Both the position numbers and the translations under genes were made by a program. The notes beneath the pieces are model-generated. The model was not told the origin of the DNA, did no database searches, and saw only the letters and a program-made list of their open reading frames with translations. A DNA stretch of 64,000 nucleotides from Dichetophora obliterata. Taxonomy: Eukaryota > Arthropoda > Insecta > Diptera > Sciomyzidae. Position 1 is the stretch's first letter. Each line of letters opens with the position of its first letter. The stretch spans positions 51,611,253 through 51,675,252 of the forward strand of contig OY986438.1 in NCBI GenBank assembly GCA_963920525.1. Reading direction: 5' to 3'. This document shows positions 1-64,000 of this stretch, piece by piece.

Positions 1-700
1 TCCGATTATTTTTTCGTATTACAGCATTCGATCGAACATGAGTCGAAATTTTTGTATGGCAGCAATCGATTATTTCATCATCTCTAGCTGTCAAATACTA
101 TTTTTTAATTAAATTGTGTTGACGTGATTTTGTTTGTCGATTTTATATCAAATAGAAAATGTTTCCATTGATATATTTTTATTTAAACTCCTCGGAATCG
201 GAAGATGAAGAAAATATAGTGAATCAACGGATAGCGAGAAGAGAAATTCGGGATAGTAGCAATCCCTAGTCATTGCCTTACAAGCAGCGTAAGTCACATA
301 AAAACTGGCATAAGTGCAGTTTATGGCCCACGCGTAAATAATTTTTATCTTGCTTTTATTAAATGTATTTGGGCCTCTTTTATCCAAAAAAGCATAAATA
401 AAATGTCGGTCTTGAATGGCTTAGGAGATAAAATTCAGTGAGAAATAAATTTGCAAAAAGTTACCATTTCAAGTATATGAAAACAACCAAATTTTTTTAA
501 TGTGAAATAAGTTGTACAAAAAATGTTCACTTATTAAAAGGTTGAAATGTGATCTCTTAAATGAGATATCTTTTGATACTTTTGAACTAAGGAGACCCGT
601 TTAATCCCGAGAAGGATACGTTTAATAAGAGTAAGAACAAATTATTTACGCGGTGGCAATTATTCTTAAAAAGCATGAAAGCAACACAAAGTAATATGAA
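1..700. other. AT-rich noncoding DNA
   Basis: No gene or repeat with clear ends is visible. The first 100 bases, read on the minus strand, share short words (CTCGATC, GCTGTAAT) with the degenerate tandem repeat near 3.1-3.3 kb. The one open frame here (148-387, minus) has no recognisable domain and lies in low-complexity DNA. Confidence 0.5.
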
Positions 701-709
701 TTGTTTTCA

Positions 710-990
710 GATTTGTAAAACGCTTCCGGCTTTCAAAAGAAGCTTTTAAATATGTGCTGGACGAGCTTAGCATTGAGGGTCATATGTCGACGCATGTGCC
801 TAAAATGCTCCAGTTAGCAGTGACGATATCACTATTGGCCAGTGGTAGCTATCAGCACACAGTTGGTAATGATTATTGCCTTGGACTGTGCCAAAGCAGT
901 GTGTCCAAAATTGCATCAAGGGTTTTAGTGGAAATAGAAAGGAAGCTGTGTCCAAAAATGATTCAATTTACACCTTTGTGCGCTCGCCTT
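710..990 (+). pseudogene. PIF/Harbinger transposase (HARBI1-like), N-terminal fragment
   Basis: From 721 the frame reads RFRLSKEAFKYVLDEL and continues through LASGSYQHTVG, the QSSVSKI motif and LVEIERKLCPKMIQF near 975. This order (FRLSKE, LA.GSYQ..VG, QSSVSKI) is the N-terminal half of PIF/Harbinger nucleases, where the second part is a helix-turn-helix. A TTTTCAG acceptor ends at 710, so this looks like an exon start. The DDE catalytic half is not visible: after about 985 the frame leaves the family pattern, though it stays open to 1122. The copy is therefore broken. Family membership is strong; the exact 3' end is not. It matters because several MITEs in this window have the 3-bp target duplications this enzyme class makes. 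Confidence 0.75.
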
Positions 991-1302
991 GTGCAAACGC
1001 TTAATTATTGCTGGAATCGGTGGCAGCAGTACAACTACATCAGCGCAGCTGGCAGCAATGACCAATGGCAGCAGCGACTCTTCCGACAGCAACGGCAGCC
1101 CGTCATAAAATGGAAAAACTAATGAGTAATGAGTGCCTTAAATGCAGCACCCACATTAGTTTTGACCATAGTAGAATTAGAGAAGGTAGATGCATTTCAG
1201 AGAGACAGACTGCCGGAATTGTCAAAACGAAGTTGACAGCCCATACAAAATCGGAAACGATGAGAATGCGATAAGAAAGCAAAAATAGGCAAGAATAGCA
1301 AA

Positions 1303-1900
1303 ATGCTTGAGTTTGACAATTCTGGCTATGAGAAAAAGAGAGCAGTCAGAAATACATATACCTTTACTAGTTCTACCATGGTTTTGACTATCACAAAAAC
1401 AATCTGTCCACAGGATAAAAAAGTAACGTCCAAGCAAACCGATGAACTGCCACGAAAAGCATGGGAGCAAAAGAGTGATGAGTACAACAAACTAATGTAA
1501 GTAACATGCACAAAATGCTAGTTAAATTTAAAGAGGTATATATTTTGTTGGTTTTTTTAGTGACGCTGGTTTTATTGCATACTGCTCCACACGTCCCTAT
1601 GACTCACTCATGCCGTCCGTCTATAGATACGGCACTCACAGCCCTTTGCCGTCAGCTAAGGGTGTACACGTAGGCGATTTTAACCCTACATCACGCATTA
1701 ATGGTGCTGTTGCCAACAAGGATGGTAGTGGCGCTAAGACAATTTATGGTATGGACAAAAACATGACAAAGGCGGAAGACATTAACTTCCAACAACAGCA
1801 GCAGCATATACTAAACGATCGACAGCAGCAAAAACATATTTGTAGAATGGACAGTCTTTGTAATTTTTTTAAATGTTTTACTTTTTGCCAATGGCATTGA
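1303..1900 (+). pseudogene. possible Myb/SANT-like partner ORF of Harbinger, two exons
   Basis: The frame 1303-1497 contains a stretch around KQTDELPRKAWEQKSDEYN that resembles the Myb/SANT-like (Adf1/MSANTD type) DNA-binding domain, where TD...K..AWE.I...FN is typical. It ends at a good donor (AAT then GTAAGT at 1498). A 63-bp AT-rich stretch ends in TTTTTTTAG at 1560, giving a possible fly-sized intron. The joined frame then runs to 1900 with a glutamine-rich patch near 1790-1830. PIF/Harbinger elements often carry such a second protein next to the nuclease, which fits the fragment just upstream. The second exon matches nothing I know, so the call is tentative. Confidence 0.35.
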
Positions 1901-2062
1901 TTGTTTTACAGATATTTTATAATTTCAAATGAGTTTAAAAGATATAGTCCGACTAATTCATCATAATTCATCTTTGGTCCAAAAGTTGACCCTTATTTAT
2001 AAACCTGCGTTATTTTAAAATTAAATATATGTATTTCAAGTTTTCTATATGACCTATTTATT

Positions 2063-2342
2063 ATGTTGATTTTCTATGATTTTGTATTTAAATTCTAAAT
2101 ATTTGATGGTTTAAATCATTCATGATTTTAAATACAAATTCTAGTTGTTTGATAGTTTAAAATCGTTTATTGAGATTTAGGTCAGGTTAGAACAATCAAT
2201 TGCTCTTTTTTTGTTCTAACCTGACCTTAAGCTCAATAAACAATTTTTAACTATCAAACAACTAGAAATTGTATTTAAAATCAAGAACAATTTAAACAAT
2301 CAAACATTTAGATTTTGTATTTAAATCATAGAAAACCAACAT
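2063..2342. mobile_element. 280-bp near-perfect palindrome (hairpin MITE)
   Basis: The left arm starts ATGTTGATTTTCTATGATT and the right arm ends with its complement (AATCATAGAAAACCAACAT). The arms pair over roughly 120 bp each around a centre near 2200-2212, beside GGTCAGGTTAGAAC / GTTCTAACCTGACC. There is no open frame. No clear target duplication is seen. A second, partial copy of one arm lies at 25757-25850, which marks it as a mobile family and not a one-off palindrome. Confidence 0.75.
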
Positions 2343-3092
2343 ATATGTGTTTCATTTAAAGCACTTTAAATATCTTGTTAGCTTTGCTTTGTATGTTGCT
2401 CAAATAGAGGTTAAAAGAGAAACTTTTTCTCGCTGAGAATAAGAATAAAGAAATTGTATGATTATGCTCTTATTATGACAAAAAAGAAAACTATATCACA
2501 ATAAAATTATAATTTTTTAAAAAAGAAGTTAGAAACTCTGTGTGAAATGGAGTTTAAGTGTTTTATATTATGTGAAGTTTTAATTGAAACTTTTTTATTA
2601 ATTGAAACTTGAAATATACTAAAATAAAGCTGTGGGGTATTTTAACTTCACTCCAGTCAAAGAATCTATATTGTTTTCCAAAGAAAATAATAAATTTGTT
2701 TAATTCTTAACATAATTTATTTTATTTTTGTCTTTTTTCATAAAAAATTTTTAAAAATCACTAAAATTTGATGTACAAAGAATATTTTTTCTCTCCTACA
2801 TGTAAAAACAAATTGCAGAGTACATTGTATCACATATTATTTAATAAGGTCCTTACACAATAAATCCTTTTTTGGTGGGCTGGTGGCATTAAGATTTCTT
2901 GTCAAATGATCCTATAAATTAACAGTCGTGGTTGTCAAGTCGATGGGCTCGATAGGAACTCCGCTAGCTAAATTTACTGAGTCGTGTTTATTTCATTAAC
3001 ATTTGTTCTTAAATAACACAAATTTTAATAATTATTAATATTTTAAATGTAAAAATAACTTACATTTTTGTATATGCAAAGCAAATAGTTCC
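2343..3092. other. AT-rich noncoding DNA
   Basis: Low-complexity sequence with many A and T runs. I see no gene, element end or repeat in it. Confidence 0.5.
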
Positions 3093-3310
3093 ACTCGTCT
3101 ACAATTTTCCAATCGAATGAAATTTCGAAAAACTACATCGAACATATGCTCGTTCACGGAAGACATAATCCCGAAATTCGTCACCAATTTCTCGTTCATA
3201 CTTAGAAATGATAAAAAATCGATATATTTTACTCGTTCACGGCAGCTGTCATACGAAACTAACAAAAGTCAACAGATTCCGCTCGATCACGGATGCTGTA
3301 ATTCGGCCCC
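3093..3310. repeat. degenerate ~42-bp tandem repeat
   Basis: The word CTCG(T/A)TCA(C/T) recurs at about 3149, 3191, 3232 and 3282 (steps 42, 41, 50), with a weaker CTCGTCTA at 3093. Units share CTCGTTCACGG and GCTGT(A/C)AT(A/T)CG. The open frame through it has no domain and is a by-product of the repeat. Confidence 0.5.
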
Positions 3311-3541
3311 TGGACATTATATGCCGTGGGTTAGATTTGGGAAAGTGATGTCAACTCTCATATTTTGTTCTGAAGAAGCTCATATACTAACGTGCGGATC
3401 GGTAACTTCAATTAATTTCTTTCTAAAGCTATTATAATTAAAGACAGCATTTTCAAAAGATAAGCAAGAAACACTTCAATACGACAAGACTTGTAAGATG
3501 CAATAAACAAACTTACATCCGATATATTTTGGCATTTAAAC

Positions 3542-4334
3542 GGGAAGAGCAATACAGCAGCCTGTTTAATAGATATTGAAAAAGCATTCGATACGGTTTG
3601 GATTGACGCGCTTATATACAAAATTATAAAATATGAGTTTCCCAATCACCTCATAAAAATAATTATATCAATGACAAAAGAAAAAAAATTTGTAGTAACA
3701 GATGGACACAATACGACAAACAAAATATTTGATACACCCAATGGACTGCCACAAGGCACAGTCACCGCTCGTATCCTATTCAATATATATACTTCTGAGA
3801 TTTTAAATAAATTAGAAATGTCCCTTGCTTTTACAGACGATGTGGTACTATATGCACATGGCTATAAAATAGAAGATATCCAAAGAAACTTACAAACTAA
3901 ATTTAATTATTTCCAAAATTATTGTAACACGTGGAAACTTCAGATAAGCTACGCAAAATGTGAAGTAATATTATTTCGTTCCCCTCTTAGGCTGCCCGCA
4001 TAGTAAACGCCGAAGCAGGCAGGTAGGCAGGCAGAAGGCGCAGGCAGTTCCCTGTGAAGAAACGAGATAGAAATAACTTTTTTCTCGCTTATTCACATAG
4101 TATTCCTGCGCCTGTCTGCCTGCCTTTCTGCCTGCCTGCCTCGGCGTTTACTCTGCGGGCAGCCTTAGAAGTGGAAATCACGATCTTCGTAAAAACGGAA
4201 AAAATTTGAAAATCGTTACTGCATACGGCTATCAAATTCCAATAAAATCAAACGTTAGATATTTGGGGATTTATTTAGATAAATTTCTGTATTTTAACGA
4301 ACATATTAAAATCATGTTAGAAAAAGCAAGATAG
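3542..4334 (+). pseudogene. LINE reverse transcriptase fragment (jockey superfamily)
   Basis: The frame starting at 3542 reads GKSNTAACLIDIEKAFDTVW (RT motif A, catalytic D), then GLPQGTVTA (motif B), FTDDVVLYA (motif C, the F/YxDD pair), and after the MITE the YLGIYLD block before a TAG at 4332-4334. Removing the MITE and one TTA joins codon to codon with no other break, so the MITE alone broke this stretch. Missing are the endonuclease, the N-terminal RT fingers and the end of the RT. The clade is jockey-like by motif style; it could be another member of that superfamily. Confidence 0.85.
3990..4164. mobile_element. 175-bp Harbinger-type MITE, TSD TTA
   Basis: Terminal inverted repeats begin GGCTGCCCGCATAGTAAACG and extend about 60 bp, rich in GGCAGGCAGG words. 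TTA flanks both sides (3987-3989 and 4165-4167). A 3-bp TTA/TWA duplication is the PIF/Harbinger signature. There is no coding capacity. Confidence 0.85.
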
Positions 4335-4817
4335 AAGGGCGACTGACAAACGAATTCAACATGCTTAAATGATAGGCTCGAACCGATTTATAAATTGGAA
4401 ATATTGTAGTAATATACATACCTGAACGCGACAAATATAATAATGATCGATTAAATACAAATAAATACTGATGGCTTGACCGGCAAATAGGTAACACTCA
4501 GCCTTAACATTTTTATTTTTTATTGTTAGGATTTTTTTATAATTAAAACAAAACCAAAATACACTTTTTAACAGTTTTTATTCCCTTTTTGCTGTTTATT
4601 TTAACATTACTACTGAAATTAAAAAAATAAAAAAAATGAGATTGATAAATTATAAACTTATAAAAAAAAAAAATATTGTATGTATCGAGTACCGTTTAAG
4701 GGCATTTACATAATTGTATTTTTTTATAGTAAGTAGTTATCATTGTTCTACTTGTTTATCTTATTAATTATTAATTTTGGGATTAATAAATGATTAAAAA
4801 AAAAACTTGTAAGATGC

Positions 4818-5321
4818 GTGGGTTATAAAGTTATAAAGTGTAAGTATAAGGTTATAAAATGACTTTCAAAGAATAAAAGAACTATTTCAAAAATGTTCTG
4901 CACACAGTCTTGGAGGGGCTTATGTAAAAACATTAGTCGAAAAAGCATTATTTAGTGGTTTTAGAATTTAGTCTATTCACAATGAGTTCTCCTGAATAAA
5001 CCTTCCTGACAAGAAAAAATGGAACATTCTGTAGATCACTAACTTGGAAGTATCTAACATAGAGGAATATTGCGTAAAGTGGAGTCTTACAGCTAGAAAT
5101 CTTCCCCACTGTCCAATCGCAACCACTTCATTTTATTACTACAGCATTTATTCTTACCAAGACGATTATTTTTCACGATCAAAACGTTACCTCATATACA
5201 AATGACGAAGTTCGTAGAAACGTCAAATGAAATAAGAATATTATGTTTTCAAATTGTAAACAGTGCGGACACGTGCGTTAAGTTTGCGTTAATTTGGGTG
5301 AAAATATAATAAAAACATTTA
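4818..5321. other. noncoding, no feature seen
   Basis: The original target of the 3.5-kb LINE continues here. I see no gene or structured repeat. Confidence 0.5.
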
Positions 5322-5451
5322 CCCATTTACATTGTCAAAATAAAAGTCGGCTCTAAATTTAGTGCAAGCTTTTTGACAACATATATTAAAAACTGTCAAA
5401 AATGCTTATACTAAATTTATAGTCGACTTTTATTTTGACTAGGATAATGGG
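5322..5451. mobile_element. 130-bp hairpin MITE, copy 1 of a two-copy family
   Basis: Ends are CCCATT...GTCAAAATAAAAGTCG and the complement CGACTTTTATTTTGAC...AATGGG. The inner part, CTCTAAATTTAGTG followed by AAGCTTTTTGACA, is shared with the element at 18406-18541. No coding sequence. Target duplication not clear. Confidence 0.65.
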
Positions 5452-5963
5452 CCTGTATAAATACAACTATAAAATGCCGAGGTAGTGTTCAATTTGCAAA
5501 AAAGCAAAAAAAAAAAACAGTTTAGACTAAAATCAACATAAAGAAAATCGAGATGAATAGCTGATTTTGACAACTAGATCGCTTTTCTCTGCTTTCTACT
5601 TTAATCCTCTCCAAGTCGGACCTACCTCTAAATTCTGCCATGAACCCATCTTTATAAAACATAAAATTCAATAAAAACAACAAAACACATAAAAATTCCA
5701 ACGCAATAACTTTTCAAAAATGAAAAAAGTCGCATCATAAATGAAACGAACAAACGTTGCAAATCTCTCTTCGGGCCTTGGTGCTTCCAGCAACCTACAA
5801 GAGATCGCTAAGGATAATTTACTTTGATTGTTTTTGTGCCCTCGATTCAAAAGCATAATAGAAGAAGTTTTTTCTATTCGAAAAAGAAAACACTTCATTT
5901 TGTTTTTCTCTATCATCTCTACTTTCTTCAGTTTGTGTTTTTGTTTGAACAGAAGAGAGAAAA
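5452..5963. other. noncoding, no feature seen
   Basis: A-rich stretch near 5500 and otherwise unstructured sequence. The minus-strand open frame 5668-5970 has no domain. Confidence 0.45.
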
Positions 5964-6144
5964 GTGGCAACCGTAGCCTAGTGGGTAGAGTGCGTGGCCC
6001 CTAAGCATATGAACCGTGGTAGCCCGGGTTCAATTCCAGCTCAGACAGAAAGTTTTTTCAATTGAATTAATTTTTCTGTTCGGTCGCTCACCTCTCTGCA
6101 GACAATGGCAAACCTCAGAGAGTAAAAATTGCCTTGTAAAGTTC
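5964..6144 (+). mobile_element. tRNA-derived SINE, family 1, 5' part (copy A)
   Basis: The head has a tRNA-like A box (TAGCCTAGTGGGTAGAGTG) and B box (GGTTCAATTCC) spaced as in a pol III promoter. It matches copies at 35139 and 46221 base for base over most of 180 bp. It stops after TGTAAAGTTC, where the poly(T) of a minus-strand LINE begins. A 15-bp exact piece of the missing part (CTTGAGAACATAAGC) lies at 6999-7013, on the far side of that LINE, so the SINE was probably split by the LINE. Confidence 0.85.
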
Positions 6145-6998
6145 TTTTTTTTAGACTGAACCAACGCTCAGGGGATGCCCCCTATAAATGTGTAAGCATT
6201 GTGTTGATTCGGAAGATGGGTGATAGTTAGTTGGAGGGTGGATAAATGGAGTAGTGTCGGTGAAGATTTGTTTTAAATTTGCACAGCTCAAAACTGCTGG
6301 GAAACACACTCGCAGGGAGTCTATTCCACAACTTAACCGTGCGACCAAAGAACGAATTATCACGGTAATGCGACGTTCTATTAGGCATCGATGCAATGGT
6401 AAAAAGGGGCTTAGGCAACCTATATTACGTCGATGCCCAAGAGAGTTGAGAGAGAATGAAATACTTTCATCCCCTATCAAATATATCGCACGACTTTGAA
6501 TTCGGTCCAGAAGCTCCAAATAAGATTTTGAAGCCCCTGCCCAAATGTGCGAATTGCACTCCATTTTCGGCCTAATATATGAGGTGTAGATCATGCGAAG
6601 ATCAGCTGAAGTGAAATATTTTTTGCACTGTTTTAGAAAACTTAGGCACTTGAACGCTCTTTCGACACATCGAAAATATGATCATTCCAACGAAGATCAG
6701 ATTGGATCGATATGCCCTGAAGGTCAAGAGCGGCTGATTCCACAAGATCCACACCATTTATAATGAGAGGAGCTAAGGGGCAATTCACACGCTTGTGGGT
6801 TAACAGACAACACTGGGTCTTGCTTGCATTGAGCTCTACTCTATTAGCAAGACCCCACTCGCAGATTTTTTGTAGATCATTTAGGAGTGTGTCATTCATA
6901 TTTTGCCTTTTTCTCTCAATCTCCATAGAGCTTGGGCTTTTTTTGAATGAATATGAATGACAAATGCTGCTGTCGTCTTCAAACGAATGTACGAACAG
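6145..6998 (-). pseudogene. LINE reverse transcriptase C-terminal part, frameshifted
   Basis: Read on the minus strand, the copy starts at RT motif C (FEDDSSICHSYSF, with the usual FADD changed to FEDD), runs through NDLQKICEWGLANRVELNASK and the IYTSYIRPKMECNSHIWAG block, and ends with SFFGRTVKLWNRLPASVFPSS in another frame. At least two frameshifts split it (near 6640 and 6400). Its 3' end is an A-tail, seen as T8 at 6145-6152. The 5' end is truncated right at the active site. It is a jockey/CR1-superfamily LINE; clade unresolved. Confidence 0.8.
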
Positions 6999-7013
6999 CT
7001 TGAGAACATAAGC

Positions 7014-10000
7014 TTCTTTTTTCCTCTGACAAGCCAGTGGGTTCCAGCTCCTCTTGCAAGGAAGGGCCCAAGACCAAGTCAAAAGAGGGATGAAAGCCAA
7101 AGCCAACTATAAAGCGGTCCTTAAAACCTGCAACCGGCTATCAGGCAAGATCGATCTCTCTTCCAAGGAGAAAGAGTCGCTCGCCTGGGCTAAGCTAAAG
7201 ATGGAAGAGGGCCGAATACACTTTATGAGCAGACCAAGCTTTGCAACTATGACTTTAAAAACGCCAAAGATCGGATGGATAATCTAATATGGATGGAAGT
7301 TCTTAGAGATTAAGCTTCTCAATGTGATGTTTGCGAGGTTGGAAGCCCACTTCAATGGGGTAAAGATACTGAAGTACAATAATGATCCAACTCTGCACTG
7401 GTTGAAAACAGTAGCCCCGACACTCCAAGGCCTATGCAAAGGTTGCCCACCTGGAGGTAGTGGACAGGAGTAATATCCCATTTCTACCAAAAGTGAAGTG
7501 TGGTAGTGCCACAGGAGTCCACGCTTAAGCTTCTCCAAAAGCAAAATCCAGCCAACAGCTAACCCCAATGACAAAAACAACAACACGCTAGATTTCGGAG
7601 ATTTGGAAAAGGACCTCGACCTAGAAGCCGTGACCGACACTGCACAAGGACTTAGTCTAGAAGATGAGGGTGATGGAGGCATGACCACGCAAGTCAACTC
7701 CATGAAGGCACCTTCAACCTAATGCAGTTGAAGTTCCTCCAGATAAACCTGCATAAAAGCAAAAAAGCAAGAAAAGATCTCCTTCTCGTATTAGAAAAAG
7801 GAGGCTACGATGTGGCTTTAGTGCAGGAGCCGTTGATAGCCTCGAGCAACGCTATATCTGGCCTCAAGTCAAATTGGTCGCGAAAAGGGTGACGCGAATG
7901 AGCCTATCCTGGTCGTCTCATGCTGCATGGCGAACGACGACAACGCACCACCGGACGAGCACCAAATGCTGGTAGCTATCGCCGGTGGGAAGAAACGAGT
8001 AATTGTCATCGGAACAGATGCCAATGAACATCACCCAGTGTGGTGCAGCCCAGACATCAATGATCAAGGTGTGCCTTTACTTAGCTTTATTTTACAACAT
8101 AAAGTCAGTGAAGGGAACCAACTAATGTAGGCCCCACCTCATCCAAAGTCTTAGACCTAACGCTTTGCTGTGATAGCAATACTTTGGTCACAGATTGGAG
8201 GGTGTCAGAACAGCCTTCTTTCTCAGAACACATAATATTAGCTTCAATATTAGTTCTAACTATACTCCAGCTCAATATTTCTTCAGAAAACCGAAAAATG
8301 CCCACTGGAACCACTTCAAAAGCATCATTGAGACTAAGTTACCATCTCCAAAACAAATTATTATGGAAGAGGGCATTGAGAGATCCCTGAAAATTCTCTC
8401 GGTCCCTCTTCTCAAGACCTACCACTCCTCTTGTAAGCCCACGCGAACGAAGCGTAAGATTAGACCACCATAGTGGAGTTCGGATCTTACAGAGCAAAAA
8501 CGTGAGCTAAAAGATTTCTTTAAACTAGCAAAAACAGCTGCCCAAGAGGAAATTTGATTGGAATACAAATTCAGGCTCAAACTTTTTAAAACACACGTGC
8601 GCAGAGCCAAAAGAAGATCTTGGAAAAACTTCTGCTCAAGCAATAAAAACACTACGGACACAGCAAGGCTTAGGTAGCTACTTTCAAAGCAGCTTTCCAT
8701 TCAGAGTCAGCTACGCAAAGACAACGGTCAGTGGATGGATAGCAATCAGGAATCTTTCGAAGTGCTTCTAAAAGTACCTTGGCTGTGCTAAAGCACCAAA
8801 CATTACCGCAATACGAAGACAGAGGTCAAACTTGCTACAGGTTCCACACGACCTTATAACGTCGGACGGAATACTATGGGCTATAAACTCGTTCTCAGGA
8901 TACAAATCTCCGCGACCTGATGGTTACATTCCTGCCATGCTACAAACGGCCGAATCACGAGTCGTCCCATGGCTGGAGAATATATTTAACGGGTGTACCA
9001 GGCTAAACTACGTACCTGTGCCCTGGAAGACAGCAAGGGTTGTATTCCTACCAAAAGCAGGTAAGCGCAGAAATCTGCATCCGAAGGACTGCAGGCCAAT
9101 AAGTCTAACCTCCTTTGTACTCAAAACCTTTGAAAAACTGATTGACTTGCGCCTAAGGAATTATGCAATCCAGTTATCAACCAAACAACTAACATGAATA
9201 CACGAAAAAGAAATCGGTTGAAACGTCACTACACTCTCTAGAAGTAACCATATAAAAAGCCCTCTACAACAAAGAATACGCACTCGGTGCTTTTCTATAC
9301 ATCTCTGGTGCATTGTATAATGTATCAACTACCACAATCCTTAGTGGATTACAGCATGAGAGGCACCACCAGCTATAAGCATATGGTTAGACAAGCTGCT
9401 AAGCTGCAGAAGGGTTCGAGCTGAGTGGGTCACCAAATTCATGGAAAAGGAAGCTCGCAGTGGTTCACCCAAAGGAGAATTCCTCTAACCCTAACTACTC
9501 AAAAAGTTTGCTGGTAGAGCCCCGAAGATAACAGCCTAGCAGACGACATAAGCATAATTATAGTAGGGAAATGTCTATCAACAGTTAGCTCCATAATGAA
9601 GAGCACATTCAAAGAAGTACTTAGATGGTCAAATTCAGACGGTCTTTGTGTTAACGCAGATAAAACGGATCTGGTTCTGTTAACGAAAAAGTACAAGACA
9701 TCACGGTGGATACCAGAAAAATTAAACGACATACGTCTCATACCGAAAACTCACACAATGTATCTAGAAGTCGTCCTGAATAGCAAGCTGATATGGGAAA
9801 TTTAGAAGAAAGGGTGAAGAAAGCCACCATTGCGCTATACACATCCAATAAGATGCTAGGCAGCACCTGGGTCTTTCGCTTTTTCTGATGCACTGATTCT
9901 ATGTAACGGTAGTTCATCCTATTCTACTTCTATTGAATTATTGTGTGTACAAATCAACATACCTCAGGCACTTGGAGAAAACTCAGCGCCAGGCAGCGCT

Positions 10001-10052
10001 ATGCATTACGGGGCACGAAAGTCAACTCTAACTAAAGTGTTGAAACCTTTCT
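7014..10052 (+). pseudogene. LOA/I-type LINE remnant (ORF1 end, endonuclease, RT)
   Basis: In order: an ORF1-like tail (KANYKAVLKTCNRLSGK, 7090-7240); the start of the endonuclease domain (MQLKFLQINLHKSKKARKDL from 7722), with the catalytic stretch GTDANEHHPVW near 8010-8045; a linker (8140-8830); and RT with WKTARVVFLPKAGKRR and DCRPISLTSF (8832-9197). Later blocks (GALGAF-type motif A, ADDISIII near 9540-9565, LRHLEKTQRQAALCITG near 9965-10010) are spread over several frames. Stops and frameshifts are frequent, so it is old. The frame resumes at 12578 after a 2.5-kb insertion. LOA-like assignment rests on the LQINLHKS and LEKTQRQAALCITG blocks. Confidence 0.75.
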
Positions 10053-10511
10053 ATGTATGGTAGGCTTGTGTAGTTCACGAACGAACTAGTTCAATCGAAC
10101 TATTCGCACTCCTGAACTATGTCAACTAGTTCGTTGATTCTCGTTCTTTTAGTTCAATCGATTTTGTAGCGAGATATCAAAATGAACGAGAAAAAATTTA
10201 TTCAGCAGTGGTTTGAGTTCGTGCTGCTAAAGTTTTTCACTAATGAACAGTTAAAAACAAACTTTTTTGGCAAACAATTTTTTTTTGGCAATTATTGTGT
10301 GGAATGCCCCATATGTAGTATTTTTATGTAAATTTGTTCTATGTCCACAGTTCATGATTGATTCGTTCATATAGTTTGTTTCATTTTATGGACCTGATCA
10401 TGAAAGAGTAAACAGAACGAACTAAAAGACCTATTAAACTAAAAAAATACAACGAGCTAACATACCATATAAACATATTTATATGGTTTTAAATATATAG
10501 TTTTAAAACAT

Positions 10512-12311
10512 ATATTTAACTTAAGTGTCCTATCTGGAAGATTTCCTGACCAACTCAAAGACGCAATTGTTATTCCGCTTTTTAAAACAGGTTGCAGGAG
10601 AGATACTAATAATTACAGACCTATTTGTTTGTTATCTTCAATTTCAAAAATTTTTGAAAAAGCCCTTAAGGCGAGGATTTTAGCTTTTCTGAACAGACAA
10701 CATGTTTTCAGTTCTTGTCAGTACGGATTTAGAACTTGTCTCTCAACTGAAGACGCACTACTTGATTTCTGTACATCGATTTACAAAGGTCTTGATGATA
10801 AGAAAACTTGTGCTGGCCTCTTTGTTGATATAACAAAGGCTTTTGACATGGTTGACCACAATATTCTTCTGAAAAAACTGCATAATGTTGGCTTTCGTGG
10901 CTTTATTTACAATTGGCTTATGTCTTTTTTGAATTGCAGAAAGCAGAGAGTAAAAATTTGTAGCGAACTAAGTGACTCTAAATGTTTAAATATAGGAGTT
11001 CCCCAAGGCTCTGTACTTGGTCCGGTTCTATTTCTAGTTTATATTAATTCGCTTTTTTCTCTAAATTTTGCTGGTAAAGTTACTGCTTTTGCCGATGATC
11101 TAGCCATTGGGTATGCATCAGTTAACCCCTTTAACTTAATTGCAGATATAAATCATGACGTTTATTTACTGAGAGTTTGGTTTGCAGAACATAAGTTACT
11201 TGTTAGCAGGAAGACTAAAGAAATGTATTTTAGCTTATGTAATATAGTATCGCCGGAAATTGATATAAGTTTTCATGGTTATGATTGTTGTCGATTTAGA
11301 TTAACATCGGATACGAGTCATGACATGGGTTCAACCTATAACAGTAGAATTCCTTGCAGTACTAATTGCTTTGTTGTCGAAAGGGTTCCTTGCTATAAAT
11401 ATTTAGGTGTAATGGTTGATGAACATCTTACCTGGACCGCACACATTTCATTGCTGAAGAAATATCTTTTTTCTTCATTACGATGCTTTTATAAACTAAG
11501 ACATTTTTGTTTTGAAAGTACATTAACTAAAATATACTACGGGATTTTTCATTCTAGATTACAATATGGTGTGAGTTGCTGGGGAGGTGCTTATCTGAAT
11601 AATATACGTCCCCTGTTATTATTACAAAAGAGTGCCGTTAGAATAATCTGTAAAGTAAATCGCTTGACTGCATCTATTAATCTATTTAGGCGTCTAAAGA
11701 TCTTACCATTAAGGCATCTGTATTATTTTAAAGTTCTAAAAATATTTTTTAAAAGAAGTGGGTATATGCAGAATCCCATATATGGTAATTACAACTTAAA
11801 AACGAACCAATATTCTACCGTGACTGTTCCAGTTTTTCGCACAACCCACTATCGTAATTTTTTTTCGATTTTATCTTATAGACTTTACAATAGACTCCCT
11901 GCAAGTATACGCCTTGAAAGAAATTTGAGTACTTTCTTAAGAAAAATAAAATTGTGGATCTTTGAGTTAGACCACTCGGAAGTTGAATTTTTGTTGCGCT
12001 CCATTAGCTAATTTTTGTTTGTTCTTAATTTTTTAGACAGAAATAATTTTTTTCTCTTCTAATAATAATTGTTAATATTTATAACTTTTTTTTAATTATA
12101 TTGTTTGATTCAATTCACCCCACAAAACACTTTTTATGTTAACACAATTAATTTAGTTTTATATATTTATTGAAGTGGAATTTAACACTATTTATTCTAA
12201 TTCTAAATGTCAATACTATTCTTATAAGTAATAATTGTTTTAGTGATTGTATTTTTAATAATCTTGTCAAAACTTTTTTACTATGAGAATAAAGAATAAT
12301 AATAATAATAA

Positions 12312-12342
<31 letters not shown>

Positions 12343-12352
12343 AATACCTAAC
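10512..12352 (+). CDS. LINE reverse transcriptase, long open frame (5' truncated)
   Basis: One uninterrupted frame runs from about 10515 to the stop at 12011 (about 500 codons); 12012-12352 is 3' UTR and tail. Visible are AIVIPLFKTG and NNYRPICLLSSISKIFEK, CQYGFRTCLSTEDALLDF, FVDITKAFDMVDH (motif A, D), GVPQGSVLGPVLF (motif B), TAFADDLAIGYA (motif C), CYKYLGVMVDEHL, and a C-terminal region with FRTTHYRNFF...LYNRLPASIR. The endonuclease is missing, so the copy cannot move by itself, but it lacks any stop or frameshift and so is the youngest-looking LINE here. It ends in an (AAT)n tail, unlike the A-tails of the others. It could belong to an I-, Daphne- or CR1-like clade; I cannot decide. Confidence 0.8.
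12296..12346 (+). repeat. (AAT)n 3' tail of LINE
   Basis: About 17 AAT/TAA units with one interruption. They lie at the 3' end of the LINE just upstream, where some LINE clades carry short tandem tails instead of poly(A). Confidence 0.85.
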
Positions 12353-12577
12353 GATCTAAAACATCGAACGAACTATAAGACCTAACGAACTATAAGACCT
12401 ATGGAACTAACAACATGAACGAGTCCATGAAACGAACTAAAAGAGCTAACGAACTAAATGAACTAAAAGAACTATATGAACTATAAGAACTATAAGAACG
12501 AACTAGTTCATTAAACTCTACTGAACTAAAAAGAGCGATCCTTTTAGTGAACTAAAATGCCCAAGCCTAACGTATGG

Positions 12578-12760
12578 ACCCCTTGCACATACACGCAAAA
12601 CGAATAGCGGAAACATGCGAATTCTACGCAAATCTTTAAAGACTTCACTTTAATACGAAGGTTCCTTTGTTCGTAACCGGCACCACTAAGGACTAGAATT
12701 GGTCTATACGAGTCATCATCAAAAGGCTTCCGGATTTACCTACCTACCTTCTAGCCTTTT
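12578..12760 (+). pseudogene. LOA/I-type LINE remnant, continuation after hAT insertion
   Basis: Reads as ATGGACCCCTTGCACATACA onward, matching the MDPLHIHAKRIAETCEF-like block that follows the LEKTQRQAALCITG block at 9965-10010 in such LINEs. The two halves are separated only by the hAT-type element and its TSD. The RNase H region expected next is not recognisable. Confidence 0.6.
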
Positions 12761-13656
12761 TTTTATGGTCTATTTTGAATATGGTGAAATATCAAACAGA
12801 AAATAAAGATATAAACATTGCTTAACCCTTTATAGGACAAATGCTTATGTTTCGAAAAGTATCATTTAAATTGATAAAGATAGTGATATTAGTATGAGAA
12901 ACCAATTTGAAAACATATTTCTTCAATTTATTAGGACTTCATTTAAAAAAACAAGTGCACAACAAAATTTTTGAACACGCTTTACGCTAAAAATTCGCAG
13001 TTTTTTGTAAGATCAATCAATTTTCAATTTTTGGAACACTACTCAGAATTCTTTCTTTTTAATGTTCTGTTTTTTTAGATACACAATTTTTTGGTCAAAT
13101 ATTATTTTGCGAATACGAAGTTTATATGATTAGTAAAAAACTCCAGTTATTTTTCCCTTTCTGTCTTAGAATCATATTTTTTATTTGTGACTGTTTGCAC
13201 CAAAAATTATTTATTTGGCACAAATCGACCATGAAGGGTTTAAATAAGAACTTATTCAGTTTGTTACAGTTCTGTTAAACAGACTAACAAGGGTTAAGAT
13301 GTATGGACACAGTGGAACCCTGTACTCTAAAATAATATATCTGGCAGCACTTCATTAATAAAACTTTATTTCAGCGCGTGAAATTCTAGCTAACATTTGT
13401 CGCATTTTAGTATAAAAGATGTTAAATTAAAGGGTAAGACCATTAAATGGAAAAAGTGTACAAATTAAGTAAATAACACTCGATTGCCAACTAACCATCT
13501 GATTCAGACGAGTTTAACAACTCGTTTCATTTTTAGTTAAATCCGTATACATCCGTAACGAGTGCAGACGTTCGTCAAGTTGCTATGTTTCGTTTCGTCT
13601 GTTTTAGTTGGGCCTTTATTAGTGCTTTCTGGAAAATATTAGTCTGACTAATAACA
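12761..13656. other. AT-rich noncoding DNA
   Basis: No frame, repeat or element end with support. It includes the left flank of the 13.7-kb element. Confidence 0.5.
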
Positions 13657-14509
13657 CTGTGAATTAAGGTGGGTCACCAAAAAAATTTTAAATGACCGCC
13701 CCTCATATGAAAGCTAATGTTCAGAGGATTTAAGTACCATAAATTTTTTTTTGTGAGCCCAAAAAAAATATTTTTCTGGCTAAAGAAATAACCTTTTAAC
13801 ATTCTGGTTGATGGAGCGATTTTGATGAAATTTAGTATAAAGATTCTCCTAGCCCAGGAATAGAAAAAATCGCAAGTTTATAAAAATTTCAGTAGAGGGA
13901 GCTGCAATCAGCGAATTATATATGGCTCAGTAACGCCCGAACGACTGGATCGTTCGTGAACAAATTTTGTATGAAGAAAGAAGCCAATCGAAGGTGAGCC
14001 AAAGACTAACGAACACAATCGAAGATAAACGAAATAATTTCGAAAGCAAAGGACGCCACATGAAGATGAACCAAAGACTAAAGATCAAAAACGCAGAAAA
14101 ACTTCACCGAAAAGTTAATTCGCTGTATTTTTTTCCCTATAAATTAAATAAAAAACTTTCTTCACAAAAGTTTAATGATTTTTTATAAACTTTATTTTCG
14201 AAAAAAAAAATTAAGTTTTTGGGGTACTGAGGAAATTAGACGAAAAACTTAAATATATAGCCAAAGATGGAATCGGAGGTAAAAAAATTCTGAAGACGGA
14301 TTGTTGCCCTTATTGAGGGTTATTCAATGACATACTTTTTTAACGATCGGTTCAAAACTGAAGAAATTATAAAAAAACCATTTTGGTCGTTTTTTTGGTA
14401 CCAAAAGAAAAAATTTATGGTACTAAAATCCTCTCAACCTTAGCTTTCAAATGAGGGGCGGTCATTTCAAACTCTTTTATTTTCCATGGTAGCCCACCTT
14501 ACTGTGAAT
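13657..14509. mobile_element. 837-bp TIR element with perfect 8-bp TSD
   Basis: Element 13665-14501 has ends TAAGGTGGG(T/C) and inverted arms of about 95 bp that share TGACCGCCCCTCAT, GAAAGCTAA and GAGGATTT(A/T)AGTACCAT. CTGTGAAT flanks both sides (13657-13664 and 14502-14509). The 8-bp TSD suits hAT or P-type enzymes; the TIR does not settle which. Inside, the frame 13967-14188 has no domain. Confidence 0.85.
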
Positions 14510-15117
14510 GTCAAAAAATCAAACAAGTTTGGACGCTAAATTTAATGGCGTTAACCGTTCTTTAATCTCTCTGACCATTTTTGAGAAATTCGAGTTTCAA
14601 GGTCAAGTACATGTTATAACGTATAACATATTATAATGCAGTTTTTGTTAGAACAGTTTCATCCTCAAAACCTTAGGGTCCGAATTGACCCCATAATTAA
14701 AAAAACGGTGTTTCGAATAATAGTATTGTCTAAAAAAATTGTTAAAAATCTTTTATTTTATAAAAACTACTGCTTTATCGATACTTGTAAAAGTACTGAC
14801 ATAATGAAATTCGTGAGATCCGAAGAATTCGAATATTTTTCAGATCAAGTAAGGCTAAAACAGTGCGTTGATCACAGCCTAATCACTTAAGATCACTGAA
14901 GATGAAGGAGCAGTTCCTTTCGAAGCCGTCGGTCTAGTCTGCTGTGTAATTGACTTTACACAAAGTTGTCGTCGTTGCCTTCTTTCATAACTCACTTGAT
15001 CTAAAGATAGAATTTATATCCTTATAATGTAATTATTTGTTAAATAATTTATGAATTTTCTGTTGCTCAAAGTGTTTGTCTTTGAGTCAAATTTTCTAAA
15101 TAGTTGATTTATCACAG
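14510..15117. other. noncoding, no feature seen
   Basis: The open frame 14636-14890 (84 codons) matches no family I know and has no support from composition or splice signals. The 15-bp target of the RTE-type LINE lies at the right end. Confidence 0.4.
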
Positions 15118-16997
15118 CGTTCAATATTCTACTTACTTACTTACTTAGTTGGCGCTACAACCGTATGTCGGTCTTGGTCTCATCTAAGAATTTGAATTTG
15201 CGCCAGACATTTCTGTCTTTCGCTTGCTGGCGCCAGTTGGAAATTCCAAGCTTCGTCAGGTTGTAATCTAATTGGTCTTTCCAAAGAAGATGCGGTCGTC
15301 CTCTTCTGCGTTGACCACCGCTGGGTACCGAATCGAATGTTTTCTTCACTGGAGCATCATCTTTCATGCGCTGAACATAACCAAGCCAGCAAAGCCGCTC
15401 GATTTTAATGCGCTTGACTATGTCGATGTCAGCGTACAGCTCATACAGTTTATCATTCCACCGTATTTGGTAGTCGCCATTGACGCAGATTGGTCCGTAG
15501 ATCTTACGAAGAATCTTTCTCTCGAATGCTCCTAAAGTCTTTTCATCTAAACTGCTCAACGTCCAGGTTTGTGATGCGTAAAGTAGGACGGGCATGATGA
15601 GCGATTTATAGAGCGTAATTGTCGTTCGTCGAGAGAGGGCTCTGCCTCTCAATTGCCTTCTGAGCCCAAAGTAACACCTGCTGGCAAGAGTTATTTTTCG
15701 TTTGATCTCAATGCTGATGTCGTTGGTTGAGTTAATGCTGGATCCCAGATAAACGAAGTTCTTCACAACCTCGATGGAGGTATTGTCAATGGTAACGTGG
15801 GTTCCAAGACGCTGATACTGTTTGTTTGTTGATACCAAGTATTTCGTCTTATCTGGATTCACTGCCAGACCCATTCGACTTTACTCTTTTTCTAATCTGG
15901 AAAATGCTGCACTGACTTCGCGCGTATTATGGCCAATGATATCGATGTCATCAGCATACGCAGGCAGCATAACACTCTTGTAGAATATTGTGCCACTACG
16001 TCTCAGATCAGCAGTTCGGATGATCTTTTCCATTATTAGGTTGAAAAAGTCATCCGATAAGTAATCACCTTGTCTGAAACCTCGTTTGATAACAAATGGT
16101 GGGGAGAGGTCCTTCCCGATTTTAGTTGCGCTGCTGGTGTTGCTCAGTGTCATCCTGCAAAGTCGTATTAGTTTTGCAGGAATACCAAATTCAGACATGG
16201 TGGAGTACAGGTGCTTCCTTATTGAGCTGTCGAAGGCGGCTTTGTAGTCGACAAAAAAATGGTGGGTGGCGACTTGTTTTTCTTGAGTCTTCTCCAAGAT
16301 TTGTCGTAGCGTGAAAATCTGGTCGATGGTGGACTTTCCAGGTCTGAAGCCACACTGATAAGGTCCAATCAGTTCGCTTACAATGGGCTTCAATCTTTCA
16401 CATAAAACGCTCGACAGGACCTTATATGCGATATTAAGAAGGCTTATCCCACAGTAATTGGCATTCTTGTGGATTGGGCAGAGCACTCTGAGATTCCAAT
16501 CGTTCGGAATGCATTCTTCCGACCATATTCTGCATAGAAGCTTGTGAATGCATTTAAGTAGAGCTTCGCCTCCGTTCTTAAACAGCTCAGCAGGTAAGCC
16601 ATCAGCTCCCGCGGCTTTGTTATTTTTAAGCCGAGCTATAACTGTCAGAACTTCATCATAGTCGGGCAGCGGAATCTCGACGCCGTCATCCGAAATTGGG
16701 GTTTCCGGAATATCATCTCTATTGGTGGGATTGTTGTCAGCGTTGCCATTTAGAAGCTGGGAGAAGTGTTCCCTCCATAACGTCAGTGTACTCTGGACAT
16801 CTGTCACTAGATTCCCGTTTTCAACCTTGCAGGAAGAGGCCCCGGTTTTAAAACCCTCGGCAAGGCGTCTTATTTTTTCAAAAAATTTTCGATCCTCATT
16901 CCTGTCACCATGCATCTCAATCGTCTCCTGCTCGTGCTTTTCTGCATTTCCTTTTTTCCGCCTAAAAATACGTCTCTCTTCACGTTCAATATTCTAC
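15118..16997 (-). mobile_element. RTE-type LINE, 5' truncated, 15-bp TSD
   Basis: CGTTCAATATTCTAC is found at 15118-15132 and 16983-16997, directly around the copy (15133-16982). On the minus strand the 3' end is a short (TAAG)n tract next to the TSD; short tandem tails of this kind are typical of RTE elements. The 5' end is cut within the region before the RT. Confidence 0.9.
15155..16915 (-). pseudogene. RTE-type endonuclease-reverse transcriptase, RT and C-terminal part
   Basis: Two frames in the same phase, 16915-15881 and 15874-15155, are separated only by a TAA (15883-15881). Visible in order: RLKNNKAAGADGLPAELFK, ISLLNIAYKVLSS, CGFRPGKSTIDQIFTLRQIL, FFVDYKAAFDS (motif A, D), RGFRQGDYLSDDFFNLIME (motif B) and AYADDIDIIG (motif C). 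After the stop come YLGSSINSTNDISIEIKRKI, the VLLYASQTWTL block and RRRGRPHLLWKDQ at the C-terminus. A few residues are missing before ANYCGISLLN (family usually has a longer link), a small in-frame deletion. The nonsense codon makes it a pseudogene, but it is otherwise well preserved. Confidence 0.9.
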
Positions 16998-18405
16998 ATG
17001 GGAAAATAACTGAGAACTTTTGTAGTTTAATTACCTAGTGTTTGTTTTACTAGCAAATTGAAATAGCAGGAGAGGAAAGGAAAAAATGTATATCTGCGAC
17101 TAATACACTATCTGTGGCAAAATTTTCTATAACAGGACATTAAGTATAGGTATTTGCATTAACTCCAGAATAGACGTTACATACCTGAGATATCAGACAT
17201 CTTGGAGAATTCGTCAGGTCTTAATTCATTTGACGTCTTAATTCAAATCCTTAAAAATACCCAAACTTGATAATTTTTTGATCCAGAATAATCACTATGA
17301 CAAAAAAGCTCACCATTTATTAGATCTATTTTTATTTTTATAATTGTTATTTCGTTATAACCTGCACTTCTTCTGCTGCTTCCTTGCTGCTTCTTTGCTG
17401 CTTTTACTACTTATGCCAACGACCTTGATTCTTGCTTACTTCAATCTTTGAATACAAACTCACTTTTAACGCAATTTTTCATCATTGACAGTTCAGACTC
17501 GATAAAACTTCTGAAGCTGGTAAACTGCATTGACGTCTTTGCAAACCCAGTTGGGTTTGTTTTTGTAGTCATCCTTGTCATATCCTTCAATTTTTCTACC
17601 ATTTTCAATCTACGTGAGCAAACCACTGTTTATATTTTTTTCCATTTCATTTTGTTTCTTTTTTACTCTCGCTTCATCATCATGCAAATTTTGCACTTAC
17701 GATTTATTTTCTTGTTATACAATAAATTCCATTTATTTCGATGAAATATAAATTGTGCCTCGGTTCTGAATGGTCTTAATGTTGGTAAGGGGGAAATGGG
17801 CTCATGGCCCTTGTTGGCATGGCCTAAGGAGCGCACAAGCACGCACAGCAACAGCCAATGTTAAGTATTGCAACAAGGCAAAGCAACAGCAATAACAAAA
17901 TCGGCAACAACAACAATGGCATTATCCTTAAGTAATATTTCTTCGCTATGACAAACATTTATTTAAATTTATGTTGGCAACATTTTCGCAAAAACACACA
18001 AAAATGTTTATCCTAGTATGCTTGTTTATCCGTAGGTAGATGTCAAGAAATTTTACAATCAAATTGATATGCATAAAAATCTGACTTCTGATGTTTTTTA
18101 TGTATAAACAGTTGAGAAGCGTTAAAATTGTTACGTTTTATTAAAATGCTTATCGATCTGGAAAAACATTGAGCTTCTTTTTTATTCTTCTTTATATTAA
18201 ACATTATATTAAAAAATGCACAAAAAAATTTATAAATTCAAGCTGATGTCAGAAATGTGAAGTTTAGCATAGGTCACAATTGTATTTCTCTCTATAAAAA
18301 CGAAGAATAAAGCATGAATAATAGAAACAGGAAAACGTTTCAAAATAAATATGAAAATCACAATAAAGAAAACCGTAAAAATTTGGCGGATATTCCATAT
18401 AAAAT
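16998..18405. other. noncoding DNA with CTG- and CAA-rich patches
   Basis: TGCTGCTTC-type repeats lie at about 17370-17405 and CAACAG/CAACAA-type repeats at 17845-17930. I see no gene. The open frames 17441-17744 on both strands have no domain. Confidence 0.45.
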
Positions 18406-18541
18406 CAGCCTAGCCAAAAAAACATTTTAATGTCTACTCTAAATTTAGTGTAAGCTTTTTGTGAACAAATTCTATAGAAATAATGTCAGAAAAGCTCACA
18501 CTATATTTAGAGTCGACATTAAATGTTTTTTGGTTAGGCTG
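18406..18541. mobile_element. 136-bp hairpin MITE, copy 2 of the 5.3-kb family
   Basis: Ends are CAGCCTAGCCAAAAAA and the complement TTTTTTGGTTAGGCTG. The interior GTCGACTCTAAAT/ATAGTGTGAGCTTTTC matches the 5322-5451 element on both arms. No coding sequence. Confidence 0.7.
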
Positions 18542-19320
18542 TATATCTATAAATTTTATTAAAAAATGAGTCATGTTCAAGGTTTTCTTGGGGACATTTG
18601 ATAAAACTATACATATGTAAAATCAGCATGCACGGACTTCGAGCTGTGGTTGTGGTTGAACTGCATTCTTAGTCGAATATTATTTAATATATAAAGGCAA
18701 AATTTAATTGGGACTAAAAACATTTTATACCAAAAAAAAAAAGACGGAATTCATTGAGACATCTGCTTTAATTTTCTATATATGGCAATATATCACATTT
18801 TATCAAATAAATATAAATTAAAATTGGTTGTTTTTTTTAATTCTTTAAAAATTTATTATATAGTAGTATTGAGTATACATAACATTTTTTTTGTGTAAGT
18901 ACTATTACTAAACATGAAACTCAACTGATAATTGCCCATGTACTCATAGCGATGGTATAAAATAAATCTGCGTTTGCAAATACCAATAAATACTTACCTT
19001 TTTATAGGATTTAAGAAATATTCAAAGTTTCAAATCAATTTACTAAACAAAACCAGTTTTCAAAAAGTAAAGCGATCGTTTGAGATCAGTAGATCTTTGA
19101 ATTACTCATTAATTTAAATAAAGCCTAAACAAAATACAAAATAAGCTCTTGTATGAAAAAATTATATCATCGAATTTTTCTTATATCATCATATATCTTT
19201 CGAATATTCTCAGCAGAAAGCAGTCGCAACTTCCCATGTAGGCAAACCGCGCTTGAGATCCTTTTTTAAAAATTTTGTATTTTTATCCGGCTAGTAAATA
19301 AGGAGTAAGCAATGAGCGTA
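18542..19320. other. AT-rich noncoding DNA
   Basis: No gene or repeat seen. Confidence 0.5.
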
Positions 19321-19468
19321 TTAACTGCATTATTCTGTATCACGAAGAAGCACACCAATAATTGGTAAAGACACGAGAAGAAATACTTTCTACCATACAA
19401 AATAGTATTGCTTCTCGTGTCTTACTTATCGTTGGTGTATTTATTCGAGATACAGAATAAAGCAGTAA
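19321..19468. mobile_element. 148-bp palindromic MITE
   Basis: Left arm TTAACTGCATTATTCTGTAT and right arm complement TTTACTGCTTTATTCTGTAT continue pairing through AGACACGAGAAG over about 65 bp each. There is no coding sequence. The exact ends and TSD are uncertain. Confidence 0.65.
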
Positions 19469-20390
19469 ATCATTTGAGGTTAGAGGCCAGAGTTGTTGAG
19501 AAACAACTTGTAGGTTTTTTTAACATGACAACGCACCGGCTCAATAATCTCATTTTCTACGCGACTAATGGACCAAAAACAACTTTCATACCGTTTTGCA
19601 AACTCCGTGACTCCGTGACAAACCTAGCATGTCTCCTTGTGACTTCGGCTTATTCACGACTCAAGCTACAATTTTTTTTTTGTTAACTTGTGGTTTCACT
19701 TTTCACTGGTTGTGAAGAAAAAATTTTTCTGCATCATCTGAAAATAAAAACCTACACGGAAACATGTTTAGAACTAATGCCGTTTTCGTCGGAACTATAA
19801 TTAGGATTGCCAATAAAAAAATAACGGAACTGTAGCTTCCGAATTTTAAAATTAAAAAAAAAGTTTTTAAGAATTAAAATATGTCCAGCTCCATTGTTTT
19901 TGGAGCTGGCTTCATGATTCTAGTTCAAATGAGAATGAGTTATGTTTAAAGTATGTGGGGGAAAACTTTTGTAGAAAATCTCTCTAATCTATATCTATTT
20001 GTGAATAATAGAGAACAGGTTAAAAATATTTTAAAAAAATATTTAAAATTTTAAATAAAAGTGTTGCGGTCGAGAGTCGCACGTCAGGATCGAAGTTCCT
20101 CACATTTTTTCTTCAACTCCGAATGTTATTCGATATGAAATCTGTGTATTTTTATTTTTTTTTTATTTTTATAAATTAACAATCAAATCAAAAAGTTTAA
20201 TTTAATATTTTAGGAAGAAAAAGTTTATTTATTGCAAATTAAAATGTAAAATTCTTATGAGAGATGAAAATAGGCAATATTATATGATTGCCAGCAATGT
20301 TTGTTTCATGACGCAACGAGGCGTTGAGCATTGAACATTGATTATATTTCTCGTATGGAGCTTGAATTAATTGAAAACTGGACTTACTTA
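19469..20390. other. noncoding, no feature seen
   Basis: The frame 19408-19686 reads out of the MITE into unique sequence and has no domain. I see nothing else. Confidence 0.45.
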
Positions 20391-20790
20391 AGATTATAAA
20401 ACAAAAAAACACATTTTTAGAGTCCACCTTAGTGTCAAAAAACTTTTTGGAATTCTTCCATCAGATGCTAAATCAGCGACCAGCGGATCTACAAAGATTA
20501 TAAAACAAAAACACATTTTAAGGGTCCACCCTAGTGTCAAAAAATTTTTGAAACTCTAACATAATATCGAAAAAAGTGATTAGCACATCTACAAAGGGTA
20601 TAAAACCCATTTTTAGGGTCCACCCTGGTTACAAACATTTTTTTTAAAGTTTTATCATCAGATTCCATATCAGCTACTCCTTAATATTGCCAGCACCTAC
20701 ACAAAAAATATAAAATAAAAAACAAATTTTAGGGTCCACCCTATATCAAAAAATGTTCTGAAATTCTAACATCAGATTACACTGTATTAT
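20391..20790. repeat. four-unit ~100-bp tandem repeat
   Basis: GTCCACC recurs at about 20422, 20524, 20618 and 20734 (steps 102, 94, 116). Each unit holds TATAAAAC..AAACA, ATTTT(T/A)AGGGTCCACCCT and a GTCAAAAAA stretch. Units have diverged by roughly a quarter, so the array is old. Confidence 0.75.
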
Positions 20791-20898
20791 ACACATTTTC
20801 TGCAGTTTGCATTTCCTAAAATATAATTGCAATAAGACCCAAACAAAAATAGCAAATATGTACGAAATTTTTACGTGTCAGAAACAGCGACACACAAA

Positions 20899-20924
20899 GG
20901 GAGAGAGGGAGAGAGAGAGAGAAA
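20899..20924. repeat. GA-rich microsatellite
   Basis: Run of GAGA with a few GGGA interruptions, just before the LINE endonuclease remnant. A second GA run lies at 23402-23423. Confidence 0.8.
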
Positions 20925-20938
20925 ATTAGGGTAATTAA

Positions 20939-21670
20939 AATTGAAGGTCCTACAATGGAACTGCAATGGGCTCAGTCGCAAAATAACGGAGGTAACAAAC
21001 TACAAGCCCAAGAAGCGCATACCAATAGCGGCACTTCAGACGAAGCTGACGAGCAGAAACCCACTTGCGACAGCGTCATGATACACCATCATCCGACAAA
21101 ACCGCGAGCGAAACAAAGTAGGTAACACCTACCGTCCACTGACCATTCCCTCGAATGATGAACAGCTAGCTACAAATTCAGGGAGTGTCAATAAAGGCTG
21201 AAGGTATTGAAGTTGATATAATAAAGACTTACATACCACCCACACTACAAAAGATACCTACCCAACATTCTAATGGAGGGAGAGAGCAGAATTATCCTCG
21301 GCGATCTCAACGCCCATCACGAAAATTGTCACCCGGCGCTTAGATGCGATGTCAAAGGAGACTCTCTGGCGGAACAAGTCGAAAACTCTGACTACTGCGT
21401 GATAAACGAAAATCACCCAACACGCATAACAGCAAACTGCAAGAGCTCACCTGACCTGACAATAGACAGCAACGACCTGGTCCAACAAACCTCATGGCAT
21501 GCTGATATCTCCCTCAGTTCGGACAAAACCTCTGCACGAATGCATTCGTTTTTTCTACAACAGTAGATCCAATAATGCAAAGTTCAGAGCTTAACAGAAC
21601 TCTATTAGTCAAGCGGAGCGTAACCAAGTCATTTAATGACATCAAACGAGCACTGCAGAGCACTCGTCGG
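20939..21670 (+). pseudogene. jockey-clade LINE endonuclease remnant
   Basis: Starts KVLQWNCNGLSRKITEV (20944 onward), the usual beginning of the LINE apurinic-like endonuclease. IAALQTKLTSRN follows, with the conserved E of QETKL lost. The second half, 21273-21566, keeps GDLNAHH, PTRI and DLTIDSNDLVQQTSWHADISLSSD, with the last block holding the final catalytic S-D position but not the following H. Several stops and an internal deletion (around 21120-21200) break it. No RT part follows; the sequence ends near 21670. Confidence 0.8.
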
Positions 21671-21879
21671 CTTCAAATAAAACCCTGTTCGCCGTTTGCA
21701 TATAATGGTTTCTTTACTTGTTTAGAGGTAAACAAAATATGTTTGTGGAAAACGTTGCAAGTAAATTTTTGTGCAAAAATATCAAGTATTTATTCAGACT
21801 GGAGAAAAGTTTGTTGGTGACATCAAAATTGAGAGAGAATTTACATAAATGTTCATTAAAAATTGTGTTATGTTTAGTT

Positions 21880-22250
21880 TTAATAAATTTTTCTGCATTT
21901 ATTATTTTGTTAAAGCAACATTTTTTCAGATACAAACGAACTATGTACCAATGTGTTGTTTCAAACAAATCTTGTTCGGATCCGAACACTTTTGTTTAAG
22001 TTTGAAAGAGCAAAAAGAGAGCAGCATGCTATTAACTTCAGACTCTAAAAAACATTTGTTTTTTAATGTAAAAATGTAATGTTGGGGTAACTGCAAATGA
22101 TGTTTGTTTGTACCTGAACATTTTCTTATTTAAGTTCAAATATATTATATTCGGATAACTGCGTGATGCAAACAATGTTTGTTTGTACCTGAAGAATTTC
22201 TTTTTTAGATGCAAAAATGTTTTGTTTGGATAACAGCTTAATGCGAACAT
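21880..22250. repeat. degenerate ~70-bp tandem repeat
   Basis: TTTGTTTGTACCTGAA recurs near 22100 and 22175, with related forms (CAGATACAAACGAACT near 21928, ACATTTGTTTTTTAATGTAA near 22052). The unit includes a TTCGGATAACTGC-like word. Open frames on both strands here all carry the same (F)FRYKQT peptide, which shows they are repeat by-products. Confidence 0.5.
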
Positions 22251-22251
22251 T

Positions 22252-22399
22252 AGGTCTGTTCCCGTACTCGATTCCAGTAGCTTGAAGTTGCTGGAAAGCG
22301 TTATTTTTCAAATTTTTAAAGCTCGAGAGAGAAGAATATCATGCAAACTGACACTCTCTAATCTATTACAATAACTTGAACTTATAACGGGAACAGGCC
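22252..22399. mobile_element. 148-bp MITE (AGGTCTGTTCCCG family), copy 1
   Basis: Terminal inverted repeats AGGTCTGTTCCCGTA / CGGGAACAGGCC. It is the reverse complement of the element at 23495-23642 at roughly 85-90% by eye, including TCTCTAATCTATTAC and CGAGAGAGAAGA. TSD uncertain. Confidence 0.75.
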
Positions 22400-22587
22400 G
22401 AATAAAGCGCTTGATATAAAAGACGGAATGGAACGTAGTCAAGTGTCATCGTAGCGGGACGAAACGTTTTCAAAGTGGCAATTATAATAGCATCGAAAGA
22501 TTAGTTAATTTTTTCTAAAATATATTTCATTACAAAGCAAATTCCATCAATTCTTCTTTTCTGATTATTTGAAAACATGAATTCAAT

Positions 22588-23101
22588 TAGAGCACCAACT
22601 TAAGCACGTGTTTCGAACGTGTTTCGAACATGTATGCTAAACACGTACCACACGTGTAGTAGCAAAAGTACGTGTACACGTGTACTTATCGTGTACACGA
22701 GTACACGGGCTCACTCGTTCACGTTTTAAAGTATTCACGATTTAGACGCATCCAAGCCAATTCCCATAGGTTTTTATTGTCTTTGGACAAGAGATTATAT
22801 TACAATATGTTTGGCCAGCATTTATAGTTTACTGGGGCTTGTTAGCGTTTCACAGGCTTCAATGGCTGGCTAATATCAGACCTTTTGTGGTTTCTATGGA
22901 ATCTTTTATATGATATTCATAAGTTAAGGATATTATAGCTAATATAGAAATATTTTTGACGAAAGCGTCCACGAAACCCATAAAAGAAACATGTAGTACG
23001 TGTTTAACATTCACGAGTAGTTCGAGTACGTGAGTTTTTAAAATATTCTCAAAAACACGTGTACTCGTACTACACGTGTTCACGTGAAAATAGGAGCTCT
23101 A
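22588..23101. mobile_element. 514-bp hAT MITE with perfect 8-bp TSD
   Basis: Ends TAGAGCACC...GGAGCTCTA. AATTCAAT flanks both sides (22580-22587 and 23102-23109). Both subterminal regions are packed with CACGTG/ACGTGT/GTACACG words. The interior (22740-22980) is unrelated AT-rich sequence. No transposase is encoded. Confidence 0.9.
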
Positions 23102-23494
23102 AATTCAATCAAAATTTATCAAAAATACGGAAAACAAAACAAATGCTGAATAAAATAATAGTAGCATCTGTCAACATAAATTTTTAAATCAAAACGTTAC
23201 GGAACGCAGGGGAGAAATCAAAATCAATAGATCTCAACTTCGCGTGCCACTCCGTTCCGTCTTATTATAATCGAACTCATAAGAAACTCATGTAATAGAT
23301 TGTAAAGTGACATTGCTCAACATTCTATAACGTTCCGTTCCGTCTATTATAACCGGCACTTAATTGTTCACTCCCAAACATTACGTTCTTGTACATATAG
23401 TATAGAGAGAGAGAGAGAGAGATTAGTCAGCAAAAAATATCTGTGAATAGAGAGTGAGAGCGGGTTTTTCTGCAGAGACCCATGCGCTCTCAAT

Positions 23495-23642
23495 AGGTCT
23501 GTTACCGTACTAAGTTCAAGTAATTGTAATAGATTAGAGAGTGACATTTTGCATGTAAATCTTCTCTCTCGAGTTTTAAAAATTTGTAAAATAACGCTTT
23601 CAAGCAACTTCAAGCTACTTGAATCGAATACGGGAACAGACT
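23495..23642. mobile_element. 148-bp MITE (AGGTCTGTTCCCG family), copy 2
   Basis: Inverted relative to copy 1. The ends are AGGTCTGTTACCG and CGGGAACAGACTT. The pair frames about 1.1 kb that includes the hAT MITE and GTTCCGTTCCGTC-type inverted words (22420, 23245, 23333). Confidence 0.75.
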
Positions 23643-23726
23643 TAATATGTGCCAAATAATAATATGTTGCCAGTAGAATTGGTTTGGGAAAGCGTTATAA
23701 ATTTTCTGCGTGTATGATCATGGTAA

Positions 23727-23915
23727 AATGATTGCAACAACTATATTAAGAATAGGAGTTTATTTCGTAGGAGCCAAAATATTATTGAAACAATCATTAT
23801 TCTTCTATTGGGACGAAATTGAAATGATTGCAACAACTAAATTATTAAAATTAATTTCTTTTTAGGAACCAGAATATTATTGGAACTATCATTATTTCTA
23901 GTAATTTTCAATGCA
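23727..23915. repeat. two-unit ~95-bp direct repeat
   Basis: AAATGATTGCAACAACTA begins units at 23727 and 23822; both go on to (A)AATATTATTG(A/G)AAC and ATCATTATT(T)CT. Confidence 0.6.
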
Positions 23916-24159
23916 CTCCAACTATTTTTTTTTTATAACATGTAATAACAATAGAGTTCAGCTACTATAGCTTTTTCGCACTTTCTCCGCATTAGATCAT
24001 CTTAAGAACCAACCTTAATATCATTGAAATATCTCAACGATATCCATAAAAGTGGTCCAAAATAATCTTAAGTTAGAAAAAATTTACCCACCATAATATG
24101 GGTTAGGGTCAGGCACAACAAAAGCTGTAACAACTAACCATGCATTTACATGCATAGAC

Positions 24160-25200
24160 CTAATTGAATACATTAGTTTTCAATCTACTTTTGAGTTGAC
24201 CTTTCGATAAGTTGGCATCAAAAAAGCTACAGTTGTTAACAAAGGTACTCATGCGATGTAAAGGAGCAGTAGCCATATAATTTGTTCTACTAAAAGGTAA
24301 GTAAATTAAATTGTTAGCGTTTCTACTGCTTCTACGGTTAGTGTTAAAATTTATAAGAGTTAGGAGTTCTGGTGAATCGAACACACCAGTTATGAGTTGG
24401 TGTAAATAGACGATATCAGTAGACTTCCTTCTCTCACATAAAGATTGCATTTTTAATAGTTTTGAACGATCCTCTTAAGGAGGAAGGTTTAAAGTGTCAG
24501 TTCCACTTAAGTCCCTTAAAGCAAACCGAACAAACCGTTTTTGAATTCTTTCTATTCATTTAACATGTACGTTGTAACTTGGGGACCAAACGTGACTTTC
24601 ATACTCCAAGTGAAGACGCACAATATAATAATACAGCGTTGTAGTGGTAATCATACCACTAAATTCTTTGGCCTACCGTTTTATAAACCCGAGCATAGAA
24701 GATGCTGTTTTACAAATTTTATCAATTTGAACGCAAAACGATAGCTTAGAATCCAGGCATAAACCAAAATCTTTGTCAGCATCTACACGACTTAAAGCAG
24801 TATCTTTTATCTTATAATCAAAAACTAAATTATTCCTTTTTCGCGAAGAGGTAATAGTTTGGCATTTATCTGGATTTAGAAACATATTATTTTTAGAACA
24901 CCAAACTTACAAGGATTTTAAATCAGACTGAAGTAGATATGAATTGTTTTTAGCACCTACTGTTCTGTATATTTTCATATCATCTGTATAAATGAGTAGA
25001 TAAGAGTGTTTGATGAAGTGGGTTACATCATTGATGCCTAAAATAAACAGAAGTGAACCAAGGTGGCTACCTTGAGGAACACCTGATGCAGCAATGAATT
25101 CAGCAGACAAAACACCAAAATCTTATTTGATAAGATCGCTCAGTCAGTTACGATTGGATCGAGCTTACAAAAAATTGTGGAAAACCCATTAACTTTAGTT
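24160..25200 (-). pseudogene. LINE reverse transcriptase remnant (jockey/CR1 superfamily)
   Basis: Minus strand, in order: SGVPQGSHLGSLLFILGINDV (motif B, 25085-25020), LLIYTDDMKIYRT (motif C, the usual YADD read as YTDD), LNPDKCQTITSSRKRN, IKDTALSRVDADKDFGLCLDSKLSF and ASSMLGFIKR. The C-terminal segment ITGVFDSPELLTLINFNTN..RRSSRNANNLIY ends near 24160. Frames change near 24900 and 24670-24450. Motif A is upstream of the readable part. It belongs to the same broad family as the remnants at 27983-28645 and 41950-42840. Confidence 0.8.
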
Positions 25201-25756
25201 TAATGTAGTAAATGGTTGTCTGCAAACTGTTCAGATACAATAAGTTCTTTCGATTTCTGGTTATGTGCAGTTTCGTTCGCCCACCTCTCAATTACACAAT
25301 TAGGAATTAACAAAATTTTTCACATCAGGTGAAGGTAGAGGTTTATCTGCGAAGTAAGATAAATCAAGCACGCATAGGGTTGCTTCAATGAAAGAATGAA
25401 ATTAAATAACTAAGCGATCAAAGAATAGTTCAAACAAACATTCTTAATTCGAGTATGTTTGTCTCTATCATAATATTCACATTAATGATGATTGACAGAA
25501 CTACAAAATTTTACTGCAAATAATAGTTGAGGCAATCATAACATGTTGATTTCAACCATAATGTTATTTTTGGTGCCACCATTAGTCATAACGACTTTAT
25601 TAAGGCAAAAATTTATGTTTGCAGGAGTAGTACAATAGTTTTATTTACCAAAAAAAAAAATTATAATTGCGGTAATCATGTCTCAACTATGTCTTTTCTC
25701 TCCGTGAATGAAGATCGTCAAAGATGCAAAAATGCATACAAATTGGAAAAATTATT
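25201..25756. other. noncoding; may include decayed LINE sequence
   Basis: Possible 5' continuation of the minus-strand LINE up to about 25330, with no readable motif. Beyond that I see nothing. Confidence 0.4.
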
Positions 25757-25850
25757 ATGTTAACTTTCTATGATTTAAATACAAATTCTAATATAATAAT
25801 AATTAATACAAATTCTAGGTCAGGTTAGAACAATTAATTGCTCTAACGAA
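25757..25850. mobile_element. partial copy of the 2.0-kb palindrome family
   Basis: ATGTTAACTTTCTATGATTT, AAATACAAATTCTA and GGTCAGGTTAGAACAATTAA repeat the left arm of 2063-2342, with a stretch missing. Only one arm is present. Confidence 0.65.
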
Positions 25851-25956
25851 TTTTTTCCAAAGAAACAACAAAAACAACATTTTCAATATGAACAGAAAAA
25901 CATCACTAGCTAACTTTATTGCAATTTCGGCCCTGCTACAAGCGCTCAGAAATCTT

Positions 25957-26075
25957 TGTGATGCCACACCACCGGGAATCGAACCCGGGCGTGGATCTCC
26001 GTGTCAGCGCATTTTAATGCACTGCATCACATAGGCGATGAGATTTCAGTGTCAATTTCTCAGTTTTTCTCCCTT
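25957..26075 (-). mobile_element. tRNA-like SINE head, family 3 (fragment)
   Basis: On the minus strand the sequence has a B box GGTTCGATTCC (complement at 25974-25984) inside a CCCGGGTTCGATTCCCGG stem-loop, and an A-box-like TATGTGATGCAGTG about 55 bp upstream. Flanking GATGAGATTTCA(A/G)TG is repeated at 27222-27240, so this is a dispersed element and not a tRNA gene: the acceptor stem does not pair. Confidence 0.6.
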
Positions 26076-26567
26076 TCATACTTTTTACCCGACTACGGTG
26101 AAGCAAACGGAGAGGTATGTGTGTTTAACCGGTATTTGTGTAAGTTAACACAACCCATTATTCAGCATCCAAATAATAGATGTAAACAAAATTGTTAGTA
26201 ATAAATTCAAGAATGACTTTGTTTACTAAACTCTTTCTTAAGGCCAAATTTGTGGTGTCAGCAAAATATTCTAGCTGACGCAGTATTTCATCTTGTGATG
26301 AAATTGGTTTGCTTCAAAATAATTCAATCATGCCATACACAATTTTGTTTACTTAAAACACTTTAAACAGAAAAACAATAGAATTTAAGTTTCAGTTTGG
26401 TTGCAGCATTACAGTCCTGGAGTTGAAGTTATCGATTGATAGTCATAAGTAGAAGTTAATAAATAAAAACTTTTTAAAAACCCCATTTGAATAAGAGTTT
26501 AATTCATTTGTATGTATGTTCATATGTTGCACTCTCACTTCTTTACTGCTTATCATCATTTTACAAA

Positions 26568-27050
26568 TGAGGTATCGTTGGAAGCGTTTTGATAGTCTCC
26601 GGTTAATGGCTATGTGACGTCACATTTAATTTAATATAGCGCCCTCTAGCGGACATAAAGTCATGAGAAAATTTTTTTAGTGACATAAGCAATTGAGGTA
26701 TCGTTAGAAGCGTTTTGATTGTCCGATGCAGAAAAAATATACGACGTAACATAAAATTAAATATAGCGTCCTCTAGAGGACAAAAAGTCAACTAAACCCC
26801 TAACTTCTAAACTACTCTAACTTCTAAACTACTAATCGTAATTCGACAAATGAGGTATCGCTAGAAGCGTTTTCACAGTGCGCTGGTTTAAAGTTATGTG
26901 ACGTCACACAACATTGAATATAGCACCCTTTCGGGGACAGAAAGTAAAATAAGCCCTAACTTCTAAATTATTTATCGTAATTTGACAAATAAGACAATGT
27001 TGGAAGCGTTTTGATCTTTCGCTTTATTTAAAAAATATCCGTGGTCAAAT
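26568..27050. repeat. four-unit 125-157-bp tandem repeat with CRE-like palindromes
   Basis: GAGGTATCG(T/C)T(A/G)GAAGCG-type starts lie near 26570, 26696 and 26853, with a weaker one near 26992. Units carry TATGTGACGTCACA (26612, 26896; degenerate near 26740), ATATAGC(G/A)CCCT and CTAACTTCTAAA. TGACGTCA is the full CRE palindrome. Unit spacing varies from 126 to 157 bp. Confidence 0.75.
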
Positions 27051-27179
27051 GCAACCTACCCTAACAAAACAATACATTCTAACAGTAGTAAGCGATCAAA
27101 AGCTTTAGGGCAAAATGCATTATACATCTAGAGGGCGGCATATGACAATATATAAATGAGGTGGCATACTACCACCTTT

Positions 27180-27245
27180 TAGCGCACTGCACATTTTAGC
27201 GCACTGCACCACAGAGGCGATGAGATTTCAATGACAATTTCTCAA
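27180..27245 (-). mobile_element. tRNA-like SINE head, family 3 (second fragment)
   Basis: Shares AGGCGATGAGATTTCA and GTCAATTTCTCA-type sequence with 26030-26065. It also has AGCGCACTGCAC twice in tandem where the A-box region should be. No B box is present here. Confidence 0.5.
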
Positions 27246-27249
27246 GTTT

Positions 27250-27850
27250 TTTCCATTTCAAACTTTTTTGTTGCTGTTCGTTTTGCTGTTTTTCATGCAT
27301 ATTTTTGATAGTTTTTTATTTTATTTCAATACCAGGACTTTCAAAATTCAAATAACTTCATTACATCCAGTCTGTTTTTTAATTTCTTGGAAAATTTTTC
27401 AGTAGGTGTTTATTTTGTAATAAAGAGTTTAGCTTTTATTTGTATCAATTTAAACAATTCTGAATCAAGAATCAGTGCTAGCACTCAAAATCTTTGTAAT
27501 TACATCTTGATTGTGAGGATCGCATTAGAATTAATGAAGTTATTTCAATTTTATTAAAAATAACTTTAAAAAGTACACGAAAAATAGAATTATCTTTAAC
27601 CCACTTCTAAAAATTTAAAACTTTTTGAAATTTTTAAGTACTGTTACTTGTGACCAATTTTTTTTTTTAACAACTATACCAGCCGAAATTTTTTCGAAAA
27701 TCATGATTTTCAGATGTTATTTCAAAATGGTTTAACTCATTAGCGGTTATCATGACAACCAAAATATTTTTGGAATCATCATAAAATCGACCAAGGTTCA
27801 CTTTTAGTCGGTGGCAATGGTAACTTTTTTTATTGAGGCATCTTAATATT
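27250..27850. other. AT-rich noncoding DNA
   Basis: No gene or element visible. Confidence 0.5.
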
Positions 27851-27862
27851 TATAAAGGGTGT

Positions 27863-28646
27863 TTTTTATTTATTATATTTTTTATTTATTCATTCCTTCA
27901 TCAACAGATTAAAGTATCCCTACTGACTACTAGACTTAAAGTATTAACAGTTAACAATAAATTAATAAAAATAGTTAGTTATTCAAAATTTGCTTATACT
28001 ATGCAAATAAGAACATAAGTGACTTTTGAAAGCATCTCTCCTTAAACCTGGATAGAAATCAACATGTATGCAGACTGAATTCGCCAGTTTTAAACAACGT
28101 GTTATTGATTCATTACAAGTGTAGCTTACTCTGCGGTATGGTATATGAAATAAATTCCGTGCTCTAAGATCTCGTGAGGGAATGTGAAAACTAATCTGAA
28201 GAAGCAATTTAGGACAATTAATTCTACTATATATAATATCCCTTACAAACATGACGGCAAAATATTTACGACGCATCTTAAAAGTGAGTATACCGCGAAG
28301 TAGACATCTTACTTTATATGCCGGCATTACTATATTCCAATTTAAGCGTACGACTGCCAATTTCATGAAACGTCTTTGAATTTGTTCAATTCTATCAGAG
28401 GACACTGCGTAAAAAGGATCCCATATAATGCAGCAGTATTCTAATACTGATTTCACAAAAGCATTATATAATGAAATTAAAGAAAAAGGATCATTAAATT
28501 CATTTGAGTTTCTAGTAATAAAACCCAGCATGGAATTGGCTTTAGAGATCATATAATCAATGTGCCTAGAAAAACTAAGCTTATGATCAAGAATTACCCC
28601 TAGATCTTTCATTTCCGTTGTTCGTGATAAAGTTATATCCCCAAGA
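27863..28646 (-). pseudogene. LINE RT C-terminal fragment inserted in a mariner TIR
   Basis: Minus strand: SLGDITLSRTTEMKDLGVIL, HIDYMISKANSMLGFITRNS, LYNAFVKSVLEYCCIIWDPF and RIEQIQRRFMKLAVVRL, ending in a C-terminal block with RDLRARNLFHIPYRRVSYTC before the stop at 27983. The 3' end is an A-rich tail abutting the left TIR fragment. The frame is open for its whole 220 codons, but all RT catalytic motifs are missing because the copy is 5' truncated. The first 13 residues of the open frame (28687-28650) come from the mariner TIR, not from the LINE. Confidence 0.8.
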
Positions 28647-28749
28647 CTATATATAGAGTGATACAAGTTTAAATCATAATAAAACATAGTAATATGTATA
28701 TTTTTAATATCAATGAAACTTTTTATTGGATAGAAAATTTCATGACATT

Positions 28750-29440
28750 AATGCTTAAATATGATTTTGGCCATGTAGCCGCCACGGCTGGCGCGTACAA
28801 GGCGCAATCTGGAACAACAATTTTCACAAACTTTTCGCAGCATTTGCGGCCGTATCTCGCCGATAACTCTTCGAATGTTGATTTCCAGGTGTTTAATTGT
28901 TTGTGGTTTATCGACGTAGACAAGTGACTTTACATAATCCCAAAGAAAATAATCCACTGGGGTTAAATCACACGACCTTGGGGGTCAATTAATTGGGCCA
29001 TTTCGTGATTTTATTTTTTCGTCAAAATTTCCTTGAGTAAATCAATTGTAGCGCCGGCTGTGTGGCATGTGGCTCCGTCCTGTTGGAACCACATATCAGC
29101 AAGATCAATGCCAGCTAATTGAGGTACGAAAAAACTTCGAATCACGCTCCTATACCGTTCACCATTGACAGTAACACTCTGACCATCATCGTTTTTGAAG
29201 ACATATGGGCCAATGACTCCGCCAGCTCATAAAGCGCACCAAACAGTAATTTTTTGTGGATGTCCGGCCAAGGATCATCTTCAATGTTTAGCAGCTTTGA
29301 AGGATGATTATGTACGACATAAAGTGGACGAAGTGCACGATAAATTTGACGAACAGAACCATTATTTTGATTAAAAATTTGCACAATTTGCACGCGTTGC
29401 TCTGGTGTAAGTCAATCCATAACAAAATGTCAAAGTAAAT
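28750..29440 (-). pseudogene. mariner-type transposase (DUF4817 kind), internally deleted
   Basis: N-terminus: LTPEQRVQIVQIFNQNNGSV, a helix-turn-helix start used by a large insect mariner-like family. It joins directly to the catalytic core in other frames: TVWCALWAGGVIGPYVF, NDDGQSVTVNGERY, MWFQQDGATCHTAGATIDLL (second D), then PVDYFLWDYVKSLVYVDKP (third acid position) and RGGYMAKIIFKH at the C-terminus. The region holding the first catalytic D is deleted, and at least two frameshifts occur (near 29230 and 29000). Non-functional. Confidence 0.8.
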
Positions 29441-29533
29441 TTAACAAAAAACAACTATCAGCTGTTAAATGAATGGTCAAATAAAGCAGTGAAGCCAACT
29501 CAAAGTTGTATCACTCTATAAAAACACCCTTTA

Positions 29534-29969
29534 TATCGTTTTGAAAATAACCGTTTTCTCAAATTTTTTAAATATTATATTTATCTATCTTTTTGAAGGC
29601 ATCCGTATTTAAACTGAAATTCAGTTGATAATCAACTATGTTACAGGCTCATAACTGTGCAAAGATACTCAAAACCGGTTTTTTAACGGTAAGTCAAGAT
29701 TTTAGGGGTATTTGGCAAATTTGTCTGTCGCACCATGTAATATGTAGGGTATGCGTAGGAGATGGCGAAATGTTATTAAAAATGCGCTACGTTTTACGAT
29801 TTTGCATGTCATCCTTGCGCAGGGGCCATGCTTATCTTTTCCCTATCCTTCCAATTTTAGTATATTGTGTGCCGAAGCAAAATCTTAAAAATGTTAGGTG
29901 AACGTGAACAGAATTCATAAAACTGTTGTTGTTTTATTGTTCTTGTTGACCTATTTTTTATATAATATA
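29534..29969. other. noncoding, no feature seen
   Basis: The open frame 29638-29901 has no domain. Nothing else is supported. Confidence 0.4.
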
Positions 29970-31025
29970 CAGACGTGTTTGAAATAAATAGAACAGCCGA
30001 AGCTAAAATAGAGATAGATCTAACAAGTTTTAAGAGCAAGTTTTTAAAATATAGCTTTCTATTACTTTTACCATACACATTATAGGATTTTTAAACATAC
30101 AAAAATTCTGTTTAAACACATCTCATTTTTGTATGCTGACAATAATTAAGAACTAAGTGCCTGCATGCTAAATTTCTCCAATATTTTTGGGCTTTGCATC
30201 TCTTACACCTTTGTTAACATCCAGCCAAAGATGTTCAATTGGATTAAGGCCAAGCGATTGTACTGGCCACTCCATAACATGGATATTATTATCCTGGAAC
30301 CACCGCTTCGCTTTCTTTGAGGTATGCTTTGAATCATTGTCTTGCTGAAAAACTCATCGCAAAGGCATTTCCTCTACAGCGTAAGGCAACATTACGGCTT
30401 CTAAAATATTATAGACGCAGTAGATGACATCCATCTTCCCAACGATCTGAGCTGGCTGTCCAACGTCGTTCCAAAGTACCACCATAGCATGAGACTGCTA
30501 TGCTTAATAGTTTTGGTGGTGTATGTCTCGTTGAATTGATGATTAGGATTGTTTTGTTTGTCTTTGCCGTGATTAAATTGGACTACTTTTGTTTTATCGA
30601 TCCATAATATATTACGCCAAATAGTGTCAGGTTCATTGGTAAACTTTCTGGCAAACTTAAGTCTCTTAAGATGCATTTTTTTTCAAACAAAGGTACTTTT
30701 TCGGGGCTTTTCCGATATTGCAACTGTTAGTTCTAATTCTTTTCTAATTTGAGTAGACTTTATTAAAGAGTGCTTTTTAACGATCCACGTGATCGCATTA
30801 TTCTGCCTCTGACCGGGTTTTCTTTCACAACCCCGATTTTCCAATTCCGTGCATTTGTTATTATTCCGTTGGAATCGCCAAGAAGTCCTCTTATAAAAGC
30901 AAATTTTTGCCTTCGCTGAGCAATTTTTGAAGTGAAAACTTCTTTAAGCTCGTTGAACGATTTTGGTAGAGGGTAAATCTTTGGTTTGCGTGATCGTATT
31001 TTTCCTAGGAACTCTCGCCATCAAT
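29970..31025 (-). pseudogene. Tc1-type transposase and left TIR
   Basis: On the minus strand the gene starts near 31022 (MARVPRKNTITQTKDLPSTK), passes a homeodomain-like region (RTSWRFQRNNNK, GCERKPGQRQNNAI), then ILWIDKTKVVQFN (first D), a frame-shifted remnant of the QQD.DSKHT block near 30350 (second D), and SLGLNPIEHLWLDVNKGV near 30230 (E of DD34E). Stops interrupt it at several points. A TIR-like GTGTTTGAAATAAATAGAAC lies at 29975, preceded by TA. No matching right TIR was found by eye; the first 110 bp of the same family recur at 32978. Confidence 0.8.
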
Positions 31026-31671
31026 ACAAAAACAAAGATAACAAGATAGGAAAATTAGAAAACATAACCTCAAAAAATTTTTGCATGTATTTGTGCATAA
31101 AAATATCAACAATTAACGTCTCTTGTTCTTAATCGGCCGCAAGCTCACAAAGAAATAACTTGGCAACTCCTGAAATTAATGCATATAATCTGTTTGTTAG
31201 TATAAAAATACTTAAGTTAGGTTGCAATAAGATGTTTGCAACCAAAACTTATTATTAATTCGCTTTATATTGGTCTATATATGCTTTTAAAGTTTGGCAA
31301 TTTCTTCAGTTGTTGTATTTGTCAACGTTTTTGAAAAATTTGCTTTTACTTAAACAGCTGCTATGCATGGTGAGATTTAAAAATGGATCGATCTTCTTCT
31401 TTTTCTGATTTTTTCTGCTGGAACTTCGTTTGCAAACAAGAAAAAATAATGTATGGATTGAGTGTTTTAACATTTTAATCTTTATGTTGTGATAAAGGAA
31501 TATGTTGAACATTCAAATATTTACATGCATGCTCTTTGTATTATATATCATCAAACAAAGTTTGACAATTTTCACACTTGTTGTATTTGTAAGTGACTTT
31601 TTATTTTCACCACTGCGGCATTTTATTTTTAGAGCTGCCAACTATCATTGTTTTGTTAATAAATTTTTTCA
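31026..31671. other. noncoding, no feature seen
   Basis: Two loosely similar stretches with TTGTTGTATTTGT (31310 and 31582) are the only structure noted. Confidence 0.45.
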
Positions 31672-32070
31672 TAACACGGGGGTTACACGATACAGTACTG
31701 TTAAGACAGTGAAAAATACGTTTTAGTTGTCAAACTTTGTGTCTGTGAAAAAGAGTACAGGCAGTTGGTAAGACAGTTGGCAAGACAGTAGGCAGAATAG
31801 TAAAAAAATTTTTTTTTATGAAGAAAATTTTTGTTAAAACTACGAGTACGCCAAAGAATTGCAAATTTTCCATTAATTCTATTTAATTTTCTCGTATTCT
31901 GTCACTTGATATGCTAAATATCATTCTACTCTCCTAGCTACTGTCCCGCCAAATGTCTACAAAAAACTTAAGACAGTAGAGCAGGCAGTAGCAAAAGTTA
32001 GTGTGTGTGGGTAAAAATTTGGGAATTTGTTGCGACTGTAACAGTACTGTCTTGTGTAACCTCCGTGTAA
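31672..32070. mobile_element. 393-bp MITE, TSD TAA
   Basis: Element 31675-32067 has ends CACGGGGGTTACACGATACA and the complement of CACGGAGGTTACACAAGACA, both followed by GTACTGTTA. TAA flanks both sides. The interior repeats AAGACAGT(T/A)GG-like words. A 3-bp TAA duplication suits PIF/Harbinger. Confidence 0.8.
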
Positions 32071-32373
32071 AGGGTCAGTGTCAAAAGGAAACTTTTCAGT
32101 CATGGTAGGATAGAAAATATCAGGTTGAATAAAATTTGTGTGTGTTGAAATAAATTTGTCTTCTTTGCTGTGTCAAATGGACGATGAAATTTTGATAATT
32201 GCAAATTTTGACGTTTCACATTTCGATCGTGTCTTAGCGCAAATATTTTATTTAATTTGCATTTTATTCAATTTGCGACATATTTCATTCGAGTGCTTGT
32301 ACTTGCAACTTATTTCGTAAACTTGTAATATTGTAAACTTGAAAAACTTAAAAAATAACAAATTAAAAAAAAA

Positions 32374-32973
32374 ATAACGAAAGTGCTTGAGTTTGTGTGA
32401 GCGTGTGTGTAGGACAACGATCTCCCGGTGCATCAGCAAGTGCAGCAAAGTTAAATTGGCTTTCTTTGCTGGCGAACGTCCTCCAAGTGCCACACCAGCA
32501 AGTGCAGTGCAAAATTTGTTGCTAGCCAACATCCTCCAAGTGCCATCACCAGCAGCACAAGCAAGTGCAGCGCAAATTTCCTGATTCTTTTGCTTGCCAA
32601 CGTTCTCCGAGAGTCGCCACGAGCAGCAGCAGCAAGTGCAGCACAATTTAATTGACTAGTCAATTATCCAATATTTCAGAAGCACCATTTCAGCATGTCT
32701 CAAGCGCAGAGGCAAATTTCTGCCATTATACTCCGGCGTGAATTAAATAAATTGAAAGCGGAGAATTTGCGTTTCATTTGCTTGTGCTGTTGCTGGTGGC
32801 ACTTGTTGGCACATGTTGGCTAGCAAGAAATTTGCGCTGCACTTGCTTGTGCTATTGCTGGTGGACTTGGAGGACGTTCACCAGCAAAGAAAGCCAATTT
32901 AACTTTGCTGCACTTGGTGATGCACCGGGATATCGTTGGCTCACGCACACACAAACTCAAGCAATTTCGTTAT
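32374..32973. mobile_element. fold-back-like element with tandem-repeat arms
   Basis: Left arm (32374-32660) and right arm (32770-32973) are inverted copies beginning ATAACGAAA(G/T)TGCTTGAG. Within each arm a unit of about 65-70 bp, GCAAGTGCAGC...AACGTCCTCCAAGTGCCA, repeats (four times left, about two to three right). Long inverted arms built of short tandem units are the hallmark of fold-back elements. The loop contains a short frame starting MSQAQRQISAIILRRELNK at 32695. TSD not found. Confidence 0.7.
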
Positions 32974-32977
32974 ATTT

Positions 32978-33090
32978 TGAAGTGAAAACTTCTTTAGGCT
33001 CGTTGAACGATTTTGGTAGAGGGTAAATCTTTTGCTTGCGTCATCCTCATCGTCATTTTGCGAGTAACTCTCCTCATCAATACAGATAGC
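32978..33090 (-). pseudogene. Tc1-type transposase N-terminal fragment
   Basis: Near-identical to 30938-31025: the same GAAAACTTCTTTAGGCTCGT and TGGTAGAGGGTAAATC words, reading KDLPSTKIVQRA on the minus strand, including the same TGA after QRA. The shared stop means the two copies stem from one defective source, or one is a duplicate of the other. Confidence 0.75.
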
Positions 33091-33877
33091 GAGTAGGTTT
33101 CTAAATGACGCTCTTGGAGCTTGACTACAAGGCGACCAGCAAATGTAGCAAGCAACCATCACTAAGTTCCTCTGCTGACGCATCGTTTTTTTCCCTCCCT
33201 CTATTCCGCTGCGAAACATTGGATAATATAGCTTTTTCAATGTATATGTAGAGCTGCTGTAGGTTAAAATAAAATAAATTTAAAATTTTTGATATTTGGT
33301 TTTTGTTTGACTGGCCGTGAAGTCCCTTTTGATGCCACCACTCATAGTACAACTAGACAAGGTAGTGTTAGGGCTGAATGTGTTCTCTTTATTAGTGACC
33401 ATAACTGTCAAACTTAGCCATTTTGGTATTTTGGCCAATTTTTGCTTTCATATTGCATTCTCATTTTTTGCATATTTTGTATGAAATGTCAACTTCGTTT
33501 TGACAGTTTTGGTCACCGGCTTTCCGCTTCAACAGTATCTTGTCTAATTTTGCCATTCCACCACTTGAGATTTAGCTGCCAGGTAAACAGAAAGCATAGC
33601 AAGCAAAATGCGGTTAATTTTCTGACGCCGATTCGTTCATCCCCTCTAACGTTGTGCAACCTCTGTGAACCTTTCCATTCTCACTGCGTTGTTGATGTAG
33701 ATTTGAAATGTAATTGTTGTACAGTTAGCTGGAATTTTTTTTAAGACTTTTTTAGCGACAGTCGCCATATGACAACTGATTTATTTTAGATAAGAGTTTA
33801 AATCAATTTTTGAAATTTTGTACAAATGGCTGAAACTATTTCTTTTAACTAAATGTACTACCATATCAAAAATAAAT
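33091..33877. other. noncoding with a ~125-bp inverted repeat
   Basis: GTGACCATAACTGTCAAACT (about 33397) pairs with the complement of GTTTTGACAGTTTTGGTCAC (about 33500). I see no gene. Confidence 0.4.
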
Positions 33878-34506
33878 ACATATAATTCACATCATTTTTT
33901 ATATTATTTCATTATTGAATTAATTTAAAAATTTAAATCTTTTTTATATCTTTTTATATAATAACACAATATACATGCACGCTATATATAGTTTGTGTTG
34001 TGTATTTAAATAAGAATATATAAGAAATAGATAAAGTCTATTATAAATATAGTCTATTAATATATATATTACCGCATCGGAAATACATACATACATATAT
34101 ATACATATATACATATAAATATATATATAGTTCCTATATATGAACAATTTAGCTCATTGAGGAAATTTAAAGAGTATTTATGTATATTTATATAATAACA
34201 ATTACGTAATAAACCTGCAAAATAATTAATATTTTCAGTAGTAATTGGATAACTTAAGTCTGCTTATCCTAAGCATTCTATTTTTAAAACTGTTTAGCAT
34301 CAATTTCTTTTATGAATTATATATAATTTATATGCTATAGATATTTCTTAATTTTATAATATTTTATTTTTTATACACAACGCAATATTGACATGGTGAA
34401 CATGTATATTGTGTAAGTGTCATGATATAAATAGATATAAATAAACTTTAATTTTTATATTAATTCAATAATGAAATAATTTAAATAAATTATTTAAATT
34501 ATATGT
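33878..34506. mobile_element. 629-bp AT-rich TIR element
   Basis: Left arm ACATATAATT...ATTATTTCATTATTGAATT and the right arm complement pair over roughly 100 bp, including CACAATATACATG (33965; complement near 34410). The centre holds a TA/TACA microsatellite (34085-34135). Ends are estimated; no clear TSD. Confidence 0.6.
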
Positions 34507-34804
34507 AGTTTCTACATTCTAATCTACAAAATAATTCTAATTTCATATGCCGACTGTAGCTACACAATTAGAATTCACAACGTCTACAAAAAATTTCCAG
34601 CTAAGTGCGCCAACAACAATTACCAAGGAAATCTACAAACAAGGACGCACACAGAAGAACAAGATCATGGCGTAACTTTTAGAACTTTTTGATTTTCATC
34701 CCACATGTAGTATGAGCTGCAGTATGAGCTTTCGCACATTCCTACATGTCCATCCGACCTGTCAAATCCTTCCTACATGAAGGATAGTCCGAAACCCCAT
34801 ATTA

Positions 34805-34869
34805 GCATGAAAATTGTTATATAGCAGTAAGGCGGTCGGGGTAGGACAACGTCTTCCAGGGAATACTAA
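34805..34869 (+). mobile_element. Helitron 3' end fragment
   Basis: Matches the complement of 40181-40240 (TATAGCAGTAAGG, GGACAACGTCT). It ends GGGAATACTAA followed by T, i.e. a CTRR-T Helitron terminus, with a weakened hairpin in front. Confidence 0.6.
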
Positions 34870-35119
34870 TATTTTATATATAGGTTTTCGCTTCGGTCGG
34901 CAGTCCCCTCACTGCTATACTTTTTTTTTTATTACCTGTCGTTGCTCAACATTTCTTCTTCCCATTTTCGAAGAATTTTACAAAAATTTGCCACTATGCT
35001 GCACAAAAAACAAACAATTAAATCTCCAAAATTATATTTGCTCTTGACTTTGGAGTTCTCTCACATGAGGGAAGTGCAAGTTGCGAGCAACATGATTTGT
35101 TCTTTTTTTTCCAACAACT

Positions 35120-35494
35120 GATTTTACACTTTTACACTGTGACGGCCGTAGCCTAGTGGGTAGAGTGCGTGGCTCCTAAGCTAAAGAACTGCGGTAGCCC
35201 GGGTTCAATTCCAGCTCAGACAGAAAGTTTTTTCAATTGAATTAATTTTTCTGTTCGGTCGTCACCTCTCTGCAGACAATGGCAAACCTCAGAGAGTAAA
35301 AATTGCCATGTAAAGCTTCTTGAGAATATAAGCCGTTCGGAGTCGGCATTAAGCACGTAGGTCCAGTTTCTCGGTCATTTGTGATCAAACATTTAACAAC
35401 ACGCACAACACAATTGATCAATAGAAGCTAGGTCAAAGTCCTTCCAAGGGCTGAAATGGCCAGTTTATTTTTTTTTTTTTTTGATTTTGCACTT
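35120..35494 (+). mobile_element. tRNA-derived SINE, family 1, full-length copy B
   Basis: SINE from about 35139 to 35482: A box TAGCCTAGTGGGTAGAGTG, B box GGTTCAATTCC, a body with TTTTTCAATTGAATTAATTT and CTCTCTGCAGACAATGGCAA, and a TTTATTTT(T)n tail. GATTTTACACTT (35120) and GATTTTGCACTT (35483) may be a worn target duplication, but a few bases separate the left one from the SINE start. It is about 340 bp. Confidence 0.85.
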
Positions 35495-37535
35495 GTGTGC
35501 AAAATGAGATGTATTTAATCAGAACTATTTGTATTTCTAACAACCTAACAATGTGTACAGTAAAAAAAATAGAAAGCGATATTTTCGCTTTTTTTTACAA
35601 CGACCTCTATTTTCGCTTTGAATACGTCTGCATATCAATATAAACATTATATAAATTCTTTGTTGCAATTACTATATAATGATTCAATATGGTTATATAC
35701 CCCAATTTTGATTTTTTCATATGTTAAAGCTTATATGAACCTGCTTTTTTATTGCAATTTATCGAAGAAAATTGCCAATATCTAACCAGCGTAATATACT
35801 TTTACGTAACGTTATCTCAAGTAAAATACATGTATTTTGTGATTGTAAATGTTTGATTATATTAATTGGAATCTTATAAAGTTTCCATATAGCTTAAAAG
35901 TGTCCTTGCGAATGTCATCGCTTTCGTTGAATGTTTGGTTGTTAAAAGCTCATTTATTAAATATGTGAAACATTCTAGCTTTAACTCTGAATAGAAAGCA
36001 TGCATAACTCTGAGGCTCAACTCTGTTGAATCTCATTTTAAACTGTGTAGATAAAGATAAGTCAGGCCTTGTCTTTCCTATTTAAATTGAACATAAAAAA
36101 GTATTTTATACTAAAACGTCAAATTCTTAAACATTAATCATGTCACATACATCAGGTGATCTGCTTTTCTGCTAAAAAGCGTAATATAGTAGAATGAGTT
36201 TTTGACGAGAGTAATGTTACCTCGTTACACAGATTCTCTAATTTTTTACAATTGCGAGAATGTGGAGCCTAGTGTGCAAAATTGTACACATTTTCCGTTC
36301 AAAATTTAACTGGCACATCTTTAAGTAAGAGTAATTTTGTACCCTGTATAATAGAAACACATAAAATTTTTACTTACTGATACAATACAAGCATCTCTTA
36401 GCATTGTAATAAATATTTCCCTAACTCAATATTAGGAATATGTATTTTGCGTCAACGCTTTTTATCAAAAGAATTTGATACAAAAACAAAACAAAAAAAA
36501 ATTATTATGGGGATGCCAACGGAAATGAGGCGAATCAAAGAAAAAAAAAATATAAGGGAAGCTACGGTTGTCTCTCATAATATCTGGGGGTATTTCTGGT
36601 AAATTGATGTTTATGATTTTTGAAATTCCCATTTAATGTCGACTTATAAGCTCAATTGGTTTTAATGCTTACAAATTAGGTGATACAGATAGGATGCGTT
36701 CCGCTCATGTGTGCATATTTGCGACTGATATTGATGGGGATGAGCTTGCAAGTTTCGTTCGTGAGGCAGAAACGGATTTCCGATTTCGATTAGCAAGCGT
36801 AGCGTAAGGAGATTTACTTTGTGGTTCGATGTTAATAATCATGATGGTGATGATAGTGATGCTTTCGTTTGCGTTTGTGCTGTAAATGAGCTGATATGAT
36901 GACAGAACGTAGCATAAATGAGCTCAAACCTTGAATCGCTTTTGTTAAGGGGTGCTTCTGGTTAGAAAATTTTAAAAAATTCAAAATTTTAAATACAGTG
37001 TGGCTGATGTATATTGTTGTATTAGGAAAATCAAATAATTTTGTGTTAAGTTAATGTAATTTATTTTTTTCTTTGAAAATAAAATACATACATTATTATA
37101 AACTAACTGGAGGCTTGCAGCAGGAATTGTCTCAATAATCACTCGAATGAATTGCTTTAAATCGTTCAAAACCCACAAGAAAAAATTAGGCACAGTAAGG
37201 TCAGGTCAGACCTTAGGCCAACGAAATGTGGAGTTTCTTAAAAACAGCTTATCGGGGAATTTTCGAAAAGTGACAAGTTGCAAAAACTTGTTGAAACCAC
37301 ACAGACTTGAAAGGGATTCTCTTTCGGAAAGAAAAAAATCTTTCAATATCGTGTTATATCTTGTAGCAAATCAAAATGCATCAGGTTCCGTAGTCAAAGA
37401 CAAACTGATTTTTATTGTTGCTTCTAACTTATACTAAAGTAACGAATCTAATTAAAGGTAAGTATTCAGAGAGAGAGAGAGAGTAGTGATAAATTCCGCA
37501 TACGCTGAGAGCCACACGCGCATACATAAAAGTGC
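35495..37535. other. long AT-rich noncoding stretch
   Basis: About 2 kb without gene, element end or clear repeat. The frames at 36981-37437 have no domain. A short GA run lies at 37470-37484. Confidence 0.5.
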
Positions 37536-38042
37536 GCTGTAAGCATGATACAAAGAACTACAGATAAAGTATTGCGCATGTCCGCCATCTTTGCTGTGAC
37601 GTGCAAGGTGCTCATAGGCTGCAACGTAGTCACAATTTATTCATAGGGTGTAAAGATTTTAAAATGCCTACATTTTCTTATGAAAACTTGTTTTACTGAA
37701 ATGAAATAAATATTGTTAAATAAAGGACATGTCCAAAATAAAGTAAATCTATTTTTTAGTACTGTTTGTGAAAAAAAATTGCATATTTTGTAGGACTGTT
37801 TTTTCCCCTTTTTACCAATAGCCGCTTTACACAAAAAGTGGCTACGTTGTTTGATGTGCTTGACAAAATTTTGACTGTTCGTTCATTTTCATTTTGCTAT
37901 CTTCGTCTCTTTTTGACATTTTCTTTTGAATGTATTCATCAAGTGTCACATTTGACGAGCACCAATGACGAGGTGCGCAGTAAATTTCGTTCGTTGCGCC
38001 GGGAATACTTTATCTGTAGTTCTTTGTATCATGCGCTGTAAG
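37536..38042. mobile_element. 491-bp TIR element, 8-bp TSD, P-like ends
   Basis: Element 37544-38034. The 31-bp inverted repeats are perfect and start CATGATACAAAGAACTACAG. GCTGTAAG flanks left (37536-37543) and right (38035-38042), with one extra C at the right end. The CATGAT start and 8-bp TSD recall P elements; hAT is the alternative. Noncoding. Confidence 0.75.
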
Positions 38043-38059
38043 CATAAACTGTGAGAATA

Positions 38060-38660
38060 ACTCTGAATGCCTTGTTAGCAGAAAGTGTGGGAACGTATGT
38101 GGGTATCACTACAATCTTTCAACATTAAAACCATTATTTTTGAAAAAGTAAAGCCCGGAAATGAACCTTGATGGAACTGCACACTACATTCTAACGCGAA
38201 ATGGATGTAATTCTGTCTCAAGGAGTATTTGTGGGTTATAATCACTCTATGTTCAACAATTTTCTTTCTTAGCATTACCGTTTGGATCTAAATGGTACTC
38301 GTCAGACATTAAAATGATGTTCAAGTTGTTTTCGTCCTCTTCCACCATTTGAATTGTCTTCTGCGTTCACTTTGCTTGTTAGTTAAGTTTTATATGGGAC
38401 TAAGTTAAAATCTTTATGCATAATTGTCTGCTGATACCCATTTGAGCAAATAAGCTCCTTGTCGAAACTATATGATTGGATTGTGTAGCAGCAGCTACAA
38501 CAGCGATAGTTTCCTGCGTCTTAACTGAGGGGTTCCTATGATTAGGCCTTCTTGTGATTGTCACATGCAGAAATGTGCACCTATATTGTATTTGGACGGA
38601 AACTACGACTTCAAATTCGTGGAAGCGGCTCACAGTCCACATTCTTGTCTCATTGTCTCA
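38060..38660 (-). pseudogene. mariner-type transposase remnant (DUF4817 kind)
   Basis: Minus strand: RRPNHRNPSVKTQETIAVVA, TRSLFAQMGISRQLCIKILT (second half of the helix-turn-helix region), then decayed sequence with LNLVPYKT-like and KLLNIE-like pieces toward 38075. It belongs with the copies at 28750 and 48116. No catalytic residue is readable with confidence. Confidence 0.65.
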
Positions 38661-38859
38661 ATCCTCAATTTTTGTTAAAGTTAGAGATCAATCTATAAAA
38701 AAAAATGGAACACATAAATTGCACAGAATAAAGTTATTAGATTTTTTTTAGCACCTTTCATCAGCCACTGTGTATATCAAAACCCTGTTTTTAATATTAA
38801 TTTATTTGTTGCAGATATTGCTATAATAAGAACAAGTTTTTTTTATTTTTATTTATTTA

Positions 38860-41413
38860 CTAGCAAATACCCGCTGCTTCGCCTGCGATAAAAATATATA
38901 ATACCATGTAAATATTTTAAATCTTAAAATTGAAGTATTTATTTATATTGAATCAAATTCTAAATATAAAAATTATTGTGTTTGTTTTGTTTGATTATGT
39001 AAAAATGTTATAAATATTAAAAAATTACTTTATTGAATTTGAATATTTTATTTAAACTGTAAATGTTATGATAACATAAATTTACCTGGCTTTCTTTTTT
39101 TTTGTAATTTTTTACATATATTCTGAAAATAAATATATTCTTAAATTTAAAAAAAAGACCGTTATAATGACATCCAATTATGGCGATATCTCAAAAACTA
39201 TAGACTTTCTCAATGCACAACAATCCATTTTTGAATGGAAAGTCGTTTATTAATAAAATTAACGGTAAAAATAAAATCTTTTCTTTTCGGAAATATTTTG
39301 TACGGATATAAGGTATGTTTTAAAAAAACCTGTTATTATGACATTAAAAACATTGCGATATCTCAAAACTATGGATTTTCTCAGTATAACTCATTTTCTT
39401 AAGCCTCAGAATGAGAAAAAAACGATTGAAATTTCATGTTTTGACTTAGCAAGCAAACATTTCCGCCATTTTCAAATCGATTTTCATCAAATTTTCTTTG
39501 CTTGAAAGTTCAATTAACTAAATTTGGAAAATGAGAAAAGGTTTACTGTTACCTCACCAATACAATGTTTTATGTTGTTTTCAAAGAACCTCTAAATATC
39601 CAACTTGTACTCAAAAATAGGCCAAGAGTTACTTTTGTTTTACATATTTGTTTTTAATTTTAATTTTTTTTTTTTAATTTTCATTTTTCTTATTCTTTCA
39701 TATAACATAATTTACCTGCAAAAATTGTTTTTTTTTACACAAACAGTGTCTATCATTAAAAATCATTGGCCACCTATCCCCTCTATGATTTTTTGATGAA
39801 AAATAATTTGCCTAAAATGCTTTTGTTATTGTTTTTGCAATGTTCTTCAGCTTAAAAATTTAATTTATGTGAAAAAACATTTTCAAATAAAGCTTAAAAA
39901 ATAATTCTGTGAAAAATATTTCAAATATTTCAAACTGTTCTAAAGTTATATACATAAATCTATGTTTTAATCTTTTTCCTTATCTATATATTCATAGTTA
40001 ACGTTATAATTATAGTTTACTTTGTCCTGACCAAATTCAATGAAATTTTTATGATGGTTTTGTGAATTTGTAAAAGTGTAAATTGACCTTCGAACAAAAC
40101 ACATGCTAGACGTTTCCGTTTGCAACATCAACGCATGACGAACAGAATTTTCTGATATATACAGCATTCTTATTGATGTATAGTATTGCCCGGCAGACGT
40201 TGTCCTGCCGTAGACCACCTTACTGCTATATACAAATTTTCATGCTGTTCGGGAAAAAAAATTTATATATTCGCCATTTTTAGTACAGTTGCCGAAAGTA
40301 GCCGTATGAACTAAATTAACAAATTTTAGTCTATTACAACCAAAACCGTTTGAAGTATAACATTTTTGATTAATTCTGGGCGGTAATGGGGGTGTGGAAA
40401 AATTTTTTCACTTCTCATATCTCATATCTCATATCTCACCATCTCATACTCGAAACAATAGAATGCCAGAATTTCAGCTCAATTGAGCTTAAACCTAGTG
40501 CGCTTTGCTTTACTCCAAGCTTATCCCCCGAAAAGTGGACTAAACTAAAATGGGTGATGCCCATTTTTAGTAAAGTTAGCGAAAGTAAAAAGATTACCAA
40601 ATTCTAGTCTCATACAACAAAAATCGTCTGAAATATATCATTTTTTGCAAAAAGTGGGCATGAAAAGTAGACGTGGCAAATCTAGCATATCATATTACGA
40701 TAAAGTTGGAATAACAAATCGTTTGATACCTACATCGTTTGAATCGGTTCAGTGGTTCTTCCGTGATTGTCAAACATTCGTGCAGTGACAACGCTTTTAT
40801 ATATTCGTATAGATAGACTAACACTATCTCAAGTGGGGAAAAGCTGGCTGGCAAGGCTGCAAAACATAATTAATGCTGATAACTAAATTCTGGCAACTCT
40901 TCTCAATACATTAACAAAGAAAATTAATCAACAATGTATGAAAGCAAGAATCTCAATGAAAGTAAAGCTGGATTCACTGATCACCTTCAGCATGTTTTGC
41001 AATTTTTTTTATATGAAGTTTTCGCTCAGAGAGAAAAATTTCTGCACGCTCTTGAAAAAATTTCCGCACTTGATTAACATTATTTTAAATCACACAAAAA
41101 CATTCTGAAGGTTATCCGTGAATCCATCTTAACTACACAACATGGCTGCCGTGTTATATTGAGAGAAGCTCTCGCGACAAAGAGAGAAAAGCTTTGTTTG
41201 CTGTTATATTGTGCTGCTGGTTGAATGAAGGCATCAAATAAAATGCGTGATTTTGTAATAAATAAAAAATTCATTTTTCGAAAAACTTGGCAAGCTATAA
41301 CAATCTATATTATCATAGGAATCGAATAAAAAAAAATTATCAAAATCGGTTCAGCGGTTACCGAGCTTATTCTGGATCAATTTCGTGAGTTTTTTTTTAT
41401 ATAATAGTATAGA
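38860..41413 (-). mobile_element. non-autonomous Helitron carrying a second Helitron
   Basis: On the minus strand the 5' end is TCTATACTATTATATAAAAA (41413) preceded by A, and the 3' end is GCGGGTATTTGCTAG (38860) followed by T: the A|TC...CTAG|T arrangement of Helitrons, with no TSD. No Rep or helicase gene is present in 2554 bp. Modules around CGCCCATTTTTAGTA(C/A)AGTT recur inside (40255, 40555). An inner Helitron ends at 40813. A second copy of the composite lies at 61960-63335. Confidence 0.75.
40181..40813 (-). mobile_element. inner Helitron (633 bp)
   Basis: 5' end TCTATACGAATATATAAAAG (from 40813, preceded by A). At the 3' side a hairpin GGCAG...CTGCC (40192-40209) is followed by GGCAATACTAT, one base off a CTRR end. 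Short, noncoding. The same inner 5' end in the same context occurs at 62445. Confidence 0.65.
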
Positions 41414-41448
41414 TTTATTTAACTTCATTAGTCTTTGAACAATGTTTC

Positions 41449-41951
41449 TTATGCCGTGGTTATGCTAGCAAAACATGTTTGGTGTTCATTTTCGTTAATT
41501 TATTCTCTTCGCTGAAATGTTTGTTTGGTGGTTATGCTATAATTGGTGGCACAGTTGCATTATATGTAATAGTATGTCAAAACACAAAAAAGCACAACCC
41601 TAATTTGCATTTTTTTACTTATTATACATATATGTTATAGAATTGAAAATAAAATTAACGAATTAAAATATACGAACTGATATTACTTACTCTGAATTTT
41701 TATTATAATATCTTAAACAAAATGGTTTGCATATATCTGACATGCTAGCTAGATGTTTATGTTAAGGGTTACTTGAAGACACAATCAACTTCACTTTTTA
41801 ATACTTTTACCTACTTTTTTGATGCTATTATACAAAATGACTACAGCCAACACTGGAAAGTTCGGCATGTTTGGCGTTTCAATCAGCAATCAAAATAATA
41901 ACAACAAAAAATGTTCGGCAATCATGTTTGGCTAGCATAACCACGGCATTA
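41449..41951. mobile_element. 497-bp MITE, TSD TTA
   Basis: Element 41452-41948 with ends TGCCGTGGTTATGCTAGC(A/C) and the complement. TTA on both sides (41449-41451, 41949-41951). It lies at the 3' edge of a LINE remnant. Harbinger-type by its TSD. Confidence 0.85.
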
Positions 41952-42840
41952 TAGACTAAAACAATAAGTAATTGATTAATTTAAAATAACGTAACAAAAT
42001 GGTAATAAGAAAAATTCTCATTTGATTTTCGGATATGGAAAAATCGAAATTATGATTGCAACTTAAGACATTGAACAGATTAAGAGCTCTAAAAATAAAC
42101 GCATTTTCAGCATAGTTATTGCGACACATTTCCAAATAGAAAGGATAAAAATTTCGTAGAGTTCTAGCCTGTACATTAAACTTATTTATTTCTAACAATT
42201 CAGGACTATCGACAACACCTGATGTCATGGATATATAGTAGAGATAAAATATTTCTCCTACTCTCCAAAGATTTAAGACCAATTAAGAGACATCGGGCAC
42301 CATAAGATGGAATCGAACCTTCGACATTAAAAGAGCGTAAAGCAAACCTAGTAAAAGATTTTTAAACGCGTTCAAGTCTCAACTTATGCGTCGAATAATG
42401 CGGGTACCAAACAACGGCCGCATACTCAAGTCTGGAACGAACCAAACTTATGAACAACACTTTTAAAGTATAGGGATCCAAAAAGCAAGAACTGTTACGA
42501 CGAATGAACGCCAGCATGGCATAAGCCTTTGGAATAACATAGTCCAAATGTGAGGCAAACGAAAACTGAACATCAAAGACAACCCCAAGGTCTTTAAACT
42601 GATTAACAGATACTAACTTTGTAGACGCAATATGATATGAGGACGGACGAACATTAGAAGACCTCGAGTAAGACCTGAAAACACATTTACTCAAATTAAG
42701 AAAGAGACAATTATTAGAACACAATTATAAAGTTTCTGAATTTCACTTTGAAGATATTTACTATCGGACGAATTTTTGACTTTTAGGAAAATTTTTAGGT
42801 CATCAGCATATTACAATTTTGCTAGACAGAGCTCATACAT
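41950..42840 (-). pseudogene. LINE reverse transcriptase remnant
   Basis: Minus strand from about 42800: YADDLKIFLKVKNSSDSKYL (motif C intact), then SNNCLFLNLSKCVFRSYSRS, FKDLGVVFDVQFSFASHLDY, AMLAFIRRNSSCFLDPYTLK, SLVRSRLEYAAVVWYPHY. A frame change near 42300-42360 precedes the C-terminal SGVVDSPELLEINKF..QARTLRNFYPF. Same family as 24160-25200, to which it is closely similar in the SPELL block. Confidence 0.8.
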
Positions 42841-43129
42841 AGAATAATGAATTTCCTTAAACTTAAGACCATTAAATATTTCAATTAATTGTAAATTACA
42901 CATTTTTTTAATCGCTTGAATTGAATTGCATTAAAAAATTAAACATATTGGAAAGATAAACCAACAAGCTTTTTAAGTGCTTAAAAATAAAGACAATAAC
43001 GGGTTATAACTAAAAATCTCCACTGAGTTTATTAACATCAGATATTAAAACTATGGTATAAACATATACATATAACATATACTTTCTAGTTAAATCATTA
43101 TATGATAAGTAGATTTTAATCAATGAACT

Positions 43130-43675
43130 TTAATAAATGGGCCTCTGTCGGCCACCCATCGTAGTTTTGTTCGTATTTGTTAGCAAGCACGTTGTACGCC
43201 ATTTATCGACTTCCTGAAGGCACTTCAGGGTACGTTGTGTCAACTATATTATATTTTTAACCTTTCAACCAATCTTCTAAGCCAAAAGTTTGAGTTCTCC
43301 AAAAAAATCTTCAATTGGTAGGCATTGTGGAAAGTCAGTGGGGTTCCTGTCTTTAGGCACAAAATTATATTTTTGCTGACCAAGAACTCCAATGTTGTCT
43401 TTGCATAATGCGAAGAGGCTTTGTCTGGCCAAAATACTTAATCATCATCCTAATAATATTTATGAATAAATGGGAGCAATCATTTGGATAGATCTCTTGA
43501 TTTATTGCTAGACCACTTAGCTTGAAGTACGCCTCTAGGTTGTCTTTCTATTTTAAAGGTGCTCAGGATATCGACTCACATATCGACATTCCCTGAGCCA
43601 TAAAATGTTCGCATGTGAACTTTTTCCCTTTTCTGATTGCTGCTGATAAAAACGTACAATACGCTCTTGGAAGAT
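43130..43675 (-). pseudogene. mariner/Tc-type transposase C-terminal half, split by hAT element
   Basis: Minus strand, over two or three frames: QQQSEKGKSSH (43640), YVFWPDKASSHYAKTTLEFL (43430-43380, second catalytic D in WPD), a decayed NPTNVP..RPIEDFW block (43330-43290), and KLRWVADRGPF near the C-terminus (43140). The style W-PD.A..HYAK is a separate branch of the IS630-Tc1-mariner group from the DUF4817 copies. The N-terminal part should continue beyond the hAT element at 45013. Confidence 0.6.
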
Positions 43676-45012
43676 GTTGCTGCTAGTGTCCGACCGAATA
43701 TTCGGTTTCGGTTTCGATTTCAGTTTGTCAGTTTCGGCCATATTGAGGCCGAATAGCCGAAACTAACCGAAACTTTTGGTAAAAATTACTTGCGTCAGTT
43801 ATATAATTAAAATATATAAGTTTGGTTTAATTAAAATATTTACAACACATTGTACAAAACGAAAATTATGAATTCGTCATAAGTGCGTACTATTTTGAGT
43901 TTGTACAAAAGATATAAAGTATGCAATACTTTTGTAATAAAAAATAAAATAAAAAATTATCTCATTGATTATTATAGTAAATTTTAATTAATTATTATAA
44001 ACTTCAATATTCAAATAATACTTTATATTATATAAAATTTTTTTCTTATGAGTATGAAAGTACTTTTGCTTCTTTTAAATTTTCATATTTATAACCACCC
44101 TACAAACCAAAGTTTCCGAATTTGTCTGAATTCCGATTAGTTCGTAACTATTTCGAGAATTCTTAACGAATTCGTAACTATTACGCAACACTGATTTCGG
44201 AACATTTCCGAATACTTCGAAAGAGTTCCGAAATCAAATTTTCAAATTTAAATTGTGAGGTGTTTATAATATTTCGAGTTGAAAAAAATTGGTAGGTCAT
44301 GAGCCTAGCGGTATTTTAAATAATTTTCCATTTGTAAAATAATTTAATTTTAAACAACTTTTTCTTTAAAACCTATGATACAAAATATGGTTCTACTTTT
44401 AATATTTACAGATGCAAATACAAACGACATGTCAGATTCACATTTATAATTTATAATTTTTGGCATGTCATTTGTACGAAACATATAGTCTGGGGCATCT
44501 TAAGCCCTAACTAAACTTTGATTCGAAATTGTTATTTCATTTTGTATTACATACGGTATAAAAATCATTAAGTGATCGTTGCAAATTTGATTCTTCAATT
44601 CGTTACAAATTCGGTGCTACAATTAGTTAAGAAATTGTAATGAATTTGTAAGGAATTCGTTACGAAAACGATAATTCAATTGTTTACGAATTTGTTACGA
44701 AATCGATACGTCAATTCTTTACGAATTTGTTACGAATTTGTTACGAATACGATACTCCAATTCTTTACGAATTTGTTACAAATTCGTTACTAAAATTCCT
44801 TCCAAATTCTTCCACCCCTCCATACGATTGTCGTTACGAAATCGGAACGAATTCGGATGCCGAACTCGGAATAATTTCGAAAAATTCGTAACGAATTCGT
44901 TACGAATTCGGAAACTTTGGTTTGCTGGGCAGTTTCGATTTCGGTCAAATATTATAAAATATCCAAATGGTTTCGGGCGAAATTCATGTTTCGGTCGGAC
45001 ACTAGTTGCTGC
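43676..45012. mobile_element. 1321-bp hAT-type element, perfect 8-bp TSD
   Basis: Element 43684-45004, ends TAGTGTCCGACCGAA(T/A). GTTGCTGC flanks both sides (43676-43683, 45005-45012). Subterminal GGTTTCGGTTTCG-type words repeat at both ends. It holds another inverted-repeat element (44095-44931). No transposase. Confidence 0.9.
44095..44931. mobile_element. inner inverted-repeat element with CGTTACGAATT tandem words
   Basis: Ends CAAACCAAAGTTTCCGAATT at both sides in inverted orientation. The right half (44590-44930) is built from TTTACGAATTTGTTACGAA units of about 45-60 bp. The open frame 44738-45028 is produced by this repeat. Confidence 0.6.
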
Positions 45013-45108
45013 TGTTAAGACATTTTAAAGACTAACGTAACAAGTCCGCTGCCATGAGTCATATGATAAAAAGATTATAAATGTATTCACACTGACGTGG
45101 GTAGTTGG

Positions 45109-45141
<33 letters not shown>

Positions 45142-45490
45142 TCAAAGAACCAAGGCATGCGCCTTATACAAACAAGGTTTGGTCTTTGATCTGAAAGGAA
45201 AGGGATAGATTATTTAGAGGAATTGATTGGAACTGTACGTGAATTATTGATAAGGGGAAACAACTGCTAGTGTTATGCCTTAACCTCGGCAAGCTTTTCA
45301 AGCCCTTAGTTGTTCCATTCCTTCAAATTTTCCACAATTTAGTTGTGAATTTTTAATTTTCCATAATTCTTAAATGTAGGACAAAGAAAGAACAAAGAAA
45401 GTGAGAAGAACCATGCCCGAGCCCGGATTCGAACCAGGGACCTTTGGGTTGAGAGCCTAGCGCACTCTCCACTAGACTACAAAGGCCGGG
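45109..45490 (-). mobile_element. tRNA-derived SINE, family 2 (copy D)
   Basis: Minus strand: head GCCTTTGTAGTCTAGTGGAG (A box) and GGTTCGAATCC (B box), body with AACCTCGGCAAGCTT-like and GGCGCATGCCTTGGTTC words, then an A-rich tail (T24 at 45110-45133). A sister copy lies at 62548-62935. Confidence 0.85.
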
Positions 45491-45589
45491 TATGCGTAGA
45501 TTGGGTACTTTTGATTATTGCGAGCACCCTAACTGCAATTGAGTACTTTGTAAAATAGTTTTGAGCAGTGCTGCATGTTTATTTGATCT

Positions 45590-46210
45590 CCCCGGTATAT
45601 ATAACTGATGAGAGATGAATGACAGCTAGAAGAGGGTTGCCACCAAATTATTTTTTTTCATTTTATGTGCGCAAAATTTAGGCCATTACTTTTCATGCCA
45701 ATCGGAAAAAATAATTTTATATATCTGAACTGGCATAACTGTAGTGCTAACACGCCCATTTTTATTTCAGTTTTCGAAAGTAATTACATAATTATATTAC
45801 AAAGTTTAAGTCTAATACGACCAAAACCGTCCGAAATATAGCAATTTTATTGATTTGAGGGCGGTAGAAGGGGGTGTGTCAAAAATTTGTCCCTAAACCA
45901 TCTCGTACTCGAAAAAAATCTCTTGCCAAAATTACAGCTCAATTCCACTGAAAATGGAGCGTAAACATAGTTCGACCACGCCTATTTTTAGTAAAGTTGC
46001 CGTCAGTAACCATACGACCTAAATTACAATATTTTAGTTTAATATGATCCAAACTGTCTGAAATATAGTATTTCTATTGATTTGTGGGCGGTAAAAGGGG
46101 GTGAGTGTTTTTTTATTAACAGATATATTAAAAACAGATATTGTAAATTTGGTGGCCTTAGGTTTACCGTTCCTGAGATCTTAAGAGACACCGCACGAAC
46201 GATTTTATAT
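45590..46210. mobile_element. Helitron-derived modules
   Basis: Two repeats of about 240 bp spacing with CGCC(C/T)ATTTTTA, AGTTGCCG, CGACC..AA..T and GTCTGAAATATAG, the same modules as in the 38.9-41.4-kb Helitron. Ends are not definable. Confidence 0.55.
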
Positions 46211-46220
46211 ATACCTATAG

Positions 46221-46563
46221 TGGCGGCCGTAGCCTAGTGGGTTGCGTGCGTGGCCCCTAAGCTAAAGAACCGCGGTAGCCCGGGTTCAATTCCAGCTCAG
46301 ACAGAAAAGTTTTTTCAATTGAATTAATTTTTCTGTTCGGTCGTCACCTCTCTGCAGACAATGGCAAACCTCAGAGAGTAAAAATTGCCATGTAAAGCTT
46401 CTTGAGAACATAAGCCGTTCGGAGTCGGCATTAAACACGTAGGTCCAGTTCTCGGTCATTTGTGATCAAACATTTAATAACACGCACAACACAATTGATC
46501 AATAGAAGCTAGGTCAAAGTCCTTCCAAGGGCTGAAATGGCCAGTTTATTTTATTTATTTTTA
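46221..46563 (+). mobile_element. tRNA-derived SINE, family 1, full-length copy C
   Basis: Nearly identical to copy B (35139): the same A and B boxes, body and TTTATTTTATTT tail. The head reads TGGCGGCCGTAGCCTAGTGG. High similarity between B and C suggests fairly recent activity. Confidence 0.9.
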
Positions 46564-47308
46564 TATATAGAAGGGCGGTAAAAGTAGGCGTGGCAACATT
46601 TATATATATATAGTGAACACCACTACGTCTTATAGCACGTACACACCAAGTTTCATTATAAAAACATTCACAACTGAGGAACTGTAATGATTTCTGAAAA
46701 GTAGGCGTAGTTATAGTTCAACCATGCCCATTGTAAGTTGAGTTGCCGATAGAAGCCACACGAACTTTATTACAAAATTTTAGACTAAAATAACCGCATC
46801 CGTCTGAAATATAACATTTTTAATGATTTTTTTGCGGTAATAAGAGGTGTGGACATTTTTTGACAACAAATGTCTTATATTTGATGCTCTTTGGTCAATT
46901 ATTGTCTATTTTTCAAAAGGTGGTAACACATGGAAAAAGTACTAAATTTAGCAAGAAATCAATCCACCCAAATAAGTCAGGTAGTCAGCTAGAGTAGCTT
47001 GGTAGATGGGTACTTGGGAATTTGGGTACTTGTAACTTTACAAAAACAAAATGTACGGAATTTGCCAATCTACCCAACTACCCAAGTCAATGTGAATACC
47101 CTTAATGCAATAACTCATTTATTCACGCAATGCCTTCGTAGCAAAACAAAGCGTGTTGAAACTGCAAGCAATTCAAATAAGTGCAGATTTTAAGTTACAA
47201 CCCGTTATTTTAAAGAAGTAAAGTAACTTAAAAGAAAAAGTAAGTAGAGATGAAAATTAGATTGAAGAGAAGAAAGATAAAAAAAGAAAGAGAAATCCGG
47301 CTTTCATA

Positions 47309-47818
47309 CTATAATAATATAGTCTCAGCTATAATAGCTGAGACCCGGCGTGTTTCTGCCACGCCCCCGTAGCCAAACGTCTATAATTGTAAAATTAAGA
47401 ATGTATAGAGGTTTCACGCCCTCTTTTTCAACGCCCCTAAAATGTTATCAGTGAAACGGCCAATGTTAATTGTGGTCGAATACCGAATTCCAGTTGTGTG
47501 GGAGGTGCCAAGCCCCCTTGTCGAACGCCTATAAAATTTTATGCCGTGAAACGGCATGTGTAAAGTGTGGTCGAATATCGAATTCTGAGGCTGTGCGACC
47601 TATAATTCCAAAGCTATTGAATATCACGTCCAAATTGACCTGAAAAACGAAATGTGCGTCTACAGCGCCACCTCTTAAAAATTTTCGACTTTTATTTTTT
47701 CCTAAACCTTTGCGTAGCAATTACGAACAAACCCGAAAAAGGAAGTATTTCATTTGGTCCAGTCGTTTTCAAGTATTAAGCATCCGAACAAACCACGATC
47801 TATTTTTATATAAACAGA
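47309..47818 (-). mobile_element. 510-bp non-autonomous Helitron
   Basis: Minus strand 5' end TCTGTTTATATAAAAATAG (47818) preceded by A. Near the 3' end is a perfect hairpin GTCTCAGCTAT/ATAGCTGAGAC (47322-47344), then ATTATAG and T at 47308. The terminus is ATAG and not CTAG. A ~98-bp direct repeat with GTGGTCGAATA(C/T)CGAATTC lies inside (47470, 47570). Confidence 0.65.
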
Positions 47819-48115
47819 TGTGCTGGCAGTGTGTTGGCTTTTTTTTCTATTTCATCTGCCTAAATATATAACCACTCACATTTTACGACACTCCACCAAA
47901 CATATGAAAACAAAAAATGTTAATGACATTGTTAGGGTCCAAAAAAGTTAATAATTATAAGCAGCGTACCCTATATTCATTAAGAGGGTCCCTGGGGACC
48001 TTTAAACGAGCAACCAGTAATCAGATTAGTACAGGGTTGTCCATATTCGAAGCGCCCATCTGGCAACACTGTAACTTTCCGCAGTGATGCCAAATCGACT
48101 AATGACATACCGCGT

Positions 48116-48841
48116 TTGAAGCGTCATTCCAAGCAAATGTTTACAATGGAACAGTACACGCCACGCGAACGCTCTAAAATTGTTGAAATTTACATTCAAC
48201 AAAACAAGTCAATAGTGAAAACTCAACGTGCTTTCAAAAAATTTCAGTTGAACGGAACGGTAAACAAACAAAATTGCCGTATTTATGCCACTGAAAATCC
48301 ACAAGAGATTCAAGAGGTACCTCTTCACGATGCAAAAGTCACTGTTTGGTGTGGCGTTTGTGCTAAAATGCTCATTGGGCCGTTCTTTTTCGAAGATGAT
48401 AATGGCCACAGAGTTACTGTCAATCAGGAGCGTTATCGCGATATGATAAACAATTTTTTCATGCCAATCGTTCGTCGAAAGCATATCAGGCACTACTGGT
48501 TTCAACAAGACAGCGCGCCACCACACACAAGCCGCACTACAATCGATTTTTTGAAGCAATTGTTCCCTGGCCGTTTGATGTAAAAAAATGGTGATTTCGA
48601 TTGGCCGCCAAGATCACCAGATTTAACGCCTCCAGACTTCTTTTTGTGGGGTTATTTGAAATCAAAGGTTTACGTCAACAAGCCAAAGACCCTAGAAGAG
48701 CTGAAAACCAACATCCGTCAAGAAATAACCGCCATTCCCATCGAAATGTTGAAGAAAACTATGGAAAATGCTGCAAAACGTGCACAATATGTCGTAGAGG
48801 CCAATGGCGACCATTTACGAGATATGACGCGCACAGAATAA
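48116..48841 (+). pseudogene. mariner-type transposase (DUF4817 kind), deleted and interrupted
   Basis: N-terminal EQYTPRERSKIVEIYIQQNK is followed by a deletion join (AFKK to FQLNGTVNKQN) that removes the rest of the DNA-binding region and the first catalytic D (the SDE block). Then come TVWCGVCAKMLIGPFFFEDD, HYWFQQDSAPPHTSRTTIDF (second D), an in-frame TAA at 48581, and DLTPPDFFLWGYLKSKVYV (third D). The true C-terminus ...GDHLRDIIFKK is split: the last residues are coded at 53486-53506, after the insertion. The apparent DMTRTE end is contributed by the inserted element. Confidence 0.85.
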
Positions 48842-49185
48842 AAACATTGTGTTATATTTCACAGAAGAAAGACGCTTACGAAATTTTGCCTGCGTAAAAA
48901 GAAGTTCTCTCTGCAGCGTGCTTGTGAATTTTGCATGTATGCGTGACCGCTTGTACTCTTCGTTCATGATCGTTCGTTCTTTTTTTTTTGTGTGCTTTTG
49001 TCTTCAATCAATAATAACTTTAATATGTATCAACGTTGTTGAGTGGGGGTTTTTCGTTATGTGAAAAAATAGGACATTCTTTCTAATATCATTTGAAAAG
49101 AAGTGTGTATGCTTAATGGTTGTGCAGGTGTTCTTTTGTTTCTAGCTTTTGATTTAAGTTATTGTGATTATTAAGGTTTGAAAAT

Positions 49186-52100
49186 ATGCAAGAAGAAATT
49201 GCTGGTAAGTTCTAATGTATGGGTTAAGTAAAAATTATTCTTATTGAGCTTAACTTTTAGATGCAATAAATCCAAAAAAAAGACAAAAGCGATTGAAATA
49301 TCGAAAACAAAATATTGCAAAAGAAAATGTTGAGCGTGGCAGAGAACATACAACAGTCAGTGGAAAAATTATTACAGCAAAAAAATTTCAAGGACAAGTT
49401 ATTTGCAAATGCAATAAAGATTGCTGCAAAGATATTGATATTGTTCGCCAGAAAAAAATTTTTGATAGTTTCTACAATGTATCTAATTGGACACAAAAAA
49501 CTTTACTGATCCGATCAACAGTTAAGAAGATTGCGGTCTCTCCTAAGCCAAGACCTATTGTTCCATTAAGGGCACATAAACATAATTTTGAATATTCATT
49601 AGAAGATGATGATGGAATACATCGAAAAGTTTGCAGGACGTTTTATATGAAATGTTTAAGCCTAACGTCGTCGCGAATACAAAGTGCTTTAAAAACTGCG
49701 ACAAGAAACCCCAGCGCTATCGAGGCTCGCGGACGAGCTCCTCCAGCAAATAAAACCTTGGAGATCGATCGCCAAAATGTTATAAATTTCATAAACCTTT
49801 TTCCGAAGTACGAATCGCATTACAGCCGTAAGAAATCCGAAAAAAATATTTGCACCCTAATTTAAACTTAAGGAAGTTTTACGAAGAATATAAAAGTTCT
49901 TGTGAAGCAAAGAACGCTAATGTTGTTTCCCATTATGTCTTCAGTGAAATTTTCAACAATAATTTTAATTTAAGTTTTAAACTCCTGCACACAGATACGT
50001 GCAAAACTTGCGATCATTTACAATGCGCTTTAAAAGCAACCCTTGTGCAAGCAGAACTTGATGAACTTAAAGAAAAACAACAGAAACATATGGAATCCGT
50101 GGAAAGGGCATGCAACGAATTTAAACAAGACGTAGATAAAGCTACTCAAAATAGATGTTCAGCAGTTTTGACATTTGATCTCCAAAAAACATTGGAAACA
50201 CCTGCATTGACAACATCAGTTGCGTATTATAAGAGGCAATTATGGACGTATAATTTGTGTGTATTTGATGAAGTAAAAAAAAGAGGTAAGTTTTCAATCT
50301 TCATTCTTCTACTTTGCATGCAAAGCAAATTTAACAGGTTACAGCATAATGTTTTAAGGGGAAAATACGTTTTAATATAGTGAAACTATTTTTTACAGCT
50401 ATTCTATATTAAATGAATAAAAAAATTATATATTACACCATACGACAGCACTTTTCACACACGAAGTAAACCATATACACGTGAAATTAGAGACAAAGGA
50501 TAGTAAAACTGTGTTCTCACTTTTTCTCTAGAACGTCTTTAAAAAATTTATTTAAATACTTAAATCCTTAAATGAGAGAAGACAATATTGTCATGCTTTG
50601 AAAGTTTAAAGTATTTAAACAAACATTTTTAAGCAATTCTTTTTTTAACTTAAAAATTCTTAAAAAAAATTCTATAGTTGTTAAGAAAAAGTGAGTACGC
50701 AGTTTTACTATCCTTTGTCTCCAGTTTCACGTGTATACGGTTTACTTCGTGTGTTATAAAATGTTCCCATAATTGTTTAGGAAGTTACGCTCAAACTTTT
50801 CTAATTGAATCTACTAACGAAATAAAAACATAATTTCAGTAACAATTGATTTTTACTAAAATAAAAGTAAATTTAATGGTAAAAGTAATACTAAAGTAAA
50901 AAAATTTTATAGTTTATTTAAAGATTTTACGAAATATTCCAATTTTAGGGAAATCGATATAAGTTAAAAATTTCCTAAATTTTAAAATATAATAGATATA
51001 TTAATACTAGCTCAATTTTCGTTTGAGGTGTCCTTATAAAGGTAATAAAAAGTGATTTTAACTCAAACCTAAAAAACAGTTCTAAAATTTTTAATAATGT
51101 ATTATTATGATGTACAGGTTTTTGACTACTATTTCTTAAATGTAATTTGAAATGAAAATATAAAAATGAAATTTTTCCCCTAAGTTTCTCCACTTGTTTG
51201 GAGACATCTTCAGGGGAGATTTTTTATTTTTACAAAAAGCACAATATTTAAAAATTTACCAAAACAGTTGAACAAAAAGACCAAACCTCGGGAAAAATAG
51301 AATGTAAAATAGAAAATAGAAAAAAATAGAAAATAGAAAAAGCAATTTTAAAATGTAATGGTCAAAAACATCCACATCATACATATTAAATAAAATATTT
51401 GTTGAAATTCGTAAAAAAATTACAATAATTTTACTTATAATCTCGAAAAAGTTAACAGAAATGTTTCAAGGGACATTTTTTGACCTTTTTTGAATTATTT
51501 ACTTTTCTAAGTCATTTTAAAAATACAATAATGCATGTATACAATAATATAAAATATGCAGGTGTTGCCAAACAAACGGTTGGTTTAAAAACTCATACGC
51601 TCAAAAAATTTAACTAAAATGTAAAATTCTTAGAGCGGTACGTTTACGCTGAAACTCGATTATTTGCCGAGCGATTAACTTTTGCGCGAGTTAACTTTTT
51701 CGCGATTCTACGTATTTGTTATTATTAAAATTACTATTAATGTCATAAACAGGCGACAATGTTAGCTTAATAAGCATATTTTTGTTATTAATAGGATACA
51801 TGTACATATGGAATGAAAGCGTTGCCTCAAGAGGAGGGCAAGAAATTGGGTCATGCTTTATTTACCATTTGCAAAATCACATACTTGATTCAACGGAAGA
51901 AATTGTTTTATATTCAGATTCTTGTGGAGGACAGAATCGCAACATTAAACTTGCAGTACCCCTGAAGCATTTTTTGGCATCTTCTAATATAAAAACAATC
52001 ACTCAAAAATATTTCATATCGGGTCACAGTTATAACAGTTGCGATAGATGTTTCAGCTTGATAGAAAAATACAAAAAAAAAATCGAGGTTGTGCCAACTC

Positions 52101-52567
52101 CAGACGCTTGGCTAAACATAATAGCGGAATCTAAAAAAAATGAACCAAAGTTTCATATTAAGAAAATGGAAAGTGCTGACTTTGTTAGTTCCAAAGAACT
52201 GGAGAAGCTGATTGTCAACCGAAAAGTCGATATTACTGGACAGAAAATAAATTGGTTTAAAGTTGAAAAAATCACGCAAGAAAAGCAAAATATATTCCAA
52301 CTTATTTTTTTCACCGCAAATTTGACACATGTGGTAAATTTAAAAAAGAGAAGTGTATGTGAGGAAGAATTTAAGACGGTGCATTTGTCTTGTTTGTATC
52401 CAGAAGGGAAAGCTATCACAAAAGCTAAATACTTAGACCTTCTTCAGCAAATGAATTTCATTCCTATAGAATCTCGTCACTTCTTTCAAAATTTGAAGTA
52501 CGAAAACTGTTCAGATATCGACTATGGTATTGTAAGCGATGGCAATGATGATGAAAATATTTGTTGA
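49186..52567 (+). pseudogene. putative DDE-type transposase gene, three exons, one frameshift
   Basis: Exon 1 is 49186-49204 (MQEEIA..), donor GTAAGT, 56-bp intron, acceptor at 49260. Exon 2 runs 49261-50285 and exon 3 51795-52567; intron 2 is 1509 bp and holds a MITE. Joined length is about 605 residues. Visible: a basic start (KKRQKRLKYRKQN), a Cys cluster (CKCNKDCC, residues about 45-55), ESHYSRKKSEK, a CKTCD pair, then AVLTFDLQKT (first D), YYKRQLWTYNLCVFDEVKKR, YMYIWNESVASRGGQEIGSC, IVLYSDSCGGQNRN (second D) and SGHSYNSCDRCFSLIEKY (D/E candidate). The hydrophobic-strand-then-D pattern is that of an RNase-H-fold nuclease. The A run at 49840-49846 is one base short (7 A), shifting the frame inside ...KSEKKYLHPN. 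From memory, insect proteins of this type are listed as uncharacterised (DUF7869). Confidence 0.75.
50457..50754. mobile_element. 298-bp MITE in intron 2 of the transposon gene
   Basis: Inverted arms of about 75 bp starting ACACACGAAGTAAACC and sharing CACGTGAAA, GACAAAGGATAGTAAAACTG and CTCACTTTTTCT. TSD unclear. Being intronic, it need not disrupt the gene. Confidence 0.75.
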
Positions 52568-53055
52568 ACACAACTTTTTATACATTTTTATGTTTTTATA
52601 TTGTTTTTTTTAAATTGATTTTAAGTGAAATATTTTTTTAGTTCTTCTGTTATCATATTGATTTTTTATTTAATTTTAAATGAAATATTTTCCTTATTTA
52701 TGTTTAATTAGTAACACAAATTTTTTCCTAATGTGGCTTTAAAATCATTCAAATAAAAATAAATAAAACTAATTATTAAATAACTTGCATTAATTTAATT
52801 TTCTTAGACGATATACATAAATAATTGGCTGTATTAAAAACTGAATGCAAAATTGCCTTCATAAAATATATTATAGCGAGTTTGCATCCAAGTCAGCATC
52901 GCTTGTTGACCAAAGCAGCAACAAATAAAACCAATAACGAACGAAGAGTACAAGCGCTCACGCATACATGCAAAATTTACACGCACGCTGCAGAGAGAAC
53001 TTATTTTAACGCTGGCAAAATTTCGTACGTGTTTTTCTTCTGTGAAATAAAACAC

Positions 53056-53464
53056 AATAAGGCTTCTCATCTAAGCATGTAACTGACCCGTAAACATTGT
53101 AAACCTTGTGAACTTACATGCGCGTAAACTATCTGTCAAAATTTGTATGGGCGAGAGTTTACATCATTTCCGAGCCTATTTTGTAATGTAAACTAGCATG
53201 TAAATCTACGTGTGTGAATGAGGGTTGTCTTTGGCGCTAATCATTACATATTTAAAGTAGTTGAAGTAAATATGAACACGTTTTATTTATTTTTCTATGT
53301 TAATGAAGGTTTTTAAAAGGTTTAAAATTTAAAAAAGCTATAATGTTGTCACAGCAGCAGCCGCCATTTTGTCGACATTTACACTATTTACACTTTATCG
53401 CTCATCAAAAGTTTAAATGCTATACATGTTTACAAGTTTACATGCTTAGATGAGAACCCTTAAT
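53056..53464. mobile_element. 403-bp MITE in the right TIR of the 48.8-kb transposon, TSD AAT
   Basis: Element 53059-53461 with ends AAGG(C/G)TTCTCATCTAAGCAT in inverted orientation and AAT on both sides. Removing it with one AAT makes the right TIR of the host transposon match the left TIR base for base across the junction. GTAAAC words recur inside. Confidence 0.85.
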
Positions 53465-53622
53465 GTTTTTATTCTGTGCGCGTCATATCATATTCAAGAA
53501 ATAATGTAAGCAAATCTACTTGAACCCAATTAAATGATATTCATGACGAACAGACAAAAAATTGTGGTTTCTTTGATTTATTTAAAAATAAAATAGGCGC
53601 TTCGAATATGGACAACCCTGTA

Positions 53623-54060
53623 GATTCGGAGATGATCCTAACAAGCCATGTAAGATATAAGATATATAAGGGAGACGACATAGAATCATATTTCAATATT
53701 TTTCAACACATTAAATATTTCTTAGCCAGTTTTCTACCATTCTACTTCTTTAAATTGTTTCAGCTGCACTCTGTTTTAACTCACTTTATTCCTACTTAGT
53801 AATTAATGATACTTTTAATTGAATAATAGTTATTTATTAAGTTCAAATTAAAAATTATATGCACTTTGTAATTAAAATGTTTATATGTGTCAATTATCGC
53901 TAAGCATAAATCTTTGTACCTATTGTGAAACTGTACATTAAAAGAATCAAGTTCTTATTGTACTATAGACAAACAAACAAATAAACCTAATTTTGTGCAT
54001 GCTAGTTTGTCTGTTGATGCTAAATATGAATCTCGCGCAACTACTGTAGGCTACTGTTAG
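53623..54060. other. noncoding, no feature seen
   Basis: Right flank of the mariner copy; no frame or repeat with support. Confidence 0.45.
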
Positions 54061-54290
54061 GCTTTAGCCAAATTACGCGGTTTTTTGGAAAATGAGGAGA
54101 GGATTACCGTAACCTACCCAATGCAATGTTGAATATTGTTTTCAAAAACCTTTAAAATATCCAATTTGTACTCAAAAAAAGGCCAAAAGTTGTTTTTGTT
54201 TCTTAACTCTTCATATAACATTATTTATTTGCAAAAATTGCTTCATTTGCTTAAAATGTTTTGTTTATATATTTTACAATGTTCTGCAGC
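54060..54290. mobile_element. Helitron-related fragment
   Basis: Shares AAAATGAG(A/G)A(A/G)AGG, CAATGTT, ATATCCAA(C/T)TTGTACTCAA and ATAACAT.ATTTA sequence with 39520-39725 inside the large Helitron, in the same order. Confidence 0.6.
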
Positions 54291-54333
54291 AGGGGTGCGC
54301 ACACATATAGATACATACACATTTTTATGTTTA

Positions 54334-54988
54334 TGTTGTGAACAGTGTTGCCGTTCTGATACAATTGGATCCATTCGGATACTTTTACCCTTCAAAAATT
54401 GATGGATACTTTTTTAAGCCTCAGTGTAAGTTTAGATGCTTTTTAAAAAAATGTGTTTTAATATGAATATGTATATATTTTTGTTTGCAAAATATAAAAA
54501 GGAGGCAGTCCCTTAAATTAAAAAAAAAACGTTAAGATAAATGATGACATGAAAACATTTTTGGGCAATATTTTCTTATCAAAAAATGCATTAAATTGGA
54601 AAATATTTTAAATAATACTTATGAAGTTTATGTAATTAAAGGGAAATAATAACACATATAAGAGACTGAATTACTGAAATTAATGTTCCTTTTTGATATT
54701 AACTATTATACATGTTTTGTTTCTTATTATTACATTTTTATTTAGCAAATATTTTTTGTTAGTTTAAAAATTAAATAAATGAAATTTTTGTGGAAGCTTA
54801 TATAATTGGGTTTCTTTATTTAAAAATATTGAAGTTGTTTTTTATGTTATATAAAATTTATATATTATTGGTTTGTGGATTTTGATAAGTAAATACTTTT
54901 TTATTGAAAAGTGGATACTTTTGGGTACTTTTTTGACTTTTTCATGGTTACATTTTTTAGAAACGTCACGGCAACACTTGTTGTAAAC
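54334..54988. mobile_element. 635-bp TIR element (AGTGTTGCCGT)
   Basis: Element 54344-54978 with short TIR AGTGTTGCCGT and AT-rich interior repeating GGATACTTTT. TGTTGTGAAC and TGTTGTAAAC flank it, a possible 10-bp TSD with one change; superfamily unresolved (Mutator-like would fit the length). Confidence 0.55.
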
Positions 54989-55980
54989 CTTTAGCTTTTA
55001 AAGTTTGCACTTGAAAAAAAGCACGAGTTCAAAAACGAAACGAAAGAAACAAATTTTCAATTAGTAATGGGTAAACTCGATACTTTTTTTTATATTTGGT
55101 ATCAAGTTTACTTCGAAACTCGATACTTCTTCTTGATACTTTTATACTCGCTTCGTTTCTAAGAACCCACGTATTTTCGCAAGCAATCACTAAAATGGCT
55201 GCAATTAAAGTTATACTTATTTTCTCTAACTTCTTGGCAGAGTCAGAAGCTTTCATGACCAGTAAAAATGCCTTCCAGGCACCATTAATTAATTTAAGAA
55301 CTCTTAAGTTAAAAAATAAAAACTTCCTGCATTTTCTGCTTTCAAACGGTTTCCCCTAGGTGATAAAACCTATCCAGATATAGAAAAAATACGTTCACTT
55401 GGCACGGAGGATGCGACTATTGCTACGGTTTAAATATTCTTCATGAAGATAATGGTTCAGTCCTGTGATTGGTTATACGATTCTGGTTCGAAATCTGTCG
55501 TTTTGACTTCGAAATCTACACAAATAAAGTCTACGTCTATTGTTTGGTTTTTGATTTCACTTTTTTTCATGAGCCTCATTAGTTTTTAAGCAGATTCTTT
55601 AAGACGTGTCATCAGTGAAAGCCTTTGATTTGTACCTTAAAATGCAATTAAAATAATTTAATAACATTAAAAAATTAAATAATTGACAAATGTTGGGTTC
55701 AATAAGGTCGATAAAGATAAAATGTCGTTAAGTTCGAGGCAATAAAATCTTCGGTTTGAATTGAATATTAGTTGTTTTATGAAGCACCGGCTTTCCGTAT
55801 TTAATGAAGCGCTCTGTTTTTTTAGAAATGACTGCAAACCTCTAATACACTCAGCTAAATTCAATTAAAGGTAGCAACATTTATGCTAAAATCTTCTCTT
55901 GAAAAAGTGACTGTGACTTTTTTTTGTTATTTTCTTTTGGGCCTTTATTTCGTATTGTTGTTTTAGTTCGTTGAATATTA
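54989..55980. other. noncoding, short ACTCGATACTT repeats
   Basis: ACTCGATACTT recurs at 55076 and 55118, with GATACTTTTATACTCG after. The open frames 55029-55359 have no clear domain. Confidence 0.4.
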
Positions 55981-56335
55981 GTTCGGCTCATTGGCGTCGG
56001 AAGCGGGGGGAAAAGGGGGCAGTTGCCCCCCCACTTTTTTAGATAGATAAACAATTTAAAAGGAAAACTTCAAAAGTTATTCAAAATATCAGTTTTTTTT
56101 ACAACGATAATATTTTTGTAGTATATATTTTCCTCTTCTTTCTCTCTTCTTCATAAGCATGCTTGCGGATAACCATTTTCTTTCTCTGTGTTTGCAAAAA
56201 GATAGAACAAAATCTAGAGTTTCTATTGCAAGCCCACCACTTCAGTTTAAAAGCACCCTTAAGTATGTAGCTTAATGCTTGTTAATTTTGCAACTCTGGT
56301 AAGAAAAAATTTGACATGTTCTTAGGGGCTTTCCA

Positions 56336-56871
56336 TATAGGGCTGTTCACATTTCAAACCGCCATCAAATCGATCATCAAATGATTTGACAATTGATTTG
56401 ACCAACAGAATTTGTATGGATTTGATGGCGATTTGACGAGTGTGAACACTTATCAAATCGTTGGTCAAATCGTTTGATGAAAATCAAAATTTTTTGATTT
56501 TTCTGCTGATTTGCCGAACGATTTGACCAGTGTGAACACTCGTCAAATCGTGTAGTACGATTTTGTCAGTTCAAAAAAGTTTTCAACCTGTGCACATAGC
56601 GGCAAAAGAAGGAGCGGAAGAAAATAATATCAAAATAATAATAAATAATTGTTGCAAACAATTTATAATAATTTATAAAATAATTTCTTCTTCTTCCAAT
56701 ACGATTTTAATAACAAAAGGTATTAAAATTTTTCCGTCATCGCGATGTGCTTACTTCGGTGTTCAAGATAAAATGAAATTTGACGAAAAATTTGAAGAGT
56801 CAGAACACTTCTGTGGTCAAACGATTTGACAAATGATTTGATGAGCGGTTTGAAATGTGAACAGCACTTAT
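56336..56871. mobile_element. 530-bp MITE, TSD TAT, CAAATCATTTG-rich
   Basis: Element 56339-56868; ends AG(G/T)GCTGTTCACATTTCAAA. Both arms are dense in ATCAAATC(G/A)TTTG and TGTGAACAC words. TAT on both sides. The frame 56563-56829 inside has no domain. Confidence 0.75.
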
Positions 56872-57363
56872 TGGACGACATGTTTTCGATAAGTTAGATG
56901 GAAAACTAATGGGACTATTTGATTAAGCGTTCGAACGATCCAACTTGTAAAGCAACATCATTAATTGCAAGCTCTCAAGCAGAACACATCCCGCTAATAG
57001 CTAAGCAACTTTTAGATTCCCTAACAATTGAGCAGTAATTTTACATAGTTGTACAATATTTGACAATCGGCAGAAAAAAACCAAAAATTTCGACTTTCGT
57101 TTTAGCTTACGCATGGTACTACATGTTGTACAATCTGCCATGTTGGTCCAATGTTTTGGACCATGCGAAAGCCCCTACTGTGAATAAGCTGATGAAAATC
57201 CACCTCGACGCTTTGAACAAACATCAAATCCGGTTCCTTCAGTATAGTTACCATAATATGATCGGCTACGAAAAGATTATTTCGAAATTTTTGATCTTCT
57301 CTCAAATGAGATAACGGCTAGATTCGATCAAACAGGTTGATATTTGACTTTTTTTTTATTCAT

Positions 57364-57436
57364 ACCAGCTTCACTCAACCGATTCACTTTGATTTAACAT
57401 ACGGTGAGTCGGTTGAGTGAAGTTAGTGTAAGCTGG
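57364..57436. repeat. 73-bp hairpin
   Basis: ACCAGCTTCACTCAACCGAT pairs with the complement ATCGGTTGAGTGAAG..GCTGG-type sequence (57404-57436) around a 15-bp loop. It lies inside the hAT element and may be a very small MITE. Confidence 0.6.
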
Positions 57437-57458
57437 CACTTTGTAGATCTTATTGTAC

Positions 57459-57915
57459 ATTTAAGCAGATCTTGACACTCTGGAATCGTTGGAAAATATT
57501 GTAATCGAAGCCTTCAACGGAAAAGTGCCTTCTGAACAAAATCTAAAAAGAAAACTAGATCTTTATGCAGATGAAATTGCTGAAGCAATTGCCTGGCCAA
57601 ACACCTTGAAATTGTAGTGGCATTGTATCCTAATTTGCGAAAAATTCGGATACTGTAAAAAAACTATTAAATGAAGTTGAAAAACTTATTGCTTTGCTTT
57701 TGACTGTGCCTGCATCAGCAGCTTCATCTGAGCGTTCTTTTAGTGCACTAAGATGACTTAAGACGTATCTTCGAGCAACTATGACACAGAAACGACTCAC
57801 TCATGCAGCACTTATACACATTCACAAAGATAAAACCGAAGAATTGAATTCGATGGAGGTGGTGAAAGAGTTTGTTACTCGCAAGGACAGAAAGAAACAT
57901 TTTGGAATAATTTAA
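57459..57915 (+). pseudogene. hAT transposase, C-terminal dimerisation domain
   Basis: From 57690: LLTVPASAASSERSFSALR, an in-frame TGA, LKTYLRATMTQKRLTHAALI, then HIHKDKTEEL to a stop at 57913. This is the hAT family C-terminal dimerisation motif (S.ERSFS.L...K..LR..M...RL...). Upstream, 57470-57600 reads LESLENIVIEAFNGKVPSEQ before another stop. The BED finger and catalytic domain are not recognisable. Dead copy. Confidence 0.85.
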
Positions 57916-58382
57916 ATTGATATAGCTTTTTGTACCTTATTGCATTTAAACCATGTAAGGATATGCCTAGTCTTGCTTTATAAAAGCAACCATTATTTCT
58001 TATATTTTCATATTACCATATGAAAGATCCTTGATCTCTAATATTGAAATTGGAAGAACTTTTAAAAATAATGAAATTTTAATATTTTTTATATATTTTT
58101 ATATTTTTTTTATATTAAACTAAAATAAAAAATTTGTTTATTCACACTCATGTTTCTTTGAATTAATTTTGGTGAACTTTTTTGCACCACCATTTGTACT
58201 GCCCCCCCCATTTGTACTGCCCCCCAGATGAAATTAGCTTCCGACGCGCTTGGTTCGGCTAGTTTTTTGCACGAAATTCACGTATTTGTAGTTTTGGTAT
58301 TTGCTGACTTTATTTTGAAAAAAATTTATTGTTTAAATTTAAAAAAGTTCAGTTGTGCTTAATTTGTTAACAACCGTCCATT

Positions 58383-58700
58383 ATGGAGAAGGGAACAACA
58401 CTTTCGGTAGAAGAAACTGCTAAAATCCACACTTACAAGAGCCACAGCAGTCGATAATGTTGTCAAACTAAAAGCTGCATACAATAAAAAACCAAAAAAT
58501 AATAATAATCATTAAATTTCCCCACGCCAAAAAGCGGCTATTGTTCCAGCTGGTCTAGAAGAAAATGTAGCTGCAACATAAATTATATCGAACACAAGTT
58601 TTGGCTAGCAGTGGTCGTCTCGTTTGGAAGAAAATGAATTCAAAGCCAGAGTTGAAAGATTTGCATAAAAAGGCTAGGTTGGTCTTTGCCAGGAAACATA
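58383..58700 (+). pseudogene. Tc1-type transposase fragment, N-terminal to linker
   Basis: AVDNVVKLKAAYNKKPKNNN (helix-turn-helix end) and, in another frame, SPRQKAAIVPA and GRLVWKKMNSKPELKDLHKKARLVFARKH, the link before the first catalytic block in Tc1-type enzymes. It ends before any catalytic residue. Confidence 0.6.
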
Positions 58701-58783
58701 CATACAGAAAAAAATTTTTAAAAAAATGTTCGAAAATAATTTTTTTGTCGTGTTTTATTAAGGTTTTTATTTTTTTAAATTAA

Positions 58784-60050
58784 AATTTGTGCTTCAATGT
58801 CTTAAACTAAAACAAAATTTAAAACAAAAACAAACATATTTCCAGTTTTGAAAAATAAACAACACTATATCATATATAAAAATGTTGCAAAAGTATGTTG
58901 TCAATCATTTAATATCCGCAATGTCCGAAGTTGTTGGCAGCCATTTTGCCAAGTCTATGTGTAATTGAGTTAACAAGCTTCAAGGATTGATTCTTAGGAA
59001 AATTTGTCCAATTTCGAAAAATGCACTGTCTCAAATCCACCAAACCCGCCAGAGGACCTTCGGGGAATCTGCCTGTCCCAAGCCAGGAAAAAGGGTGAGG
59101 GTTTGATATTGGATGGGCAGTTCATGGGCCGTTCATAATGAGTTCATTCTTGAGGCACGGCTCTTGAATGTTCATCTGATAACTGTAAAAGAAAAAGATT
59201 TACCTTGAGCCTTGGTTGTTGGTTGCCAAATTCTTGGAGAAAGCATGGTTTTGATATTAAGTTATCATATGATATGGTATATGATATTATATATGATATA
59301 ACATAACTTGAAGAGCGGGGACAGTCATCCATCAATGATGAGGAGACCTGATCTATCGTTGTTCTGCAGACTTTATCTTAGAATAAAGGTTTTATGTAGG
59401 AAACATTTAATCTTTGGACCGTTGTATAAGCCAATTGGTATACAACGGCTCATGCTTCCTAGTTTTCTGAAAAAGGCTTTTTATTAAGTCTTAATTAGGT
59501 TAACGAAGTTGCATAAGTAGAATTGTGGTTTAGTCATGTACAATTCTAGTGGCTGAAGGTGTCACAGTCAAATATAAATGTTCTATAGTTACACTTAAGT
59601 TGAACTCCGGTTGGTAACTTCCTTAAATTACTAAGAGAATGATGGTAGATTGAATCTCGCTAATTTCAAACAGTAAATGTTAGGAAGGTAAGCAACTACC
59701 GGATCAATATACTGTTACCTTTGGAATTTGAGTACAGGCGATGGGGAAACCTAAATAGTCTGAGTTGTGTCCACTGAGATTGAGGAACCTGATGATATGA
59801 TGATTTCAGGCCTATGAAGTTTCTGCCTTAGTCTTTCATGTCAGAGAGTGATGACCTCTGATATGATGTAGATGATTATTGCGGAGAAAAAATAATTGGT
59901 TATATTACTGGTATTGATACTGAGATAGCCCAAGGTTATTAAAATAACCAAGTCATGTATAAATTCAAGTAGCTGAAAGTGCCACGGTCATGAATTGCGT
60001 CAATCTGACGACAAAGGTTCTGTTGCATGTTATTAGGGGATAAAGTGGTT
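58784..60050. other. noncoding, no gene seen
   Basis: A TATGATAT-rich patch lies at 59260-59300, and an imperfect hairpin (CGTTGTATA...TATACAACG) at 59422-59448. The pair GGTGTCACAGTCA (59548) and AGTGCCACGGTCA (59976) is a weak direct repeat. No element ends found. Confidence 0.45.
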
Positions 60051-60189
60051 AGGTGATTAGACCACCTTTCTAAAGTGGTCTTTCTTGAATTCCGAAAGGG
60101 CGTTGGCCGACGCTTCATATTTGTCCCAAGCTTTGGAGCACCGTTGAATTAAGCCTTCGTGGCAGGGGTCAACGTTAAAAACATAGTGG

Positions 60190-61107
60190 CTTTCTGTCTC
60201 TAATCCACCAATTTTTGAGGCTTTTCCTGCGTAATGCGTATTTTCAAGTCCGCCCACACATTTTCTATCGGCGACAAGTCTGGGATTTGCGGAGGTCACT
60301 TTAAAACATTTATATTTTCTCTTATGAAGTAATTTTTTATCAATTTTGCAGTGTGGATAGGTGCATTATCTTGTTGGAGAATAAAATTTTGCCCTATAAG
60401 ACGTCTACCTTCGGGTATTACAGTCTCCTCTAGAATTTTTAAGTACACTGTGGCTGTCACTTTTCCTTCTAGGATAACACAACTACCTGTGTCATACGCA
60501 GCTAAGCATCCCCAAACCATTAAACCTCTTTCTACTGACTTAATAGTTGGTAGAGTGCACTTATATGAAAGCTGTTCGCTAGGGCTCCTCCACACATACA
60601 CCAAGCCATGAGAATATTTGAGTTTTATCATAGACTCATCCTTCCAAAGTACCGTGTGCCAAAAATGTTGAGGCTTTAGTATGTGATCCTCATAGAATTG
60701 GCGCCTTTTCTCTCTATTTTTCTTACTTAGGAACGGAAGCTTGCGAGCAACTTCCATGCTCGACCATGCTTGTTGCTTTCGCGTAATCTATTACGTATTG
60801 TATATATCGAAGGAGCCTGTTTGCCCTCATTAAGAAGTTGCGCCCGAATTTTTGGCGCTGATTTGAATGGATCAGCTGTAGAAATTGCCAAAATTCGTTT
60901 ATTTACCTTTTCAGTGGTGATTTTGGGACGACCAGGACGTATATTTCTGCAGACTCGGTGATCCTTTTTATATTTTGAAATTATTTTCCATATTGCGGCT
61001 TGACTTTTATTAAATAATTCTGCTATATATCTCTGCGTATGGCCGTCTTTATGTAAATTAATTATGACAGAATAGTCCTCATCCTTCAACTGCCGAAATT
61101 TTGGCAT
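60190..61107 (-). pseudogene. Tc1-type (DD34E) transposase, nearly complete, two lesions
   Basis: Minus strand start MPKFRQLKDEDYSVIINLHK at 61107; a paired DNA-binding region with GHTQRYIAELFNKSQAAIWK and the GRPKITTEK hook; IRNRLRESNKHGRAWK; then a frameshift in 60757-60727. The catalytic part has TVLWKDESMIKL (first D), RGLMVWGCLAA, FILQQDNAPIHTAKLIKNYF (second D), a TGA in place of the W codon before PPQIPDLSPIENVWADLK (E) at about 60297, and decay after 60190. All three catalytic residues are still encoded. It ends short of recognisable TIRs. Confidence 0.85.
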
Positions 61108-61519
61108 TTTTTCTTTTATTTGTAAGAAACCGTAGAAAATTTATGCAGTTATTAGCAAAACCAAAAAGTCCTTTATTTTTTATGAAAAACTCACCAATTA
61201 AACTTAAAAGTAGATAAAGTTGATTAAATTACACTTTTATAAAATAACCTTCAAACTTAATTTTAATTTTTAATATTTAAATCAAGAAGACTCGTATCAG
61301 ACAACTTATTTTGTCAACATCACAACCATGACTATATTTACACAGTGGAGTGTCTATTACTCATTACCGTATCGAATCGCATCAAACATGGCATGTTTTC
61401 TCTTTGCTAACGGTACTTCCAAAATATGTGAAAACAAAAGAAAAACAAAGCATAGAGTGGTCGAGAGATGATAAGTAAAAGCAGTGTTTAATTTGACAAC
61501 TTAATTTTTCCACATACTG
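61108..61519. other. noncoding flank
   Basis: AT-rich flank of the Tc1 copy. TTACACAGTGGAGTGTC near 61340 resembles a Tc1 end, but no partner was found. Confidence 0.4.
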
Positions 61520-61690
61520 TATGTCACGGACCAGCGTGTTGAAAAATGTGATCATTTCTGATGAAAAGAAATTTAACCTTGATGGTCCGGATGGTTAAAA
61601 CTACTACTGTCCCGATTTGAAGAGACCACAATTTCTGAATTCCAAAAACGGATCGACAGTCTGTTTCGGAAATCGCTACATATTCCTCTT
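61520..61690 (+). pseudogene. Tc3-type transposase fragment
   Basis: NVIISDEKKFNLDGPDG (first catalytic D in SDE) followed by a stop in place of W, then NYYCPDLKRPQFLNSKNGST. This matches the block around the first catalytic residue in Tc1/Tc3-type enzymes. Nothing of the rest is left. Confidence 0.7.
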
Positions 61691-61959
61691 CAGTAGTCAT
61701 TGAGTGATTAAGCTGTGATCAACTCACTGTTTAAATTAGTATACGACTTTGCAGATTTTGGAATTCATTTTTTGAATTGTATGGCTGCTAATCATATGAT
61801 ATTTCAAAGCAGTAGGCTATTTATAGATCACCGCCATCAACTCTACCAAGGTTGCCATCTTATCTAGTTGCTTCTTTATTTATTTCAATATTCATTGGTG
61901 TTCGACAGTTTGTCGAAATGCGTCATGGAAATAAAACGAGTTTTTGGCTTCGCCAGATT

Positions 61960-63335
61960 ATTTTTGTTTATGTTTAATATGTTTTTAGTTTTTTCTTAAA
62001 ACTGCCTTTAATTGAATTTCGCAGTTCAAGTTCATGTTTTTTGTTCAAAAAAGTATAGCTTAAAAACTAATTTCTGTGAAAACAATTTTTAAATATTTCA
62101 AACCATTCCAAAGTTTTAGCCCAATTTAGCTTAAAACTAGTGCAATCCCCCGAAAAGTGGACGTAACTGAAGTGGCCATGCCCATTTTTAGTACAGTTAG
62201 CGAAAGTAGCCATACAAAGTAAACTACCAAATTGTAGTCTTATACGACCAAAATCGTCTGAAATATAGTATTTTTTAAAAATAGTGGGCGTGAAAAGTAG
62301 ACGTGGCAAATCTAACATAGCATATTACGAATAAGTTGAAATAACGAATCGTTTGATACCTATATCGTCTTAATCGGTTCAGTGGTTCTTGCGTGGTTGT
62401 TAAACATCCGTGCATTATCACAACGCATTTATATATACGTTTGGATAGACTAATACAACCTCAAGTGGGGAAAAGCTGGCTGGCAAGGCTGCAAAACATA
62501 ATTTAGGCTTATAACTCCCCTCTAAACGTTTGCAAATGCCCATATGTCGGCCTTTGTAGTCTAGTGGTAAGTGTGCTAGACTATCAACCCAAAGGTCCCT
62601 GGCTCGAGTCCGGGTGCGGACATGGTTCTTTTCACTTTCTTTGAATTATGGAAAAACTAAAAATCCACAACTTAATTGTAGAAAATGTGGAATTAAAGGA
62701 CTGGAACACAACTAAGGGCTGGAAATGATTGCCGAGGTTAAGGCATAACAGTATCTTCGGTTAAAAGCAATTCAAATTGTCTTGCACGGTTGTTTCGTCT
62801 AATCAATAATGCACGTATGGTTCCAATCAATTCCTCTAAATTAGCTATCCCTTTCTTTTCAGGTCAAAAACCAAACCTTGTTTGTATAAGGCGCATGCCT
62901 TGGTTTTTTGATATATAAAAAAAATAAAATAAATATTACACCATGTTTGTGTGTACGACGAAAAAATAGATTGTTTCTGCTTTTAATTATACGCAAATAA
63001 TTAAGCCATTCGTCGTAAAAACAAACATCGTGTGATATGGGCCAAAGAAAATTGAAAGCAACTACACAATATGGCTGGCGTGTTATATTGAAAGAAGTTC
63101 TCGCGACAAAAAGAGGAAAGCTTTGCTTGCTGTTGTATTGTGCTGCTGGTTGAATGTAAGTATCAAATAAAAAGCGTGATTTTGTAATAATTAAACAATA
63201 AATTTTTCGAAAACCTTCGAAAGTCTAAATTATCATAGGAATTAAATAAAAAAAGAATTATCAAAATCGGTTACGCGGTTACCGAGTTTTTTCTGGATCG
63301 AATTTCGTGAGTCTGCTCTTATATTATAGTATTGA
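61960..63335 (-). mobile_element. second copy of the composite Helitron
   Basis: The 5' end on the minus strand is TCAATACTATAATATAAGAG (63335), preceded by A. It parallels 40600-41413 through ATCGGTTACGCGGTTACCGA, TCTCGCGACAAA and TGTGCTGCTGGTTGAATG. The inner Helitron 5' end (TCCAAACGTATATATAAATG, 62445) is followed by the same TCAAGTGGGGAAAAGCTGGC flank as in the first copy. A SINE (62548-62935) interrupts it. The left limit is approximate. Confidence 0.7.
62548..62935 (+). mobile_element. tRNA-derived SINE, family 2 (copy E)
   Basis: A box TAGTCTAGTGG (62557), B box GGCTCGAGTCC (62601, one or two changes from consensus), body with GATTGCCGAGGTTAAGGCAT and GGCGCATGCCTTGGTTTTTT, A-rich tail. 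Same family as 45109-45490. Confidence 0.85.
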
Positions 63336-64000
63336 TTTCTGAAACCACATCACTGACATAAAATAAGCGAAAACTGATACTGATCATTAACTCAACATTT
63401 TGTGAATCATATAGCAAAGATCATTTTAAGCAAACACTTGTGAAGCATTTAGGAAAGTTATTTTCAACAGACTGCAGCTATGCCGGTGAAAATATTAAGG
63501 ATATTCTCTATGTCTAGCATAATTGCATGAGAGCATGGATTGTAACAATCCTTTACTTAAATATCCAATGGATCAAGAGCGCCCTGTTGTACAAGCGTAG
63601 CATAGTAAAATCAACAGCTCAAAGAACTCTATAATTAGCTGCACTTCACGCTCATTTCACCTGCTGTTTGGCTGCTCTCGCATTCTCTTCTCTCTCATTA
63701 CAAATACAGGGTTGCATTTCATAAACTATGTTTCATAGCATCGCCGTATGCATGGGTATCAGTGTAGCATACTTAGGAAATATACTGCGGTTTTTTACTT
63801 GTATATTGTTGTTGCAGTGGTGCACGTATTGCATATTTCCTATTCTTGCATCGTGCAACGTTCATATCCTAGACATAGAGAATAACCCTAATGTTGTAAA
63901 TTTGTGAAAACGTAATTTATATGTATTTTTTTTTTCAATAATAATAATAATAAAAAAAAAATTCAAAATGTATACACAACATAGTTTTCAGCAAAAGCCA
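63336..64000. other. noncoding with a possible ~380-bp inverted-repeat element
   Basis: ATTCTCTATGTCTAG (63503) is complemented at 63869-63883. A MITE is possible but no TSD is visible. A short AAT tract lies at 63938-63951. Confidence 0.4.

Follow-up and report, generated by a model that had tools for sequence, protein, structure and literature searches.

A DUF7869 protein as the predicted transposase of a probable Sola-like DNA transposon in Dichetophora obliterata

Introduction

The window, a 64,000-nucleotide stretch of the Dichetophora obliterata genome that was analysed as a whole, contains what we are highly confident is an autonomous-type cut-and-paste DNA transposon with a DUF7869 transposase, probably of the Sola superfamily (Sola2-like). 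Comparison of sequences further suggests, as a new result, that the DUF7869 domain is that of a transposase, because genes encoding it lie between inverted repeats with 4-bp duplications, their products keep three Asp residues and are predicted to have an RNase-H core, and relatives of the same kind occur in bacteria.

Structure of the element and its insertion site

The window copy (W) starts with GACGCGCACAGAATAAAAAC at 48826 and ends with its reverse complement at 53484, and ATAT flanks it on each side (Table 1), just as a preliminary description made from the window alone had read it. That description also gave the terminal inverted repeats (TIRs) a length of 150 bp; the inverted ends are real, but the repeat is closer to 140 bp, as seen in copies L010 and L011 where it is unbroken (140 bp, 93.6%), and in W a nested MITE divides its 3' arm, leaving inner arms at 48846-48970 and 52934-53058 (125 nt, 90% identity) and a perfect outer arm of 28 nt that takes in the flanking ATAT. 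As ATAT is a palindrome, W alone cannot separate a 4-bp duplication of ATAT from a 2-bp duplication of TA next to a TIR that begins TGACG. The TA reading is ruled out by copies L011 and L014, whose sites (AAAT and AATT respectively) differ from ATAT, and the 4-bp duplication proposed earlier is therefore borne out, albeit by copies other than the ambiguous one from which it had been proposed.

Table 1. Features of the transposon, its gene and its insertion site in the window
Feature	Position	Strand	Remarks
Host: degenerate Tc1/mariner-like transposon, 25-bp TIR CAGGGTTGTCCATATTCGAAGCGCC	48032..53620	+	DUF4817, Sleeping Beauty similarity
Left target-site duplication ATAT	48822..48825	.	
Transposon (window copy W)	48826..53484		4659 bp including nested MITE
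5' TIR, ~140 bp, starts GACGCGCACAG	48826..48975	+	inverted arms; genome matches
Exon 1, ATG start, 19 nt	49186..49204	+	inferred
Intron 1, 56 bp, GT-AG	49205..49260	+	
Exon 2: N-terminal Cys cluster, first putative catalytic Asp (FDLQ)	49261..50285	+	
Intron 2, 1509 bp, GT-AG	50286..51794	+	homologues continuous across junction
Exon 3: second Asp (YSDSCGGQN), third Asp (GHSYNSCD), DUF7869 region, stop	51795..52567	+	
3' TIR, inner part	52934..53058	-	inverted arms
Nested MITE, ~403 bp, splitting 3' TIR	53059..53461	.	without match in L009, L010
3' TIR, outer end (..GCGCGTC)	53462..53484	-	
Right target-site duplication ATAT	53485..53488	.	

The sequence into which the element has inserted is itself a Tc1/mariner-like transposon, flanked by TA at 48030-48031 and 53621-53622, in whose coding sequence a helix-turn-helix of the DUF4817 type (E 5.6e-5) and, at the C-terminus, a relationship to the Sleeping Beauty transposase (5cr4, E 2.2e-4) can be recognised. 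Removal of W and one ATAT regains the last codons and the stop of its frame (..HLRDIIFKK-stop), placing the insertion point at the C-terminus of the host transposase. The earlier claim that a host gene had been broken is thus right as to the frame, but the "gene" is part of a decayed transposon, with a premature stop and a middle that is apparently missing. Among the fetched loci no other copy spans the host junction without the insert.

Without its MITE the element is shorter, with lengths of 4249, 4254 and 4260 bp in L009, L010 and L011. The MITE sequence has no match in the first two of these, which are nearly identical to W, and its own duplication is probably a 3-bp AAT (53056-53058 and 53462-53464). 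In five copies a MITE-like sequence breaks the TIR at almost one and the same position, lying 20-23 bp inward of its outer end, on the 3' side in W and L012 and on the 5' side in L020, L022 and L023; the interrupting sequence of L012 differs from that of W, and the interruptions of L022 and L023 may be one event. An inverted repeat within intron 2 (50452-50759, 83-nt arms, 88%) is possibly an older nested MITE. Elsewhere in the window are reverse transcriptase (RVT_1) open frames at 10629-12011 (+) and 15881-16915 (-), which are probably pieces of retrotransposons, and a predicted tRNA-Glu (CTC) at 45414-45486 (-), possibly a tRNA-derived repeat.

Copies of the element in the genome

A search of the 1.31-Gb genome with the TIR matched 34 places, 30 of which are covered by the fetched loci together with the window. 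Both ends were found in seven copies and the 4-bp flanks match in every one of them (ATAT in W, L009, L010, L013 and L016, AAAT in L011 and AATT in L014), which is the outcome expected by the preliminary description when it proposed this search. ATAT also adjoins the single end found at nine loci (L012, L015, L019, L021 and L024-L028), even in L019 where the last base of the end is changed; the first TIR base is changed in L017 and L018, whose flanks are not ATAT, and the ends of L020, L022 and L023 are cut by MITE sequence.

W, L009 and L010 differ pairwise by 0.26-0.45% and each lies in different flanks, yet they have in common a 1-nt frameshift in exon 2, at a run of A (49840-49846). From the low divergence, the differing flanks and the common frameshift it appears that a broken copy was recently mobilised in trans, although an assembly error is possible given that the frameshift sits in an A-run. 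None of W, L009-L013 and L016 has an intact frame, and so the description of W as nearly complete holds for its two ends and its duplication but not for its coding sequence.

The transposase gene and its product

The gene is predicted to comprise three exons and two introns with GT-AG borders, and database homologues read through the intron 2 junction as one protein. The three-exon outline proposed at the outset therefore stands, as does the Cys cluster noted ahead of the catalytic blocks, whilst the figure of about 605 codons has to be taken as a read-through count because exon 2 is frameshifted.

In a Pfam search the window protein matches PF25273 (DUF7869) at E 1e-5, its 25.7 bits lying just under the cut-off of 26, over residues 383-504 of 605, the later part of the putative transposase core. 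DUF7869 is the sole supported family, with 8 of 11 diverse members matching at E <= 0.1 (best 3.8e-13). Pfam annotates PF25273 without function, in agreement with what the preliminary description had said of this protein type; here it would represent a segment of a transposase core.

Three Asp residues are conserved almost throughout the 237 listed proteins (D309 in 233, D385 in 235 and D431 in 236). Position 438 is E in 220 of them and D in 13, and E438 was considered as the third catalytic residue; it was rejected, since both bacterial relatives described below keep all three Asp but have K at this position. The catalytic triad is accordingly most likely D309-D385-D431, i.e. DDD and not DDE, as far as conservation can indicate, which narrows the D-D-D/E type first suggested.

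The RNase-H-fold nuclease that had also been suggested is supported by the predicted structure of a homologue, in which the catalytic core takes up an RNase-H fold. The PDB holds no sequence relative, and Foldseek against the PDB and viral models returned nothing at E <= 1e-3, the best match being to TnsB at 1.9e-3. Any likeness to the Mos1 and SETMAR transposases and to retroviral integrases is one of fold only, no sequence relation having been found; those enzymes generate TA or 4-6-bp duplications. In the homologue P0003 there is a second Cys/His site (C248, C251, H278), which together with the Cys cluster may serve in DNA binding.

Two database records from Frankliniella fusca, P0211 (Proline--tRNA ligase by name) and P0237 (30S ribosomal protein S12), match the DUF7869 transposase profile, their coverage of the first query being 92% and 94%; they are probably mis-named or fused gene models.

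Other DUF7869 loci in the fly and in bacteria

A search of the genome with P0003 gave 74 matches, with 73 scored out of 2027 first-look candidates, and returned 30 loci, of which four belong to the window family (L030, L031, L043 and L045). The remaining 26, in which a single element is represented twice by its two halves (L029 and L055), were examined 1.5 kb to each side. TIR pairs were found in 15 and define three further end types, GACGGTCC, GAGCCG and CTGTGG; no end pair was found within 1.5 kb in the other 11. An exact 4-bp repeat (ATAT, AATT, ATTT or ATGT) flanks 14 of the 15, the exception being L040 with ATAT/ATAA. When all two-ended insertions are pooled the flanks match in 21/22, with end motifs that were chosen after the flanks had been seen, whereas 20000 shuffles of the right flanks gave 8.86 matches on average and never more than 17. 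The left flanks at the 22 sites are ATAT in 13 cases, AATT in six, and AAAT, ATTT and ATGT once each. As the last three are not palindromes they fix the boundaries of the GACGCG and GAGCCG types; the boundary of the CTGTGG type is consistent between two different sites, and that of the GACGGTCC type, with the palindrome AATT as its sole kind of site, may be placed by analogy.

Relatives were also found in bacteria, where each species was scanned through a single genome and two loci were recovered among 55 pattern matches. In Desulfocicer vacuolatum (L060) a 657-aa open frame with a DUF7869 match (E 9.5e-19) lies within 43-bp perfect inverted repeats whose flanks, AAAT/ATTT, form no clear 4-bp duplication, and in Candidatus Thiomargarita nelsonii (L059) the gene is split over two frames within 35-bp TIRs that have ATTT on both sides. 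Within the phylum of L060 DUF7869 is rare, with a detection in one of 297 sampled genomes, namely its own, and it was seen in 0/14 control genomes; plasmids gave no match to the L060 protein, 12 pattern matches in viral contigs included no relative, and neither locus reached the cut-off of an NCBIfam model. By their sequences these two loci would be rare insertion-sequence-like elements with DUF7869-type proteins.

It would seem extremely unlikely that the TIRs are those of a different transposon into which a DUF7869 gene of the host had been taken up. Such an origin could be read into the shortened copy L014 (1382 bp), which bears TIRs of the identical type; however, each of the four end types known from this genome surrounds a DUF7869-type gene, as does each of the two further types from bacteria, and the only open frames of at least 90 aa lying wholly within W are three pieces of the DUF7869 gene itself.

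Placement among DNA transposons

The account of Sola given in PMC10741241 lists a DDD transposase, a 4-bp target-site duplication, a size of 2-9 kb, TIRs of 11-1124 bp, variable termini and an occurrence in bacteria and metazoa. The elements described here agree in their duplications (the pooled insertions above and L059, with L060 as noted), in the three Asp as judged by conservation, in size (~4.25 kb, TIR ~140 bp), in their variable termini and in having both insect relatives and two bacterial loci. As to Sola2, A/T-rich 4-bp duplications (ATAT, AAAT, ATTT, AWWT) are reported in PMC3627910 for Dictyostelium fasciculatum and Polysphondylium pallidum, and the sites here are likewise A/T-rich. 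These amoebozoan elements, as that source presents them, also have TIRs and a large transposase gene; they differ in TIRs of 12-21 bp as opposed to ~140 bp and in a transposase of 888 aa in one case as opposed to ~605, and they carry a Fanzor1 gene, the element here being set beside them by description. Membership of Sola, which the preliminary description had put forward, is likely, judged by published features; every such feature that could be tested here fits. No paper in the literature searched mentions both Sola and a transposase along with ATAT, 4 bp and terminal inverted repeats.

A less probable reading is that DUF7869 elements are not a branch of Sola but an undescribed superfamily of DDD cut-and-paste transposons of their own, spanning rare bacterial and very abundant insect elements, with N-terminal Cys domains of a distinct kind and targets that are A/T-rich and strictly 4 bp long. 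In its favour are the Pfam label of function unknown, a literature search in which neither DUF7869 nor any of six motif strings appeared, the want of an NCBIfam model at cut-off for three family members, and the names of the relatives in two listings, which are uncharacterized, unnamed, hypothetical, DUF7869 domain-containing or unrelated. Against it, the testable published features of Sola are all present, and Repbase may already contain such elements.

Superfamilies other than Sola fare worse. A Tc1/mariner assignment for the inserted element was discarded, its sites (AAAT, AATT, ATTT and ATGT) not being TA duplications. Kolobok and piggyBac do have 4-bp duplications, and the GA..TC termini of W follow the RR..YY pattern that PMC9587614 gives for Kolobok, but a relationship to either is very improbable and is largely refuted by the target sites, as TTAA is seen at 0/22. 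Furthermore the C/DxxH motif, common to Kolobok, hAT, P, MuDR and Dada according to the same source, was found by eye at the GHS histidine in one of 20 aligned proteins (P0005).

Proposed mechanism and implications

For a Sola-like element of this kind both end binding and catalysis would be attributed to the DUF7869 protein. The transposase would bind the ~140-bp TIRs and bring the ends together, and its RNase-H core, as sequence and predicted fold suggest, may cleave at GACG..CGTC. The 3' ends would then be joined across a 4-bp stagger in an A/T-rich target, ATAT foremost, with gap repair giving rise to the 4-bp duplication, and frameshifted copies would obtain transposase in trans.

DUF7869 proteins are a common family in insects, whose annotations carry them as uncharacterised genes that annotators could now separate from the genes of the host. 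Furthermore, the low-divergence copies in D. obliterata represent a poorly studied group of transposons and could be used for tests.
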